DNA from: Syntrophomonadaceae bacterium
GTDB lineage: Bacteria; Bacillota; Syntrophomonadia; Syntrophomonadales; DTU052
Length of the DNA stretch: 60,922 nt
Direction of reading: 5' to 3'
Assembly: GCA_012729505.1 (NCBI GenBank)
Contig: JAAYDA010000068.1
Coordinates: 1-60,922, forward strand
The notes below the pieces were generated by a model. It saw nothing but the letters and a program-made list of their open reading frames with translations. It was not told where the DNA came from and searched no databases. Numbering within the stretch: the stretch's first letter is position 1; the number at the start of each line of letters is the position of its first letter. This document shows, piece after piece, positions 1 to 60,922 of this stretch. Both the position numbers and the translations under genes were made by a program.

Positions 1-505
1 AATCGAAATCATGGATGACAATAACAACATCCTGCCTTATGGCGAGAAGGGCGAGATTTGTATCAAGGGTGAAGCCAACATGACCTGCTACCTCAACAAC
101 CCCGCAGCAACCGCTGAGACCATCGCAGACGGCTGGCTGCATACCGGCGATATGGGCTATATGGACGAAGAAGGGTATATTTTCATCTCCGGACGCAAGA
201 AAGAGATGATCAACCGTGGCGGGGAGAACATTTATCCCCGTGAGATCGAACTGGCTCTGGAAAGTCATCCCAAAGTCAGCGCGGTAGCAGTAGTAGGTGT
301 TCCCGACCAATCTCTGGGTGAGCGGGTCAAGGCCTGCATAATCCCCAAAGAGCAAGGCAGTATTACGGCGGAAGAGGTTAAGGAATACCTCAAAGAGAGA
401 ATCGCGAAATACAAGATTCCCGAATACGTAGAGTTTATGACCGACTTCCCCATGAATGCAACCGGGAAGATTACCAAGAATAATCTGAAGTACGTTCCCA
501 AATAA
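1..505 (+). CDS. AMP-dependent acyl-CoA synthetase/ligase, C-terminal part (5' end outside window)
   Basis: This is the C-terminal ~167 residues of an ANL-superfamily enzyme that activates a carboxylic acid to an acyl-adenylate and then an acyl-CoA. The reading frame is open to the left edge, so the first Met at 11 is internal. Visible motifs are HTGDMG (A7 region), GRKKEMINRGGENIYP (A8 hinge) and NATGKITKNN with the A10 catalytic lysine near the C-terminus. These identify the family, but the substrate pocket lies upstream of the window, so fatty, aromatic or other acid specificity cannot be judged. A thiolase 3.8 kb downstream suggests acyl-CoA metabolism, without proving linkage. The stop is at 503-505. 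Confidence 0.9.
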   Translation, partial: IEIMDDNNNILPYGEKGEICIKGEANMTCYLNNPAATAETIADGWLHTGDMGYMDEEGYIFISGRKKEMINRGGENIYPREIELALESHPKVSAVAVVGVPDQSLGERVKACIIPKEQGSITAEEVKEYLKERIAKYKIPEYVEFMTDFPMNATGKITKNNLKYVPK

Positions 506-973
506 GTTCTGATCCAAACACAGGAGTACTTTCATATTGGCATTTGTCGTATTAACCTGTGGCGCTGGCGGAATGTAAATATCAAAACGTAATGCCTTTT
601 ACGGCCTTGGTCGCCTCTGGAGAAAAAAATGTAACCTTTAACGAGGTTCCGATATGGTTCCTATGCTTATATGATTAAGTGTTTTATTAAGTAAAGGTAA
701 TAAAGAAGACCTGCTATAACAACCAGACAAGTCAACCTAAAGAGCGGATGACACCTATTAAATGTCGTCCGTTCTTTGTCGACGATATTTTTTGTTTCTG
801 GAAAATCGCAGACCCTCCCCCAGGTTCGCAGGATGTAGTCAGGTTCGGAAACAGCATCCGCAATTGGGATTAACCACAACGCTTCCGAAATACACGTCCC
901 ATATTAAGAATTGAAACTATAAATAGCCCCAGGTGGGGAAGCGGTATGGAGTGACCATTCCGCTGGAAAAATT
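506..973. other. Intergenic stretch, no convincing gene
   Basis: These 468 bases separate the CoA ligase from the convergent anti-sigma-like gene. I see no strong terminator hairpin or RNA gene. A minus-strand frame (667-879) beginning with TTG would encode 70 residues ending in a hydrophobic stretch, but it has no good ribosome site and no recognisable homology. Confidence 0.6.
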
Positions 974-2074
974 CTAGTTAATAGAGTCTGCTATCTTGTT
1001 TAATTCTTCCACAGGGAGATTGCCGGTCAATTCCAACTGATACCGGATTCCGGCGTTTTCTTTGGTCCGGCTGGTGGTGTTAGCTGATTGATCGGTTAAA
1101 GGTGGTTCCAAGCCGGTCATATGGAGGTCAGCTGCTGAACTTTCAGTTGCAGCGGGTGATTTCTCATCAGGATCAGGAATGACGGCAATATTAAGAGTCA
1201 TAAAATCACCCTGGTTGCTTTCGTAACGGAGATAATAGTTTTTGTCGGTAGGGTGGCTTGATTCTGCTATAAAAAAGCCTTCCGGAATATATTCCGGCTG
1301 CCATAATGCTTCTACTGCAGGATCATCTTGAAACACTGTGGTGTTTTCTTCAGTGTCAGGATTGGGGAGGGTCATGGTTATTATTGTATCTTCGGGGGCC
1401 GGGATAGAATCAGCCGCCATCTCGGATTGTTCGCCGTTTGCTCCCTTATATCTATAGACGGGGAGAGCATCCGACTCCGGAAGTCCCGCAACAGATCTTT
1501 CACCTGTAGCCGTCTGCTGGCGGAGAGGCTGGTTGGACTCCGCAATTTTTGAAACGGAATTTTTGTCCATATCTGGCAGCACGGCGGGCATTCCCACAAT
1601 AATCTCATCTCCAGAAATCCCGTCTTCGATAGCGTTGCCGACGGCCATTTCTTTAGTTAATTTACGGCTTTCCGATTCAACATTCTGTTCCAAAGCTGTT
1701 AAATGCGGTGCTTGATCCTTATTATCCAGCAATCCGGGCAGCAACAGCCAGGAAATCAGGAAACCTGCCGCCAGTCCGGCTGCCAGCAATCCGTTCCGAT
1801 TCATCCCGGTGGAGAGGCGGCTTAACCATGAAGCCGGTTTAGGTGGGTGCTCTTGCTTAATGGCGGACATAACCTTTGAGGTGAAAGCTGCATCTAACGC
1901 CGGGATATCTCCCTCAAAGCACAAAGCATTTCTTTCCCGAACGGCATAATCAATCTTATCCTGGCAAGCCGGGCACTCTTCAGCATGGGCTTTGACCTGC
2001 TGGCACTGTTCCGATGGAATGTCTTCCAGATCTAAATAGTGCTCTAATAATTTGTCTGCTTCCGGGCAATTCAT
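974..2074 (-). CDS. Anti-sigma-factor-like membrane protein with N-terminal zinc finger
   Basis: This 366-residue protein starts with a zf-HC2-type module (residues ~1-45; Cys/His pattern VKAHAEECPAC). One transmembrane helix follows at ~95-113 (LLAAGLAAGFLISWLLLPG), then a long extracytoplasmic region. The last ~100 residues (EALWQPEYIPEGFF..., Tyr-rich, beta-like) resemble the sensor domains of RsgI/RseB or DUF4367 type. The family role is to hold an ECF sigma factor at the membrane until a signal arrives. No sigma-factor gene is adjacent: mgtE is divergent upstream and a CoA ligase converges downstream. A good Shine-Dalgarno (GAGGAGGGATGC) precedes ATG 2074. It could instead be an orphan zinc-finger regulator. 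Confidence 0.7.
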   Translation of the reverse strand: MNCPEADKLLEHYLDLEDIPSEQCQQVKAHAEECPACQDKIDYAVRERNALCFEGDIPALDAAFTSKVMSAIKQEHPPKPASWLSRLSTGMNRNGLLAAGLAAGFLISWLLLPGLLDNKDQAPHLTALEQNVESESRKLTKEMAVGNAIEDGISGDEIIVGMPAVLPDMDKNSVSKIAESNQPLRQQTATGERSVAGLPESDALPVYRYKGANGEQSEMAADSIPAPEDTIITMTLPNPDTEENTTVFQDDPAVEALWQPEYIPEGFFIAESSHPTDKNYYLRYESNQGDFMTLNIAVIPDPDEKSPAATESSAADLHMTGLEPPLTDQSANTTSRTKENAGIRYQLELTGNLPVEELNKIADSIN

Positions 2075-2185
2075 AAAGCATCCCTCCTCTCAGAGAATCT
2101 CGGGAATTGATATATAAAAACAAATACGCAAGAATTATTTGGTGTCCATATACTTATTCCTATAGATTTATACGCGAGCAAAGAA

Positions 2186-2230
2186 AATTCCTTTCATCGT
2201 CAAAGGAATTACTAATCGCATTGTACAATG
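2186..2230. promoter_or_regulatory. Inverted repeat plus palindrome between divergent genes
   Basis: AATTCCTTT (2186-2194) and AAAGGAATT (2202-2210) form a perfect 9-bp inverted repeat with a 7-base spacer. A perfect 12-bp palindrome, CATTGTACAATG, follows at 2219-2230. They lie between the divergent anti-sigma-like gene and mgtE, where operators or a leader hairpin would be expected. No T-run follows, so a simple terminator is unlikely. Function is inferred from position only. Confidence 0.4.
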
Positions 2231-2303
2231 ATTATCCGTATTGGTAAAATGGAACGGTAGTCCAGCCGACTGCAATAACAGGATAGGTTTTAAGGTGACG
2301 TTT

Positions 2304-3650
2304 ATGAGCAGAGAATTCACCGAGCGTATCAAAGAATTAATTGAATCCCGCCATTGGTATGAATTGAGACAAGAACTTTGGGAAGAGCAGTTGGTTCCTG
2401 ATATAGCTGATGCCCTGTTGGATCTGACCAAAGCTGATCGGGTTGTCCTTTATCGCTTGATTCCTCGGGACATTGCTGCCGAAGTCTTTGCCTATCTGGA
2501 AAAGGAAGACCGTAATGCTCTTTTAAAAGATCTGTCTGATGAGGAAACTCGTCACCTTCTGGCTGATCTGAGGCCTGATGACCGTACTACTTTGTTTGAG
2601 GAACTGCCTGGCCAGGTTACTCAGAGACTCCTGAATCTTTTGAGTCCGGCTGACTTGCGGGAGGCCCGCTTTCTCCTGGGGTATCCAGAATATAGCGTTG
2701 GCCGCCTGATGACTCCTGACTACATTGCGGTTCGTCCGGAATGGACATTGACCCAGGCTCTGCAGCATTGCCGCAAAAAGGCCAAAGACAGTGAGACTCT
2801 CCATGTAATTTATGTTGTTGATTCTTCCTGGAAATTGCTTGATGCCTTGGATCTTTCCAAGTTTATTTTGGCGGATCCCGATGACCTGGTCGAAGACCTG
2901 ATGAATTATTCTTTTGTGAGTCTGTCGGCTTTTGATGATCGTGAAAAAGCGGTTTGGACCATGGAGAAGTATGATGCTTTATCTTTGCCGGTGGTGGATT
3001 CCGGCGGAGTCTTAGTAGGGGTAGTTACTTTTGATGACGTATTTGACGTGGCAGTAGAAGAAGTGACGGAAGATATATATAAGGGGGCGGCGGTAACTCC
3101 TCTGACCACCAGCTATAGTGATGCTGGAATATGGGAATTGTTCAGCAAGCGGATTGGATGGTTGATTGCCCTGATTTTTATTAGCCTGCTTTCAGCCGGG
3201 GTTATTTCTGTTTTTGAACAGACTTTGGAGGCGGTAATTGTTTTGACGGTCTTTATACCTCTTCTTCTGGGAAGCGGAGGGAATGCCGGCGCCCAGTCAT
3301 CTACTCTGATGGTGCGGGGTCTGGCTACCGGTGACCTTAAGCTGGATCAATGGCTGGTTACATTGACCAAAGAGCTGATAGTCGGATTATCCTTGGGGGT
3401 GAGTCTGGGGATATTGAGTTCGATTTTTGGTTTTCTTAACGGGGGATGGGAGATCGGCCTGATCGTGGGAGTTACTATGGTGAGCATAATACTGGTGGCC
3501 AGTCTGCTGGGAGTATGTCTGCCATTTATTCTGACCCGGCTGAATCTGGACCCGGCAGTTGCCAGCAGCCCTTTGATCACCTCCATCACTGATGTCCTTG
3601 GTTTGCTAATCTATTTTGTGGTGGCCGGCAAAGTTCTCAATTTATTCTGA
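2304..3650 (+). CDS. mgtE: MgtE-type magnesium channel
   Basis: This 448-residue protein has the standard MgtE order: an N-terminal helical superhelix domain (~1-125, with LSDEETRHLLADLRPDDR), two CBS domains (~130-255, LMTPDYIAVRP and ALSLPVVDSGGVLVGVVTFD), a connecting helix, and five transmembrane helices (~280-445). The pore-region signature GNAGAQSSTLMVRGLATGDL is present. The family is a Mg2+ channel whose cytoplasmic domains close the pore when Mg2+ is high. I chose ATG 2304, which has the ribosome site AAGGTGA 6 bases upstream; the frame is open further upstream without a ribosome site. An M-box riboswitch is not evident in the short leader. Confidence 0.95.
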   Translation: MSREFTERIKELIESRHWYELRQELWEEQLVPDIADALLDLTKADRVVLYRLIPRDIAAEVFAYLEKEDRNALLKDLSDEETRHLLADLRPDDRTTLFEELPGQVTQRLLNLLSPADLREARFLLGYPEYSVGRLMTPDYIAVRPEWTLTQALQHCRKKAKDSETLHVIYVVDSSWKLLDALDLSKFILADPDDLVEDLMNYSFVSLSAFDDREKAVWTMEKYDALSLPVVDSGGVLVGVVTFDDVFDVAVEEVTEDIYKGAAVTPLTTSYSDAGIWELFSKRIGWLIALIFISLLSAGVISVFEQTLEAVIVLTVFIPLLLGSGGNAGAQSSTLMVRGLATGDLKLDQWLVTLTKELIVGLSLGVSLGILSSIFGFLNGGWEIGLIVGVTMVSIILVASLLGVCLPFILTRLNLDPAVASSPLITSITDVLGLLIYFVVAGKVLNLF

Positions 3651-3669
3651 GCTGAAATGAATTATTTCC

Positions 3670-3699
3670 TTGAAAGCGTTATACTCGCCATGCTATAAT
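3670..3699 (+). promoter_or_regulatory. SigA-type promoter of tRNA-Lys
   Basis: A -35 box TTGAAA (3670-3675) and a perfect -10 box TATAAT (3694-3699), 18 bases apart, lie 17 bases before the tRNA. The match and position make it the likely tRNA promoter. Confidence 0.75.
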
Positions 3700-3716
3700 A
3701 TTTCACGTCAAGCCAT

Positions 3717-3793
3717 GGACCATTAGCTCAACTAGGCAGAGCAGCTGACTCTTAATCAGAAGGTTGAAGGTTCGATTCCTTCATGGTCCACCA
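3717..3793 (+). tRNA. tRNA-Lys (anticodon CTT)
   Basis: The acceptor arms GGACCAT and ATGGTCC pair perfectly, followed by discriminator A and an encoded CCA (3791-3793). The D-arm is AGCTCAACTAGGCAGAGCA. The anticodon loop CTCTTAA gives CTT (Lys, reading AAG), and the T-arm is GAAGGTTCGATTCCTTC. The first anticodon-stem pair looks like a G.A mismatch; the remainder folds normally. It stands alone between mgtE and the thiolase gene. Confidence 0.95.
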
Positions 3794-3805
3794 TACAGAA
3801 ATCTG

Positions 3806-3834
3806 GGCCCCTTCGGCATTGGAGAGGCCTTTTT
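3806..3834 (+). terminator. Terminator after tRNA-Lys
   Basis: GGCCCCT (3806-3812) pairs with AGAGGCC (3823-3829) apart from one C.A mismatch, and is followed directly by TTTTT. It is placed 13 bases after the tRNA CCA end. Confidence 0.6.
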
Positions 3835-4075
3835 GATATTTATTTTTTCTCGAAAAACTCTTATTTGGGGGGAATTTTGGGGTGGCATGAAATATTGTTT
3901 GAGCTCATATACTTCGTCGATATTATCTCGCCTATAACCCTAATTTTCGACAAATCAGCATCCATCTATTGCTATTCATTCAAGTAGAAACTGATTTTTG
4001 CTGAAAACAATGCAATTTTATCAATAATAGAGTACAATAAAAATGTCGGAACATGTAACATATTTGAATTGGATG

Positions 4076-4171
4076 AGATAGATGGATATGACTTCCATCC
4101 GGGTTCTGAAAACCCAAGACTTTCGGCATGAATCAGGGGTTGAGAGCACGGCTTCGCTGGGTGCTCTATCT
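4076..4171 (+). ncRNA. Possible structured RNA upstream of the thiolase gene
   Basis: In a ~490-base gap, AGATA (4076-4080) can pair with TATCT (4167-4171) to enclose several local hairpins: TGGA/TCCA at its 5' end, GGGTT/AACCC next, and a perfect 7-bp stem AGAGCAC (4143-4149)/GTGCTCT (4161-4167). The closing stem stacks directly on the last hairpin. This multi-branched layout resembles a small RNA or leader element. I do not recognise it as any named riboswitch class. It ends ~120 bases before the thiolase start, and a further 8-bp inverted repeat (ACTAATTC/GAATTAGT) lies in between. Evidence is pairing by eye only. Confidence 0.3.
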
Positions 4172-4293
4172 TGTATGTGAACTAATTCTTTAAAGGTAAT
4201 CTTAAGCTGTCCATTGAATTAGTATAAGTATAAGCTGGAGCAAAAGCAGCTTGCTTTGATACTAAAAAAAGACATAAGAAAGGGATGAAGTTA

Positions 4294-5460
4294 ATGAAAG
4301 AAGTTGTATTAGTTGATGGAGTGCGTTCGCCAAATGGTAGAGCACACGCTGAAAAAGGATGGTTCCGTAACAGAATGCCGGACGAGCTTCTGGTAGCATG
4401 CTATCATGCTCTGTTTGAACGGAATCCGCAGGTTAAACCCGAAATGGTTGAAGCAGCTTATATTGGTACTGCCAATCAGGGCGGAGTTACCAATGACTTG
4501 GGTCGTTTAGCTTGGTTGGCTGCCGGTCTTCCGGAAAGTGTTGCTGCCAATACTATCTGTCAGCAATGTCCGTCCGGTATGTCTGCTACTGAACATGCTG
4601 CCAGGGCTATCATGGTTGGCGAAGGAGATATCTACGTTGTCGGCGGTGTTGAAGACATGGATAAAGCTCCCAAGGGAATGTATATTCCCCAGGCGGTACT
4701 CGACAAATACGGCCAAGTACCCCTTTTGATGGGCCCTACTGCTGAGAAAGTAGCCGATATGTGGAATGTTAACCAGGACGACATGAATCTGTTTGCTTAC
4801 TGGAGCAACAAGAATGCTGCTGCTGCCAGAGATGCCGGCAAATTTAAACACGAAATCGTTCCTGTCGAAGGACATGATGATGCCGGTAACTCTTTCCTGG
4901 TTGAGCATGACCAATGGATCAGAGATTCAATGGACATGGAAGCCATGAAAAAGATGAAGACTCCCTTTAAAGAAAACGGAAAAATTACCGCTGCTATGTC
5001 TTCACCTCTGACTTGCGGTGCTTGTGCTATGATCCTGATGAGCCGCGAAAAAGCTGATGAGCTGGGATGCTCCTATACCATTAAGTACAGAGGCGGAGCT
5101 ATGGCTGGTAACGATCCGACTATCATGGGTGTTGGTCCTATTGAAGCAGTTAAGAAGCTTTTGGCACGCACTGGTGTTTCCATCGACGAAATTGGTGTGA
5201 TTGAGCTTAACGAGGCTTTCGCCAGCCAATCACTGGCTGTCATAAGGGAACTCGGACTGGGAACCAACGCACCTTTTGATAGGGTCAACCTTTGGGGCGG
5301 TGCCCTGGCTCTGGGCCATCCTCTTGGCCAATCCGGCGCCAGAATCATCATTACCCTGAACAACATTATGAAATACGAAAGACCTGATGCAAAATACGGT
5401 TTGGCAACTCTGTGCGGCGGATTCGGAAACGCCAATGCCATCCTGTGGGAAAGAGCCTAA
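4294..5460 (+). CDS. Acetyl-CoA acetyltransferase / 3-ketoacyl-CoA thiolase
   Basis: This 388-residue thiolase cleaves 3-ketoacyl-CoA with CoA or, in reverse, condenses two acetyl-CoA. The three catalytic blocks are visible: the nucleophile Cys in NTICQQCPSGMSA (~residue 86-98), the His of GGALALGHPLGQSGAR (~340), and the second Cys in ATLCGGFGNAN near the C-terminus. The length is normal for the family. I chose ATG 4294, with ribosome site AGAAAGGG 9 bases upstream; an in-frame ATG at 4285 is too close to it. The gene is monocistronic, with a terminator after it. A role in beta-oxidation or butyrate metabolism is inferred from the organism type. Confidence 0.93.
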   Translation: MKEVVLVDGVRSPNGRAHAEKGWFRNRMPDELLVACYHALFERNPQVKPEMVEAAYIGTANQGGVTNDLGRLAWLAAGLPESVAANTICQQCPSGMSATEHAARAIMVGEGDIYVVGGVEDMDKAPKGMYIPQAVLDKYGQVPLLMGPTAEKVADMWNVNQDDMNLFAYWSNKNAAAARDAGKFKHEIVPVEGHDDAGNSFLVEHDQWIRDSMDMEAMKKMKTPFKENGKITAAMSSPLTCGACAMILMSREKADELGCSYTIKYRGGAMAGNDPTIMGVGPIEAVKKLLARTGVSIDEIGVIELNEAFASQSLAVIRELGLGTNAPFDRVNLWGGALALGHPLGQSGARIIITLNNIMKYERPDAKYGLATLCGGFGNANAILWERA

Positions 5461-5504
5461 TTAACCACATTGTACAGGAATAATTAATAATCATATATAC
5501 AAAC

Positions 5505-5546
5505 GAGGCTGTCCCAATATCCAAAGATAGAGGGACGGCCTCATTT
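5505..5546 (+). terminator. Terminator after thiolase
   Basis: GAGGCTGTCCC (5505-5515) pairs with GGGACGGCCTC (5532-5542) apart from one mismatch, and is followed by ATTTT. On the minus strand the same hairpin lies just past the stop of the convergent LUD gene and may serve both. Confidence 0.8.
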
Positions 5547-5572
5547 TCAATCATTATCCTTTCTCAGAAGTG

Positions 5573-6214
5573 CTAATATCCCATATCGGCATTGACAATC
5601 AGGACTTTAATGTTGCTCAGGCTGGGCATACGGTCAAGAATGACTGTGGCCCGGCAAATACGTTCCGGGGAATCGCAGTCGGTGCAAAAGCCGGTAATGG
5701 CACAGGGCAGTGACTTGTTAAGCCTGCGGGCATTGGCGGGGGCGGCAATGGACTTTATTCTTTTCAGGGCAGCATGCAGGTCTTCGGTAATCTTGTTACG
5801 CCCCGCAACCACCAATACCTTATTAGGTCCAAAGGTCATAGCTCCCACTCGATTGCCAATCCCGTCTACATTTACCAGCTGTCCGGCCAAGGTGACGGCA
5901 TTGGTACTGGTTAAAAAGAGATCACATGTTAATTGACGTCGTCTTATGGCATCCTGCTCATTCGGAGTAAGACCGGGCAGGTCGCGCCGCAATAATTCTT
6001 TCCCCATTGTCATCAGTTCCGGCATCAGCTGCAGCTCTTCAAGGGTCATGGAACCGGCTAATCCAATGGAATTGGCATTTCGGGCTTCTTCAAGGATTTT
6101 CCCGTAAGCCTTCTCTTTGTCCGTACAATAGGCAGCCTCGAAGCCGTTACGCTGCAATGATTTAACGGTCTTCAAACATTTTTGTTCATAACACCAGTTT
6201 AAATTTTCACTCAT
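5573..6214 (-). CDS. LUD domain protein (LutC/YkgG-like, DUF162)
   Basis: This is a 213-residue stand-alone LUD-domain protein. The core GLAGSMTLEELQLMPEL and FLTSTNAVTLAGQLVNVDG... match the family that includes LutC of lactate utilisation. The C-terminal cluster FCTDCDSPERICRA is characteristic of the anaerobe subgroup. No lutA or lutB partner lies nearby, so a lactate role is not supported by context. I chose ATG 6214 because AGGAGGGG lies just upstream; the frame extends to 6253 without a ribosome site. The biochemical role of this subgroup is unknown to me. Confidence 0.85.
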   Translation of the reverse strand: MSENLNWCYEQKCLKTVKSLQRNGFEAAYCTDKEKAYGKILEEARNANSIGLAGSMTLEELQLMPELMTMGKELLRRDLPGLTPNEQDAIRRRQLTCDLFLTSTNAVTLAGQLVNVDGIGNRVGAMTFGPNKVLVVAGRNKITEDLHAALKRIKSIAAPANARRLNKSLPCAITGFCTDCDSPERICRATVILDRMPSLSNIKVLIVNADMGY

Positions 6215-6378
6215 TAAAAATCCCCTCCTAAAAGCAACCTCAATAATATTCACTATCTTAATTATAGGGGGAAAACCTGACAGCTTCCATAAAAATGGAG
6301 GGTGTCATTTTTTTGGCTCTTCACTCAATAAGAGTTTTGTGAATAGCATATTAGAAATGGATACCTGAAGGTGAATAA

Positions 6379-7146
6379 GTGAAAGCAGTGGTAGAGCTTC
6401 GAAAGGTAGGCATGAATTATCAGTCGCCGAATGGGGAGATCAAGGCCCTTGAAAATGTTGATTTCACCGTAGATGATGGTGAGTTTGTATGTATTGTCGG
6501 CCCTAGTGGTTGTGGCAAATCTACCCTCTTATCAATAATCGCGGGTTTGCTTATTCCATCTTCCGGTGAAGTTTTTCTGTATGGGGAACAGTTTTCCGGG
6601 CCATCAAGGAAGACCGGCTATATGCTGCAGAGGGATCATCTTTTTGAATGGAGGACGATCCTGGAAAATATCTTGCTGGGGTTGGAGATTCAAAAGATAT
6701 TAACACCCCAGACAAAAGAGAAGGCTTTGGCCTTTTTGGAGACTTACGGCCTTTATGAGTTTCGCGGCAAATATCCGAACCAGTTGTCGGGAGGAATGAG
6801 GCAAAGGGCGGCCCTGGTTAGAACCCTAATGACTGATCCTCGCATACTGCTCCTTGACGAGGCTTTTTCGGCTTTGGATTATCAGACTCGATTAGCGGTC
6901 AGTGACGATATTTACGCAATCATTAAAAAAGAGAAAAAAACGGCTATTCTCGTTACTCACGACATTTCCGAAGCTATCAGCATGGCTGACCGGGTCATCG
7001 TTTTATCACACCGACCGGGGACTGTGAAAAAAATCCACCAGATATCATTAACCTGCCATAAGCGCACACCGCTGGTCTCCCGGGAAGCGCCGGAATTCAG
7101 ATACTATTTTCAGGAGATATGGGAGGAGCTGGATGTTCATGTCTGA
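6379..7146 (+). CDS. ABC transporter ATPase, SsuB/TauB/NMT1-associated type
   Basis: This 255-residue ATPase energises uptake of a small organic or sulfonate-like solute. It has Walker A GPSGCGKST (~39-47), Q-loop MLQRDHLFEW, signature LSGGMRQR, Walker B ILLLDEAFSALD and the H-loop VTHDISEA. The start is GTG 6379, preceded by AAGGTGA. The permease start codon overlaps its stop. The gene heads a three-gene operon with a permease and a lipoprotein. The sulfonate, nitrate and pyrimidine-precursor members of this family are close enough that the substrate cannot be named. Confidence 0.92.
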   Translation: MKAVVELRKVGMNYQSPNGEIKALENVDFTVDDGEFVCIVGPSGCGKSTLLSIIAGLLIPSSGEVFLYGEQFSGPSRKTGYMLQRDHLFEWRTILENILLGLEIQKILTPQTKEKALAFLETYGLYEFRGKYPNQLSGGMRQRAALVRTLMTDPRILLLDEAFSALDYQTRLAVSDDIYAIIKKEKKTAILVTHDISEAISMADRVIVLSHRPGTVKKIHQISLTCHKRTPLVSREAPEFRYYFQEIWEELDVHV

Positions 7147-7981
7147 GCACAGGTCTGAAGGTGGGGTTAAGGATGTGCCGGAGGTTTCAGCCGAACATAC
7201 CAGGTATTTACGAAGACTGAAGCGTGACCGGGCGGCGGTTCGAATAACTCAGGCGGTAATACTGGTCCTGTTCATAAGCCTCTGGGAGATATTTGCCCGC
7301 CTGGGAGTAATCGATCCCTTTATTACCAGTCAGCCCACCCGGATTATCCGTACTATTCTGGCTTTGTATGGGGAAGGAGTGCTGTTTACTCATATTGGAG
7401 TAACCTGTCTGGAGACTATCACTGGCTTTTTGCTGGGGACTGTTTTGGGAGTAGCTGCGGCTATTGCCTTATGGTGGTCCCGGTTCCTTTCTGAAGTATC
7501 TGAACCGTATCTGGTGGTGCTCAACAGTCTGCCGAAGATTGCATTGGGACCGATTTTTATAGTCTGGATAGGGGTCGGTCCGGTGGCAATTATAGTCATG
7601 ACTCTGGCCATCTCCCTTATCGTAACCATATTAGAGGTGTTGAATGGATTTCTGGGGATCGACCAGGAGAAGGTTAAATTAGTTCAGAGCTTTGGAGGGA
7701 ACAAACAGCAGGTATTGACCTTGGTGCTGCTTCCTGCTTCATTTCCCAATATCATCAATGCTCTCAAAGTAAATGTGGGATTATCCTGGGTCGGGGTAAT
7801 CGTTGGAGAATTTCTGGTTTCAAAGGCCGGTCTGGGGTATTTGATTGTTTATGGAGGGCAGGTCTTCAGACTTGATCTGGTTATGACCAGTGTAGTTATT
7901 TTAGCGGTGGCTGCCACGATTATGTACCAGGGGGTGATATTTTTCGAACAATTCGTTTTGAGAAAAAATCGTTTGAGTTAG
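7139..7981 (+). CDS. ABC transporter permease, SsuC/TauC-like
   Basis: This 280-residue BPD_transp_1 permease has about six transmembrane helices, and the EAA-type loop appears as SFGGNKQQVLTLVLLPASFP (~residues 183-202). The start overlaps the ATPase stop (TGA 7144-7146). ATG 7139 lies 10 bases after GGAGGAG; ATG 7133, 4 bases after it, is the alternative. The ~25 hydrophilic N-terminal residues before the first helix are common in this family. It pairs with the ATPase before it and the lipoprotein after it. Confidence 0.9.
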   Translation: MSEHRSEGGVKDVPEVSAEHTRYLRRLKRDRAAVRITQAVILVLFISLWEIFARLGVIDPFITSQPTRIIRTILALYGEGVLFTHIGVTCLETITGFLLGTVLGVAAAIALWWSRFLSEVSEPYLVVLNSLPKIALGPIFIVWIGVGPVAIIVMTLAISLIVTILEVLNGFLGIDQEKVKLVQSFGGNKQQVLTLVLLPASFPNIINALKVNVGLSWVGVIVGEFLVSKAGLGYLIVYGGQVFRLDLVMTSVVILAVAATIMYQGVIFFEQFVLRKNRLS

Positions 7982-8002
7982 AAGGGGGAGGGAGAGAAGG
8001 TA

Positions 8003-8983
8003 ATGAAAAGATTAATGCTGGTTTTTTCTGTTCTTATGGGGTTATGCCTGGTTTTGACCGGTTGTAATAACTCCAGTGGTGAGTTTACCCGGGTCAGACT
8101 TTGTGAGGTGACTCACTCCATTTTCTATGCTCCTCAGTATGTGGCTATAGCCCAGGGATTTTTTGCCGAAGAGGGCTTGCAGATTGAGCTTACTAACGGA
8201 CAGGGAGCCGACAAGGTTATGACCGCGGTTTTGTCGGGGCAGAGCGAGATCGGTCTGGCAGGGCCGGAGGCCAGTGTCTATGTCTATAATGAAGGCAAAG
8301 AAGATTATGGGGTGGTTTTTGCTCAACTGACTAATGGAGATGGTACTTTTCTCTTGGGAAGACAGGCGGAACCTGACTTTAAGTGGAGTGATCTGAGAGG
8401 CAAGACGGTTATAGGAGGACGCAAGGGGGGAATGCCCGCCATAGTTCTGGAGTATGTTTTGGAGAAGAATGGGCTGACGGCAGGAGAAGATGTGTTTATT
8501 GACACAACTATGCAGTTTGCGGCGATGCCGGGAGCTTTCCTGGGGGGCCAGGGAGATTATGTAATCATTTTTGAACCTACCGCCTCGATGATGGAGAAAG
8601 AAGGGAAAGCACATATCGTAGCGTCTTTAGGTAAAGAGAGCGGAGAAGTACCTTATACCGCTTATTTTGCTAAGAAGAGCACCATCGAAAAAGATCCCCG
8701 GTTGATTCAGCAGTTTACAAATGCCATTTATAAAGGGCAGCAATGGGTGGATAGTCACTCAGCCTCGGAAATTGCCCAGGCAATTAAACCATATTTTCCT
8801 GACGAATCCGACGAGATCCTGATTACTGCTATTCAGCGTTACAAAGAACAGAGCAGCTGGAAGAAGGACCCTTTAATGCTGGAAAAGGATTTCTATCTTT
8901 TGCAGGACATTATCAAGGATGCCGGAGAGCTTGACAAAATTGCCCCTTATGACAAAGTGGTCACCACCCGGTTTGTTCCATAA
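8003..8983 (+). CDS. ABC transporter substrate-binding lipoprotein, NMT1/THI5-like
   Basis: This 326-residue lipoprotein begins with a signal peptide ending in the lipobox LTGC (Cys ~21). The binding fold starts with SIFYAPQYVAIAQGFFAEEGL, typical of NMT1/SsuA proteins that bind sulfonates, thiamine-pyrimidine precursors or riboflavin-type solutes. GQSEIGLAGPEAS is the usual ligand-loop region. It is the last gene of the importer operon, 21 bases after the permease, with ribosome site GGGGGAGGGAGAAGG. No THI-box or other riboswitch is visible before the operon, so the ligand stays open. Confidence 0.9.
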   Translation: MKRLMLVFSVLMGLCLVLTGCNNSSGEFTRVRLCEVTHSIFYAPQYVAIAQGFFAEEGLQIELTNGQGADKVMTAVLSGQSEIGLAGPEASVYVYNEGKEDYGVVFAQLTNGDGTFLLGRQAEPDFKWSDLRGKTVIGGRKGGMPAIVLEYVLEKNGLTAGEDVFIDTTMQFAAMPGAFLGGQGDYVIIFEPTASMMEKEGKAHIVASLGKESGEVPYTAYFAKKSTIEKDPRLIQQFTNAIYKGQQWVDSHSASEIAQAIKPYFPDESDEILITAIQRYKEQSSWKKDPLMLEKDFYLLQDIIKDAGELDKIAPYDKVVTTRFVP

Positions 8984-8993
8984 TGTTAATGAC

Positions 8994-9024
8994 CGGGGGC
9001 CCCTTGGCCTCCAAAGGGCCCCCG
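8994..9024 (+). terminator. Strong hairpin after the ABC operon
   Basis: CGGGGGCCC (8994-9002) pairs perfectly with GGGCCCCCG (9016-9024). Only a weak T-rich tail (CTTATTT) follows, so termination may be imperfect. Confidence 0.65.
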
Positions 9025-9106
9025 CTTATTTGGCAGGGATTTGCCGCCCTCCAATAGAATTCAGCAATAGAATATTCTTTTAAGCCGGAAGAGAAGGAGC
9101 AGACCT

Positions 9107-9889
9107 GTGGATAATGATGAGTTTATGGAGATAGAGGACTTATTATTTGAAGATGAACCTGATGAAGAAATAGAAAGCAGTAAAAGGCCGGGATGTTTAA
9201 TAAAAATCGTGGCACTGCTGGTCTTGTTTGCCTTTACTGCATTGGCTTTGCCGAATTTTTCCGCGCTGTTGTCGGACAAACTCAATTTTTTAGACCAAAA
9301 CCAGGCCCTGATGGAAGATGAAATCGTACAGCGAAGCAAACCGGCGGTGGTCAGTGTTGAGGCTACAGTTGTCAGTGGACCGCTAAGTATGGAGGTGCGC
9401 CGAGGTACAGGCTTTAATATATCTTCCACCGGTACCATTGTAACTAATCAGCATATTATTGCCGATGCCAGCCAGATCACCATTCAATTTGGCGATGGCA
9501 CCAGTTATTCCTCCAACGACTATGAGATTGTTCCGGATGTGGATTTAGCTATTGTTAATATTTCCGGAAATGATTTGCCCACATTGGAGCTGGATTTCGA
9601 TTATCAAGCCCGCCCTGGACATATGATGACTATCATCGGAAACCCACTGGGGTTTGAAAAGATATCTCAGCGGGGAGAGATTGGGCGGCTGCTCAGGCTG
9701 GGCAACAGCCAGACCAGGCTTTTTGATATCAGAATGACTATTAATCCGGGTAATAGCGGCAGCCCGGTGCTTAATGATCAAGCCAAGGTGGTAGGCATAA
9801 TTTTTGCCAGCACAACTTACGAGACAGATGATGATCAATCTGAGCCCCGGGCTTTGGCTATTCCCATTCAGGCTCTGTCTTTAGACTGA
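9107..9889 (+). CDS. Membrane-anchored trypsin-like serine protease (S1C/HtrA-like, no PDZ)
   Basis: This 260-residue protein has an acidic cytoplasmic N-terminus (~1-26), one transmembrane helix (~31-49) and a chymotrypsin-fold protease domain facing outward. The catalytic triad is visible: His116 (VTNQHIIAD), Asp146 (PDVDLAIV) and Ser217 (NPGNSGSP). It lacks the PDZ domain of full HtrA/DegP proteins, so it is a short quality-control or processing protease. GTG 9107 is preceded by AAGGAG. It appears monocistronic; tandem degV genes follow after ~200 bases. Confidence 0.85.
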   Translation: MDNDEFMEIEDLLFEDEPDEEIESSKRPGCLIKIVALLVLFAFTALALPNFSALLSDKLNFLDQNQALMEDEIVQRSKPAVVSVEATVVSGPLSMEVRRGTGFNISSTGTIVTNQHIIADASQITIQFGDGTSYSSNDYEIVPDVDLAIVNISGNDLPTLELDFDYQARPGHMMTIIGNPLGFEKISQRGEIGRLLRLGNSQTRLFDIRMTINPGNSGSPVLNDQAKVVGIIFASTTYETDDDQSEPRALAIPIQALSLD

Positions 9890-10095
9890 TGGTGGTTCTG
9901 TTCTACCCATTTCTCTATTGGTTGTTAATAAACGGAATCCGATTCCCGGCATCAAAATAATATGTTAGGGAAATCAAAGATTAGATTATGCTGTTTTTGA
10001 CCGGACTGATACGAATATGGCCGCAAAATGACTAAGAGGATTCAGACTTGAGAATAATCCGGATAGGTCCATAAATGCTAGGAGGGATCCGAACA

Positions 10096-10920
10096 TTGGC
10101 AACTATTGTAGTAACTGACAGCAGCTGTCATATCCCGGCCTGTTTAGTGGAGGAATTCGATATCAGGGTGGTTCCGTTCTATATAAACATGGCGGGGGAG
10201 GAGTTTTTAGACAATCTATCGGAAAGCTACCAGGAGTTTTATCAGCGGCAGCGGAAGATAGCTGAATTCCCTACTACCTCACAGCCTTCGGTAGGTGATT
10301 TTGTTAAGGTCTTTAATCGTTCGGCACCAGGAGATAACATAATCACTATCCTTATGTCTTCAGCTCTGTCCGGTGCGCTTCAGTCCGCCAATATGGCCCG
10401 CGAGCTATTCAAAGATCGAAATATTGAGGTTCTGGATTCACTCAGCTCCAGCCTGGGGCTGGGTTTTCAGGTGTTAAAAGCATGTGAAAGCATTCGGAGC
10501 AAAAGAGAGAACATTCTGGAGGAAGTGGCATCAGTGAGAGACAGACTGAAGCTGTTCTTTCTGGTGGATAGTCTGGATAATCTGGTCAAGAGCGGCAGAC
10601 TCCCGAAAGCAGTGGGGATGCTGGGAAATCTGTTGAATATCAAAGCCATACTAACCGTTAGTAATGGTTGTCTGCAGCTATATGACAAAGCGAGATCCAA
10701 GCGCAAGGGAATGCGAAAGATGGTCAGTGAGCTGGAAATGGCCACCAAGAAGGCTATAGTTGAAAGGGTGGGCATCGCACATGTGGATGCGGCAGTTGAT
10801 GCTGAGTATCTAAAAGAAATGATTGAAGAAGTGTTCCCGGGCGGAGTTTTGATAACGGAAGCGGGGCCGGCGGTAGGTCTCCATATTGGCTCTGGGGGAC
10901 TGGCTTTAGTATACTATTAA
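10096..10920 (+). CDS. DegV family fatty-acid-binding protein (first copy)
   Basis: This 274-residue DegV protein binds a fatty acid and, in Firmicutes (FakB), presents it to the FakA kinase. The N-terminal VTDSSCHIP, the FPTTSQPSVGDF loop, SSALSGALQSA and the C-terminal ITEAGPAVGLHIGSGGLALVYY are family signatures. I chose TTG 10096 (MATIVVTDSS) because AGGAGGGA lies ideally upstream; ATG 10075 has no ribosome site and adds seven atypical residues. A second DegV gene follows. No fakA is present in the window. Confidence 0.88.
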   Translation: MATIVVTDSSCHIPACLVEEFDIRVVPFYINMAGEEFLDNLSESYQEFYQRQRKIAEFPTTSQPSVGDFVKVFNRSAPGDNIITILMSSALSGALQSANMARELFKDRNIEVLDSLSSSLGLGFQVLKACESIRSKRENILEEVASVRDRLKLFFLVDSLDNLVKSGRLPKAVGMLGNLLNIKAILTVSNGCLQLYDKARSKRKGMRKMVSELEMATKKAIVERVGIAHVDAAVDAEYLKEMIEEVFPGGVLITEAGPAVGLHIGSGGLALVYY

Positions 10921-11012
10921 TAATTAGCTGCTGATGAGAATTAATTAAAGGTTGTCGGATCTGGTATTTAAGAATAAACTTTTTTAGCATTTATTTTTTT
11001 GGGAGTGATCAT

Positions 11013-11840
11013 ATGGGGATAAGGATTGTGACAGACAGTACCGGCTATTTGCCTCCAGAAAAGATTAAAGAGCTGGGGATTGAAGTGGTTCCTTTGGAGA
11101 TTTCTTTCGCAGGGACAATTTTCCGGGAGGGTGAAATAAGCAACCGCGATTATTATGGCCGTTTGCGCTCAGAGAAAGCTTTTCCTACTACCTCTCAGCC
11201 TCCGGCGGGGGATTTTGTAAAGGTTTTCGAAAAATATGGACATGAAGAGCAGTTTCTGGGTTTGTTTATCTCTGAGGCTTTGTCGGGGACCTGGCAGTCT
11301 GCAGAGACGGCGGCGGCCATGCTTCCTGATTATGACATCACTCTTATGGATTCCCGGAGCACAGTAATGGGCTTGGGGTTTCAAGTATTGAAGGCTGCGG
11401 AAATGGCCCGCGATGGTTATGGCCGTGAAGAGATAATCAATGAAGTTGTAAAAATTCGCAGGGCGGTAAATATCGCTTTTGTAGTTGATAATCTTGAATA
11501 TCTGGTAAGGGGCGGCCGCCTGGGCAAGGCCAGCGGGCTGTTGGGCAACCTTATGCAGGTAAAGCCTATTCTGGGATTGGTTGAAGGGAAAATTGCACCG
11601 CTGGATAAGGTAAGGACTAAAGGGCGTGCCGTGCAAAAGATAGTTGAGGATTTTGAAAAACAGCGGACCGAAGGCACCATTGAACAGGTGTGTGTTATTC
11701 ATGTGGATGCTGAAGCTGAAGCACTGGAGCTTAGAGAAAAAATTGCTCAATCTTTTACGGGGCCCATAATTCTTAGTGAGGCGGGTCCTACTATCGGCTC
11801 TCATGTGGGACCGGGCACTGTGGGCTTAATCTATTATTAA
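11013..11840 (+). CDS. DegV family fatty-acid-binding protein (second copy)
   Basis: This 275-residue protein is a paralogue of the preceding gene with the same landmarks: VTDSTGYLP, FPTTSQPPAGDF, SEALSGTWQSAETA, GGRLGKASGLLGNLMQVKPIL and SEAGPTIGSHVGPGTVGLIYY. ATG 11013 has ribosome site GGGAGTGATC. The tandem copies differ throughout, so the duplication is old and they may bind different acyl chains, as FakB1 and FakB2 do. A 92-base gap separates them, so they may not be strictly co-transcribed. Confidence 0.9.
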   Translation: MGIRIVTDSTGYLPPEKIKELGIEVVPLEISFAGTIFREGEISNRDYYGRLRSEKAFPTTSQPPAGDFVKVFEKYGHEEQFLGLFISEALSGTWQSAETAAAMLPDYDITLMDSRSTVMGLGFQVLKAAEMARDGYGREEIINEVVKIRRAVNIAFVVDNLEYLVRGGRLGKASGLLGNLMQVKPILGLVEGKIAPLDKVRTKGRAVQKIVEDFEKQRTEGTIEQVCVIHVDAEAEALELREKIAQSFTGPIILSEAGPTIGSHVGPGTVGLIYY

Positions 11841-11968
11841 ACCGCCATAAAAACGGCGGCGGGAGCGGTTTTGGCTGATACTCCCCGGATAGAAAGGACT
11901 GGGATTTATCCGGTAATGATCGTAATTGTCGGCGAGTGTTCTAAGCTGACATCCAAGGGGGAGGCATT

Positions 11969-13612
11969 ATGGTATTTCGCCAACTTGATCATATGCGACG
12001 CTATCGCCAGGTTCTTAATCGTCTGGGACACCACGGGTTTGGTTTTATTCTGGATCAAATGGGGCTATCCAGGTTTAAAACCCAGAAAAAAGCTGATTAT
12101 TACCGCTTTTCTGTGCCGGAAAGAATCCGGATGGTTCTGGAGGAGTTAGGGGCTACTTTTGTTAAGCTGGGTCAGCTGCTTAGTCTCAGACCTGATTTGA
12201 TTCCGGCTTCGTTTATTAAGGAGCTGGAAAAGCTGCAGGATGAAGTGCCTCCCTTTCCGCCCCAGCAGGTTAGAATGGTTCTGGAATCGGCGGGACTTGA
12301 TATAGCTTCGCTCTTCAGTGAGTTCGATTTTGAGCCTATCGCTTCAGCTTCTATCGGGCAGGTCCACCGGGCTGTACTAATGAACGGCCATGAGGTGGCG
12401 GTCAAGGTCCAGAGGCCAGAGGTGTCCGAACAGGTGGCCATTGATCTGGATATTCTGGAGGAACTGGCCCGCGTGGCGGAGAAACGCACCAAATGGGGAC
12501 AGCTGTACCAATTGGATGAGGTGGTCCAGGAGTTCAGCCGGGCCATTCGCGCGGAAATTGATTTTGCCCAGGAAGGCCGCAATGCCATGCGCTTTTATGA
12601 GCTTTTCCTGGACAACCCTGAAATTCTAATCCCTAAAGTGGTATGGGAGCTGACCAGTGAGCGGGTTCTGGTCATGGATTATCTTGCGGGAATTAAGATC
12701 TCGGAAATTGAAAGTCTTGAAGCCAGTGGAGCTGATTTAAACAAAATTGCCCAAAACATCGTGGATTCTCTCTTTAGTCAGGTTTATGAAGAAGGATATT
12801 TTCACTCAGACCCTCATCCGGGCAATATGGCAGTAGCTCCGGGCAACAAGTTAATATACTATGATTTTGGTCAGGTAGGCCAGATAGATGAGATGCTGAA
12901 ACAACAGGGAATGGATTTGGTGCTGGCAATGGTTCGTTATGATGTCAATGGAGTAACCCGGGCCTTGCTGGATCTTGGAGTTGCCAGAAAATCAGTGGAC
13001 CGTGAGGAGCTGCGCAAGGATATTTCCCGTTTGCAGCGCAAGTATTATGGGATACCAATGTCGCAGATAAAAATGGGGGAGGCCCTGACAGAATTAATCC
13101 AGCTGTCTTTGAAGTTTCAGATCCGGATTCCGCCGGAATTATCTCAAATGGTTAAAATGCTGATGACCGTAGAGGGAGTAATTATCAATCTGGACCCCCA
13201 GCTTAGCCTGATCAAGGTGGCGGAGCCTTTGGGCCGCAAAATACTGAAAGAACGCCAGTCTCCTCAGAAAATGCTGAGAATGGCTCGCGATATGGTGCTG
13301 GAATATGTTTCTCTGGCCCGTAGCATTCCCCGGGAAGCAGATACGGTCCTCAGTCTTCTGCAGGAGGGTGAACTGAAGGTAAAAATAGAAAACTCTAATA
13401 TGAAAAGCAATCTTAACCGTGCGGAAGTGCTGGTAAACCGCATCTCTATCACGATTATAATTGCCAGCCTGATCATCGGTACTTCCTTAATGTCGGCGAG
13501 AATGCCGTCCGGCTTCCTTTCCAAAATCCCTCTGGCAGAGGCCGGTTTTTTCCTGGCGGTTGCCTTGGGTCTTTTCCTGGTTTATTCCATCATCAGACGG
13601 GGTCGTTTTTAG
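11969..13612 (+). CDS. ABC1/UbiB (AarF) family atypical kinase
   Basis: This 547-residue member of the UbiB atypical kinase family carries the family-specific KxGQ motif (FVKLGQLLSLRP, ~residue 65), the Ala-rich loop ASASIGQVH (~128), the Lys of VKVQRP, HSDPHPGNM (catalytic loop) and YDFGQVG (metal binding). Two C-terminal transmembrane helices (~490-545) anchor it. In quinone-making organisms UbiB supports ubiquinone synthesis; in anaerobes it is thought to act in lipid or isoprenoid handling. ATG 11969 follows AAGGGGGAGG. The neighbouring DegV genes also suggest membrane-lipid biology, which is inference. Confidence 0.9.
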   Translation: MVFRQLDHMRRYRQVLNRLGHHGFGFILDQMGLSRFKTQKKADYYRFSVPERIRMVLEELGATFVKLGQLLSLRPDLIPASFIKELEKLQDEVPPFPPQQVRMVLESAGLDIASLFSEFDFEPIASASIGQVHRAVLMNGHEVAVKVQRPEVSEQVAIDLDILEELARVAEKRTKWGQLYQLDEVVQEFSRAIRAEIDFAQEGRNAMRFYELFLDNPEILIPKVVWELTSERVLVMDYLAGIKISEIESLEASGADLNKIAQNIVDSLFSQVYEEGYFHSDPHPGNMAVAPGNKLIYYDFGQVGQIDEMLKQQGMDLVLAMVRYDVNGVTRALLDLGVARKSVDREELRKDISRLQRKYYGIPMSQIKMGEALTELIQLSLKFQIRIPPELSQMVKMLMTVEGVIINLDPQLSLIKVAEPLGRKILKERQSPQKMLRMARDMVLEYVSLARSIPREADTVLSLLQEGELKVKIENSNMKSNLNRAEVLVNRISITIIIASLIIGTSLMSARMPSGFLSKIPLAEAGFFLAVALGLFLVYSIIRRGRF

Positions 13613-13687
13613 AGGCCTTCTCTTTTGTTGCGCTCCGGGTTTGCCTAAGTTATAGTTTTCTTATATTGAGGGGGGAGAGTGTTCCTC

Positions 13688-15130
13688 TTGGCTCATATGA
13701 GAAAAAATGAAGAGAAAAACCCGCTGCTAATCCTGGGTGAAAATGAATCAGCATATCAGCTGGCGGTCGAAATGGACCGTCATCTGCCTGTTATATGGGT
13801 CTGCCCGGGGCGAAAGCCCGGGGGAGCAGACCAGATAAAAGCTTTGGAAAACAGCCGATTGCAGAGTGTGGAAGGCGCCAACGGCGCATTTCTTGTTGAC
13901 CTGACTGTGGGAGGAGAGCCGCACAAGATCAATGCGGCAGCTATTATAATTATTCCTGAGCCCCACTATGATTTGATAAATGACTTCAAAGAAAATCGAA
14001 TGAGGGAGCAGCCCTCTGCACAGGTGTTAATCCTTAAGGAGGTATCTCCGCTGGTTTTTCGGGAGGTTGTCAGTGAAGGCCTGGCAGCGGCCCGGGATGG
14101 GCATCAGGTTTATTTGGTTGTTGATGAAATCCAGGTGGGATTTGCCGATGGTGAATACCTTTGCCAGGAAGCCCGGGAGGCCGGGGTAGTTTTCCTCAAA
14201 GATGCCGGAACAGACATTTATGCCCGTGTAAAAGACAGGCCCGGTTATCAGGGTGGTTTTCGGCCCGGGCGGGGCGGACACCTGACGGAAACAGCAGCTG
14301 CTGCTCCTTACCGGGTCTACTGTCAGACCGGGGTTTTAGGCGGTGAGGAAAGCCTTGTGATTGAGGCGGATCAGGTGTGGCAAGCTGATAATAGCCGGAT
14401 ACGGGCCGATTACTTTCAGATATTGCGGCAGTTGGGGGTTGTATCCCGCCGTCAGGAGGATTATCCTTTCCGAACCTGCCGCAAGGGAATCTTTGTCGTT
14501 GACTCAGGATGGGGTGAGCCATTTTCCCGGGAGGAAACAGTCGCCAGCCTGAGATTTTTATTGGCATCATATATAGAAGAAGTCCGGGTGCCCAAGGTTG
14601 ATTATGAAGTTGATCCTGACCGGTGCCAGTTCTGTCTGACCTGCTATCGGGTCTGCCCCCATCATGCCATTGAGATAGGAGGAGCTTCCCGCAATATGTA
14701 TGGACGGGCCATGGCTATTGATCCGGGGGCTTGTTTCAATTGCGGGCGATGTTATGCTGAATGTCCGGCACAGGCCATCCTCTGCCACAATGAACCTGAC
14801 CAGGCTCCGGCGGTCAGGATCCTGGCCTGTGAAAATTCCGGGGGCCCCTTATTAAAGGGAACGGAAATCGAGCACCGCCTTTTCCCATGTGCCGGTGCTA
14901 TTGGTTTTGAGCAGATGCTGGATTCCATCACACCAGGCTGTGACCGTCTGATAATAATGGCCTGCCGGGATGGGAAATGTGAGCATGGCCAGGGGGGACG
15001 CCGCTTATCCATGCGGGTCCGAAGATTGAATACCCTTTTGAGGTCACTGGAAACTCAGACCAGGGTGGAAGTGATCAGGGTTTCCGCCCAGGATAAGTAT
15101 GTAATAGGGGAGGAGGGGTTAAGGTCATGA
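13688..15130 (+). CDS. Degenerate HdrA-like / 2[4Fe-4S] ferredoxin / MvhD fusion
   Basis: This ~480-residue electron-transfer fusion has three parts. Residues ~1-300 resemble HdrA, but the FAD Rossmann motif is degenerate (LILGENESAYQLA instead of GxGxxG). Residues ~300-375 form a two-cluster ferredoxin (CQFCLTCYRVCP and CFNCGRCYAECP). The C-terminal ~110 residues are an MvhD-type FeS domain (LACENSGGPLL, FPCAGAIG, ACRDGKCEHGQGG). In related bacteria HdrA and MvhD link methylene-THF reductase to other electron carriers. TTG 13688 sits ~10 bases after GGGGGGAG; GTG 13679 is almost on top of that site and is less likely. It overlaps metV by 4 bases. Confidence 0.85.
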   Translation: MAHMRKNEEKNPLLILGENESAYQLAVEMDRHLPVIWVCPGRKPGGADQIKALENSRLQSVEGANGAFLVDLTVGGEPHKINAAAIIIIPEPHYDLINDFKENRMREQPSAQVLILKEVSPLVFREVVSEGLAAARDGHQVYLVVDEIQVGFADGEYLCQEAREAGVVFLKDAGTDIYARVKDRPGYQGGFRPGRGGHLTETAAAAPYRVYCQTGVLGGEESLVIEADQVWQADNSRIRADYFQILRQLGVVSRRQEDYPFRTCRKGIFVVDSGWGEPFSREETVASLRFLLASYIEEVRVPKVDYEVDPDRCQFCLTCYRVCPHHAIEIGGASRNMYGRAMAIDPGACFNCGRCYAECPAQAILCHNEPDQAPAVRILACENSGGPLLKGTEIEHRLFPCAGAIGFEQMLDSITPGCDRLIIMACRDGKCEHGQGGRRLSMRVRRLNTLLRSLETQTRVEVIRVSAQDKYVIGEEGLRS

Positions 15131-15795
15131 TTGTGGGCAAGCTCAAGGAACCGGCGGAAATCAGGGCCATGATAAAAGGCTACGATAAGGTTTTGGTTTT
15201 AGGCTGTGACGGGTGTGTTACCATTTGTCAGACCGGCGGAGCACAGGAAGCCCGGGTCTTGGCCCGACTCCTGGCCCTGGATGAATCGGGTGGCAGCTTC
15301 AGCTGCCAGACGGTATCCCGCCAGTGTGAATGGGAATTCCTGAAAGAAATCAAGGACCAGGTGGAGCAAAGCCAGATAGTAGTATCTACGGCTTGTGGAA
15401 TCGGGGTTCAGGCTATGAATGAATATTTTCCGGCCATAGCTACTGTACCGGCTCTGGACACTGAGTTCTTAGGAATGCCGGTGGAGCATGGCGTCTTTGA
15501 GGAGCGTTGTCAGGCCTGTGGAGATTGTATGCTCCATCTGACCGGAGGAATTTGCCCGGTGGCCCGCTGTGCCAAAAGCCTGATGAATGGACCTTGCGGA
15601 GGTTCTCAGGATGGAAAATGCGAGATTTCCCCCAACATCCTCTGTGCCTGGCAGCTCATATATGACCGGCTGACCCAGCTGGGACAGCTTGATCGGCTTC
15701 TGGGAATCCAGGAACCTAAAGACTGGTCTCTATCCCGGGATGGGGGACTGCGGAGAATGGCAAGGGAGGATTTGATTTTAGATGATGAAGAGTAG
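15127..15795 (+). CDS. metV: Methylene-THF reductase partner subunit MetV
   Basis: This 222-residue zinc/FeS-type subunit accompanies MetF in acetogens and syntrophs. Its N-terminus carries Cys-rich LGCDGCVTICQTGG and TACGIGVQ. The C-terminus carries the diagnostic cluster ERCQACGDCMLHLTGGICP...RCAKSLMNGPCGGSQDGKCE, which corresponds to the methylene-THF-reductase C-terminal family. It starts within the previous gene's stop and overlaps metF by 14 bases, so translation is probably coupled. In Moorella MetFV works with HdrABC-MvhD; here HdrBC are absent. Confidence 0.88.
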   Translation: MIVGKLKEPAEIRAMIKGYDKVLVLGCDGCVTICQTGGAQEARVLARLLALDESGGSFSCQTVSRQCEWEFLKEIKDQVEQSQIVVSTACGIGVQAMNEYFPAIATVPALDTEFLGMPVEHGVFEERCQACGDCMLHLTGGICPVARCAKSLMNGPCGGSQDGKCEISPNILCAWQLIYDRLTQLGQLDRLLGIQEPKDWSLSRDGGLRRMAREDLILDDEE

Positions 15796-16696
15796 ATTGG
15801 ATCAGATCCTGCAATCCGGCCATTTTGCGGTTACCGCGGAAATAGGTCCGCCTAAAAGTTGTGACCCGGCCTTTGTGGAAAAGAAAGCTGATATTCTTAA
15901 GGGCTATGCGGATGCTTTCAATATAACCGACAACCAGACGGCTATAGTTCGCATGTCCAGTATTGCGGCCGGGGTTTTGGTGCGGCAAAAGGGGCTGGAG
16001 CCGGTGATTCAGATGACCTGCCGGGACCGGAATCGCATCGGCCTCCAATCTGATCTGCTGGGGGCAGCCGCATTGGGAATTAAAAATGTGTTGTGTCTGA
16101 CCGGTGATCATCAAAGCTTTGGCAATCATCCCCAGGCTAAAAACGTTTTTGATCTGGATTCCATCCAGCTGATCAAGGCGGTCAAAGATTTGCGGGATGA
16201 AGGACGTTTTATCTGCGGTGAAGAGATGAAGGTCAAACCGGATTTTTTTATAGGCTGTGTGGAAAATCCTTTTGCGGATCCTTTTGAATTCCGGGTGCTG
16301 CGCCTCCAAAAAAAGGTGGAGGCGGGGGCTGATTTTGTCCAGACCCAGTGTGTGCTGGAAATGAACAGGTTCAGGGAATTTATGCAGCAGGCCCATGATC
16401 AGGGGCTGACCGAAAGGGTTGCTGTTTTGGCGGGAGTCATGCCGGTCAAATCAGGGAAAATGGCGCGTTATATGCAGAAAAATGTGGCAGGTATGATGGT
16501 GCCTGATGAGCTTTGTGATCGTTTGGAAAAGGCTCATGATCCCCAGGAGGAAGCCATAAACATTGTTGTTGAACAGATCGCGGAGCTTCGTGAGATTCCA
16601 GGGGTTAAAGGAGTTCATATCATGGCGGTAGCCTGGGAAGAGGCAGTTCCGGAGATCATACGCCGGGGCGGCTTATTCCCGCGACCTTCCGCATAA
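15782..16696 (+). CDS. metF: Methylenetetrahydrofolate reductase MetF
   Basis: This 304-residue TIM-barrel enzyme interconverts 5,10-methylene-THF and 5-methyl-THF in the methyl branch of the Wood-Ljungdahl pathway. FAVTAEIGPPKSCDP is the N-terminal signature, NVLCLTGDHQ the substrate loop, and GADFVQTQCVLEMNRF and VAVLAGVMPVKS are conserved barrel strands. The length is normal. Being inside an operon with MetV and Hdr/MvhD-like proteins implies an electron donor or acceptor beyond simple NADH. Whether it runs in the oxidative or reductive direction cannot be told from the sequence. Confidence 0.92.
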   Translation: MMKSRLDQILQSGHFAVTAEIGPPKSCDPAFVEKKADILKGYADAFNITDNQTAIVRMSSIAAGVLVRQKGLEPVIQMTCRDRNRIGLQSDLLGAAALGIKNVLCLTGDHQSFGNHPQAKNVFDLDSIQLIKAVKDLRDEGRFICGEEMKVKPDFFIGCVENPFADPFEFRVLRLQKKVEAGADFVQTQCVLEMNRFREFMQQAHDQGLTERVAVLAGVMPVKSGKMARYMQKNVAGMMVPDELCDRLEKAHDPQEEAINIVVEQIAELREIPGVKGVHIMAVAWEEAVPEIIRRGGLFPRPSA

Positions 16697-16708
16697 GGAA
16701 GTGATATT

Positions 16709-17779
16709 GTGGCCGGAATACTAGTGGTGGGCGGTGGCCCGGCAGGACTTGAAAGCTCCTGGCATTTGGCGGAAAGAGGCCAGGAGGTTATCTTAATTGA
16801 AGCTGATGAAGAGCTGGGAGGCAGACCCCGGTGGTATACCTGCAAGGCAGTAGATCAGTGCCGTAAGTGTGGTGCTTGCCTGGTATCAGAAAAGGTTTAC
16901 CGGGTAGAAAATCACCCGGCTATTAAAGTTATGACCGGCACTGAGGTCAGCAAGGCATATCATAACGGAACCGGCTTTCAAATTAAACTTAGCAGGGGAG
17001 AAGCGGTTGTTGAGATTCAGGTTGCCGGGATTATTATGGCTACCGGATTCGATTTGCTCTCTCCGGCCCGGCGGCCTGAGATGGGGTATGCCCACCTGGA
17101 TAATGTGGTAACAGCTCATGAGATGGAACAGATGCTGGCCAAGGGCAGCGGAGATTGGGAAGACCTTTTAGGGGCTATGGCCCGAATTGCCATTGTCAAA
17201 TGCTTTGGTTCCCGGGAAAGTATTCCGGGGGTTACCATAGGAGACCAGGATGGGGACCAATCTCTGCCTGGATTTTGGAAGCACAGGTCCGGGGTTCCCT
17301 ATTGCTCCCGGGTTTGCTGTCTTTATTCAGAAAAACTGGCGGTGGTTTTGCAGGATAAGATTCCCGGTGCAACGGTGGATATCTTTGGCATTGATAATCA
17401 GAAATACCATCCGGTTTATGCCGTCGGCCAAAATGAAGGCTATCGGCTCATCAGAGGCATTCCCAGCCGTATTTATCCGGGGCCGGGACAGGCGGTGTCG
17501 TTAAGATACGAGGATGGTCAGCGATCTCTTTTAAGTGAGGGGGTCTATGACTGGGTCGTGCTGTGTCCGGCTGTTTTGCCCGGAGATAAGGGCCGGGGAT
17601 TAAGTGAAATGCTGCAGGTGGCCAGGGATGGCCACGGATTTATAGTTAGCCGAGCGGGTTTTACGGATCAACCGGGGGTTTTTGCTGCCGGCTCCTGCAC
17701 CGGCCCCCAAACTATTGTGGAGAGCCTGCACAGCGGCCAGACAGCGGCAGAGAATTTGTTAATGAGTCTAGGCCTCTAG
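16709..17779 (+). CDS. HdrA-like FAD-dependent oxidoreductase
   Basis: This 356-residue flavoprotein has an intact FAD motif (ILVVGGGPAGLESSWHLAERG) at its N-terminus, followed by a Cys cluster (CKAVDQCRKCGAC, ~55-67), GSRESIPG, and the HdrA-specific YCSRVCCLYSEKLAV segment (~residue 200). The C-terminal FAD-closing segment is GVFAAGSCTGPQTIVES. It lacks separate ferredoxin domains and is shorter than full HdrA. Together with the degenerate HdrA-MvhD protein three genes upstream it may make one split HdrA complex: this copy binds flavin, the other carries FeS clusters. GTG 16709 is preceded by GGAAGTG. Confidence 0.87.
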   Translation: MAGILVVGGGPAGLESSWHLAERGQEVILIEADEELGGRPRWYTCKAVDQCRKCGACLVSEKVYRVENHPAIKVMTGTEVSKAYHNGTGFQIKLSRGEAVVEIQVAGIIMATGFDLLSPARRPEMGYAHLDNVVTAHEMEQMLAKGSGDWEDLLGAMARIAIVKCFGSRESIPGVTIGDQDGDQSLPGFWKHRSGVPYCSRVCCLYSEKLAVVLQDKIPGATVDIFGIDNQKYHPVYAVGQNEGYRLIRGIPSRIYPGPGQAVSLRYEDGQRSLLSEGVYDWVVLCPAVLPGDKGRGLSEMLQVARDGHGFIVSRAGFTDQPGVFAAGSCTGPQTIVESLHSGQTAAENLLMSLGL

Positions 17780-17980
17780 CTTTTGCATTATACTATCCAG
17801 CATTTGATAGTAATGGGCTAGTTTTTCCTTCTCATTTTGACAGGTAAAATTCTCCAATTCAAGGTCGTGGACAGCGATGAGCTTGGCATTGAATAGTTTT
17901 TCACGCAGGCTCATATCCGGTGAACGAAAGTAATTATCTACTCTTCGGGCTATCTGGTCTTCTTCTGCAGTCAACTTCAT
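17768..17980 (-). CDS. Small hypothetical protein, 70 aa
   Basis: This is a predicted 70-residue, mostly helical, soluble protein (MKLTAEEDQIARRVDNYFRS at its N-terminus). ATG 17980 has a strong ribosome site, AGGGGGGAT. Its 3' end overlaps the convergent HdrA-like gene by 12 bases. I recognise no domain. The single Cys and the heptad-like Leu spacing in the second half would fit a small helical bundle. Confidence 0.6.
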   Translation of the reverse strand: MKLTAEEDQIARRVDNYFRSPDMSLREKLFNAKLIAVHDLELENFTCQNEKEKLAHYYQMLDSIMQKLEA

Positions 17981-18096
17981 TTTTTATCCCCCCTGATGAG
18001 AATCTTAAATTGAAGATATGCGAAAGCCGCCCAAAATGTGCCCGATAATTTCTGGCATTCATTTAGTGAGGGGAAAGGCGAAAGGCGAGAGGGCAG

Positions 18097-18288
18097 GCGG
18101 GAGCCAAATCTTGTTAAGAGATTTGTGCTCCTCGCTTGGTTCGACGTGGAGCGTCGAACATCCTTAATCTCTTTAACGGGAAACAGGGGAACGCAGACGC
18201 AGATTAACACAGATTAACGCAGATGGGGACCGTAAGGAGGAGGAGTGAGGCGGGAGCCAAATCTCTTTAGTTGAGATTCGGCTCCCGC
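18097..18288. repeat. Two 39-bp hairpin copies flanking a 10-bp tandem repeat
   Basis: Two related 39-bp imperfect palindromes, both starting GCGGGAGCCAAATCT, lie at 18097-18135 and 18250-18288. In the second the arms (GCGGGAGCC/GGCTCCCGC) match perfectly. Between them, 18201-18224 carries the 10-bp tandem AGATTAACAC/AGATTAACGC/AGAT, a type seen as dispersed non-coding repeats in many genomes. No gene is supported in 17981-18320 apart from these. The pair may be a REP/BIME-like element and could also stop transcription converging from either side. Confidence 0.65.
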
Positions 18289-18320
18289 TGGATGTAGAAG
18301 TATCTCCGGTTTTTACTGGA

Positions 18321-18452
18321 TTAGTTCTTTTTCTGATTGGAACGATTTTGTTCACTGCGACGGGAATTTTCTTTTCTTTGTTGTTCCTGCTGGCAATCTT
18401 GTTGTTCTTGACGTTCTTTTTCTTCACGTTGCTGGTCTTGACGTTGACTCAC
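18321..18452 (-). CDS. Very small Gln/Glu/Arg-rich protein, 43 aa
   Basis: A GTG start at 18452 is preceded by a near-perfect ribosome site, GAGAGGAGGTGA, 4 bases away. It opens a 43-codon frame ending at TAA 18321-18323. The product is extremely polar (MSQRQDQQREEKERQEQQ at its N-terminus, one Cys near residue 20) with a high content of Q, E, R, K and N and almost no hydrophobic residues. It would be unstructured or a single charged helix. The ribosome site strongly favours translation. I know no family for it. It is divergent from the T-box leader. Confidence 0.6.
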   Translation of the reverse strand: MSQRQDQQREEKERQEQQDCQQEQQRKENSRRSEQNRSNQKKN

Positions 18453-18557
18453 TTTGTCACCTCCTCTCAGGAGCGTTATGAGTATGTGTTATTCTGTTTC
18501 GAAATTAGTTTTACTCTGAAAACCGTAATCTATACTTACAAATTACTACTTTAATGA

Positions 18558-18586
18558 TTGACTTGATGGCCCGGGAGTTGTAGCAT
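18558..18586 (+). promoter_or_regulatory. Promoter of the T-box operon
   Basis: TTGACT (18558-18563), a 17-base spacer and TAGCAT (18581-18586) give a plausible SigA promoter. Transcription would start near 18593, just before the T-box stem I. Confidence 0.5.
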
Positions 18587-18592
18587 AGAAGC

Positions 18593-18820
18593 AATCATTC
18601 ATAGTAAAAGCAATGAACGGGCAAAACCGCTAAACTTTCTGAAGAGAGCCGATGGTTGGTGAGAATCGGCGAAGTTGGCGGCAGGCCACCCGGGAGTGTC
18701 GGTGAACAAGCCGAACGGTGCCCGCCGTTATTGGGATCGAGTGGACCATGTGTCAATTAGGGTGGTACCGCGGGAGATTCTCCCGTCCCTTTGTAAGGGA
18801 TTGGGAGTTTTATTTTTTTT
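18593..18820 (+). promoter_or_regulatory. T-box leader (tRNA-sensing riboswitch), probable Ala specifier
   Basis: The 14-base T-box signature AGGGTGGTACCGCG is at 18759-18772. A stem-I region containing GAAGAGAGCCGATGGTTGGTG precedes it, with apical pairing GCCGAT/ATCGGC. An intrinsic terminator follows: CTCCC-GT-CCCTT pairs with AAGGG-ATT-GGGAG (18780-18807), then a T-run. Uncharged tRNA binding would favour the antiterminator. The internal loop of stem I offers GCC (18685-18687) as specifier, which would mean Ala. That fits the downstream alaRT-like genes, but the codon call is an inference from hand pairing (CCGC..AACTT with AAGTT.GCGG, CGGG with CCCG). Confidence 0.85.
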
Positions 18821-18869
18821 AGCATTAACGGCCAGAATAGAATACATATTTAACAGGAGGGGATTTAAA

Positions 18870-19358
18870 ATGAGTTTGTCCAAAAAGATTCTGGATCTGC
18901 TAGCCCGTGATGCGCGTCACACGCCTTATCAAATAGCAGCCATGCTCAATGAGGATGAGGAACGGGTGGCCCAGGAAATGGCCAGATTAGAAAAAGAGAG
19001 AATAATCGTAGGCTACTATGCAGTCGTTAACTGGGAAAAGGCCGGAGAAGAGGGTGTCACTGCCATGGTTGATGTCAAGGTGGCACCTGAACGGGAGGTT
19101 GGCTTTGATGCTATTGCTAATCGCATCTGCCGTTTTCCGGAAGTCAGGGATGTCTGTCTTATGAGTGGCACATATGATCTTTCTGTAACTGTTCAGGGCA
19201 AAGATTTGAAGGATATCTCTGCTTTTATTTCTCAAAAGCTGGCTACTATGCCGTCAGTGCAGAGCACGACCACTCATTTTGTTTTAAAGCAATATAAACT
19301 GGAGGGCTTTATTTTTGATGAGAAAGAAGCAGATCGAAGGTTGGTGGTTAGTCCATGA
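18870..19358 (+). CDS. Lrp/AsnC family regulator (AlaR-like)
   Basis: This 162-residue regulator has an N-terminal winged helix-turn-helix (LLARDARHTPYQIAAMLN, ~residues 8-60) and a C-terminal RAM ligand-binding domain (VMLSGTYDLSVTV-type core, ~80-150). ATG 18870 has ribosome site AGGAGGGG. The aminotransferase start codon overlaps its stop (ATGA). The pair matches the arrangement of Bacillus subtilis alaR-alaT (formerly yugG-yugH), in which the regulator controls an alanine transaminase. The leader before it is a T-box. Exact ligand is not shown by the sequence. Confidence 0.88.
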   Translation: MSLSKKILDLLARDARHTPYQIAAMLNEDEERVAQEMARLEKERIIVGYYAVVNWEKAGEEGVTAMVDVKVAPEREVGFDAIANRICRFPEVRDVCLMSGTYDLSVTVQGKDLKDISAFISQKLATMPSVQSTTTHFVLKQYKLEGFIFDEKEADRRLVVSP

Positions 19359-20539
19359 GTAAGGGCGACAAATATCTGTCGAGAGCTGTATTAGACCTGG
19401 CACCTTCCGGGATCCGGCGTTTTTTTGATGTTGCATCACAGATGGAGGGGGTTATATCCCTGGGCGTAGGTGAACCGGATTTCGTTACCCCTTGGCACAT
19501 TCGAGAAGCCTGTTTTGATTCTCTGGAACGAGGCTATACCATGTATAGTTCCAATCAGGGCATCATCGAGCTGCGAGAGGAAATCGCCAAGTATATGTAC
19601 CGGACTCAGGGACTCAGCTATGATCCGGAAGAGGAAGTCCTGATTACGGTAGGAGTCAGTGAGGCTACCGATTTAATCCTGCGTGCTTTGCTTATGCCGG
19701 GAGAGGAAGTCATGATTCCTGAGCCTTCCTACGTATCTTATGTTCCGTGCACTATAATGGCGGGAGGTAAGCCGGTTATCCTCTGTACTGATGCTGAACA
19801 TGAATTTCGTTTGACAGCGGAGGAGCTGGCCGGAAAGATTACAGAAAAATCCAAAGCACTGATACTGTCTTATCCCAACAACCCTACCGGAGCAATAATG
19901 GAACGTGAAGACCTGGAGGCCCTGGTTGATATTATAATTAAGCATGATCTTATTGTAATTTCGGATGAAATTTATGGCGAATTGACTTATGGCGGCAAAA
20001 AACATGTTTCGATTGCTACTCTGCCGGGGATGAAAGAACGCACCATTGTTTTGAATGGTTTTTCCAAGGCTTTCGCCATGACCGGATGGCGAATAGGTTA
20101 TGCATGTGGAGATCCTGACATCATCGGTGCTATGAACAAAATTCATCAATATACAATGCTGTGTGCTCCCATGATGGGGCAAAGGGCGGCTCTGGAAGCT
20201 TTGAGGCATGGTGAAAGTGAGATGCTTCGAATGGTGGAAGATTATGACCGCCGTCGCCGCCTGGTGTTAAAAGGTTTTCGGGAAATTGGAATGCCTTGTT
20301 TTGAACCTGAAGGCGCCTTTTATGTTTTTCCGTCAATTGCGCGTACCGGGCTGAGCAGCGTCGAATTCTCTGAAAAGCTATTGCGTGAAGAGAAAGTGGC
20401 GGTAGTACCGGGCGATGCTTTTGGCAGCTGTGGAGAAGGCTTTATTCGTTGCTGTTATGCATACAGTGTTGAACATATCCAGCAGGCCCTGGATAAAATC
20501 AATAATTTCATAGATCGAAATGAGAAAAAAACCCCTTGA
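19355..20539 (+). CDS. Class I aminotransferase (AlaT-like)
   Basis: This 394-residue PLP-dependent aminotransferase of the aspartate/alanine group contains LGVGEPDFVTP (~37), SYPNNPTGA (substrate and PLP contact, ~173), SDEIYGELTY (PLP pyridine Asp and Tyr) and the PLP lysine in NGFSKAFAMTGWRIGY (~238). The length is standard. Overlap with the AsnC-type regulator and T-box control favour amino-acid biosynthesis, probably pyruvate/alanine. Related enzymes (PatA, AspC types) share these motifs, so alanine specificity is inferred from synteny. Confidence 0.88.
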   Translation: MSKGDKYLSRAVLDLAPSGIRRFFDVASQMEGVISLGVGEPDFVTPWHIREACFDSLERGYTMYSSNQGIIELREEIAKYMYRTQGLSYDPEEEVLITVGVSEATDLILRALLMPGEEVMIPEPSYVSYVPCTIMAGGKPVILCTDAEHEFRLTAEELAGKITEKSKALILSYPNNPTGAIMEREDLEALVDIIIKHDLIVISDEIYGELTYGGKKHVSIATLPGMKERTIVLNGFSKAFAMTGWRIGYACGDPDIIGAMNKIHQYTMLCAPMMGQRAALEALRHGESEMLRMVEDYDRRRRLVLKGFREIGMPCFEPEGAFYVFPSIARTGLSSVEFSEKLLREEKVAVVPGDAFGSCGEGFIRCCYAYSVEHIQQALDKINNFIDRNEKKTP

Positions 20540-20676
20540 TTGAAGTCGATCCTGAGGGGGTGAAAAAACTCGAAATGCCCGATATATTCGAGTAAAAAGG
20601 AGAGAATTGACTGGAGGATAAGGTTAGGGGAGCAGCGAATTATCTTCCCTAACAATTCTACAGGGGGGTTTTTATA

Positions 20677-21153
20677 TTGTTTCCCGACCTTAACAGCCAG
20701 GAGATTCAGCTCCTCACCAGCTTCAATATGCTTACACCTGAAAATAAGAGAGAAGTATTAGATTATCTGAAGTATGTCAGCGGCAAACAGTACCGGTCCG
20801 AGATTTATTCTCAAGTATTGAATAATCCCCTTCTTCACAATGGGTTGATGCAGGCCCTTCGAATGTGTGAACGGGAGGATACGGGTCTGGAGGAGATAAA
20901 CCATAAAATCAGCCAGTTGAAGTATATGTATTATAATTTGCTGGAAAAAACCAATAACAAATATGAAGAGTCTTTTCAGGAGTCCAGAGTTGACGATCTG
21001 GTAAAGGATTGGGCCTGTATCGGCTTCGAAAATGTTTTAGATGCCGTACACTCCAGACGTAAAGATGTAATGGCCCGCGAACTGGAAGAAATGATTGAGG
21101 GATTAATCAAGCTGACAAAAAAGGACGGGAAAAGGAGAATAATTGCAGTTTAA
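20677..21153 (+). CDS. Hypothetical protein, 158 aa
   Basis: TTG 20677 is preceded by GGGGGG with 9-base spacing. The product is soluble and helical, with a C-terminal basic tail (KKDGKRRIIAV). The N-terminal ~40 residues (LNSQEIQLLTSFNMLTPENK) resemble the helical start of small phage-type or regulator proteins, but no DNA-binding motif is clear. It sits between alaT and the beta-CASP nuclease. I do not recognise a family. Confidence 0.65.
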   Translation: MFPDLNSQEIQLLTSFNMLTPENKREVLDYLKYVSGKQYRSEIYSQVLNNPLLHNGLMQALRMCEREDTGLEEINHKISQLKYMYYNLLEKTNNKYEESFQESRVDDLVKDWACIGFENVLDAVHSRRKDVMARELEEMIEGLIKLTKKDGKRRIIAV

Positions 21154-21230
21154 TATCAGACTGTTATAATTACTTTATGAGTGTTTATGTATAGATAAAC
21201 GCATATGTTAGGTCGGTGGGGAGGAACAAT

Positions 21231-22838
21231 ATGAATATAATATTTTGTGGGGGTGCCCGAACTGTAACCGGTTCATTTTTTGTAATTGAAACAGACACCT
21301 GCCGTTTTGCCGTTGATTGCGGTCTATTTCAGGGGAAGAAGGAGATTGCTGAACGAAATTACCAGCCTTTTCGCATGGAACCTTCCAGTCTGGATTTCTT
21401 GATTCTGACCCATGCTCATATCGATCATTCCGGCTTGATTCCCAAGCTTTGTACCCAGGGATTCAAAGGTCCGATCTATTGTACTTATGCAACTACTGAT
21501 CTGGCCTCTATTATGCTTCCTGACTCCGGCTTCATTCAGGAAAATGAGGTAGAAAGAAAGAATCGAAAGCTGGGCCGTGCCGGTCAACCTTTGCTGACTC
21601 CCATCTATACCGTAGAAGATGCCCAGAGGTGTCTGGAACAATTTGAATCTTATCCTTATGATGAGGTTTTTTGCCCGGCGCCGGGTGTTAATGTCCGCCT
21701 GCGTGATGCCGGTCATATTCTGGGGTCAGCCATAGTTGAGATATGGGTTGATGAAGCAGATCAACAGACCAAGCTGGTATTCAGCGGTGATCTGGGCAAC
21801 GATGGTCAGCGCATTATTAAAGATCCGGCCATCATCGAAAGTGCTGACTATTTGATTATTGAATCAACATACGGCAATAGGCTCCATCAAGCTAACACCA
21901 GCCGGATGGATCAGTTGTTAGAGGCGATAAACCTTACCAGAGAGAAGGGCGGTAATCTGGTAATTCCATCATTTGCGGTGGAGAGGACTCAGGATCTTAT
22001 CTATGATCTTAATTTGCTTAACAAACAAGGGAAAATGCCGGCCGGGCAGAAGATTTTTATCGATAGCCCTTTGGCCATTGCTGCTACAGAGATATTCAAG
22101 CGCAGTGACGAATTTTATGATAGTGACACCCGTGAGCTTTTAAAGAAAGGAAATGACCCCTTCAGAATGCCCAATCTGGAGTTTTCCCGGACTCGGGAGG
22201 ATTCCATGAAGCTTAATGAACTCAATACCAGCAACATTATTATTTCGGCCAGCGGCATGTGTGATGCCGGGCGAATCAAGCACCATCTGAAGCATAACCT
22301 GCATCGTCCGGATTCTACCATATTATTTGTGGGCTACCAAGCGGCTGGAACCTTGGGCCGCAGGATATTGGAAGGTGAAAAGCTGGTTACTATTCATGGA
22401 GAAAAGGTGGCGGTCAAGGCAGATATCGCTCAAATTGACGGTTATTCCGCTCACGCCGACCAGGCCGGTATTATGAGCTGGCTAAAACGGTTTACAACGG
22501 TACCGAAGAAAATATTTCTGGTCCATGGTGAAGAACCGTCCATGATGGCTTTGGCGGATTTGATTGAGGATGAAATTAAGGTGCCGACAGAGATTCCTGA
22601 TTGGATGGACCGGGTTAAACTTGATCATCCCGCACGTCCTCGAACAAAGCCGGGGAGCAATGGGGATCAGAAGGCTGAAGAGAAGGCAGTGATGAATGAA
22701 ATGGCTCTGCGGGCGGAAGAAGCCTACTTGGAATTCCGCATTAAGGCCAACCGCCGATTCCAGGAGTATTGGAATGCCGAAGAATACGAGAAAATCATCG
22801 AGGCCTTGAGCGAAGCAGAAAAAAGCCTCAAAAAATAG
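21231..22838 (+). CDS. Metallo-beta-lactamase/beta-CASP RNase-like protein
   Basis: This 535-residue protein is of the beta-CASP RNA-processing type. The zinc motif THAHIDHSG (His61, His63, Asp65, His66) and later DAGHILGSA and FSGDLGND form the MBL active site. The beta-CASP part has SFAVERTQ, IIISASGMCDAGRIKHHL and VGYQAAGTLGR, and the final zinc His is in IDGYSAHADQ. The last ~70 residues are a charged helical extension. Family members process or degrade RNA. ATG 21231 follows GGGGAGGAAC. It is monocistronic, with a hairpin after it. Confidence 0.92.
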   Translation: MNIIFCGGARTVTGSFFVIETDTCRFAVDCGLFQGKKEIAERNYQPFRMEPSSLDFLILTHAHIDHSGLIPKLCTQGFKGPIYCTYATTDLASIMLPDSGFIQENEVERKNRKLGRAGQPLLTPIYTVEDAQRCLEQFESYPYDEVFCPAPGVNVRLRDAGHILGSAIVEIWVDEADQQTKLVFSGDLGNDGQRIIKDPAIIESADYLIIESTYGNRLHQANTSRMDQLLEAINLTREKGGNLVIPSFAVERTQDLIYDLNLLNKQGKMPAGQKIFIDSPLAIAATEIFKRSDEFYDSDTRELLKKGNDPFRMPNLEFSRTREDSMKLNELNTSNIIISASGMCDAGRIKHHLKHNLHRPDSTILFVGYQAAGTLGRRILEGEKLVTIHGEKVAVKADIAQIDGYSAHADQAGIMSWLKRFTTVPKKIFLVHGEEPSMMALADLIEDEIKVPTEIPDWMDRVKLDHPARPRTKPGSNGDQKAEEKAVMNEMALRAEEAYLEFRIKANRRFQEYWNAEEYEKIIEALSEAEKSLKK

Positions 22839-22862
22839 ACAATATTTAAGATTTCCCCAGGG

Positions 22863-22883
22863 GGCCGGTTCAAAAGACCGGCC
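22863..22883 (+). terminator. Hairpin after the beta-CASP gene
   Basis: GGCCGGT (22863-22869) and ACCGGCC (22877-22883) pair perfectly around a 7-base loop, with a possible AGG/CCT extension. No strong T-run follows. Confidence 0.55.
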
Positions 22884-23050
22884 TCCTGTAATCTGATTAT
22901 TATTTATCAACAAAAAGAAATATTATGAGTGCCAAAAGTTGTTTTTTCATCACAAACAATCATTATCCGAGATAATTGAATTAAGAGAATCTTGAGGAAA
23001 AAAGGCCAAAAGTAGCAGGACAATAGTACCTTTATCCGGTTTTATGTTCG

Positions 23051-23079
23051 TTGTTAGGAAGCTCGGATTGTGGTATAAT
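23051..23079 (+). promoter_or_regulatory. SigA-type promoter for the dnaD-like operon
   Basis: TTGTTA (23051-23056) and TATAAT (23074-23079) are 17 bases apart, ending 28 bases before the start codon. This explains why a TTG in the same frame at 23051 should not be used as a start. Confidence 0.75.
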
Positions 23080-23107
23080 TTTCATACTTTATCTGGAGGC
23101 ATATCAT

Positions 23108-24247
23108 ATGCAATTTGAACCAATTCTTGAGGTCTTGCGTTGGGGGATGGCACATATTCCCGCAGTTCTTTATACTTATTCGGCCGAATTAGATCTGGAT
23201 ATTGAAGACATTGGCATGTTAGGAATGGTATTGTTTGCACATCAAAAAACCAAGCCTTTGTCCAGTCCCGGAGTAGAATTAGCTCAAGTCATGCGAGTAT
23301 GCCCGGCTGTTTCCAAAAACCGCCTGGCTCGCAGATTGGGCAAATGGGAAAAGGCCGGTTTGATTAAAATTGAGGATCAAGGAATGGAGTTTGCTGCCCG
23401 CCGGGTTTGTCTGGATCCTCTGTACAATCGTTTAAGGGATATTATTCTGCGTGATCATCCCTTATCCCAGAATACATATTTGAACACGGATAATTCCTCT
23501 AAAGCCCAGGAGAAAAGAATTGAGGAGCTGGAGCTGGCTTTGCAGCGGGAGCAGAGAAGGAATGGAAGTTCCATTTCGGAAGTGCCGGGTGTTAATAACC
23601 GTGACTTTCGAATGGTGGCGGATTTCATCTCTCAGAAAACCGGCAATCTTATATCAATAAAAATGGGTAATGAACTTCGCAAATGGATGACTGAGTTTTG
23701 TTTTAAACCCGAGTTCATCCTGTGTTTTCTGGAATTGTGTTTTGAACGCCGTATTAACAATCCCCACGAGATAACCAAGATTGCAGCCGGTTTGAAAGAA
23801 TGCTCCATTTGCAATTTGGAGGCTATGGAAACCTATTTCCATACATTTGTGGATGACAAGCCTTCCGGGATCTATGAGTTTGATCCTGAGGTAGTTGAGT
23901 TTGGACGCTTAACGGGGTTGGATATGAAGGCGGAAGCTCGTAAAAAGGTGTACTACAAATGGCGTTATGATTGGGGCTTTTCTAATGAAATGGTTTCCCG
24001 GGCCGGTGAAATCATGTGCAACCGCACCAAGAACGGCGGTATCGATTATGTGGATGGGATTCTCAGCAATTGGAAGAACAACAATGTCCGTTCTCTGGCG
24101 GATGCGGAAAAAGAGACAGCCGAGCATAAGAGCCGCCGCAAAGCCGAAAAGCAGTTCGCCAAAGGGAAAAAACCCATCGAAGAGGAAGAACGGGAAATTT
24201 ATCTGCCTCCTGGTATGGTTCGCAGCGATACGGCGGCAAGCAAATGA
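23108..24247 (+). CDS. DnaD-like replication initiation/loader protein
   Basis: This 379-residue protein has an N-terminal winged-helix region (~20-110; MVLFAHQKTKPLSSPGVELAQVM, RLARRLGKWEKAGLIKI), a short coiled coil (~140-165) and a C-terminal DnaB_2/DnaD-type helical domain ending in YDWGFSNEMVSRAGEIM and GGIDYVDGILSNWKNNNV, the familiar YxxxIxxxW-type C-terminus. DnaD proteins help load the replicative helicase. ATG 23108 follows GGAGG. A DnaB-like helicase gene is next, which supports a replication role. Confidence 0.8.
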   Translation: MQFEPILEVLRWGMAHIPAVLYTYSAELDLDIEDIGMLGMVLFAHQKTKPLSSPGVELAQVMRVCPAVSKNRLARRLGKWEKAGLIKIEDQGMEFAARRVCLDPLYNRLRDIILRDHPLSQNTYLNTDNSSKAQEKRIEELELALQREQRRNGSSISEVPGVNNRDFRMVADFISQKTGNLISIKMGNELRKWMTEFCFKPEFILCFLELCFERRINNPHEITKIAAGLKECSICNLEAMETYFHTFVDDKPSGIYEFDPEVVEFGRLTGLDMKAEARKKVYYKWRYDWGFSNEMVSRAGEIMCNRTKNGGIDYVDGILSNWKNNNVRSLADAEKETAEHKSRRKAEKQFAKGKKPIEEEEREIYLPPGMVRSDTAASK

Positions 24248-24327
24248 GTTTGGCCGGAGGGCATTGGGATTCAGTGATGTATGGGGGCCCGGATCCGAAA
24301 GTCGAGTGATATTGGAGAGTTGTTGAA

Positions 24328-25686
24328 ATGGCTTTATCCCCAGCAAATGATGATATACTAGTTGACCTGGAGAGTGAGCGACGTGTATTATCTGGAATGT
24401 TGAATTCTGAAGATGCACGTATTGAGGCGTATGATAGTCTAAAGGAAGATGATTTTTACTATCCTCTGCACCGCACGGTGTTTTCCCTCATTTGTCAGCT
24501 ATATCGAAGAGATGTCAAACCTACTTTTGCGGAATTGTTAAAAGAAGCTCAATCGCTTAATATCTTGCGGAATCAGCAGGAGATTAATGAATTAGCATAT
24601 ATTGCGGAACATTTTATCGAGGGGGAGAATATTTCTTACTGGCTGGAGCGGGTTAAGGATCGCTCCCGGTTGCGCAAGTTTGAAGCCTTCCTGCGCCGTC
24701 ACCATCAAAAGATCAGCGAAAATATTCAGGAACCGGTTGACAATGTTCTCATGGAAGCGGAGGAAGAGCTGACAAATATGACGGCCCTGGAGATTGATGA
24801 CCGGGTTGATTCACCGGTTGAGCTGGCAGCAGTTGGCTATGAAGAAGTTGAACGCCGGTATTTGCGCTACAAGGAGATTAAGGAGCTCCACAAGGGAGTC
24901 TTACCTCTGGATGGCTTGCCTACAGGGTTTGATTCCCTGAATCATGTTACCCTGGGCTACAAGACGGGGGACCTGATCATCTTAGGCGCCCAAACCGGCC
25001 ATGGGAAAACGGCTTTTGCTTTGCATACTGCTAAAGCGGTGGCCATGGAACACAAATCACCGCTTCTTTATCTTAATACTGAGATGAGCCGGGTTCAGAT
25101 TGCTTTGCGCTGGGGATCCATCCTTTCTCAAGTAGAGCATGAAAAGCTTCGCAGCGGGGATCTGAGTCCCAGTGAATTTTCCGAAGTTTTGCAGGGGTAT
25201 TCTGAGTTGAGCAACAGTGGATTTTATTCATATCCTTGTCCTAATCTGACTCCGGAAAAAATGATTTCCATTGGGAGAAAGTTTAAGGCTCAAAAAGATA
25301 TCAAGATGATAATACTTGATTATGTGGGGCGAATGGACAAGATTAACCCCAACTATGCCGAATGGCAGATTTTAGAGCAGATCGTCAAGACTTTAAAAAT
25401 GCTGGGTCAGAATTTGGATCTGGCGGTGATGTGTCTTGTTCAGCTGAATGATGACGGAACTCTTCAAGGGGCGCGCCGTATGAAGAATGAGTCTGATTTG
25501 ATGCTTAAGCTGATTCCGGTATCACCCAAAGAAATTGAGGAAAATGAGTATCTGAGGAAGTTTAAGGATGTTAATTATCGTCTTATGATAGATAAAAACC
25601 GTGATGGGAGAAGTGGGATAGATATTATGATTCATTTTGATAAGACTCGGCAGATAATGCGGGATGCCGAACCTGTTTCACTATGA
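24328..25686 (+). CDS. DnaB-like replicative helicase (RecA-fold), second type
   Basis: This 452-residue DnaB-family helicase has an N-terminal helical domain (~10-105, ESERRVLSGMLNSEDARIEAYDSL) and a RecA-fold core: GLPTGFDSLNHVTLGYKTGDLIILGAQTG in two conserved stretches, with Walker A TGHGKTA (~residue 224) and Walker B MIILDYVG (~330). The late motif VQLNDDGTLQGARRMKNESD corresponds to the DnaB H4 region. It sits beside a DnaD-like gene and not beside rplI, so it may be a second or phage-derived helicase kept in the genome. The downstream gene overlaps its stop. Confidence 0.85.
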   Translation: MALSPANDDILVDLESERRVLSGMLNSEDARIEAYDSLKEDDFYYPLHRTVFSLICQLYRRDVKPTFAELLKEAQSLNILRNQQEINELAYIAEHFIEGENISYWLERVKDRSRLRKFEAFLRRHHQKISENIQEPVDNVLMEAEEELTNMTALEIDDRVDSPVELAAVGYEEVERRYLRYKEIKELHKGVLPLDGLPTGFDSLNHVTLGYKTGDLIILGAQTGHGKTAFALHTAKAVAMEHKSPLLYLNTEMSRVQIALRWGSILSQVEHEKLRSGDLSPSEFSEVLQGYSELSNSGFYSYPCPNLTPEKMISIGRKFKAQKDIKMIILDYVGRMDKINPNYAEWQILEQIVKTLKMLGQNLDLAVMCLVQLNDDGTLQGARRMKNESDLMLKLIPVSPKEIEENEYLRKFKDVNYRLMIDKNRDGRSGIDIMIHFDKTRQIMRDAEPVSL

Positions 25687-26033
25687 TAGTAAATCACAGA
25701 TATCCGGCGGAACAGTTGTACACGGAAATGGCCAGGGTTATCGACGCTCTGCGCATCAAAGGCCAGCTTTCCGGTGAGGAAGGCACTTGTTTATTGGATC
25801 TGTTGGATCTTATTTGCGCCGGTACCAGTCCCGAGCTTAACAGGGCTTTGGAGCAGGTGCTGGAGGTGCCCGGCAACTCAGATACTGTGGAAATTGACGA
25901 GATAATCAAGGGGACATTGATGGGAACTGATTCCAAATCAATGGAGGATGTGGCCCAGGCTGTCGGCATAATCAGAGAGCTTAACAGGGAAAGAAATCGA
26001 ATCCTTAGTGACAACGATAAATCAGGAGGATAA
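25683..26033 (+). CDS. Hypothetical protein, 116 aa
   Basis: This starts at ATG 25683, overlapping the DnaB-like stop (ATGA), and ends at the speE start. The product is an acidic helical protein with a Leu-rich stretch (LLDLLDLICAGTSPELN, ~residues 36-52). No domain is recognised. Tight spacing on both sides places it in the dnaD-dnaB-speE operon, so it is probably expressed with them. Confidence 0.65.
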   Translation: MIVNHRYPAEQLYTEMARVIDALRIKGQLSGEEGTCLLDLLDLICAGTSPELNRALEQVLEVPGNSDTVEIDEIIKGTLMGTDSKSMEDVAQAVGIIRELNRERNRILSDNDKSGG

Positions 26034-26866
26034 TGATGGATATTTGGATGGAGGAAAACCATACTGACGGTTACCGCGTCAACTGGAAGATCAGTGAGCT
26101 TTTGTGGCGGGAGCAAACTCCTTTCCAGGAGTTGATGATCGTGGATATGTTTGACTTTGGCAAGGCCTTGATCTTGGATGGCGCAGTCCAGACTACGGAA
26201 CAAGACGAATTTATCTATCATGAAATGATTTCCCATGTGGCTTTGAATGCCCATCCTGATCCTGCCCAGGTGCTGATAATTGGGGGAGGGGATGGCGGTA
26301 CACTGCGAGAGGTCCTGAAGCATCCGGGAGTAGTGCGGGCTGACATGGTAGAAATTGATCAAAGAGTGGTCGAAACTTGCAAAAGGTTTCTGCCCGGTAT
26401 TGCCAGTGGATTTGGTGACCCCCGGGCCCAGCTTTACTTTGAGGATGGCGCCCGGTTTGTGAAAAAGACGCAGGGGCAGTATGATGTGGTGATTGTTGAT
26501 TCTTCTGATCCTACCGGACCGGCAGTTGAGTTATATGGTCCTGAATTTTATCGTGATTGTTTTGGGATCTTGAAGGATGATGGGATAATGGTAGCTCATG
26601 CGGAGTCGCCTACTTTTTTTACGGCCTACTTTAAGGCGGTTTGGCGGAATATGGAGGTTTTTCCCCGGCGAAATGTCTATCTTACTACGGTCCCCACTTA
26701 TGTCAGCGGGTTTTGGGCTTTTGCAATAGGTTCAAAAAAGCATGATCCTTCTAAGGCAAGGGATGACAAACATGCTGTTGATGGGTTAAAATGTTATACC
26801 AGAGATGTGCATGGGGCTTCGTTTGTCCTGCCACCTTTTATACAGAAAATAATCGATCAAGTCTGA
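26033..26866 (+). CDS. speE: Spermidine synthase (polyamine aminopropyltransferase)
   Basis: This 277-residue enzyme transfers an aminopropyl group from decarboxylated SAM to putrescine. Visible landmarks are the N-terminal beta hairpin domain (FGKALILDGAVQTTEQDEFIYHE in two parts), the SAM-site LIIGGGDGGTLREVL (~84-98), VEIDQRVVE, and the catalytic DSSDPTGPA (~163). The C-terminal VYLTTVPTYVSGFWAFAIGS is standard. It begins ATGATG after AGGAGG, so ATG 26036 is an equal alternative. No speD or speA is visible nearby. Confidence 0.93.
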   Translation: MMDIWMEENHTDGYRVNWKISELLWREQTPFQELMIVDMFDFGKALILDGAVQTTEQDEFIYHEMISHVALNAHPDPAQVLIIGGGDGGTLREVLKHPGVVRADMVEIDQRVVETCKRFLPGIASGFGDPRAQLYFEDGARFVKKTQGQYDVVIVDSSDPTGPAVELYGPEFYRDCFGILKDDGIMVAHAESPTFFTAYFKAVWRNMEVFPRRNVYLTTVPTYVSGFWAFAIGSKKHDPSKARDDKHAVDGLKCYTRDVHGASFVLPPFIQKIIDQV

Positions 26867-27102
26867 TTTCTGGTGGTGCAAAGAAGATTTTGTTGCTCTT
26901 GGTTTTTTGTCAGGGGCTGCCGATAACGACCGGATCGAAAGATTAGGTTTGCCTGCTTCGATTCAGTCGTTTTTTGTTATGATAATTAAGTGGACTGGAA
27001 CTGTGCCGCAAGCAGGCGGCAGAGTTAAAATAAATTTTGTAAATGTTGGGGGAGCGGCCAGGCTTAGCCTGACTACTCACTTCGAGAAAGAGGTGGATTG
27101 GT

Positions 27103-28845
27103 TTGAAAAAGCTAATGATCGGAAACCAGGCTATTGCCCGGGGAGCCTATGAAGCTGGGGTGACAGTTGCTGCTGCTTATCCGGGAACTCCCAGCACCGA
27201 GATTGTAGATGGCTTCAGCAAGTTCGAAGGTGTTTACGCTGAATGGTCTCCCAATGAGAAGGTGGCCCTGGAAGTTGGATTCGGCGCCTCATTAGGCGGA
27301 GCCCGCACCTTGGTGACGATGAAGCATGTGGGGGTAAATGTGGCCGCTGATCCCCTTTATACCATGTCTTACACCGGTGTAACGGGGGGGGTGGTTTTGG
27401 TATCAGCCGATGATCCGGGTATGCATTCATCGCAGAATGAACAGGATAACCGGGGTTATGGGAAATTTGCCAAACTGTTGGTCATTGAGCCGTCGGACAG
27501 TCAGGAGGCTTTGGACTTCACCCGGGAAGCTTTTGATCTTAGCGAGGAGTTTGATTCACCGGTTATGCTGAGAGTTACTACCCGGCTTTGCCATTCCCAG
27601 AGTTTGGTGGAAGAGGGCGTAAAACAGGATGTTCCTTTAAAAGAATATAAAAAGAATGAAGCTAAATATGTGATGCTGCCGGGATTTGCTCGCTTGCGCC
27701 ATATAGAAGTGGAGAAGAGAATGGACCGGCTGAGGGATTATGTGGAGACGAGTCCTTTGAACCGGGTGGAATGGGGTGACAGGTCCATAGGCATAATCAC
27801 CAGCGGTATTCCTTATCAGTATATTAAAGAGGTTCTGCCTGAGGCATCGGTTTTGAAGCTGGCAACGGTTAATCCGCTTCCGGAAAAGCTGATTCGGGAT
27901 TTTGCCGCCAAGGTGGAGAAGCTTTATGTGATAGAGGAATTGGAGCCGGTTATTGAGGAACAGTTGAAGGCTTGGGGGCTGGATGTTACCGGCAAAGACC
28001 TTTTGCCCATTATTGGTGAATACAGTCCGGAGCTGTTAGAACAAGTGCTGGTTGGACGTACTGCTGAGCCGCCCTATACTTTGGAGGGCTCTATCCCGGG
28101 CCGGCCACCTTTGCTTTGTCCGGGATGTCCCCATCGAGCCGTTTTTCATATTTTGAACAAAAAAAAGCTGACGGTGGCAGGGGATATCGGCTGTTATACT
28201 CTGGGGGCATTAAAGCCTTTGGGCGCCATGGATTCGACTTTGTGTATGGGCGCCAGCATAGGTACGGCTATGGGTATGGAAAAAGCCCGTGGTATTGAGG
28301 GTTCCCGGAAGACGGTGGCTGTTATCGGAGATTCTACCTTTATTCATTCAGGAATTACTCCTTTGATAGATGTGGTTTACAATCAGGGCAATACTACGGT
28401 AATTATTCTGGATAACTCGACTACTGCCATGACGGGACATCAGGACCATCCGGGGACTGGTGTTACCATACAGAAAGCTGAAGCTCCCAAGCTTGACTTG
28501 GAGGCTATGGTTAAGGCTATAGGGATCCGGAGGGTTACTGCCGTAGATCCGATTAATATTAAAGAATTGGAGAAAGTGATAATGGAAGAGCTGGCATTTG
28601 AGGGTCCTTCTGTTATTATTGCGGTTCGCCCTTGTGCGTTGATTGATTCGAACAAATATCCGCCTTTGGTGGTGGAGAAGGACAAGTGTAAGGCATGCAA
28701 GGCTTGCATCAAGATTGGCTGTACCGGTATGTACTGGGTGGAGGAGGAGAAGTTGGCTTATATTAACCCGGATCTCTGTATCGGATGTGGCCTGTGTGTG
28801 GAAATATGCAAGTTTGACGCAGTAGTGGAAAGGGCGGTGATGTAG
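27103..28845 (+). CDS. iorA: Indolepyruvate:ferredoxin oxidoreductase alpha subunit
   Basis: This 580-residue TPP/FeS enzyme oxidises aryl pyruvates such as indolepyruvate to aryl-acetyl-CoA with ferredoxin. The N-terminus GNQAIARGAYEAGVTV and AYPGTPSTEI are pyruvate-binding-domain hallmarks. CPGCPHRAVF begins the TPP domain (~343), GDIGCYTLG and GDSTFIHSGI bind TPP-Mg. The C-terminus carries two [4Fe-4S] motifs (CKACKACIKIGC and CIGCGLCVEIC). TTG 27103 gives MKKLMIGNQ, the normal family start. The ~235 bases before it (26867-27102) hold no recognisable element. iorB follows after one base. Confidence 0.94.
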   Translation: MKKLMIGNQAIARGAYEAGVTVAAAYPGTPSTEIVDGFSKFEGVYAEWSPNEKVALEVGFGASLGGARTLVTMKHVGVNVAADPLYTMSYTGVTGGVVLVSADDPGMHSSQNEQDNRGYGKFAKLLVIEPSDSQEALDFTREAFDLSEEFDSPVMLRVTTRLCHSQSLVEEGVKQDVPLKEYKKNEAKYVMLPGFARLRHIEVEKRMDRLRDYVETSPLNRVEWGDRSIGIITSGIPYQYIKEVLPEASVLKLATVNPLPEKLIRDFAAKVEKLYVIEELEPVIEEQLKAWGLDVTGKDLLPIIGEYSPELLEQVLVGRTAEPPYTLEGSIPGRPPLLCPGCPHRAVFHILNKKKLTVAGDIGCYTLGALKPLGAMDSTLCMGASIGTAMGMEKARGIEGSRKTVAVIGDSTFIHSGITPLIDVVYNQGNTTVIILDNSTTAMTGHQDHPGTGVTIQKAEAPKLDLEAMVKAIGIRRVTAVDPINIKELEKVIMEELAFEGPSVIIAVRPCALIDSNKYPPLVVEKDKCKACKACIKIGCTGMYWVEEEKLAYINPDLCIGCGLCVEICKFDAVVERAVM

Positions 28846-28846
28846 C

Positions 28847-29431
28847 ATGTCGGCCAATACTACTAATATATTGATTGTAGGGGTAGGAGGACAGGGTACG
28901 CTTCTGGCTAGCCGGGTTTTGGCCCAGGCGGCAATGGATCTGGGCCATGATGTGAAAGTTTCTGAGATTCATGGCATGGCTCAGCGGGGAGGAAGTGTGG
29001 TATCCCAGGTTCGTTATGGTCCCCAGGTTTTTTCTCCTATTATCAAAATGGGGGAAGCCGATGTGATCATGGCCTTTGAGAAGCTGGAGGCGGCCCGTTA
29101 TCTGTCATATTTGCGAAAAGACGGACTTATAGTAATCAATACCGAAAGCATTGATCCTCTGCCGGTTATGAGTGGTGCGGATGTTTATCCCGAAAATCTG
29201 GAGCAGAAAATTGCCGCTGTCGTTCCGAATACGGTGATTATGGATGCTTCCGGAATCGCCGAGGAGTGTGGCAATATAAAAGCGGCTAACATTGTTATGG
29301 TGGGTCGTGTGGGGAAGGCTTTGCAAATGTCTAAGGATTCTCTGGCTCAGGCTATAAAAACCTTGGTACCCAGTAAAGCTATAGATATTAACCTGCGGGC
29401 CTTGGATGCCGGATGGGACTTTATGGATTAA
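28847..29431 (+). CDS. iorB: Indolepyruvate:ferredoxin oxidoreductase beta subunit
   Basis: This 194-residue gamma-domain subunit pairs with IorA. ILIVGVGGQGTLLASRVL and VSEIHGMAQRGGSVVSQVRYG are the classic 2-oxoacid oxidoreductase gamma-domain motifs. It starts one base after the iorA stop and is followed by a HisC-type aminotransferase, so transamination and oxidative decarboxylation of aromatic amino acids may be coupled. Confidence 0.93.
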   Translation: MSANTTNILIVGVGGQGTLLASRVLAQAAMDLGHDVKVSEIHGMAQRGGSVVSQVRYGPQVFSPIIKMGEADVIMAFEKLEAARYLSYLRKDGLIVINTESIDPLPVMSGADVYPENLEQKIAAVVPNTVIMDASGIAEECGNIKAANIVMVGRVGKALQMSKDSLAQAIKTLVPSKAIDINLRALDAGWDFMD

Positions 29432-29463
29432 CTGATTATATATAAATGATAAGGAGGTTAATG

Positions 29464-30570
29464 ATGGGCAGTTTTGTGGAGCGCAATGCCAGGCCTGAAA
29501 TATTCAATCTGAAGCCTTATGTGCCGGGGAAGCCGGTGGAAGAGGTGGAAAGAGAGCTGGGGATTACCGGAGCGGTCAAGATGGCTTCTAATGAAAATCC
29601 TTTGGGGCCCTCACCTTTGGCTATGGCTAAGGTTCAGGAGGGGATTTCCAAGATTAATATGTACCCGGATAGTGCGTGCTATTACCTGCGCCAGGATTTG
29701 GCTGCATTCTATGGCATAGATGAGGATTGCTTTCTGGTAAGCAATGGTTCTGACGAGATGCTGCGTTTGATAACGGAAACTTTTGTTCTCCCTGGTGATG
29801 AGGTCCTCTATGGGAAGCCTTCTTTCAGCGAATATGAGTTAATGGCTCTGATTATGGGCGGCCATAGTATCGGGGTGCCTTTGAAGGATATGTGTTTTGA
29901 TTTGGCTGCCATTAAAAACGCTATAACTGACAGAACCAAGCTTATATATATATGTAATCCTAACAATCCTACCGGTTCCATAGTCAGCCGGCAAGACATC
30001 GAACAATTTATGAAGGAGCTGCCGGAGCATGTTCTGGTAGTATTTGATGAGGCTTATTTTGAATATGTAACCGCTGACAGTACCGTATCGGGATTGGAAT
30101 ACCTGGCCAGAGGGTATAAGAATGTCATGGTATTGCGCACCTTTTCCAAGGCATATGGCCTGGCTGGACTCCGTATAGGCTATGGAATTACGACTCCGGA
30201 GATCGCGGCCGCAGTCAATCGGGTCAGCGAGCCTTTTAATGTTAACCTGTTGGCCCAGCTGGGGGCCATCGGGGCTCTGTCCGATAGTCAGCACATTCAG
30301 GCCAGCCGGAGCGTAAATATTCAGGGGCGGGATTACCTGTACCGTGAGTTTGAGGCTTTGGGCATGAATTATGTGCCGACGGAAGCCAACTTCATCTTTG
30401 TGGATCTGGGCCGGGAATGCCGGCCGGTTTTTAAAGCCCTGATGAAGGAAGGTGTCATTGTACGGACGGGAGATATTTTTGATTTTCCTACTTATATAAG
30501 GGTTACCATCGGGAAACCGGAAGAGAATGAAAAGTTTATCCGCTCATTAAAGAAGGTTATGGGAGTATAA
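29464..30570 (+). CDS. hisC: Histidinol-phosphate / aromatic aminotransferase (HisC family)
   Basis: This 368-residue class II-fold PLP aminotransferase carries KMASNENPLGPSP (~42), CNPNNPTGS (~165), FDEAYFEY, and the PLP lysine in LRTFSKAYGLAGLRIGYG (~235). These define the HisC family. It follows iorAB, so here it may supply aryl pyruvates instead of, or as well as, acting in histidine synthesis; no his genes are nearby. ATG 29464 is 6 bases after AAGGAGG; ATG 29461 is an alternative. Confidence 0.88.
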   Translation: MGSFVERNARPEIFNLKPYVPGKPVEEVERELGITGAVKMASNENPLGPSPLAMAKVQEGISKINMYPDSACYYLRQDLAAFYGIDEDCFLVSNGSDEMLRLITETFVLPGDEVLYGKPSFSEYELMALIMGGHSIGVPLKDMCFDLAAIKNAITDRTKLIYICNPNNPTGSIVSRQDIEQFMKELPEHVLVVFDEAYFEYVTADSTVSGLEYLARGYKNVMVLRTFSKAYGLAGLRIGYGITTPEIAAAVNRVSEPFNVNLLAQLGAIGALSDSQHIQASRSVNIQGRDYLYREFEALGMNYVPTEANFIFVDLGRECRPVFKALMKEGVIVRTGDIFDFPTYIRVTIGKPEENEKFIRSLKKVMGV

Positions 30571-30573
30571 GAC

Positions 30574-31116
30574 TTGCAGGCTATTTTTCGAGGCGTATAT
30601 TCTGAGCCGGGAGTTGAGGAGGGTCTGAGCACCGCTCTGAGACTGGCTTTGACGAGTATGGAGAATCGGGTCGTGGTGGTCTGTATCGGTACAGATGCGT
30701 ATATCCCCGACGCATTGGGTCCTCTGGTCGGAACTATGCTGACGGAAATGGGGTTCAGTAAACCTCTGTACGGTACATTGGATAATCCTGTCCATGCCAA
30801 AAATCTGATTATGAAGCTCCCTGCGATTCGGAGCAGTCATCCCGAATGTTTGCAATTGGCTATCGATGCTTCTCTGGGCAAGAAGGATGAAATTGGAATT
30901 ATTGAGGTAAGAAAAGGTGGAGTATACCCTGGAAAGGCCCTGCAAAAAAGGCTTCCTCAAGTAGGGCAGCTTTCGATTATCGGCAAAGTCGGGTCATTAC
31001 AGGGTAATACCAGGTTGGGGAACGTCCCAACCGGCCGCCTCAATTTGATTTATCAGATGGCCCAGGTTCTTGCAAAGGGCTTGATAATATGGGAAAGAGA
31101 GCAGAGTTTTCGATAA
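30574..31116 (+). CDS. yyaC: Sporulation protein YyaC (GPR-like peptidase fold)
   Basis: This 180-residue DUF1256/YyaC protein is structurally related to the spore protease GPR. Landmarks are VCIGTDAYIPDALGPLVGTML (in two pieces), LYGTLDNPVHAKNL, LAIDASLG, VYPGKALQKRLPQVG and GRLNLIYQMAQVLAKG. It supports a spore-forming host. TTG 30574 has GGGAG 9 bases upstream; ATG 30658 would truncate the conserved core. A terminator overlaps its last codons. Confidence 0.88.
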   Translation: MQAIFRGVYSEPGVEEGLSTALRLALTSMENRVVVVCIGTDAYIPDALGPLVGTMLTEMGFSKPLYGTLDNPVHAKNLIMKLPAIRSSHPECLQLAIDASLGKKDEIGIIEVRKGGVYPGKALQKRLPQVGQLSIIGKVGSLQGNTRLGNVPTGRLNLIYQMAQVLAKGLIIWEREQSFR

Positions 31117-31127
31117 CTCTGCTCTCT
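31096..31127 (+). terminator. Terminator overlapping the yyaC stop
   Basis: AGAGAGCAGAGTT (31096-31108) pairs perfectly with AACTCTGCTCTCT (31115-31127). The stop codon of yyaC (31114-31116) lies in the loop and 3' arm, so the hairpin is partly coding. Confidence 0.7.
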
Positions 31128-31257
31128 GGCTGTCTGTTTCCATGTCAGCCGGATAAAATGATTATTGTAATCCGGAGATGTGGAAGGATGCAGGCATAAT
31201 TTATAGAATATGTCTTACTAGGGGATAATTGGAAGTGGCAGGTCAGGAGGTGATGTG

Positions 31258-33294
31258 ATGATTAAACGACTGGCATTGGGTTTGATGGGGCTTTTGATAG
31301 TGGGTTTGATAGCGGGCTTTAACTGGGGACTTCCTACTCTGGAGCTAGGTGTTCCCTCTGTTTTGTATGATATTAATGGCCAGGAGATTACCAAACTGAA
31401 CCCGGAAAATATTGCCCAGGCTGATCTGAATGAAATATCTGATTATGTTGAAAAAGCGGTAATAGCTACTGAGGATCAGAATTTCTATTCTCACCATGGA
31501 TTAGATTTTAAGGCTATTGCACGAGCTGTCTGGGTGAATCTGACGGCGGGAGAAGTCAAGGAAGGCGGCAGCACTATTACTCAACAGACTGCCAAAAATC
31601 TGTATCTTTCTCAGGAGCGAACTATTTGGCGCAAACTGAAGGAATTGGTTTATACCTTAGCTCTGGAAAAACGGTATTCCAAGGATGAGATTTTGGCTAT
31701 GTATCTGAATTCTATTTATTACGGACAGGGTGCGACCGGCATTGAAGCAGCGGCCCAGACTTATTTCGGGAAATCAGCCCGGGATTTGAGCCTGGCTGAA
31801 AGCACTATTCTGGTGGGGATCCCGCGACGACCGGCTTATTATGATCCTTATCGATATCCGGATCATGCCAAAACCAGACAAAAGGTAATTCTTAAACAGA
31901 TGGTGGATGAGAGTATGATTACCAGCGAGGAGGCGGAACAGGCGGAAAAAGTGCCTCTCGTTTATGGCAAGAGCAGCAATTTACAGGGTGACGCCCCTTA
32001 CTTTTCCCAAATGGTTGCCGACTATTTAGTTGAAAAGTATGGGGCGCCATTGGTTTTCGGGGGAGGCTTAAAGGTTTACTCCACTCTGGATCTTAATATG
32101 CAGCAGGCAGCCCAGAGCGCTTATAACGCGGTGATGATGGAGCAGAAGCCCGATCTCCAGGCTGCACTGGCGGCCGTTGATCCAGCCACAGGTCATATTC
32201 GGGCCATGATCGGGGGCCGGGATTTTCGGACGGCTCCCTTTAATAGGGCCGTGGATTCAAAACGTCAGCCCGGATCAGCATTTAAGCCCTTTCTCTATTC
32301 AAAAGCCCTGGAAATGGGATTTACAGAGGCTGATATGCTCATGTGTGAGCCGGTTACTTTCACCCAGAAGGGTACCTCTGACTACACTCCCCGGGATTAT
32401 GGTGATGAAGGATATCATTATCGTTCCTTCACTCTGAAGGAGGCGATTATGGTTTCAGATAATGTGGTATCGGTTCGTTTGAATGAGGCGATTGGCCCGG
32501 AAAATACTGCAGAGCACGCCCGGCGGTTTGGATTTGAGGGGCCCATCAAACCTTATCTTTCTTTGGCCTTGGGTACATCTGAGGTCAGCCCGCTGGAAAT
32601 GGCTTCAGCTTACGGGGTTTTTGCCAACCAGGGCCGGCTAATGCCTCCTCTGGCGGTGATTAAAGTATTAAATGATGATGGAACAGTGTTGGAGTCAAAT
32701 CAAGTTCAGGCGCAAACAGCCGTCAGTGCTGAAAACGCTTATATAGTAACTGATATGTTGATGGGGGTTATGCAGTCGGGGGGAACCGGCTCGCATTTGG
32801 CCGGTCAGGTTGGCAGAACTTCAGCCGGCAAGACCGGGACCACCCAGGAATATCGTGATGCATGGTTTGTGGGCTACACCCCGGAGTTAAGCTGTGCGGT
32901 CTGGGTAGGCTATGATAGTCCTACCCAGTCGGTGGGAGCACCGGGGGGGCGGATTTCAGGCCCTATTTGGAGTCGTTTTATGCATCAGGCCCTGGCTGAT
33001 TATCCGTCTCGGGAGTTTTCTGCTCCTGAAAATATTACTCGAATTAACATGTGCCTCGATTCAGGAATGATCGCTACTGAAAACTGTCCGCGTTCACTGA
33101 GCGGTGCTTTCATATCAGGGACTGAGCCTCAGGATCTGTGTATTGAACATCGTTCCTTTTTCGATTGGCGGTGGGAGTGGAGGATCCCGAATGATTCCGG
33201 AAATGAAGAACGAGAAGACATCAAGGAAAACGATAACCGCCCCAAGCAAGAGCGTGATTGGATGAGATGGTTGCCTGGTCAGAGACGGCGCTAA
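31258..33294 (+). CDS. Class A penicillin-binding protein (PBP1A family)
   Basis: This 678-residue bifunctional cell-wall synthase has an N-terminal membrane anchor (~5-22), a GT51 glycosyltransferase domain (catalytic Glu in ATEDQNFYSHHG, ~78; EGGSTITQQTAKNLY; RKLKELVYTLALEKRYSK) and a transpeptidase domain with SAFK (RQPGSAFKPF), SDN (VSDNVVS) and KTGTT. The C-terminal ~90 residues are charged (ending WLPGQRRR). ATG 31258 follows AGGAGGTGAT; GTG 31255 is adjacent. It appears monocistronic. Confidence 0.94.
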   Translation: MIKRLALGLMGLLIVGLIAGFNWGLPTLELGVPSVLYDINGQEITKLNPENIAQADLNEISDYVEKAVIATEDQNFYSHHGLDFKAIARAVWVNLTAGEVKEGGSTITQQTAKNLYLSQERTIWRKLKELVYTLALEKRYSKDEILAMYLNSIYYGQGATGIEAAAQTYFGKSARDLSLAESTILVGIPRRPAYYDPYRYPDHAKTRQKVILKQMVDESMITSEEAEQAEKVPLVYGKSSNLQGDAPYFSQMVADYLVEKYGAPLVFGGGLKVYSTLDLNMQQAAQSAYNAVMMEQKPDLQAALAAVDPATGHIRAMIGGRDFRTAPFNRAVDSKRQPGSAFKPFLYSKALEMGFTEADMLMCEPVTFTQKGTSDYTPRDYGDEGYHYRSFTLKEAIMVSDNVVSVRLNEAIGPENTAEHARRFGFEGPIKPYLSLALGTSEVSPLEMASAYGVFANQGRLMPPLAVIKVLNDDGTVLESNQVQAQTAVSAENAYIVTDMLMGVMQSGGTGSHLAGQVGRTSAGKTGTTQEYRDAWFVGYTPELSCAVWVGYDSPTQSVGAPGGRISGPIWSRFMHQALADYPSREFSAPENITRINMCLDSGMIATENCPRSLSGAFISGTEPQDLCIEHRSFFDWRWEWRIPNDSGNEEREDIKENDNRPKQERDWMRWLPGQRRR

Positions 33295-33377
33295 GAATCG
33301 GATGGCGTGTTTCCCGTGGTCAATTAGTGTACTATGTAAATAATTGAGGTATTATTACTATGAAAGGGGGAGAAGTG

Positions 33378-34202
33378 TTGGATGTTCAGATCAGTGTTGT
33401 TATTGAAAATACTGCCCAGTTTCCAGGGATAATCGGTGAATACGGACTGGGAATGCTGGTGAAGGTTGACGGTAAATCGATTCTGTTTGATACCGGAATG
33501 GCAGGCGGAATAGTAAACAACTTAAAGACTATGGGTATACCGGGCCAAAGTATTGAACTCATTGCTATCAGTCATGGCCATTTTGATCATGCGGGAGGCT
33601 TGACGGCCCTTCTTGATGATTTGGGGCCGCGCCATGTTTATTTGCATCCTTATGCTGCTCTACCCAAGTATACTAAGGTTGGCGATGGCTCGGTGTTTAT
33701 TGGCATGCCCCGACCGGAGGATTTAGAACAAAAGGGCGCCCGATTGGTGTTTAATGAAGGCCCGGTTACTCTGGTGCCGGGGGTGATCCTTTCGGGGACG
33801 ATACCACGCACTAATGATTTTGAGGACAGTGGCGGCAATTTTATGATTGAAGCTGAGGGCTGCATGGCGGCTGATACTTTTGCGGATGATCAGGCTTTGT
33901 ATATTACTCATCCCGAAGGCTTGATTGTTGTAGGGGGATGTGCCCATGCCGGGATGATTAATACCCTTGAATATGGCCGCCAATTGTCAGGCGTCAAAAA
34001 AATAAAGGCCTGGATTGGAGGAACTCACCTGATGACCGCCGGTGAGGAAAGGATGTATAAAACGATTGAATACTTAAAGGGATATGATATAGATATCATA
34101 TCGGTATCCCATTGTACCGGCTTTTTAGCAGCGGCAAAGCTGTATGGTGCCCTGGGTTCACGAGTATCAAAAGGCGAATGTGGTAGTTCTTATACTTTTT
34201 AA
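33378..34202 (+). CDS. MBL-fold hydrolase, MJ0301-like
   Basis: This 274-residue metallo-beta-lactamase-fold protein carries ISHGHFDHAGGL (zinc ligands, ~residues 58-70), GGNFMIE, VGGCAHAGMINTLEYGR and IGGTHLM, the pattern of the MJ0301-type dihydropteroate-synthase-related group. TTG 33378 gives MDVQISVVIEN with GGGGGAG 5 bases upstream; GTG 33375 and ATG 33360 are less well placed. Substrate unknown; the family acts on small molecules. Confidence 0.85.
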   Translation: MDVQISVVIENTAQFPGIIGEYGLGMLVKVDGKSILFDTGMAGGIVNNLKTMGIPGQSIELIAISHGHFDHAGGLTALLDDLGPRHVYLHPYAALPKYTKVGDGSVFIGMPRPEDLEQKGARLVFNEGPVTLVPGVILSGTIPRTNDFEDSGGNFMIEAEGCMAADTFADDQALYITHPEGLIVVGGCAHAGMINTLEYGRQLSGVKKIKAWIGGTHLMTAGEERMYKTIEYLKGYDIDIISVSHCTGFLAAAKLYGALGSRVSKGECGSSYTF

Positions 34203-34237
34203 TAACTTGGTCAAAAAACCGTCAGATAATTAATGAA

Positions 34238-36709
34238 ATGATTGATTGCAAAGGAGTGAGAAATCTGCAGCGGCATGACCTGATATTAGATATTGAACAA
34301 TTAAGGAAATCCTGTGATATAAGTATGCTGCCTTTTAGAGATACGTCGGAGCTTGAACCACTGGAGGGAATTGTGGGTCAGGACCGGGCGATTAAGGCTC
34401 TGGAATTCGGATTGGATGCTCCTTTCCCAGGATACAACTTGTTTCTGTGTGGACCATCTGGAACGGGAAAAACTTCGGTGGGAATTGAACAGGCACGGAA
34501 AAAGGCGGAGAATCGCCCTGTTCCTCTAGACTGGTGTTATGTATTCAACTTTGTTGAGCCGGATCGTCCAATTGCTATAAGCTTCCCCGGTGGAACCGGC
34601 AAGAAGTTTCAACGTGATGTGGAGAGTCTGATCAAGACGATAATGCAATACCTTCCCAAGGTCTTCCGTGGCCATGAATTTGAAGTGGAGAAGAATCAGA
34701 TCCTGGCTGATTTTTACGAGAAGACTAATCTCCTTTATTCCGAGGTTGAAAAAATGGCCCGGACCAAGGGATTTGCTCTTGCCCGGAATCAAGGAGGCTT
34801 TTCTACAGTTCCGATTAATGTGCAGGATGGAGAGCCGCTGACTCAGGAACAGTATAACGAGCTGAATGAAGAAGAGCGACTGGAGATGATGGAAAGGGGG
34901 CGTGGCCTCCAGGAACGCATCAACGAAGGTATCCACAAATTTAAAGAAATGGAACGGACTATCAAAAACAGAATCCGCCTGCTGGAACAGGAGACGGCCC
35001 GGGCCACAATTGCTCCTCTTTTGTTTACCTTGTTTGATCGGTATCGCCAGTATTCTCAGGTAATATTCTATCTTGAGAAAATGCAGGCCGATATTCTTGA
35101 AAAGCTTGAATTATTTGAAGAAGAAGACGAGAGTCAGAATCCTCTTATATATTTCCAGCGGATCGAACGAAAACATGCCCTGCGTCGTTACAAAGTGAAT
35201 CTGATGGTGGATAACAGTGAATTGACTTGTGCTCCGGTGGTAGTGGAGACTAATCCGGGATTTGCCCGCCTGTTTGGATCAATCGATTATGAAGGTGAAT
35301 TTGGGGTTTTATCAACTGATTTTACCAAGATCAAGGGGGGCGCTCTTCATCGGGCTAATGGTGGTTACCTGATTTTGAATTTTACTGATGTTATCAGGAA
35401 TTATATGGTTTGGGAGACTTTAAAACGAGTTTTGAAAAACCGTGAATTGAGTGTGGAGAGCATCTACAAGGCCATGAACGTGGGTGGAAGCGAAAACCTG
35501 GAACCCCAGTTGATTCCACTGAATGTTAAGGTGATTCTGGTGGGAGAGCCCTTTTTCTATTATTGGCTGCGCACCCATGATGATGAGTTCGCCAAGCTTT
35601 TCAAGGTCAAGGCGGAATTTGATACGGAGATGTCTCGGGAGAAAGAACATATATTAGAGTATGCTTCATATGTTGCCACTGTCTGCCGCCAGGAGAATCT
35701 TCCTCCTTTCAGCGCGGAAGCAGTGGCCCGAGTGATAGATTATGGAACCTGGCTGGCGGATAATCAGAAAAAGCTCAGCATCTCATTTAATAAAGTAAAA
35801 GACATTATTCTAGAGGCGGCTGCCTGGGCCTCCTATCATCAGGGTGAATTGGTGGAAGCAACTGATGTGGACCGGGCCATAAAGGAAAAAGTCTACCGAT
35901 CCAGCATGATTGAAGACAAAATAATGGAAATGATTGAGGCAGGCGACCTGATGATTGGGGTTGATGGGGAGAGGATCGGGGAGATAAATGGCCTGGCTAT
36001 CTATTCTATCGGTGATTACTTATTCGGGAAGCCTTCGCGCATAACCGCCAAAACCTTTATGGGTGAAAAAGGAGTAGTAAATATTGAGCGTGAGGTGCGC
36101 ATGAGCGGCCACATTCATACTAAGGGGGTTCTGACTCTGGGAGGATATCTTGGTGGCAAATATGCTCAGGATAAACCTTTGTCTCTTTCGGCCAGTGTTA
36201 CCTTTGAACAGACTTATGAAGGGGTGGAAGGTGATAGCGCTTCCAGTGCAGAATTGTACGCAATAATATCCAGTTTGTCCGGAGTGCCTATAAAACAGGG
36301 AATTGCCGTAACCGGTTCTGTGAACCAGAATGGTGAGATTCAGCCTATCGGAGGTGTGAACCAAAAGATTGCCGGTTTCTATCGGGTCTGCAAAATCAAG
36401 GGTCTGACCGGAAAACAGGGGGTTATGATTCCCTGGCAGAATGTGAACAATCTCATGCTGGACGCAGAAATTTTGGGCCAGGTCAGGAAGGGCATGTTTC
36501 ATATCTGGGCAATAAAGAATGTGGATGAAGGAATTGAAATTTTGATGGGTATTCCGGCAGGGACTCAAGAGGAGGATGGGGAATTCACTAAAGGATCAAT
36601 ACACCAGTTGGTGAACAAGCGCCTGCATGAGTGGGGTGAATCCAGCCGAAGAAACAGGACTCGTAGGGTTCACAATGTTTCAGGAAGAAGTCGTATCAGG
36701 AGGCCTTAG
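34238..36709 (+). CDS. Lon-like ATP-dependent protease (AAA_32/LonB-type)
   Basis: This is a ~823-residue Lon-related protease. The ATPase part has GPSGTGKTS (~71), a long coiled-coil insertion (~150-290) and VNLMVDNSE...GGALHRANGGYLILN. The C-terminal Lon protease domain has catalytic Ser in EGDSASSAELYA (~667) and Lys in GGVNQKIAGFYRVCK (~710). The tail is very basic (SSRRNRTRRVHNVSGRSRIR). ATG 34238 has no ribosome site. A perfect AAAGGAG at 34250-34256 instead points to CTG 34265 (LQRHDLILD), an unusual start worth checking. The downstream lipoprotein starts 2 bases after its stop. Confidence 0.88.
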   Translation: MIDCKGVRNLQRHDLILDIEQLRKSCDISMLPFRDTSELEPLEGIVGQDRAIKALEFGLDAPFPGYNLFLCGPSGTGKTSVGIEQARKKAENRPVPLDWCYVFNFVEPDRPIAISFPGGTGKKFQRDVESLIKTIMQYLPKVFRGHEFEVEKNQILADFYEKTNLLYSEVEKMARTKGFALARNQGGFSTVPINVQDGEPLTQEQYNELNEEERLEMMERGRGLQERINEGIHKFKEMERTIKNRIRLLEQETARATIAPLLFTLFDRYRQYSQVIFYLEKMQADILEKLELFEEEDESQNPLIYFQRIERKHALRRYKVNLMVDNSELTCAPVVVETNPGFARLFGSIDYEGEFGVLSTDFTKIKGGALHRANGGYLILNFTDVIRNYMVWETLKRVLKNRELSVESIYKAMNVGGSENLEPQLIPLNVKVILVGEPFFYYWLRTHDDEFAKLFKVKAEFDTEMSREKEHILEYASYVATVCRQENLPPFSAEAVARVIDYGTWLADNQKKLSISFNKVKDIILEAAAWASYHQGELVEATDVDRAIKEKVYRSSMIEDKIMEMIEAGDLMIGVDGERIGEINGLAIYSIGDYLFGKPSRITAKTFMGEKGVVNIEREVRMSGHIHTKGVLTLGGYLGGKYAQDKPLSLSASVTFEQTYEGVEGDSASSAELYAIISSLSGVPIKQGIAVTGSVNQNGEIQPIGGVNQKIAGFYRVCKIKGLTGKQGVMIPWQNVNNLMLDAEILGQVRKGMFHIWAIKNVDEGIEILMGIPAGTQEEDGEFTKGSIHQLVNKRLHEWGESSRRNRTRRVHNVSGRSRIRRP

Positions 36710-36710
36710 T

Positions 36711-37079
36711 TTGAGGAAAAAATCGGTCATATTATTCTCAGTGCTACTGGTTATCTTGTTGGCGGGGGGATGTTCGGGTCTAAGATTTCCTGATCTGGGA
36801 GAAAGGCAGGAACCTCCTGCTCTGATTAAGGTGAATATTACTTTCCGCAATGGCTTTACTCTGGACGGGTATGTTCGCAGCCTTTCTCCGATTGAAGATA
36901 GTAAAGCATTAATTGGCGGCGCCACAAATACCAAAGTATATGACGCTGACGGTAATATCACCGGCGCATTCAATTATAATCATGTCATGTTCATTACCAT
37001 TGCAGGAGATGAGGAACAAAAAGACGATGGGGATCCGGGCTTAGAACTGGGTACTAATACCCCGGCGGCCAACCAATAA
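36711..37079 (+). CDS. Small lipoprotein, 122 aa
   Basis: TTG 36711 sits 7 bases after AGGAGG and opens MRKKSVILFSVLLVILLAGG-C, a signal peptide with lipobox LAGGC (Cys ~21). The mature part is short and beta-rich (LIKVNITFRNGFTLDGYVRS), with an acidic tail. The frame extends upstream into the Lon-like gene, but the lipobox and ribosome site fix this start. Coupling to the Lon-like protease gene is suggested by 1-base spacing. No family recognised. Confidence 0.75.
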   Translation: MRKKSVILFSVLLVILLAGGCSGLRFPDLGERQEPPALIKVNITFRNGFTLDGYVRSLSPIEDSKALIGGATNTKVYDADGNITGAFNYNHVMFITIAGDEEQKDDGDPGLELGTNTPAANQ

Positions 37080-37286
37080 CACAGGAGCTGACGCAACAAA
37101 CCCAAACATTGACGTAGAATTTGTGACAGATATGGACGTCTTGGCCGGACATAAACAGAGTCCGAGGTTTCTTGTTGGGGGGAATCTTGATTGCCAGACT
37201 GCTTCCAGGCTTGAATAATTACCAGACCGGTAGTTCTTGACAAGACGTTTAATTATTTCATATTTTACGAACTGGGGGGAGTAGAA

Positions 37287-37472
37287 GTGGTTGTTGCGAG
37301 ATGTGCGTTGTGTGGCAAGAGAGCTGAGGTGCCCAAGGAACATAAAGATTATCGCAGACTGGAAGAAGCGGAAGATGACGAACGCATGAAGATGGTTTAT
37401 GTTTGTGACATGTGCAGCCATCGGGTAAGATATGAATCAGATAACCAGATGAAGCCCAAAAAGCCCATTTAG
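37287..37472 (+). CDS. Small zinc-ribbon protein (DUF2197/YlaI-like), 61 aa
   Basis: This 61-residue protein has two CxxC pairs (CALCGK near the N-terminus; CDMCSH ~42), giving a probable zinc ribbon. GTG 37287 follows GGGGGGAG. The size and Cys spacing fit YlaI/DUF2197 proteins of Firmicutes, of unknown role. It is followed after 8 bases by the hydrolase. Confidence 0.7.
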   Translation: MVVARCALCGKRAEVPKEHKDYRRLEEAEDDERMKMVYVCDMCSHRVRYESDNQMKPKKPI

Positions 37473-37480
37473 GAGGAAGA

Positions 37481-38254
37481 ATGTTTTACGATAAATTCCA
37501 TATTACTAACCGAGAAGGGCAAAGACTGTCTTGCTTGCTCTTCTTGCCGCATGAAAGACCGAACTTCCAGCTGGTAGTATCCCATGGTTTTCGTGGTGCT
37601 AAGGAAAATTCAGGACGATTGGAGGTCTTTGCCTCTAAAGTGGTGAATCAGGGCGGATCTCTGCTGGCTTTTGATTTTGCCGGCAGCGGCGAAAGTGAAG
37701 GCCAGTTTGTGGATATGAGCCTTACCCGGCAGGTGGAGAATCTGGAGGATATAACTGATTATTCCCTGGCAAGGAGTGACAGTCCGTTGATTTTGCTGGG
37801 ACGGAGCTTTGGGGGAACTACTTCTCTGGTAAAGGCGTCCAAGGATAGCAGAGTCAGAGGTCTGGTTCTGTGGTCCACGCCGGTATTATTGCAGCAGACT
37901 TTTTTTGACCATGCCCCTCAACAATTGGAGCGCTTGCTGCAGGGTGAAAGTTTGAAATTCGAAGATGATAAAGGCGGCTTTTTACTGGGAACCGAATTTG
38001 GACATGATATTAAAAGGCATAATTTCGCTGCTTATTTGCATAAGATAACGGAGCGTCCGGCCCTGGTTATTCACGGAGAAAAGGATCTGGATGTAGATCT
38101 GCGCAATGTGGAATTTATTAAGAAACATGCCGGCGATAACTTTACCATTCACGTTGTGGCCGGAGCAGATCATCGTTTTACCCAACATCTCCAGATCCGG
38201 GAAGATCTCACCCTGAAATGGCTGGAGCAAAACTTCGGGGATAGGCATAAGTAA
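37481..38254 (+). CDS. Alpha/beta hydrolase (acyl-peptidase/esterase type)
   Basis: This 257-residue serine hydrolase has SHGFRGAKEN (oxyanion region, ~34), the nucleophile elbow GRSFGGTT (Ser ~108), acid region IHGEKDLDVD (~195) and catalytic His in GADHRFTQH (~228). ATG 37481 follows AGGAGGAAG. The gene directly after it starts at the next base, so the two are co-transcribed. Substrate unknown. Confidence 0.87.
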   Translation: MFYDKFHITNREGQRLSCLLFLPHERPNFQLVVSHGFRGAKENSGRLEVFASKVVNQGGSLLAFDFAGSGESEGQFVDMSLTRQVENLEDITDYSLARSDSPLILLGRSFGGTTSLVKASKDSRVRGLVLWSTPVLLQQTFFDHAPQQLERLLQGESLKFEDDKGGFLLGTEFGHDIKRHNFAAYLHKITERPALVIHGEKDLDVDLRNVEFIKKHAGDNFTIHVVAGADHRFTQHLQIREDLTLKWLEQNFGDRHK

Positions 38255-38845
38255 GTGGATTTTTCAACAGTAAATGAAGCAATTCAATATATAAGAAGTT
38301 TTGGACCTTGGGCACCTCTGGTGGCGTTTGTGCTCTTCTTTATTCAAGCTGCTCTCCCGGTGTTTCCTTTTATTATCCTGGCCGGTGCCGCCGGAGTAAT
38401 ATTTGGTTTCTGGGAGGGTTTTGCCCTGGCCTGGATTGGAAGTCTGGCCGGAGCTTGCTTTGCCTTCTTTCTGGTACGTATGACCGGTTGGGAATGGCTG
38501 CACGCCAAAATTCAACGCTTTTTTAAGATGGACTTAAACGAGGTTACTCCGCTGATTGGCTTCTGGGGAATCCTGATAGCCAGGATTTTCCCCGTAGTTC
38601 CCACTCCGCTTATTAACTTTGTCAGCGGTATTTCCGGTTTGTCATTCGGAATATTTCTAAGCGCGTCGGCTTTGGGCAAGATCCCTTTTTCTTTGATTTA
38701 TACCGGTCTTGGCAATCATCTGCGGGTAAGTGAAGATATTATAACAACTGCGGCAGCACTGGCAGTCATCCTGCTGATCAGCTTCCTGGGCTTTCGTTAT
38801 GTCAAGATACGAATGGGAGCATCCAAACAACCTCCCAATCACTAA
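38255..38845 (+). CDS. TVP38/TMEM64 family membrane protein
   Basis: This 196-residue polytopic protein is of the DedA-like SNARE-associated superfamily, with helices at ~20-60, ~60-80, the core ARIFPVVPTPLINFVSGISG (~112-131), and two more to ~185. Members are lipid scramblase- or transporter-like. It starts with GTG immediately after the hydrolase stop. A 6-bp hairpin (TTCCCT/AGGGAA, 38870-38891) follows at the operon end. Confidence 0.85.
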   Translation: MDFSTVNEAIQYIRSFGPWAPLVAFVLFFIQAALPVFPFIILAGAAGVIFGFWEGFALAWIGSLAGACFAFFLVRMTGWEWLHAKIQRFFKMDLNEVTPLIGFWGILIARIFPVVPTPLINFVSGISGLSFGIFLSASALGKIPFSLIYTGLGNHLRVSEDIITTAAALAVILLISFLGFRYVKIRMGASKQPPNH

Positions 38846-39267
38846 ACTGTTGTTTATATTGAAAACTCCTTCCCTTGCAATGGGCAGGGAAAATGTCATA
38901 GTGGACTAGCAGGAGGCATAAATGTTTTAGCAGAGATTTGGCTTCCGGATTCGACCCGGATTGAATTCCACTTGCTCCCAGAATGAGAACCGGCAATCTC
39001 AGTTGCTCAGGTTCGGCCTCCGAGCAGCACACCGCCAATTCGCCCTCCATGGCTCAGGAGGCGGACTCAGGACCTCCTGTCCTTCGGCTGCTCTCCAGAC
39101 TCACCTTTGCAGGAGTTTGCTCGGTTCTCATCCCAACGTCGCACGTAAGGAATTCATCCCGTGTCTCCAAAAAGCACTAAAAGAAATCATAATTAATCAG
39201 CGTAAATCACAGTGACGACTATACCATGGCATTGTCGCTGATCAGCAACAATTGAAAACGACTTTCC
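38846..39267. other. Intergenic stretch before tRNA-Arg
   Basis: About 420 bases without a supported gene. A good ribosome site (AGGAGGCAT) at 38911-38919 is followed by ATG TTT TAG, so any gene that once followed has been lost or is a two-codon leader. The part at 38960-39180 is locally GC-rich and open in several frames but has no recognisable domain. Confidence 0.5.
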
Positions 39268-39296
39268 TTGCTCCCTGCTGATTGGTTTGGTATAAT
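39268..39296 (+). promoter_or_regulatory. SigA-type promoter of tRNA-Arg
   Basis: TTGCTC (39268-39273), a 17-base spacer and perfect TATAAT (39291-39296), ending 10 bases before the tRNA. Confidence 0.7.
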
Positions 39297-39306
39297 ACTT
39301 CGGTAA

Positions 39307-39381
39307 GCGCCCGTAGCTCAGGGGATAGAGCGCTGGCCTCCGGAGCCAGAAGCGCAGGTTCGATTCCTGCCGGGCGCACCA
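39307..39381 (+). tRNA. tRNA-Arg (anticodon CCG)
   Basis: GCGCCCG pairs with CGGGCGC in the acceptor stem, followed by A and encoded CCA (39379-39381). The anticodon stem is CTGGC/GCCAG with loop CTCCGGA, giving CCG (Arg, CGG codons), and the T-arm is GCAGGTTCGATTCCTGC. The accessory region starts right after it, so its 3' end is a likely integration site. Confidence 0.95.
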
Positions 39382-39394
39382 AATTAAGATTGAT

Positions 39395-39416
39395 AAACGC
39401 CGTTATCACGGCGTTT
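39395..39416 (+). terminator. Terminator after tRNA-Arg
   Basis: AAACGCCGT (39395-39403) and ACGGCGTTT (39408-39416) form a perfect 9-bp stem with a 4-base loop, 13 bases after the tRNA. A T-rich tail is weak. Confidence 0.7.
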
Positions 39417-39505
39417 AAAACGTATTAGTAAAAACAAAAGAGGGGCAGACATTCTCCATATGAATCCCGTAGCATCCGCACTTGTTTGTTAGTATGGTGG
39501 CAGGT

Positions 39506-39527
39506 GGGTGGCAAAATGGGTGGCAAA
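39506..39527 (+). repeat. Two GGGTGGCAAA direct repeats near tRNA-Arg
   Basis: GGGTGGCAAA occurs at 39506-39515 and 39518-39527 (12-base period), with a related GGTGGCAGG just before. Such short tandem motifs beside a tRNA 3' end are often integrase arm-type sites or the 3' scar of an integrated element. Here that is only an inference. Confidence 0.4.
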
Positions 39528-39540
39528 TATTTTGATCGCA

Positions 39541-39565
39541 AGCCGCAGAAATGCGGCTTTTTTTA
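39541..39565 (+). terminator. Intrinsic terminator
   Basis: AGCCGCA (39541-39547) and TGCGGCT (39552-39558) form a stem with GAAA tetraloop, followed by TTTTTTTA. It has no obvious gene directly upstream, which fits a deletion scar after the tRNA. Confidence 0.75.
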
Positions 39566-39675
39566 TTTCTTGCGAAGTTCTTTTATTGGTCGATAGGTGT
39601 GGAATGATCTCGTTGCTTGCCGTTCAATAAGATAGTATCCTTAAAGTAGCACCTTTTGTGTAAAGGGAGGACAAT

Positions 39676-40002
39676 ATGGCAATAGAGCATGTCAATACCC
39701 TTAGTGAAAAGCTGTTGCATCGGTTTGATCCTGTAATGGTATTACTGTTTGGCTCTTATGCTAAAGGAAATAACCACATGGATAGTGGTGTAGACTTGTG
39801 CTTAGTAGTAGAAGCAGAAACCCCGGAAATAAGGCAGCAATTAGAATATGAAATTGAACACTTTCTGTACAGCGAGGAAGATATTCTTCCAGTTGATGTA
39901 ATAGTTTATTCTAAGCAAGAGTGGTCTGAAAATATCGGTGACCCCGCTTCCTTCGCTACCCACATTTTAAAAGATGGGGTGGTACTATATGAGCGACAGT
40001 AG
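39676..40002 (+). CDS. Minimal nucleotidyltransferase (MNT) antitoxin-like, altered active site
   Basis: This 108-residue protein is of the MNT family that pairs with HEPN toxins; active MNT antitoxins AMPylate the toxin. The GSYAKG motif (~residues 26-31) is intact. The metal-binding DxD of the usual SDxDL is SGVDL here, so the first Asp is Gly. That predicts loss of catalysis. ATG 39676 follows AGGGAGGAC. It overlaps the HEPN start by 14 bases, the standard arrangement. Confidence 0.8.
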   Translation: MAIEHVNTLSEKLLHRFDPVMVLLFGSYAKGNNHMDSGVDLCLVVEAETPEIRQQLEYEIEHFLYSEEDILPVDVIVYSKQEWSENIGDPASFATHILKDGVVLYERQ

Positions 40003-40307
40003 TCGTTATCGGGATTGGATTCAAAATGCATTCAAAGACTTAAAGGCAGCGAGAATACTTCTGGATCATGAGGGCGATTTTAATATAATTGCCTTTCATG
40101 CTCATCAAGCCATAGAAAAAGGTTTTAAAGCATATTTGTTGTATTATAGGCAACCAATTCATAGCACTCATTCGCTTTTCTGTGGAGGAAAGGCAAGCAC
40201 GTAGTAAGGATTGTCTAAGGGAAACAATCGACACACTCAGAGGTGAACAGAAATTGACAACAAAACTTAGACAAATAGCGGACGAAGCGCGAAGTAATCC
40301 CAAATAA
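39989..40307 (+). pseudogene. Truncated HEPN toxin joined to an unrelated 3' fragment
   Basis: ATG 39989 opens a HEPN domain (WIQNAFKDLKAARILLDHEG, FHAHQAIEKGFKAYLLYY, STHSL), but the frame breaks after ~60 residues and stops at 40204. A different frame (+1) continues from ~40170 to TAA 40307, encoding FSVEERQARSKDCLRETIDT...ADEARSNPK, which looks like the C-terminus of another coding sequence. The HEPN catalytic RxxxxH end is missing. The best reading is a deletion that fused the 5' half of a HEPN gene to the 3' end of another gene. Confidence 0.7.
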
Positions 40308-40364
40308 CATTGTCCTCATCCTGAAAAAGACAGAGAGCGAAGAACAGAAATTGAGGAGAACCCC

Positions 40365-41123
40365 ATGTCATTTGATAAGATCTTTGAACAGAGGCTGCAG
40401 GACCTGAGCCGTGATGCGGATTTGTTTTATCAGCTTATCACGCATTTTCCATATCCTGTGCAAATCTATTCCGCCGACGGAACGATGATTATGATGAATG
40501 AAGCTTGTAAAGCAGAGTTCAATATTTCCGATGAAAGCGCAATTATAGGAAAATATAATCTGCTGAAAGACCCGACCTTGGCAGATAAAGAGGTATACCA
40601 TACCATTCAGGCGGCTTTTTCCGGAGAAGTTGTTCAAACCCATGAATTTTTGGTGCCCCTTCATTTGCTGAAAAAGATGAATGGCTTACCCTCGGCGGAT
40701 ATGGAAGCGTTGTATCAGGATATCACCTCGATTCCGATTAAAGACAACGGCAATATTATTTTTATCGTGAATATATTGATCACACAAAGAAAACTGCACA
40801 GCAGAACGGAAGTAGAGGCGGCGAAAGCATACATCAATGCGCATTGGAGAGAAGAATTTAAGACTGCTGACGTTGCGAAAGCGGTATGTCTCAGTACCGC
40901 CTATTTTTCTCGCCTTTTTAAAGCCTATACCGGGATCACTCCCTTTGAATACTACAGAAACGTCAAAATCGACAAGCTTAAAGACAAATTGCTTGATTTA
41001 AATTGCTCCGTGGAAAAAGCCTTTGCGGAATGCGGCATGCATTATCACAGCCGCTACGCAAAACTGTTCAAGGAAAAGACAGGGCTTACTTTCTCAGAGT
41101 ACAAAAAATCAGTAAGCAAATAA
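40365..41123 (+). CDS. PAS-domain AraC family regulator
   Basis: This 252-residue protein has an N-terminal PAS-like sensor (~20-135; FPYPVQIYSADGTMIMMNEA) and a C-terminal AraC/XylS helix-turn-helix pair (~150-250; VCLSTAYFSRLFKAYTGITP and FAECGMHYHSRYAKLFKEKT). It starts at ATG 40365 after GAGGAGAAC. A perfect 8-bp inverted repeat lies 39 bases after its stop. The secreted protein downstream is a likely target or neighbour of its regulon. Confidence 0.87.
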   Translation: MSFDKIFEQRLQDLSRDADLFYQLITHFPYPVQIYSADGTMIMMNEACKAEFNISDESAIIGKYNLLKDPTLADKEVYHTIQAAFSGEVVQTHEFLVPLHLLKKMNGLPSADMEALYQDITSIPIKDNGNIIFIVNILITQRKLHSRTEVEAAKAYINAHWREEFKTADVAKAVCLSTAYFSRLFKAYTGITPFEYYRNVKIDKLKDKLLDLNCSVEKAFAECGMHYHSRYAKLFKEKTGLTFSEYKKSVSK

Positions 41124-41161
41124 ATTCGGAAAAATCTTACAAATAAGCAGAATGCGGTTTG

Positions 41162-41184
41162 AATAGGTCAGCATCCGACCTATT
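41162..41184. promoter_or_regulatory. Perfect inverted repeat downstream of the AraC gene
   Basis: AATAGGTC (41162-41169) and GACCTATT (41177-41184), 7 bases apart, precede the secreted-protein gene. It could be an operator for the adjacent regulator or a hairpin; nothing in the sequence decides. Confidence 0.4.
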
Positions 41185-41208
41185 ATCCTCTCGTTCATAA
41201 GATATAAT

Positions 41209-41237
41209 AATCTTATCTGCAATGGTAAGATTTTTTT
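41209..41237 (+). terminator. Terminator between AraC gene and secreted-protein gene
   Basis: AATCTTA (41209-41215) and TAAGATT (41226-41232) pair, with a run of T to 41237. It would end transcripts from the AraC-type gene before the next start. Confidence 0.6.
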
Positions 41238-41296
41238 ATTGAAGGCAACAAACTTTGAAAAATGCAGAAGCGCATTGCTTCATTGAGGAGGTTAAA

Positions 41297-42988
41297 ATGA
41301 AGAGAATTAAGAATGGCATCATTTCTCTCATACTTATTCTATTAATCTTTGTATCAGGTATACCGGCGTATGCTTTGGAAGCGCGCCCCCAAATTACGAA
41401 GCCGGATCTCCCGTTTATCAGTGCCCACAGAGTGATCAAGGCGGAACCTGTTTATCGGGTGCTCGCAGATGACAAGTTGCATTGGTACACTACAAGCGCG
41501 GATGAATTTAATTATTGGACCGGCCTTAAAGGCATAAACAATGACGGGATTGCAGCTTACATCTCTCCCGTACCCCTGCCCTATACCGTCCCTATGTGGA
41601 ATATGGTCAAGAACAACGCGGAGCAGTATTTCGTGACAAGCGAAGAGAGCCGTGATTATGTGATCGGTAAATACGGTTACTGTGACTGCGGTATCATGGG
41701 ATATGTGGTCGCGTTGAACGACGCGGCTCACGGCAACGCCCAATTGTATCAGTGGTATCGAGGCGCTACAGATTACGTGTATCCCGCCTTGGCTGAGTTA
41801 TACGGCCTGGATGATAATAAATGGGATGCGGACCATTATTACAATACCGTGGTCGCTTCCATCAGTTCTTATAAGTACGAAGGCCCTCAGTTCCGAGTCT
41901 GGTCAGACGCTTCGACGTTGCAGGAGATCGATGTACTTTCACCCAAAGGGGGGGAAACCCTGACCGGAGGGAGTAAGGTCAATATTCGCTGGAAGACGAT
42001 GATTCCGGGCGGCAACATCAGTCTTTATTACACCCTGAATCCATCCGAAGGGTGGTCGGTAATTGATGAAGACCTGGAAAATACCGGAAGCTATGAATGG
42101 ACTGTGCCCAACAGCGCGGCAAGCAAAGCGATTGTGGAAGCCAGATGGAGCTATGAAGGGATTGACGCCAACTGTTATGACCAAAGTGATCAATATTTCT
42201 CCATCAAGTTAGGGGTAGGTACACCGATCAATTGGGCTCTTGCCTTTAAGCCGTTGGCAATGAAAGCTTTGCTGGCTCCGGCTGCGCCAAGCAATCTTAC
42301 AGCCATATCCAATCTGCTGCAGCTCAAACCGATGCTATACTGGCAGGATAATTCCACGAATGAAACCGGTTTTGTGATCGAGCGGAAATCGACGGGATCC
42401 TACGAGAAGCTGGCTCAAGTTGCCGCGGATCAGACCAAATATACCGACAGTTCGGCTGAAGCTGGAATGACCTATTCTTATAGAGTGAAAGCAGTGAACA
42501 ATCAGCTGTCTTCCGGATATTCCAATGAAGTGTCAAAGCCGGTCTTTAAAAAACCCGAAATCGTCATTCCTCAGTCCGAGCCCGGCAAAGCAGGCCAAGT
42601 AAATATGGTATTCACTCTGGATCAAAGAGATTATTCCGTAAACGGCGTGACAAAGACTATGGATGTGAGTCCCGTATCCCTGGAAGGCCGCACGATGCTG
42701 CCGATTCGTTTTGCTGCGGATCCCATCGGCGCGGAAACCGTGTGGAACGGAACGGACAGAAAGGTAACCGTAAAACTTGATAAAACGACGATCGAACTTT
42801 GGATCGGCGCGGGCATAGCCTTGGTGAATGGGGTTTCCACACCCATCGATTCCGAAAACCCGGCAGTCAACCCGATTATTATGAATGACAGAACAATGCT
42901 TCCCATGCGGTTTGTTGCAGAGAACTTGGGTTGCACGGTGGAATGGCTGCCGGCTTCAAAGCAGATAAATGTCAATTACCCGCACTGA
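41297..42988 (+). CDS. Secreted protein: DUF5648-like, fibronectin III-like and copper-amine-oxidase-N domains
   Basis: This 563-residue exported protein has a signal peptide (~1-27, ending AYA). Next comes a region rich in Tyr/Trp (VYRVLADDKLHWYTTSADEF) resembling DUF5648, then an Ig/Ser-Thr-kinase-anchor-like segment (LSPKGGETLTGGSKVNIRW, ~215-310), an FN3-like module (APSNLTAISN...YSYRVKAVNN, ~345-420), and a C-terminal copper-amine-oxidase-like repeat pair (GRTMLPIRFAADPIGAETVW, DRTMLPMRFVAENLGCTVEW). The latter binds cell-surface material in Firmicutes. ATG 41297 follows GAGGAGG. Role: cell-envelope or carbohydrate interaction, inferred. Confidence 0.8.
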   Translation: MKRIKNGIISLILILLIFVSGIPAYALEARPQITKPDLPFISAHRVIKAEPVYRVLADDKLHWYTTSADEFNYWTGLKGINNDGIAAYISPVPLPYTVPMWNMVKNNAEQYFVTSEESRDYVIGKYGYCDCGIMGYVVALNDAAHGNAQLYQWYRGATDYVYPALAELYGLDDNKWDADHYYNTVVASISSYKYEGPQFRVWSDASTLQEIDVLSPKGGETLTGGSKVNIRWKTMIPGGNISLYYTLNPSEGWSVIDEDLENTGSYEWTVPNSAASKAIVEARWSYEGIDANCYDQSDQYFSIKLGVGTPINWALAFKPLAMKALLAPAAPSNLTAISNLLQLKPMLYWQDNSTNETGFVIERKSTGSYEKLAQVAADQTKYTDSSAEAGMTYSYRVKAVNNQLSSGYSNEVSKPVFKKPEIVIPQSEPGKAGQVNMVFTLDQRDYSVNGVTKTMDVSPVSLEGRTMLPIRFAADPIGAETVWNGTDRKVTVKLDKTTIELWIGAGIALVNGVSTPIDSENPAVNPIIMNDRTMLPMRFVAENLGCTVEWLPASKQINVNYPH

Positions 42989-43049
42989 TCTGCAAATATC
43001 GTTAAGCAATCTTTTTTTCATGATTATTACAAATTTAATGTCAAAAATG

Positions 43050-43085
43050 GATATCATGAGATTGAAAATCATGGTATCTTTTTTT
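43050..43085 (+). terminator. Terminator after the secreted-protein gene
   Basis: GATATCATGA (43050-43059) pairs with TCATGGTATC (43069-43078) with one mismatch, followed by T7. Confidence 0.75.
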
Positions 43086-43269
43086 CAAAAACTGCAATCA
43101 AAAACAAAAAGGCAAGTAAAGAAAAAGCGCAAGGAGAAGCTTTCGATGAATAGAAGTAGCTGTTTGACACCGGGAAAGATGGCAAATGACTATGAATCTT
43201 GCCGGTTGCAATCGACCACAATGAGATGTTACTTATTCAAAATAAATATTTGAAACGGAGGAAATCAAA

Positions 43270-43749
43270 ATGAAGAAAGCTTTAGTAGCCTATTTCAGTA
43301 TCAGCGGTGTCACAGCAGGGAAGGCCGAGCTTATCACAAAAATCGTAGGCGCTGATACCTATGAAATCAGCCCGAAAATTCCGTATCAGGCGAAGGATTT
43401 AGATTGGGAAAATGAAACCAGCCGCTCTACCCTTGAAATGAAGGATCTTGATTGCAGACCGGAAATCGCCATGCCAGTCTGCGATATGGAGCAGTATGAG
43501 ACGGTATTTGTGGGATTTCCGATTTGGTGGTTCCGTGAGCCCAGCATCATCGATACCTTCATGGAGTCCTATGATTTCTCCGGAAAAACCATCATTCCCT
43601 TTGCAACCTCCATCGAAAGCCCCATAGGTGACACAGAAAAACGCTTGAGGGAAATTTGTAAAGGCACTCCTGATTGGGCAGAAGCAAAAATGTTGACCGG
43701 CTTTGATGAAACTAAAATCAGAGAATGGGTCGAAAGCTTGAGCCTGTAA
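43270..43749 (+). CDS. Flavodoxin-like protein
   Basis: This 159-residue flavodoxin-fold protein begins KKALVAYFSISGVTAGKAEL, the FMN phosphate loop region. FVGFPIWWFREPSIIDTFME is the usual second FMN loop of the flavodoxin_4 group. It carries electrons at low potential or acts as a small reductase. ATG 43270 follows GGAGG. Its neighbours are the regulator/secreted-protein pair and a decayed DUF368 gene, so no pathway is indicated. Confidence 0.85.
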   Translation: MKKALVAYFSISGVTAGKAELITKIVGADTYEISPKIPYQAKDLDWENETSRSTLEMKDLDCRPEIAMPVCDMEQYETVFVGFPIWWFREPSIIDTFMESYDFSGKTIIPFATSIESPIGDTEKRLREICKGTPDWAEAKMLTGFDETKIREWVESLSL

Positions 43750-43808
43750 AAGGTTCATCATCCGGACGAAGCAAAAACCGAGGCCGGATAGCAAAGGAGT
43801 AACGAGCA

Positions 43809-43964
43809 ATGAAACCAAGTATGCTTTTGTAAAGCATTATGTATGCAATTCAAGGTGCTATTGTTGGTGTTGGAGCCATACTGCCGGGTATCAGCGGCGG
43901 CGTTTTGTGTGTTGCATTTGGCATCTGCGAGCCAATGATGGCACTGTTAACCCCTTCCAATTAA
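43809..43964 (+). pseudogene. DUF368 membrane-protein remnant
   Basis: AAGGAG precedes ATG 43809, but the frame meets TAA at 43830-43832 and then continues in the same frame to 43964. It encodes GAIVGVGAILPGISGGVLCVAFGICE, the conserved N-terminal stretch of DUF368 proteins. Only ~50 of ~300 codons remain. A nonsense mutation plus large 3' deletion is the simplest reading. Confidence 0.65.
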
Positions 43965-43967
43965 AAA

Positions 43968-44000
43968 GCCGCAATCCCTTGATATACGAGAGTTTGCGGC
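43968..44000 (-). terminator. Terminator of the decayed mazEF pair
   Basis: On the minus strand GCCGCAA...TTGCGGC (7-bp arms, 19-base loop with partial inner pairing) is followed by CTTTTTAA. It lies after the mazF remnant. Confidence 0.55.
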
Positions 44001-44040
44001 ACCAAATGATTGGTTGATTATTCCATTTACACAGTCTTAT

Positions 44041-44112
44041 TTACACTCCCAGCAGGAGAATCCAAACGATGTCATCGCGGTCGGGGATATACGGCCTAAC
44101 ACGCCCTACCAT
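44041..44112 (-). pseudogene. Truncated MazF toxin
   Basis: ATG 44112 overlaps the mazE stop, as is usual in mazEF. The 23-codon frame reads MVGRVRPYIPDRDDIVWI and then LLLGV-stop. The first 18 residues match the conserved MazF start (YIPDRGDIVWI). In another frame the next codons read SPAGS, the expected continuation, so a frameshift followed by loss of the remaining ~90 codons is likely. No toxin activity is expected. Confidence 0.75.
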
Positions 44113-44339
44113 GCTTCGTTCCCAGAAATATCCCCGGTATCTATCTCTTTATGGACGTTATCGGGTGTGATCTGCGATAGCATTGTTTCCAAGGAGTATC
44201 GTTGCGGGTTAATCACGATGGAATTGCCGCGAACTACGAAATCGACTGGAGTCCCTTCGTTCAGCCCAGCTTGTTGAGCTATTGTTTTTGGTATCCTCAA
44301 GCCTAAACTATTTCCCCATCGTTGGATACGTGTCTGCAC
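44106..44339 (-). CDS. mazE: MazE/AbrB-type antitoxin
   Basis: This 77-residue swapped-hairpin AbrB protein contains TRIQRWGNSLGLRIPKTIAQ (DNA-binding beta hairpin, ~3-22), and the acidic C-terminal tail (DTGDISGNEAW) is the toxin-wrapping segment. GTG 44339 lies 8 bases after AGGAG; the frame extends to 44348 without one. Its toxin partner is broken, so this is an orphan antitoxin that may still repress its own promoter. Confidence 0.85.
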   Translation of the reverse strand: MQTRIQRWGNSLGLRIPKTIAQQAGLNEGTPVDFVVRGNSIVINPQRYSLETMLSQITPDNVHKEIDTGDISGNEAW

Positions 44340-44411
44340 GTACACCACTCCTAAAAGAATGTATATACACAGTATATCCCGACAGAGTTTATTTGTGCGG
44401 ACCCTGCAAAT

Positions 44412-47400
44412 CTATCCCTGCACCAAGTCCCACAGCTTATCGTAACTGCTTATCACATCAAACTTGACGTTCTCGCCGCTGATGGCGCGGAAGTGTTCGC
44501 GGGCGCAGTGTGACTTCGCTTCTTCAATCTTGCGTAGCTCCATTGAGGACATATCACCCTTCGTTTCAGCGACGAAGTAGATATGTTTCACCTTGCCTTC
44601 ATAAAATGCGATAGCCCAGTCAGGATTGTATTTACCCACAGGAGTACTTATATAAAACCCCCGGGGAAGTTTGACATAGACTTCAACCTCTTCGCCATGT
44701 GCTTCCAGCTCTGCGGCAAAGTCACGTTCGTTTGTTGAATCATAAATAACATAGTCGTACAGATGCCGCTTGGCTTCAATGGCGTTTATACCTAAAGCTC
44801 CTTTTTTAAGATCAGGCTCAGTAAATATCTTTGTACTAAACACCGAGTTTAGCTTATCATAGGTGATATGTTCTATAATCGCGGTGGCTTTCTGCTCATT
44901 GATAATATTGGCGGCACGAATTATAAACTCTTCGGGGTTATCTCCAAACTGGTCAAATATGACCTTCTCTATGTTGGTCAGAATATTAACTACAGCTTTC
45001 CTTGTCAGGCCGGTTTCAGCTACGATTTTACCCACGAGATCGTAACGGACCGAACTGCTTGCTTTCATAGCGGTGTATGGCGATGCTTCCTCACGTAATA
45101 TGTCCGAACGGACAAAGGCTTCACCTGCTTTAAGCTGGTCTTTGGACTCGATAGTCTTTGTCTGCTCGCCTTTCTCCACTTTGAAATAAACCTTAGATAC
45201 TCGCAGCCTGGCATTTAATGCTGTAACAGACTTCTCGACCAGTTCATCCTCATCGAATCCGACCGTATAATAGCTTTTTCCGTTGATATGCGACCAGAGC
45301 TCTTGAAATGCGCGGCTGTTCATCTTATCCTTGTCAAGCGTGACTTCTAAATTTCTCTTGCGAGCGTCCTCCGGTTTGCCTGCGTTCGGGTCGTAGACGG
45401 AATCAAGCACAGCAATAACATCGGCGGCTCGGCCGACGGCCTCTTCTGGTACTTCCAGTGTGCCGTTTTTCTTTGCCTCGTAGTATTTCTCGGTCAGTTC
45501 ACCGCGTTTGACGTAGCCGTTTTCAATTAGGCTTTCATAGATAGCAAGGGCGGTATCCTCACCAAATTTCTCGTTAAATAATTTCGCTTCGACTTTGCGC
45601 GGACGGTCAGCGACCGCTTCGGCGAGCTCGCTCTGCAAACCCTTGGCAAAACTGTCGTAGCTTTCATTGGCAATAACGGTCAGTACATTGACATTATGAA
45701 TCTCCTCACGGCTAAGGATATTCTCGTCCATGCGCTCCCCGCCTTGATTGACGGCCAGGCGCAATCCGCGTCCAACTTCCTGGCGCTTGCGCACATCGCT
45801 GCCGCTTTGCTTCAAGGTACAAATTTGGAACACATTCGGATTGTCCCATCCTTCCCTAAGGGCAGAGTGAGAAAATATAAATCGTACAGGCTCACGCCGG
45901 TCAAGCAGACGTTCTTTTTCCTTCATAATCAAGTTATAAGCGTCAACATCGTCGGAGGTGCGTTCTCTCCTATCGCCGAGCTTGCTGTTGATCATGCGGC
46001 CGCTCTTTTTATCAATAGAAAAGTATCCTGCATGTGTACGCTCCGCAGGCATATCCTCAAGGTATTTCAGATACTCTTCGGAATCATCAAAGGCAAGCTG
46101 CATATTGCCGATGGTGGATCGGTATTCTTCCTCAAAAATCTGCGCATAAGTGCCGCCCGTAGCATTGCCCTGAGTATCGTACTGTTTGTATTTTGCTACC
46201 TCATCGATAAAGAACAGCGATAACACTTTGATACCCTTAGCGAAAAGCTGACGCTCCCGCTCAATGTGAGAGAGAATTGTTTCTCTTATTTGAATACGCC
46301 TAAGCTGTTCCTCACTGACCGAACCGATAACATCCCCGGCAAATAGCTTTTTGCCGTTGGTAAACTCAACAGATGAATCCCTGCCGTCAATTTTCAAAAC
46401 GGTATAGCCGTCCTTATACTCGGAAAGTTCGCCGGAGTTATCAAACAGGCTGTAGCCCTCGGAGACTATTCTTGTTTTAGGGCTAAATCCTGTGTTGTTT
46501 TTAATATCAAACTCTATTGTCGCGGTTGGGTTTCCTTTGGAAAGGTTTATGCTTTGCACATAGACATATCCCTCAGTGGCAGTACTACCTGAAACGGATA
46601 TGCCTTTAACCGCTATTTTCTTGACCAGGCGCTTATTATAAGCTTCCAGCGCATCAAGGCGGTATATCATATTATAGATACTATCGGTTTTATGGGTCGC
46701 CGAATAGCGGAGCGTCACCAGCGGATGAAACTCCTTGAGCCGTTCTTTTGTCACTTTGCCTTCTACAGATTGCGGTTCGTCAATAATCATGATCGGGTTG
46801 GTTTTAGCAAGAATATCAATAGGGCGGCGGGAGCGAAAATCGTCCAGTTTCATGTAGATACGCCTTGCGTCTTTGCCCCGTGCATTGAAAGCTTGGCTGT
46901 TTATGATCATAACGTTTATCGCGCTGTCGGAGGCGAAGCGGTCAATCTCAGTAAGCTGTGCGGAGTTGTAGATGAAATAACGTATTTTTTTTCCGTAATC
47001 CTCTGCGAAATGCTCCTCTGTCATCTGGAAAGACTTATATACGCCCTCGCGAATGGCTACGCTGGGCACGACAATGATGAATTTGCTCCACCCGTAACGC
47101 TTGTTAAGCTCGTACATTGTCTTAATATAGGTATAGGTTTTACCGACGCCGGTTTCCATCTCCACGGTAAGGTTATACCGTCCTTCAAGTGAGTCGGACG
47201 GTTTAATATTTCCGCTGCGCTGTATGGCCTGAATATTTGCCAAAACCTTCTCATCAGAAAGGGTCACGGGTGCGTTATTAAAACCCGTAAATTCTCGGGC
47301 AGAATCAAGTGATATCTGTCCTAAGCCGGGGTCTATCATATAAGTCGGTGCATGGAATGGTTGCCCCGCGAACACATCGCAGACAGCTAATGCCGCATCA

Positions 47401-47435
47401 GCTTGAAATTTTTGATGTCTGAATTGTAGCTTCAT
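44412..47435 (-). CDS. Type III restriction enzyme, Res subunit
   Basis: This 1,007-residue helicase-nuclease is the Res subunit of a type III restriction system. Walker A METGVGKTYT (~93-102), the DEAD-box variant DEPQS (~217), SATHK (motif III) and GRGLRLAVN (motif VI, ~580) define the SF2 ATPase. The C-terminal PD-(D/E)xK nuclease has NPDWAIAFYEG and VAETKGD (~940-965). ATG 47435 follows TAAGGAGG. It lies 12 bases after the Mod gene stop, so they are co-transcribed. Confidence 0.93.
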   Translation of the reverse strand: MKLQFRHQKFQADAALAVCDVFAGQPFHAPTYMIDPGLGQISLDSAREFTGFNNAPVTLSDEKVLANIQAIQRSGNIKPSDSLEGRYNLTVEMETGVGKTYTYIKTMYELNKRYGWSKFIIVVPSVAIREGVYKSFQMTEEHFAEDYGKKIRYFIYNSAQLTEIDRFASDSAINVMIINSQAFNARGKDARRIYMKLDDFRSRRPIDILAKTNPIMIIDEPQSVEGKVTKERLKEFHPLVTLRYSATHKTDSIYNMIYRLDALEAYNKRLVKKIAVKGISVSGSTATEGYVYVQSINLSKGNPTATIEFDIKNNTGFSPKTRIVSEGYSLFDNSGELSEYKDGYTVLKIDGRDSSVEFTNGKKLFAGDVIGSVSEEQLRRIQIRETILSHIERERQLFAKGIKVLSLFFIDEVAKYKQYDTQGNATGGTYAQIFEEEYRSTIGNMQLAFDDSEEYLKYLEDMPAERTHAGYFSIDKKSGRMINSKLGDRRERTSDDVDAYNLIMKEKERLLDRREPVRFIFSHSALREGWDNPNVFQICTLKQSGSDVRKRQEVGRGLRLAVNQGGERMDENILSREEIHNVNVLTVIANESYDSFAKGLQSELAEAVADRPRKVEAKLFNEKFGEDTALAIYESLIENGYVKRGELTEKYYEAKKNGTLEVPEEAVGRAADVIAVLDSVYDPNAGKPEDARKRNLEVTLDKDKMNSRAFQELWSHINGKSYYTVGFDEDELVEKSVTALNARLRVSKVYFKVEKGEQTKTIESKDQLKAGEAFVRSDILREEASPYTAMKASSSVRYDLVGKIVAETGLTRKAVVNILTNIEKVIFDQFGDNPEEFIIRAANIINEQKATAIIEHITYDKLNSVFSTKIFTEPDLKKGALGINAIEAKRHLYDYVIYDSTNERDFAAELEAHGEEVEVYVKLPRGFYISTPVGKYNPDWAIAFYEGKVKHIYFVAETKGDMSSMELRKIEEAKSHCAREHFRAISGENVKFDVISSYDKLWDLVQG

Positions 47436-47447
47436 CGTTGCGCCTCC

Positions 47448-49412
47448 TTATATCACCCTGACAGTCGTATTCGGCGCGAGAAGCTTGAAGATTTCGAATA
47501 CGTTTATTTTTTCGGGCGAACTGGTGAAGCTGCTGTCGCGGAACACGGCACGGAGAGGCTTTCGTCTTGCGATTTCACGCACTGCCTTTTCGTTGATATG
47601 CTCGTCAAAGCAGGCGATTAAATCACCATCGTTGTAGGTGTGGACGGTGAAGCTGTCAATCTTCTCGTGGGTGTGCGGCATAGAAAGCGGCAATCCCCAG
47701 TCGAGCAGGCAGCCGAACAGTAAATCAATATCGGTGCGGTCGGGCTTAATGTTGGATTCCAGCATCAGAAGCATATCCTGCGTGGTTTCGCCTGCCGCAT
47801 AGTACACGTCCTCCATGTTGGTGTCGTCGAGTTTGAGGACACGGAAACCGATATCCAGTATGGAATTTGGAGAGTTGAGAGTAAAGTTATTTTCGGGTTC
47901 TTCAACTCCACTCTTCACTCTTAACACTTCACTCTGAATTTTATCCCCCGCACGGCGGATACGCTCCTTGCCGATTTCACAGATGGTCGAATAACCGGCT
48001 TTATATGCTTCTGACTTTTCATCCGTTTCTTCAGGTAGCTGTACCATGATGAACTTGCGTTTTCCGCCGTCCTCAGCGTTTAGTTGCATGACGGCGTGGG
48101 CGGTGGTGGCAGAGCCGGAGAAGAAGTCGAGGACAATCATTTGTTTATCGTTAAGCAGCTTTTCCAAGAAATGAACCAACCCGGTAGGCTTTCCAAAGCT
48201 AAAGGGTATTCCGAGAGAGTTCAGTTCTTTTGTACCTTGAGAATTCGGATAGTCATAAATTACATCTTCTGGATGTAAGGTTGCTTCAATGTCTTCGTCA
48301 AAATAGACTTTCGGATATATGTTCCATTTTGACTGATTACCGTTCTCGTCAAGCAAAGGATTCTTGGCTGAGCCTTGTGTGAAAATTAGCAGGTCTTTCT
48401 GCTTCAAATAGGAATCGACTGACCATCGCCAAACTTTGTCAGCATTAGAAACTGGTTTCACCTTTGCACCGTCACATTTTTTATCAGGGAATACTGTTCC
48501 GGGAGGTATGATGAGACTCCCATCAGGTGCTTCAATATAGTATCGTTGATTCGGTCTTGAATCGAGTGACGGTTGAAAGAGCGAGGCACCACTTTTTTTA
48601 TAACGACGGCCATCTTGCTCGAATAATTCATATTCCTTTTCATCTCTAACCTTTGCGATTCCAAAATCTTGCAAAGCGGAAATGTTCTTTGCAAAAACTA
48701 CGATGTAGTCCTTGGTTGGCCTAAAATGAGTGCCTTTGTCAGATGTTCTTTTCGCAATACGTGGAACAATGGTGACGAAATTTGCTTCGCCAAAAACTTC
48801 ATCGCAAATTTTCTTCAAATTGTTTAGCTCATCATCACCAATACTGATAAAGAGTACCCCATCATACCGCAGCATATTCCTTGCCAGCACAAGGCGTGGA
48901 TAAATCATACTGCACCAGTCGGAATGAAAGCGTCCATTAGTTTCGGTGTTCTTAAACAAACGGTCGCCTTCTTCGTCGTAAACGCCTGCCGCCTCGTCGT
49001 ATTCCTCGCGGCTTTGTGCAAAACTATCTCGATATATAAAATCATTACCTGTATTATACGGCGGGTCGATATAAATCATCTTCACCTTGCCCAGATAGCT
49101 CTCCTGCAAGAGCTTGAGCACATCAAGGTTGTCACCCTCTATGTATAGGTTCTCGGTGGTGTCCCAGTTGCGGCTTTCCTCCACGCAGGGGCGCAGGGTT
49201 TTGCGGATAGGTCGCCCGGCCTCGGCAATGGCGGCACGCTTGCCCACCCATGTGAACTCATAGGCTTCATCGCCAAACACCTCATCGCCAAGCATAGAGC
49301 GCAGCAGGTCGAAGTTAACTTTGCCCTCGGTGACAACGCCGGGGAAGAGGGAGGCTAGTTTTTCTACATTTTCGGCGGTAAGGTCAGGGGATTCAAATTT
49401 CATTTTATCCAT
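47448..49412 (-). CDS. Type III DNA methyltransferase, Mod subunit
   Basis: This 654-residue N6-adenine or N4-cytosine-type beta-class methyltransferase has DPPYNTG (motif IV, ~135) before the target-recognition region (~220-400) and VLDFFSGSATTAHAVM (motif I, SAM binding, ~430) after it; this order is typical of Mod subunits. ATG 49412 follows GGAGGAAG. No homopolymer or simple-repeat tract that would suggest phase variation is visible. It works with the adjacent Res gene. Confidence 0.93.
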   Translation of the reverse strand: MDKMKFESPDLTAENVEKLASLFPGVVTEGKVNFDLLRSMLGDEVFGDEAYEFTWVGKRAAIAEAGRPIRKTLRPCVEESRNWDTTENLYIEGDNLDVLKLLQESYLGKVKMIYIDPPYNTGNDFIYRDSFAQSREEYDEAAGVYDEEGDRLFKNTETNGRFHSDWCSMIYPRLVLARNMLRYDGVLFISIGDDELNNLKKICDEVFGEANFVTIVPRIAKRTSDKGTHFRPTKDYIVVFAKNISALQDFGIAKVRDEKEYELFEQDGRRYKKSGASLFQPSLDSRPNQRYYIEAPDGSLIIPPGTVFPDKKCDGAKVKPVSNADKVWRWSVDSYLKQKDLLIFTQGSAKNPLLDENGNQSKWNIYPKVYFDEDIEATLHPEDVIYDYPNSQGTKELNSLGIPFSFGKPTGLVHFLEKLLNDKQMIVLDFFSGSATTAHAVMQLNAEDGGKRKFIMVQLPEETDEKSEAYKAGYSTICEIGKERIRRAGDKIQSEVLRVKSGVEEPENNFTLNSPNSILDIGFRVLKLDDTNMEDVYYAAGETTQDMLLMLESNIKPDRTDIDLLFGCLLDWGLPLSMPHTHEKIDSFTVHTYNDGDLIACFDEHINEKAVREIARRKPLRAVFRDSSFTSSPEKINVFEIFKLLAPNTTVRVI

Positions 49413-49429
49413 TAGTTTCTTCCTCCAAT

Positions 49430-49720
49430 TTATTCAACCGCGAAAAGCGCGAAAATTGATTTGCCGTAACAAATTATATCGGGAATGTACGCTTGTTTAA
49501 GCCGGTTGCCTTTGTAAGATAATGATAAATCAACCTGCCTTTCAAAAGGGAGGCCTCGGTTTCTCAACTCCATATCCATACACTCCTGATAAACCGCTTC
49601 CAGAAAACCGCAGCCCATTTCTTTATATACTTCAAACGCTGCGCCTTGAATCAAGTAACACTCATCCTTATACAAAATACTTTCGCGATTTTCGCGTATT
49701 TCGCGGTTATCTCCGCTCAT
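49430..49720 (-). CDS. GxxExxY-family protein, truncated
   Basis: This 96-residue frame matches the N-terminal two-thirds of GxxExxY (PDDEXK-like) proteins: GAAFEVYKEMGCGFLEAVYQECM, then YIPDIICYGKSIF. It stops (TAA) where the conserved IKAVEEL...AQLLNYL would follow. In the next frame LNKLEEETNG continues to the Mod gene, consistent with a frameshifted or replaced 3' end. The start overlaps the DUF4391 stop. It is enclosed by 21-bp inverted repeats, so it appears to be an inserted cassette rather than an original member of the operon. Confidence 0.7.
   Translation of the reverse strand: MSGDNREIRENRESILYKDECYLIQGAAFEVYKEMGCGFLEAVYQECMDMELRNRGLPFERQVDLSLSYKGNRLKQAYIPDIICYGKSIFALFAVE
49436..49708. 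repeat. 21-bp inverted repeats enclosing the GxxExxY gene
   Basis: AACCGCGAAAAGCGCGAAAAT at 49436-49456 is the reverse complement of 49688-49708 with 19 of 21 bases matching. The arms are within the first and last coding bases of the GxxExxY gene. The 273-base unit therefore has the form of a small inverted-repeat-bounded cassette. Confidence 0.75.
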
Positions 49721-50328
49721 CTCAGCCCCTCCAATTCCGCCCGCAGCCGCTTCGATTCACCGTTCAGTTCGACTTGGCGGTTAAACTGCTTCTCCCGCAG
49801 CAGCTTCTTTTCCAATGCGGCAATATCTCGTTCAAGCTTTTGCCGTCGTTTATCGATTTCTACAGCTTCCTCAATATTACCCTCGGAGCCGAGCCGTCCG
49901 CCTGAAATCTGCCGCGCCAAGTTCTCATACACGGCGTCCAAATTGAGCCCCTCAAGCTTGAGCGCAATGTTATTCATCGGCATCCAATCCGTGCCGTAAA
50001 ATGTGCCGGAGACTTCAATCTGCGCCTGAGCTTCATCACCATATACGAGAATAAACAGAATCTTATACGGTATGGCCTTAGCAATAGCAGGCAAAACGCG
50101 TTTATCAAGCTCTCTTTGGCGAAGCCGAATATCGAAAATTTGCAGTTCCTTTACTGTTTCACCGGCACTGATTGCGATTGTGCTGTCAGATAATTTGTTT
50201 CGCCAGACGACTGATTCTATCTGATCTTTTATCACATCTCGTGTCTGAGGGGTTAGCGTGGCGTTGGCATAGAGCTTTTCTTTTGCCACACGGCGATTCA
50301 CCTCGGTTGTACGGGGCAATCCTAACAT
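49717..50328 (-). CDS. DUF4391 protein
   Basis: This 203-residue protein matches DUF4391: PRTTEVNRRVAKEKLYANA at its N-terminus, IFDIRLRQRELDKRVLPAIAKAIPYKILFIL in the middle, and a C-terminal coiled coil (~150-200, KRRQKLERDIAALEKKLLREKQ). DUF4391 proteins are commonly encoded with restriction-type helicases and methyltransferases. ATG 50328 follows GAGGTGA, 4 bases after the helicase stop. It may be a targeting or assembly subunit, inferred from coupling only. Confidence 0.8.
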   Translation of the reverse strand: MLGLPRTTEVNRRVAKEKLYANATLTPQTRDVIKDQIESVVWRNKLSDSTIAISAGETVKELQIFDIRLRQRELDKRVLPAIAKAIPYKILFILVYGDEAQAQIEVSGTFYGTDWMPMNNIALKLEGLNLDAVYENLARQISGGRLGSEGNIEEAVEIDKRRQKLERDIAALEKKLLREKQFNRQVELNGESKRLRAELEGLR

Positions 50329-50332
50329 ACTG

Positions 50333-53300
50333 TCACCTCACCACGATAAAGCATATCAGCTCAAAATCATCCAGCCCATTGATGCTATTATTAAGAGCAG
50401 AGGTGCCTCCGGGACTGAATAAGCTGTCAATGTCGCTTTCCTCTTTCACTTCTATAATCGAATTTATTGCCTCCGAGAGCAGGGCGGATACAGCCCGCAT
50501 ATCTCTGCCATCTTTGGTATATTCGTTGAACTCACGGCAAACATTCATTACAGGCTCGGTTTTGCCTCGGCATAGTGAGCGTGTCTTATCAAGCAATTCT
50601 TTCGGAGAAAGGTGATCGCAAACGACTTCACCGTCTGAGCCGATATAAACCATGTAAAACGGATGCAGGCGATTCTGCATATCGATATTGACACTGTTGT
50701 TGCGGTTTTTCAACACGAAGACAACTCCCGGAGGACAATCTTCCGAGGCGGGGACAACGGCATGAAGCCCAAAAGGAACTTTATCCATATCCCCGTTTTG
50801 CTTTACATATTCAAGCAAGTCGAGGCGAAATTCATTCAACCCCAAGTCCATGATGGAAATACCCGATTGCATATCTTCTATATCCACAACTTCTTCCTGC
50901 AGTCGCTTGAGTTGCGCTTTGCGGTATTCAAGGTCGCCTTTTTCCTCGGCATTGATCAGGTCATCATCGCCGGTGGAGGTCATAACGGTAATTCGCATTC
51001 TCGTTTCAACACGGCCTTTAAGGGAGAGATATTCATCCAAATCCACATCCGGCCAGAAGTTCACGAGCTGGATTTTTTCGTTGCGGCTGCCGATACGGTC
51101 AATTCGTCCGAAACGCTGAATAATCTTCACAGGATTCCAATGGATGTCATAATTGATGCAGTAGTCGCAGTCCTGCAAGTTTTGACCTTCTGAAATACAA
51201 TCGGTTGCGATCAAGACGGAGATATCGTTTGTATTTCCGGGCATTAACAGCTCTTTGTCCTTAGAAATCGGAGAAAACAGGGTCAACACTTTATTCATTG
51301 AGGCCCGCTGACCTTTTATTGTGGTCTTACCATCAACACTGCCTGTTATCATAGCCGTATCAAGTCCATAAGTGGCTTTGACAAACTCGCGCACATGAGT
51401 ATACAGGTACTCGGCTGTATCTGAAAACGCTGAAAATATCAGAATTTTGCGGTTCCCATCGTTTATAGGATTTGTTAGCTTGTCCTCAATCAAGGCAAAC
51501 AATGTTTGGAGCTTTGTGTCATGGTCAGGTGTGATATCATCAATCATCAGCTTCAGGAGTTCAAGGGTCTCGGCATCCTCTGCGAGGCGGTCGCGCCAAG
51601 TCTTGTAATCCATATCGGAAAGGTCAATCTTGATGCTGTGTTCCGCTGCGAAATATTCTGTGTTGCGGTCGTCGTCGTCAAAGTCGGAATCGACGCCCAC
51701 CAGTTCGCGTCCTTCTATCACCGAGCCGCCACCCGCCTGTCCGGCAGGCAGGCCGCTGGCGAAAGCATCAATGTCGGCAATGGTGCCGTCAATCAGCTTT
51801 TTGACGCGGCTGACCGTAAGCCGGAAGGACTCCACGGAACTCTCAAGCCGCTTCATGAGGTTAATGCTCATCAATCGGCGGATACCCATTTCTCGACCGA
51901 CGCGGTTGATGTTGCGAGAAGTATCCACATACTTACCGAGCTGGCTCGGGAAGATGAAGTCCGTCGGGATGTAGACTGATAGATTCAGCCTCATTAACTG
52001 CTCGTAGATATCCGCGTAGTTTATTGCGCTCTCCAAGTCGGTCATGCGCGGGCGCAGGGATATGGGCTTCAGCCGTTCCGGGAACGAGCCTATTTCACCC
52101 ATATTGTAGTATTTCTCTATGTGCTTGCGGGAGCGGGCAATCGTCACGCTGTCGAGCACCTCAAAGAAGTCAAAGTCAAGGGACATCAGCAGCGAGTCCG
52201 TCGTTCGCTCGCCACCCTCCTGCTTATTCCACTGGTTGAACGCTTTCTGGGCATTTCGGAAAATCTCGTCTATCGGCCGTTTTGTCCCTAATCTTTCGTT
52301 GATGAGGGCCGGGTTGCCCTCGTAAGCGAGTTGCAGCTGGTTGCGTAGGTCAACAAAACGGTTGTTGACCGGGGTCGCGGAAAGCATGAGAACCTTCGTT
52401 TTTATGCCCATGCGGATAACGCGGTTCATTAGACGAAGGTATCTGTTCTCACGGCGGTCTTCACCGTAGACCTCGCCGCCATTTCTGAAGTTATGTGACT
52501 CATCAATGACCACAAGGTCGTAGTTGCCCCAGTTCAGCCTGTCGAGATCAAGCCCATTGGACTTGCCGCGCTCCCGCGAAAGGTCAGTGTGGTAAAGCAC
52601 GTCGTAGCGGAGGCGGTCAGAGGCTATGGGGTTATTCACATAGTTGTCCTTGAAGGTGTTCCAGTTGTCGGACAGCTTCTTGGGGCAAAGCACAAGCACC
52701 GAGCGGTTACGGTTCTCGTAATATTTGATAACAGCAAGGGCGGTGAAGGTCTTACCCAAGCCGACGCTGTCCGCAAGGATGCACCCGTTGTACGACTCCA
52801 GCTTGTTTATAATCGCCAGAACCGCGTCTTTCTGGAAAGTGTAGAGCATACTCCAAATCTTGCTCTCCTTGAAGCCGGTCGCTTCATTGGGAAGCACATC
52901 TTCGGAGATGTCCTCTAAGAACTCGTTGAAGATGTTATAAATAGCCACGAAGTAGATAAACTCAGGCGCATTTTCGTTGTAGGCTACCGTAATGCCGTCA
53001 ATGACCTGTTCGGTCACATCCTGCATCAGGCTCTTATCATGCCAAATCTGGTCAAACAAACGGATGTATTCATCCGACACGGGAGCGAATATCTTTGTCA
53101 CTGGGTTGATGATGTTGTTGCCACGCTCGCAACCGAGGTCGGCGGTTGTGAAACCATTCAGCGGCATATAGGTCATGCGGTCTGCCCCGACCACATTCAT
53201 AAAGCTGCTAATGTTGCCAGCCGTCAGGTTGGAGCGGAAATGCACTCTCTTGCGAATCCAGTCGGCGCACTCGCGGGCGATGGCTTTCTGAGTCAATTCA

Positions 53301-53587
53301 TTGCGTAGTTTGACCTCGAACTCCGTACCGTAGAGGGAACGCTCACGGTCAAGGCGGGGTATGTAGAACTCCCGCTTTTCCTTTGGCGCCTTTTCCTTAA
53401 GGAATGTCGGCGAGGTGAAAATAAAGCGCAGTTCAGCAATGCCGTCAAGCTGTTTCTTGAGGACTTGGTATGCGTATATGGAGAAACAAGCCGCCGCCAC
53501 GGACAGCTTGTCGCCCTTTTTTATTGTTACCGCCAAGTCATCCTTGACGGTTTTGCTCACGTTATCCAGCATTTCAGGCATATGCAT
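50333..53587 (-). CDS. SNF2/DEAD-type helicase of the restriction operon
   Basis: This 1,084-residue protein has an N-terminal ~240-residue unknown region, a RecA1 domain with ADSVGLGKTFTAL (Walker A, ~273), VIDESHNFR (~358) and LSATPVNNR (~402), a long insertion (~440-720), and a RecA2 domain with ATDCISEGQNLQDCD (~835) and RFGRIDRIGS (motif VI, ~868). A palindromic insertion encodes GLPAGQAGG (~616). The C-terminal ~200 residues are unique. First gene of the operon; ATG 53587 follows AAGGAG by 8 bases. Probable DNA translocase of a defence system. Confidence 0.88.
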   Translation of the reverse strand: MHMPEMLDNVSKTVKDDLAVTIKKGDKLSVAAACFSIYAYQVLKKQLDGIAELRFIFTSPTFLKEKAPKEKREFYIPRLDRERSLYGTEFEVKLRNELTQKAIARECADWIRKRVHFRSNLTAGNISSFMNVVGADRMTYMPLNGFTTADLGCERGNNIINPVTKIFAPVSDEYIRLFDQIWHDKSLMQDVTEQVIDGITVAYNENAPEFIYFVAIYNIFNEFLEDISEDVLPNEATGFKESKIWSMLYTFQKDAVLAIINKLESYNGCILADSVGLGKTFTALAVIKYYENRNRSVLVLCPKKLSDNWNTFKDNYVNNPIASDRLRYDVLYHTDLSRERGKSNGLDLDRLNWGNYDLVVIDESHNFRNGGEVYGEDRRENRYLRLMNRVIRMGIKTKVLMLSATPVNNRFVDLRNQLQLAYEGNPALINERLGTKRPIDEIFRNAQKAFNQWNKQEGGERTTDSLLMSLDFDFFEVLDSVTIARSRKHIEKYYNMGEIGSFPERLKPISLRPRMTDLESAINYADIYEQLMRLNLSVYIPTDFIFPSQLGKYVDTSRNINRVGREMGIRRLMSINLMKRLESSVESFRLTVSRVKKLIDGTIADIDAFASGLPAGQAGGGSVIEGRELVGVDSDFDDDDRNTEYFAAEHSIKIDLSDMDYKTWRDRLAEDAETLELLKLMIDDITPDHDTKLQTLFALIEDKLTNPINDGNRKILIFSAFSDTAEYLYTHVREFVKATYGLDTAMITGSVDGKTTIKGQRASMNKVLTLFSPISKDKELLMPGNTNDISVLIATDCISEGQNLQDCDYCINYDIHWNPVKIIQRFGRIDRIGSRNEKIQLVNFWPDVDLDEYLSLKGRVETRMRITVMTSTGDDDLINAEEKGDLEYRKAQLKRLQEEVVDIEDMQSGISIMDLGLNEFRLDLLEYVKQNGDMDKVPFGLHAVVPASEDCPPGVVFVLKNRNNSVNIDMQNRLHPFYMVYIGSDGEVVCDHLSPKELLDKTRSLCRGKTEPVMNVCREFNEYTKDGRDMRAVSALLSEAINSIIEVKEESDIDSLFSPGGTSALNNSINGLDDFELICFIVVR
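51733..51756. repeat. Palindromic insertion in the helicase gene
   Basis: GCCTGTCCGGCAGGC (51735-51749), with stem GCCTG/CAGGC, is followed by another CAGG. It lies in frame in the helicase insertion domain and encodes a Gly/Ala/Pro-rich loop. The form is like small palindromic repeats that insert into protein-coding genes. Confidence 0.5.
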
Positions 53588-53722
53588 AGTATTGGCTCCT
53601 TATTTTGAGCATATATCATTTGATATCTCTAACCCATTCATTGGTTGAATCCGTTAGTATTGACTTCGCTTCAGGAGGGCAATCTCCCTTCACTAATTCC
53701 CAATTGGCAGATCAATTTCTTG

Positions 53723-53758
53723 TTTAGTGAAATTCTCATAACTTAGAATTTCACTAAA
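53723..53758. promoter_or_regulatory. Perfect 14-bp inverted repeat upstream of the helicase operon
   Basis: TTTAGTGAAATTCT (53723-53736) and AGAATTTCACTAAA (53745-53758) pair perfectly across 8 bases, ~140 bases upstream of the helicase start. The length and symmetry suit an operator for a dimeric repressor or a recombination site. No T-run follows. Confidence 0.5.
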
Positions 53759-53988
53759 TGTTTCTTTACAACGGGGATCAGTATAATCGAGAGCAGGTAA
53801 AGCAGGGAAGCCGTATCTTGGAAACCGAAACGATTTCCAGCGGCTCGAATATCTCCTGTAGGTGATACTGCTGTTCTCCTACATATTTGTGCAAGCAAAC
53901 AAGGGCCGCAACCTCTCTGTTCACAAGGGTTGAGGCCTGTTTTTTCTGCTACGCAACCTATATACATATTGTTAAAAATATCTGCTGC

Positions 53989-54015
53989 TTTCCTGGCACA
54001 AATCGTGCCAGGAAA
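53989..54015. terminator. Hairpin near island edge
   Basis: TTTCCTGGCAC (53989-53999) and GTGCCAGGAAA (54005-54015) form a perfect 11-bp stem with a 5-base loop. A second short palindrome (TTGGCA/TGCCAA) follows at 54015. Orientation is uncertain because no clear T-run is present. Confidence 0.55.
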
Positions 54016-54088
54016 TTGGCAATGCCAAATTACTTAGGAGCAAAAATTTCGCCAAAATAATTGCTAAACTACTACTGTAGAGGTGATT

Positions 54089-54400
54089 ATGATGACATTT
54101 GAAATCAGGCTTAAAGTCGGGTTCTTTAAAACTCAGGTTTATTATCTCACGGTTGGCTACGGGCAAATAATTATGACACCTCAAGATAACGATGGCAATG
54201 ATCGGGTAGTTATAAATAAGGACGAACTGCAGTCGGTAAGCTTGATGAGCAGAAACTGGGGCTCCGCTGAACTAGAAATTGTTACACTAAACAACATATA
54301 TATTGGTAGTTTGGCAGCGCAGACTGACCTGAAGAAACTTGCCGGTAATTTGGACCGGGAATTCGGGGCGAAATTTGTTTTTCAGCGCGGAAATATCTAG
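54089..54400 (+). CDS. Hypothetical 103-aa beta-rich protein
   Basis: ATG 54089 follows AGAGGTG. The product (MMTFEIRLKVGFFKTQVYYL at its N-terminus) alternates hydrophobic residues in a beta-strand pattern, with a final helix (TDLKKLAGNLDREFGAKF), like a small PH-like fold. This is a guess from pattern. It is 142 bases upstream of the membrane-protein pair and may or may not be in their operon. Confidence 0.6.
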   Translation: MMTFEIRLKVGFFKTQVYYLTVGYGQIIMTPQDNDGNDRVVINKDELQSVSLMSRNWGSAELEIVTLNNIYIGSLAAQTDLKKLAGNLDREFGAKFVFQRGNI

Positions 54401-54542
54401 AATGGTCCAACATCAATAAGGACTATGCATAATATCGATATATAAATTGCGAAAGACTAGTTCTGTTTAGTGCAGCAATGGATCAGGGCTTATAAACCAG
54501 TGCCTTTATACGGATGTTTCGACAGGAGGTATCAGCAAGTTT

Positions 54543-55112
54543 ATGAACACTATGGCAGCACCGGCAGTACCCCGCTGGAAAACAGCACTCAACATGATTA
54601 TCAATCCAGGTGAAGTTGTTAAAAGCCAAATGACAAAGGTTCCCTGGCCCTATTCCTTAACGGTGTCAGGGCTGTCCTTCACTCTCTTTTTCCTGCAGAC
54701 CGGATTGGACCTGCAGCGGAACGGACAAATCGAAGCGTCCGGGGTGGTTCTTATGGCCATGTTGGGATTGCTTTACGGTACCGTTGGTGTGGCCTTGATG
54801 GCGGTTATGGTCTGGGCCTTATCCCAGGCGGGACAGCGAGGTCTCAACATGGAGTGGGCTATATCTGCTTTTGCCCTGGGGTATTCGGCTACTTTTATCT
54901 ATGCTCTGAGCGGTCTGGTCTTTTCCTTGGCATTTGGTTGGAAAACCGCGGTGGCCTTTGGTGTTACCGGAGTTTTATGGGCACTCAGACCTACCTTATA
55001 TACCATCAAGCAGATGTCAGGGGAACGGGTTGCATTTAGCATTGCCATGACCACCCTGTGTGGAGCGATCCTCTTGATTGGTTGGGCTTTGCTGGGAAGA
55101 TTCGGCGCTTAG
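54543..55112 (+). CDS. Polytopic membrane protein, Yip1-like
   Basis: This 189-residue protein has about five transmembrane helices (~37-57, 68-95, 105-130, 135-150, 165-186). A Pro-rich N-terminus with NMIINPGEVVKSQMTKVPW resembles Yip1-domain proteins. ATG 54543 is ~13 bases after AGGAGG, slightly long. It is the first of three closely spaced genes ending in the giant repeat protein, so it may help export or anchor it. Confidence 0.7.
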   Translation: MNTMAAPAVPRWKTALNMIINPGEVVKSQMTKVPWPYSLTVSGLSFTLFFLQTGLDLQRNGQIEASGVVLMAMLGLLYGTVGVALMAVMVWALSQAGQRGLNMEWAISAFALGYSATFIYALSGLVFSLAFGWKTAVAFGVTGVLWALRPTLYTIKQMSGERVAFSIAMTTLCGAILLIGWALLGRFGA

Positions 55113-55150
55113 CAGATCAAATAACAATCAACGAACAGGAGGAGAATAAC

Positions 55151-55642
55151 GTGGATACTAAACTGGGATATGCCGGAGGGGCCGGATCTGACGGGGTAAA
55201 ACTATGGCCGGCTTATCTGTGTTTCATTATATTCGGGATTTTGATACCCTTCAGCCAACCGGAATTTAAATTTACTACTATGATATACTCCGTTATTGTT
55301 GCTCTTGTCGTGGGTTTACTGGCTGTGAACCTGCTGATCCTGGTATTTAACAGCGGAAACGCTGCTTTGCGGCAAACTGATGGAGGGTTTGCCCGGGAAG
55401 CGGTAGGGACGGGCATGCTATTTATGATCCCTTTTACGGCTCTGGCGATAATGGCCCTGGCAATGCTAGGGTGGAATGCGATAATGCCCTTTGCCTCGGC
55501 AGCCATTACCACAGCAGCAGCAACGGCAGGAACGGAAGCCATGAAAAGGGGCGCTCAAGGGGTGAAAAATGTAATGATCCCGTCCCTGGTAGCCATAGTG
55601 CTTTCAACAGGCTGGATGATGCTTACGGCCATTCTACCATGA
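55151..55642 (+). CDS. Small polytopic membrane protein, 163 aa
   Basis: GTG 55151 follows AGGAGGAGAA. The product has about four hydrophobic segments (~18-34, 42-70, 90-115, 120-160), small residues throughout (ITTAAATAGTEAMKRG) and a short N-terminal Gly-rich stretch. No family recognised. It is 38 bases after the Yip1-like gene and 20 bases before the giant protein, clearly co-transcribed. Confidence 0.75.
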   Translation: MDTKLGYAGGAGSDGVKLWPAYLCFIIFGILIPFSQPEFKFTTMIYSVIVALVVGLLAVNLLILVFNSGNAALRQTDGGFAREAVGTGMLFMIPFTALAIMALAMLGWNAIMPFASAAITTAAATAGTEAMKRGAQGVKNVMIPSLVAIVLSTGWMMLTAILP

Positions 55643-55662
55643 AGCAACAGAGAGGTGAAAAA

Positions 55663-58600
55663 ATGTCGATTTTACATATAGCTGAGCATAAAAAGAGGTT
55701 AATTAACTGCGTCGTTTCGATAATAGCTTTATCACTGGTATTCACGTTGATCATGGCAAATGCTTTTAGCGGAATTGCTGTGGCAGGAAGTGTCGGAGAT
55801 GTTGTTACCCAGGTAGCTCAGGACTATTTTTCATCTCCAGATTTCGAATTTGGTACAGAACCTGCGACCGGGCTGGGGATTAAGCTGCATTCCGGTTACG
55901 GTGGGTATGCAAACGGATATGGAGGGGTGTCGGTTCTGGGTCCGACTGACAATGCAGGAATGCAGGCAATGCTTGATTATGTTGATAGTCAAACCAATCA
56001 CACCAGTATCGACACTAATAAGATGAAGGGTTGTGAAGTCAGGAAATACACCATGCTTGATGGTGCCGGAGTAGGAGTGATACTACCTGATTATTTTATG
56101 ACGGTAGAGTTTTATGAAACTGGCAACAGTACGGCGGCTGATATCCAAACCGGTCTAAAAATTGCCCAACAGACGCTGGATGGGTTGGAACGAGCCGGGC
56201 TATTAAGTCAGTCGGCTCCCGACATTGAAAAACTAGCGGAAGAGGCGCCTGAAGCCACTGTTCCAGCAGACTCCGTACCGGCAACTGCTGAACCCCTGGA
56301 GGAGCCGGTCCGCGTGGCGGATACAACTAATATTATGGCCGTTTATAACGGGCCTACGGCGCCCACCACTTTTAGCGTCAACAGTCCCCATCTGGTAACC
56401 GAGATTCATGATTATCATTGGAATGATGCCCAGGGGAAAACACCCGGAACTATCGGGTTACAGGCTCAGAATGGCCAAGTGTACGGACCCTGGCAGGCGG
56501 TAGGAACTCCGGGACAAGGGGGAGTTCCTGATGCCAACTGGCATGTATATCCTAATATCGTTATCCCGGCCGGCACCTATACAATTATTGATTCGGATCC
56601 GTCCACTTGGTCACAGAATGGAGACTCCGGCGGAAAAGGTATGTCCTACGTGATGGCAACGCCACATTTCGAAACGACCGGTGCTCTTCCCGGTGATGCC
56701 GGGGCCAAGCCGGGCTCTTATCCACCCGGGCACAGCCTCAGTCCGGCAGGGGTTGGTTCGGTGGGAAGCATACCCGGACCGTCCAATACCACCGAAGCAG
56801 TGACAGGTGTGGTCGTTCCTGGATTGATCGCGACTGCCTTAGGAGCTTTAGGCGGACTGGGCGGCGGAGGATTTATTCCGCCAGCCGGGGGAACCTCTAT
56901 GTATCCTACTGGCGGAGGATCTATGCCCGGAGCTGGCGGAGTTCCCGGAGCTGGCGGAGTTCCCGGAGCTGGCGGCGGCGCGCCGGGAATGGCTCAGGCT
57001 ACCAGTCAGTTTGGACGTCGGGGGAATAAAGGGATTAGGGTCGATACCACAGATATGCATCACAGCAGTGTGACCCAGAGTGCACCGGCAGATCAGGGTA
57101 TCTACATAGAAACAGAACGAGAAACCGGCCTGTTTGTGCAGCCGGAACCCTTTAGCAATGATCCGGGGCCGGAGATATTTATCGATACCATCGATATGCA
57201 TGAGCAGGCCATCGGTATCAGGGAACCGGGAGGAGAAGCCGGTATCTTCATCGATACTACCGATATGTTCGAAGGAACACCCGGCAAAGGAGTAGAGGTT
57301 GACCAGGGCATACTCATTGGAACAGAAGACGAAGCAGCCTTGTTTATGAAAAGCAATATGGATCTGGATATGGAAGCCGGGCAAATGAGACCGCAAGCTT
57401 TCAGTGCCAGAGAAGGGGAGGCTGGAGAAGCTCATTTTGCTGTGGCGGGGAACGACCAAGGAGCTCCGGCTGCGGAACAGCCGGAATATCTGTATACGGA
57501 TACCGGAGATGCGGAAGTCCTTCATGACTCCAGTTCTCTGGAGGACGGAACCGGAACACAAACGGTTCCCGGACCCGAAAGAGATTTTGACCAGAACGGA
57601 TTTGATGCCGAGGGTTTTGACCGGGAGGGATTCAATAAAGCAGGCTTTGACCGTGACGGCTATGACCAGAACGGTTTTGACAAAAACGGTTTCAACCAGG
57701 ATGGATTCAATGCGCAAGGATTTGATCGGGACGGTTTTGATGCCCGGGGCTTTGACGCGGAAGGCTTCGATAAAATTGGCTTTGATGCAGACGGTTTTGA
57801 CAAAGCTGGTTTTGACAAAGAGGGCTTCGACAAGGCCGGCTTCAATGTGGAAGGCTTCGATAAAGAAGGTTATAACAAACTTGGTTTTGATCAAGAAGGT
57901 TTTAACCGGCAGGGATTTGACCAGTCTGGTTTTGACAAAGAAGGTTTCAATAAAGAGGGCTTCGATAAAGCTGGATTCAACCAGGAGGGCTATAACAAAG
58001 CAGGCTTTGACCAGGAAGGTTTTGATAAAAACGGATTCAATGCCGCAGGGTATGATAAGGAAGGCTTCAATCAGGCTGGCTTTGACAAGACTGGTTTTGA
58101 CCGCGAAGGTTTCAATAAAGAGGGCTTCGATAAAGCTGGATTCAACCGGGAGGGCTATAACAAAGCAGGTTTTGACCAGGAAGGTTTTGATAAAAACGGA
58201 TTCAATGCCGAAGGGTATGATAAGGAAGGCTTCAATCAGGCCGGCTTTGACAAGACTGGTTATGACCGCGAAGGTTTCAATAAAGAAGGCTTTGATAAAA
58301 CTGGTTTTGACCGGGAAGGATTCGATAAAGCCGGGTTCGATACGGAAGGCTATGACCGGGAGGGCTTTAATAAAGCCGGCTTTGATCAGGAAGGTTTTGA
58401 TCGCCAGGGCTTTGATAAGGCGGGGCTGGACCGGGAAGGTTTCAACAAAGCTGGATTCGATACGGAAGGCTATGACCGGGAGGGATTCAATAAAGCAGGC
58501 TTTGACCGGGAGGGTTATGGACGCAATGGCTTTGACCCGGAGGGCTTTGACCGGGAGGGCTTTGATGTCAATGGTTATGACCGCCAGGGATTCAACCGTC

Positions 58601-60922
58601 AGGGCTTCGATGCTAAAGGATTTGATAAACAGGGCTTTGATAAAGAAGGCTTCAACCAGGCTGGCTGGGACCGGGAAGGTTATGACCGCAACGGGTTTGA
58701 CCAGAATGGCTGGGACCGGGAAGGCTACGATAAGAATGGTTATGATGCTGATGGTTATGACCGGGATGGTTTCAACCGGGAAGGCCAGTCCCAGGAAGGT
58801 TATGATGCCGACGGTTATGATAAAAAAGGCTTTAATGAGCACGGCTATGACCGGGACGGTTATGACCGGGAAGGTTTCAATTATGAAGGCTACAACCGCA
58901 GCGGCCGCGACCCCTGGGGCTATGATAAACAGGGATATGACAAGAAAGGTTATCACTGGAGCGGCTATAATGCCGACGGATATAATCGGGCGGGGATGCA
59001 TTGGTCAAAAAATCCTTATGAAGAAGGCAGCCCATTTAATGTAGATACCCGTAATCCTTTTGATGGCGGAATTGTTGACCTGGGCGGGAGAAGAGAAGCC
59101 TGGAATCCCACCAAACCTCCACTAGGAGAACCCTATCCTCGAACCGTGGAAAAATACGGCGCCAAACCCTGGGATGATGAGATACCGGCTCCACAACCGG
59201 AAAAACCAACAATTCCTTCAACAGAAGACTCAGGGGTTATTGGTCCTGAAGATCCCATGAACACCTTAAAACATCATGGAATCGATAATGATGTGCAGAC
59301 AGGTCAGGAGGAGAGATTCCCCGGGGATCAAATTCCGGAGACACAGTCCGGCAACACTTTCGATTATACGGATCCTGAAACAGGAGCTACTTCGACCTAT
59401 GAATATGAACCGGGATATACCGGCCCCCGGCACGGAGAACGGCAAATACTTCAGGGATCAGGCGACGGGCAGACTTATGAAATCGAATTCGATGCGGTAA
59501 AAGGAAAATGGGTCAATTCCGAAACCGGTAATGATTTTGATCCCGACCGCTTTGAGTCCTGGCAGCAGGATGTTGCTGAAGATAAGCGCCGGGCTGCTAT
59601 AGACCTGGAGAAGATGGGCAAACGCGAGGATGCCACCAGCAAGGCCATAGACAAAAACCTGGAAGACTGGCGCAAACTTGAGCAAATGCAAAAAGTAGCT
59701 GATAAATACAATATCGGAGAACCAGGCGGTCCCGGCGATGTTGACAAGGCCATCCAAAATTTAAAAGATGATATGCTGGCCGGCAAAGAACTGGATCAGG
59801 AAAAAATGGATAAGATCCGCCGGGTCATAGATAATCGCATCCAGGGTAAAACCACTGCCGATACCGGACAACGCTGGGAGGAGGATTGGTTTAAGAACCT
59901 GGGCTGGGCTCTGGAATCCAATTTAGCAACCGCCAGGGAAGTTTTCAGTGGGGAGAAAGCAGATGGCAGTATCTCCTATCTGGGCACATTAGCCAAGCTT
60001 ACCATGCTGGTCAGTACCGCCGGACTGGCTGGTCCCGCCAGCCTTACTTACGCAGCGCTGGACGGGGGAATGAATGTGGCGGAAGCCTTTTTCCGCATGA
60101 AGGATGAGATCGATAAAGGCGGATCAGATTTCAGGGCCGTTTCCAAAGCAATAGGAACATACGTTCTGGGAGAACAAATAGGCTGGCTGGCAGGCAAAGG
60201 CATGGGTACCCTGAGCAATGAATTGATGGAGAGATTCCCGGCATTTACCAATAAGGTGGCTGATGCCATTGAAACAGGGATCTTAAAGACCAGAGCTCTA
60301 AACCAGATGGGAAGCAGATATGTGGGTATGGTCAGCAAAGAATCGGCCGAGGAAGCTTTGGATCAGATCAACAAGCGGTTGGTGGATATAGGCAGCGATG
60401 AGGCGGCAAAGGGTATTACAAAGACCGCCCGTGAAAAAATCGGACTGTCAGTGGCGGATTCCTTCGATGATGTGTCAAAAGGCACTGGTAAGACTTTAGG
60501 CGCTACCGACGGTATGGCGGGCAGAACTGCAAAATCTGCGACTGAAGGCTGGACGGATGTGGGCGAAAGCGGGGGAAGAGCAGCCACTTCCGGCACTGAT
60601 GATATAGCCCGAGGCGGAGGCAAGGCTGCTTCCCAGGCTGATGCGGATGGAGTTCCGGGAACTGGAAGAGCTGCTTCTCAGGCTGATGCCGATGGAGTTC
60701 CGGGAACTGGAAAGGCCGGGGAAAATTTCAGCGACGCATCAGCGAAATCTTCCGCAACAGGCGGAGATGTCCCGGGCGAACCACCGGGAAGACCACCCGG
60801 AGGCGGAGATGTCCCGGGCGAACCACCGGGAAGACCACCCGGAGGCGGAGATGTCCCGGGCGAACCACCGGGAAGACCGCCCGGAGGCGGAGATGTCCCG
60901 GGCGAACCACCGGGAAGACCAC
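55663..60922 (+). CDS. Giant membrane-anchored pentapeptide-repeat protein, 3' end outside window
   Basis: An open frame of at least 1,753 residues starts at ATG 55663 (ribosome site AGAGGTGA). Segments in order: a hydrophobic N-terminal anchor or signal (~13-41); a mixed domain with a beta-sandwich-like part (~225-335, PAGTYTIIDSDPSTWSQNG); a Gly-rich stretch (~394-450); three DT[T/I]DM motifs (~460, 507, 530); 94 five-residue repeats [F/Y/W][D/N]xxG (642-1111); a Pro-rich linker; a coiled coil (~1296-1352); a hydrophobic segment (~1440-1465); then Gly/Pro repeats from ~1620. It recalls large surface or polymorphic-toxin-type proteins, but no family is recognised. The C-terminus, where an effector would lie, is missing. 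Confidence 0.85.
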   Translation, partial: MSILHIAEHKKRLINCVVSIIALSLVFTLIMANAFSGIAVAGSVGDVVTQVAQDYFSSPDFEFGTEPATGLGIKLHSGYGGYANGYGGVSVLGPTDNAGMQAMLDYVDSQTNHTSIDTNKMKGCEVRKYTMLDGAGVGVILPDYFMTVEFYETGNSTAADIQTGLKIAQQTLDGLERAGLLSQSAPDIEKLAEEAPEATVPADSVPATAEPLEEPVRVADTTNIMAVYNGPTAPTTFSVNSPHLVTEIHDYHWNDAQGKTPGTIGLQAQNGQVYGPWQAVGTPGQGGVPDANWHVYPNIVIPAGTYTIIDSDPSTWSQNGDSGGKGMSYVMATPHFETTGALPGDAGAKPGSYPPGHSLSPAGVGSVGSIPGPSNTTEAVTGVVVPGLIATALGALGGLGGGGFIPPAGGTSMYPTGGGSMPGAGGVPGAGGVPGAGGGAPGMAQATSQFGRRGNKGIRVDTTDMHHSSVTQSAPADQGIYIETERETGLFVQPEPFSNDPGPEIFIDTIDMHEQAIGIREPGGEAGIFIDTTDMFEGTPGKGVEVDQGILIGTEDEAALFMKSNMDLDMEAGQMRPQAFSAREGEAGEAHFAVAGNDQGAPAAEQPEYLYTDTGDAEVLHDSSSLEDGTGTQTVPGPERDFDQNGFDAEGFDREGFNKAGFDRDGYDQNGFDKNGFNQDGFNAQGFDRDGFDARGFDAEGFDKIGFDADGFDKAGFDKEGFDKAGFNVEGFDKEGYNKLGFDQEGFNRQGFDQSGFDKEGFNKEGFDKAGFNQEGYNKAGFDQEGFDKNGFNAAGYDKEGFNQAGFDKTGFDREGFNKEGFDKAGFNREGYNKAGFDQEGFDKNGFNAEGYDKEGFNQAGFDKTGYDREGFNKEGFDKTGFDREGFDKAGFDTEGYDREGFNKAGFDQEGFDRQGFDKAGLDREGFNKAGFDTEGYDREGFNKAGFDREGYGRNGFDPEGFDREGFDVNGYDRQGFNRQGFDAKGFDKQGFDKEGFNQAGWDREGYDRNGFDQNGWDREGYDKNGYDADGYDRDGFNREGQSQEGYDADGYDKKGFNEHGYDRDGYDREGFNYEGYNRSGRDPWGYDKQGYDKKGYHWSGYNADGYNRAGMHWSKNPYEEGSPFNVDTRNPFDGGIVDLGGRREAWNPTKPPLGEPYPRTVEKYGAKPWDDEIPAPQPEKPTIPSTEDSGVIGPEDPMNTLKHHGIDNDVQTGQEERFPGDQIPETQSGNTFDYTDPETGATSTYEYEPGYTGPRHGERQILQGSGDGQTYEIEFDAVKGKWVNSETGNDFDPDRFESWQQDVAEDKRRAAIDLEKMGKREDATSKAIDKNLEDWRKLEQMQKVADKYNIGEPGGPGDVDKAIQNLKDDMLAGKELDQEKMDKIRRVIDNRIQGKTTADTGQRWEEDWFKNLGWALESNLATAREVFSGEKADGSISYLGTLAKLTMLVSTAGLAGPASLTYAALDGGMNVAEAFFRMKDEIDKGGSDFRAVSKAIGTYVLGEQIGWLAGKGMGTLSNELMERFPAFTNKVADAIETGILKTRALNQMGSRYVGMVSKESAEEALDQINKRLVDIGSDEAAKGITKTAREKIGLSVADSFDDVSKGTGKTLGATDGMAGRTAKSATEGWTDVGESGGRAATSGTDDIARGGGKAASQADADGVPGTGRAASQADADGVPGTGKAGENFSDASAKSSATGGDVPGEPPGRPPGGGDVPGEPPGRPPGGGDVPGEPPGRPPGGGDVPGEPPGRP
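57586..58995 (+). repeat. 94-copy 15-bp repeat encoding [F/Y/W][D/N]xxG
   Basis: From 57586 to 58995 (1,410 bases, exactly 94 units) every fifth residue is Gly, preceded four positions earlier by Phe, Tyr or Trp, with few exceptions. Asp or Asn is the second residue almost everywhere. Units 25-35 (57946-58110) and 36-46 (58111-58275) are near-identical 165-bp tandem copies. Later units drift toward Tyr. The periodicity keeps other frames open, giving false ORFs at 57404-59044 (+) and 56848-59001 (-). Confidence 0.95.
60619..60708 (+). repeat. Two 45-bp tandem repeats
   Basis: Two 15-residue units ending AASQADADGVPGT lie at 60619-60663 and 60664-60708. They sit in the low-complexity C-terminal region of the giant protein. 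Confidence 0.85.
60760..60922 (+). repeat. 42-bp tandem repeat running off the window
   Basis: A 42-base unit encoding GGDVPGEPPGRPPG begins at 60760 and recurs at 60802, 60844 and 60886, where the window ends within the fourth copy. Copies are nearly identical, indicating recent expansion. The unit is Pro/Gly-rich and likely a flexible spacer before the unseen C-terminus. Confidence 0.9.

Follow-up and report, generated by a model that had tools for sequence, protein, structure and literature searches.

A giant membrane-anchored protein of a Syntrophomonadaceae bacterium with a 94-unit pentapeptide array and an exchangeable C-terminal domain

Pentapeptide-repeat proteins (PF00805 and PF13599) have a period of five and long unbroken arrays, and they fold as a quadrilateral beta-helix with four units per turn (PMC8145042). 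The giant protein described here contains an array with the same period, but its unit is a different one, it gives no profile or fold match to these proteins, and in the array model contacts are made between adjacent units and not between units four apart. DotG/IcmE also resembles the protein, since it has glycine and aromatic residues spaced at 5 or 10 residues and carries its repeats in a membrane-anchored protein. However, DotG lacks both the [DN] after the aromatic residue and the Gly in every unit, and the protein under study has no other part of DotG. A profile search of the repeats with PF00805 and PF13599 gave zero matches at E up to 1, while a DotG stretch used as positive control matched PF13599 at 101 bits. 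The best Pfam repeat on the array was the DotG-type decapeptide PF25296, with 26 bits (E 8.5e-6) against a cut-off of 45 and against 318 bits for the same model on a DotG stretch, and the genome search gave no PF25296 match above the cut-off. The NCBIfam DotG/IcmE model NF033900 scored 73 bits over the repeats only, with an equivalog cut-off of 750 over the whole protein, and a phmmer comparison of the array with DotG gave E 9.8e-20. It is known that repeats alone readily match other repeats (PMC11795689). Judged by these scores PF25296 is the nearest named repeat, the likeness being one of spacing, and assignment to PF00805, PF13599, PF25296 or DotG was ruled out on score. This is in line with the original prediction, made from the DNA alone, that the unit is not of the PF00805 family and belongs to no named one: the profile-HMM search of residues 642-1111 gave no strong match to a described repeat family, no curated repeat family reached its threshold, and a text search of the literature for the unit found nothing relevant.

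The window, by which we mean the whole analysed stretch of 60,922 nucleotides, ends within the giant gene (55663..60922, plus strand). The ribosome site GAGAGGTGA lies immediately 5' of the ATG at 55663, from which the frame is stop-free for 1,753 codons to the contig end at 60922, as had been predicted. The contig breaks inside a tandem repeat of the 14-residue proline-rich unit GGGDVPGEPPGRPP (60775..60921), of which a 49-residue stretch is found 100% identical at one end of another contig of the same genome, C57. Reading past position 60922 for the C-terminal domain was thus made through this shared repeat, and C57 has a 487-aa frame with the remainder of the conserved C-terminal domain of the family. 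It is followed by genes for a 370-aa protein with a C-terminal zinc ribbon, a 353-aa zinc-ribbon/membrane protein, a 419-aa membrane protein, LemA and DUF2207, which are the downstream genes of the family. The two contigs were kept as separate sequences, unjoined, and comparison with relatives of 1,892-2,403 aa suggests a full protein of the order of 2,200 residues. Upstream of the giant gene, the conserved operon begins with a small multi-pass membrane protein of 189 aa (54543..55112, plus strand), which has the same size and starts at the same place in relatives, including the array-less loci L147, L160, L161 and L163. A second one of 163 aa (55151..55642, plus strand), with a GTG start and an AGGAGG site, follows in an order that is kept in the relatives. 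Elsewhere in the window there is a Type III-like restriction-modification cluster (44412-53587, minus strand) with a ResIII/RE_endonuc protein, an N6/N4 DNA methylase, a DUF4391 protein and an SNF2/helicase protein, and also a 577-aa, probably surface-exposed protein with Cu_amine_oxidN1, fn3 and DUF5648 domains (41255-42988).

The giant protein, whose parts are all given here on the plus strand, starts with a probable signal peptide (55663..55788; hydrophobic residues 13-31, AVA/G-type cleavage site), recognised by hydrophobicity and alignment. The alignment further delimits a conserved N-terminal domain, probably outside the membrane (55789..56232), and a conserved domain with WHVYPNIVIPAGTYTIIDSDPSTWS (56275..56670) which another genome also encodes in a 1,376-aa, exported-looking protein (L149). 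Next comes the IPGP motif with a second membrane-like segment (56758..56871; residues 379-397, mean Kyte-Doolittle 1.86); the IPGP block is invariant in the alignment and is kept in array-less homologues. A linker with short G-I-[FY]-I-[DE]-T elements (56872..57585) leads to the array (57586..58995), and the array end with its cap occupies 58726..59022. The linker, domain and helical region after the array (58996..60393) are common to all C-terminal types, with 70% mean column identity. The anchor and long linkers of the original prediction are thus present.

Residues 642-1111 form exactly 94 register-locked units, each ending in Gly (94/94), whereas the longest period-5 Gly run in 2,000 shuffles of the protein was 8. 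The predicted 94 uninterrupted units and their Gly therefore stand, but the claim that each unit begins aromatic-Asp/Asn was slightly too strong. The form [FYW][DN]xxG is exact in 89 of the 94, the five other units being 57 (LDREG), 63 (YGRNG), 81 (QSQEG), 89 (RDPWG) and 92 (YHWSG). Autocorrelation from unit to unit gave weak signals only, at 3 and 8 units, and no clean higher period, and the array is acidic, with 110 Asp/Glu and 65 Lys/Arg. At the DNA level the units have diverged (self-match 63% identical) with mixed synonymous codons, and dN/dS over the last 54 units against four orthologues is 0.05-0.08, i.e. strong purifying selection. Since the units differ in DNA and codons and dN/dS is low, the giant protein is taken to be real and selected, and not the outcome of recent DNA slippage; interruption of the frame, which would have spoken against the original prediction, is not found. 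Long overlapping frames within the array (56848-59001, minus strand; 57404-59044, plus strand) were dismissed as by-products of repeat composition, the dN/dS being in favour of the annotated frame.

The giant-gene family occurs in at least 12 genera of syntrophic and anaerobic Bacillota. Matches were obtained in 23 of the 63 genomes within the class, giving 22 named loci, and the isolate Sporotomaculum syntrophicum FB has two of them (L048 and L057). The 11 aligned arrays of the family have 84-109 units, always an integer, in a register that never slips, and the alignment gaps within them are whole units. The most conserved part across the family is the array end with the cap, DPWG...YHWSGYNADGYNRxG-xHWSxNPY, which in the window reads DPWG...YHWSGYNADGYNRAG-MHWSKNPYE. 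A search with the C-terminal-domain profile detected a homologue in the complete genome G331 that has the same gene order (184-aa, 173-aa, 1450-aa and 350-aa) and no array, together with a homologous neck and an A-type domain. When this protein was used as query, further array-less homologues were found that share the N-terminal plan, the IPGP segment and the neck and have an acidic linker at the place of the array. The array is therefore an optional insert, a spacer introduced at a single site that lies after the membrane segment and before the neck. In one genome (G206, L133:4856-10600) the array consists of near-perfect FNKEGFDKAG repeats broken by a Lys/Glu-rich stretch of degenerate sequence, where the array may be decaying, and this partial irregularity argues against a strictly required rod. 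Immediately 5' of the array-bearing operon, the same genome encodes, at L166:4427-9389, the N-terminal module of the family and then an RHS-repeat protein with 16 PF05593 stretches. On contig 3 of S. syntrophicum (L057) an internal deletion has taken away most of the C-terminal domain and fused the giant gene, in frame, with the 370-aa zinc-ribbon gene that follows it.

The pentapeptide unit is not unique to this protein: zinc-ribbon membrane proteins have it, and so do unrelated proteins of phages. A five-unit pattern was present in 67 stretches in viral contigs, in unrelated proteins and with up to 114 units; these contigs contain the bare repeat and no relatives of the giant protein. A six-unit pattern was found in 9 of 399 genomes of the phylum, with 0 hits for the reversed-pattern control. 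Two phage/virus contig proteins of 1,700-2,000 aa (L074:5682-10820 and L084:8216-14203) have more than 100 [FY][DN]xxG-like units and a common C-terminal part. A protein of the viral collection (L088:48-914) combines an N-terminal membrane anchor with an [FY][DN]xxG array and matches the DotG model weakly (24.9 bits), and possibly links the unit with DotG-like proteins. A second bacterial array architecture is seen in paralogues (L040, L041, L042, L043, L136 and L023) with N-terminal zinc ribbons, about seven membrane segments and an array. In L040-L042 the array again joins the membrane part to a C-terminal domain, here with conserved Cys, His and Asp; this domain has conserved GGQCGE, NH and LDFWDG motifs and is a possible Cys-His-Asp enzyme; papain and transglutaminase were considered and rejected, there being no PDB or Pfam match.

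Three unrelated C-terminal domains, A, B and C, occur in the giant family, and the window gene has type A. Common ancestry of the B-type backbones was rejected by the AU test (p-AU 3.85e-62), which indicates that the C-terminal domain has been exchanged on a conserved backbone. In all five distinct array-bearing B loci a 271-aa partner gene overlaps or follows the end of the B gene, and it never accompanies type A or C. The array-less L160 and L163 also have diverged B domains, with diverged copies of the partner (42-51% identical). The partner family (L160:2289-3200, L163:4487-5326, L050:12263-13078) is unannotated, has a conserved LSRCPF[TS]GE...GLDGLWWN motif and probably binds or restrains the B domain. 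Type B itself shows an ordered invariant Lys-x-Lys, Asp-x-Asp and His and no match in Pfam. Its best PDB profile match, with a non-significant 14.5 bits and E 0.16, is an RTX-toxin chain, which we take to be an ExoY-type cyclase domain. An assignment to the anthrax/ExoY-type cyclases, suggested by eye, was not accepted on these values and is kept as a lead only. For type A no family, PDB profile or fold match was obtained, and none in plasmids or phages; its model has pLDDT 77 and pTM 0.75. No known toxin family matched the C-terminal domains.

Of 14 giants, 13 have two hydrophobic segments, the signal peptide and the one at the IPGP block. Lys/Arg mostly predominate on the C-side of the second segment in array-less homologues (up to 8, versus 2 acidic residues), and by the positive-inside rule the array and C-terminus would be cytoplasmic. 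In array-bearing proteins the segment is rich in Gly, Pro and Ala and flanked by uncharged residues, and may therefore not be membrane-spanning. The cytoplasmic side is thus the more likely location of the array, the flank charges being support and not proof.

Overall, our preferred reading, to which we give a probability of about one half, is that the array is a spacer or rod that keeps an N-terminal module, anchored in the membrane, at a distance from an exchangeable effector domain. Its observed basis is the array, the selection on it, the changes by whole units, the absence of the array from homologous operons, and the exchange of C-termini with a linked partner. The exported N-terminal half and the membrane segment would hold the protein in the membrane, with the N-terminus outside and the array and effector domain in the cytoplasm, and the 94 units would set a fixed, long distance. 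The helical neck would then present the C-terminal effector domain, a cartridge that species exchange with one another; cartridge A is that of the window gene, and cartridge B would bring a partner gene of its own. Besides this topology, we infer from the arrangement the shape of a rod, an effector activity and the part played by the partner. It speaks against this reading that type A, the type of the window gene, has no dedicated partner gene and no detectable fold or family, since a toxin-like effector would be unusual in this respect. The pentapeptide repeat and the swappable-tail system both appear to be undescribed.

A serious rival, which we consider possible but doubtful, is that the protein faces outward and resembles a polymorphic toxin, the array being an extracellular stalk by which a toxic C-terminal domain is presented or delivered to an adjacent cell, with the B partner as immunity protein. 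The signal peptide and huge size, the variable, recombining C-terminal domain and the partner gene linked to type B are in agreement with such a function, as is the weak RTX-toxin match of type B. RHS repeats form an extracellular stalk in other systems, and in G206 they are encoded, with the N-terminal module, next to the array-bearing operon. However, an inward direction is indicated by the second membrane segment, whose C-side flank is basic in array-less homologues; types A and C are without an immunity gene, and the family yielded no known toxin or release domain. The delivery protein of the original prediction is half retained, through the exchangeable C-terminal domain and the dedicated partner gene of one type, and actual delivery is conjectural.

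It may also be, though we would not favour it, that the array is a spacer without a fold or with loose order only, and that its predicted spiral is an artefact of repetition. AlphaFold2, run on residues 842-1140 (the last 54 units and the cap region) with 18 orthologues, gave a model with mean pLDDT 88 (90-96 over most of the array) and pTM 0.49. Every bridge within the array pairs an aromatic residue (i) with position i+6, in the following unit, giving a confidently predicted spiral with about one unit per turn. Foldseek found no PDB match to this model at E up to 10, and against viral models one 23-column match (E 0.86). The pTM value, the missing PDB match and the partly degenerate L133 array are compatible with disorder, and AlphaFold2 is known to fold random perfect repeats confidently into unrealistic beta-solenoids (PMC11795689), so the spiral should be read as a proposal. 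Over-folding of repeats is less marked in AlphaFold3 and ESMFold. On the other side, the five models agree (mean pLDDT 84-88) on units that are imperfect repeats, and the invariant Gly, the fixed register and the strong selection are not those expected of a loose spacer. A more detailed version of the preferred spacer reading, which we regard as unlikely, takes the array as a new one-pentapeptide-per-turn spiral, which would serve as a cytoplasmic rod within a transmembrane sensor-effector apparatus, as yet undescribed, of anaerobic Bacillota, with effector cartridges, one of them cyclase-like with a dedicated partner, swapped between species. With about 0.5 nm for each unit, a rod of 94 units would be some 45 nm long.

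The surface fibre of the original prediction has been weakened by the second membrane-like segment before the array and by the basic flank in array-less homologues. A fibre or adhesin with metal- or glycan-binding aromatic/Asp/Gly units, for instance in syntrophic aggregation, would suit the acidic array and the syntrophic, anaerobic relatives, but the probable inward topology, the absence of any sortase, S-layer or wall-binding signal in the family sequences, and the C-terminal exchange, which it leaves unexplained, make it quite improbable. That the array is a diverged member of the pentapeptide-repeat proteins, folded as a right-handed quadrilateral beta-helix, is more improbable still, for despite the period of five, the aromatic core position, the sub-threshold PF25296 match and the phmmer match to DotG, there is no PF00805 or PF13599 match, the small inward residue of that family would be mostly Glu in the window array, Foldseek finds no such protein in the PDB, and the predicted bridges link neighbouring units and none four apart.

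The unit is widespread in bacteria and phage contigs and has no curated family, and a structure of 20-40 units would be a key to many unannotated proteins and would bear on the reality of the one-unit-per-turn spiral. The giant family ties this unit to an operon with exchangeable C-termini and a strictly linked partner gene, and can in this respect be compared to known systems. With the ExoY-type nucleotidyl cyclases the likeness, in the order of Lys-x-Lys, Asp-x-Asp and His, lies in type B only, which the protein of the window does not have. From the polymorphic toxin systems with RHS or other stalks the giant family differs in its probable inward topology, in having no partner for types A and C and no known toxin domain, and in an operon rich in membrane and zinc-ribbon genes; it is similar to them in having an N-terminal export module, a repetitive stalk, an exchangeable C-terminal domain and a partner for one type (PMC3482391).
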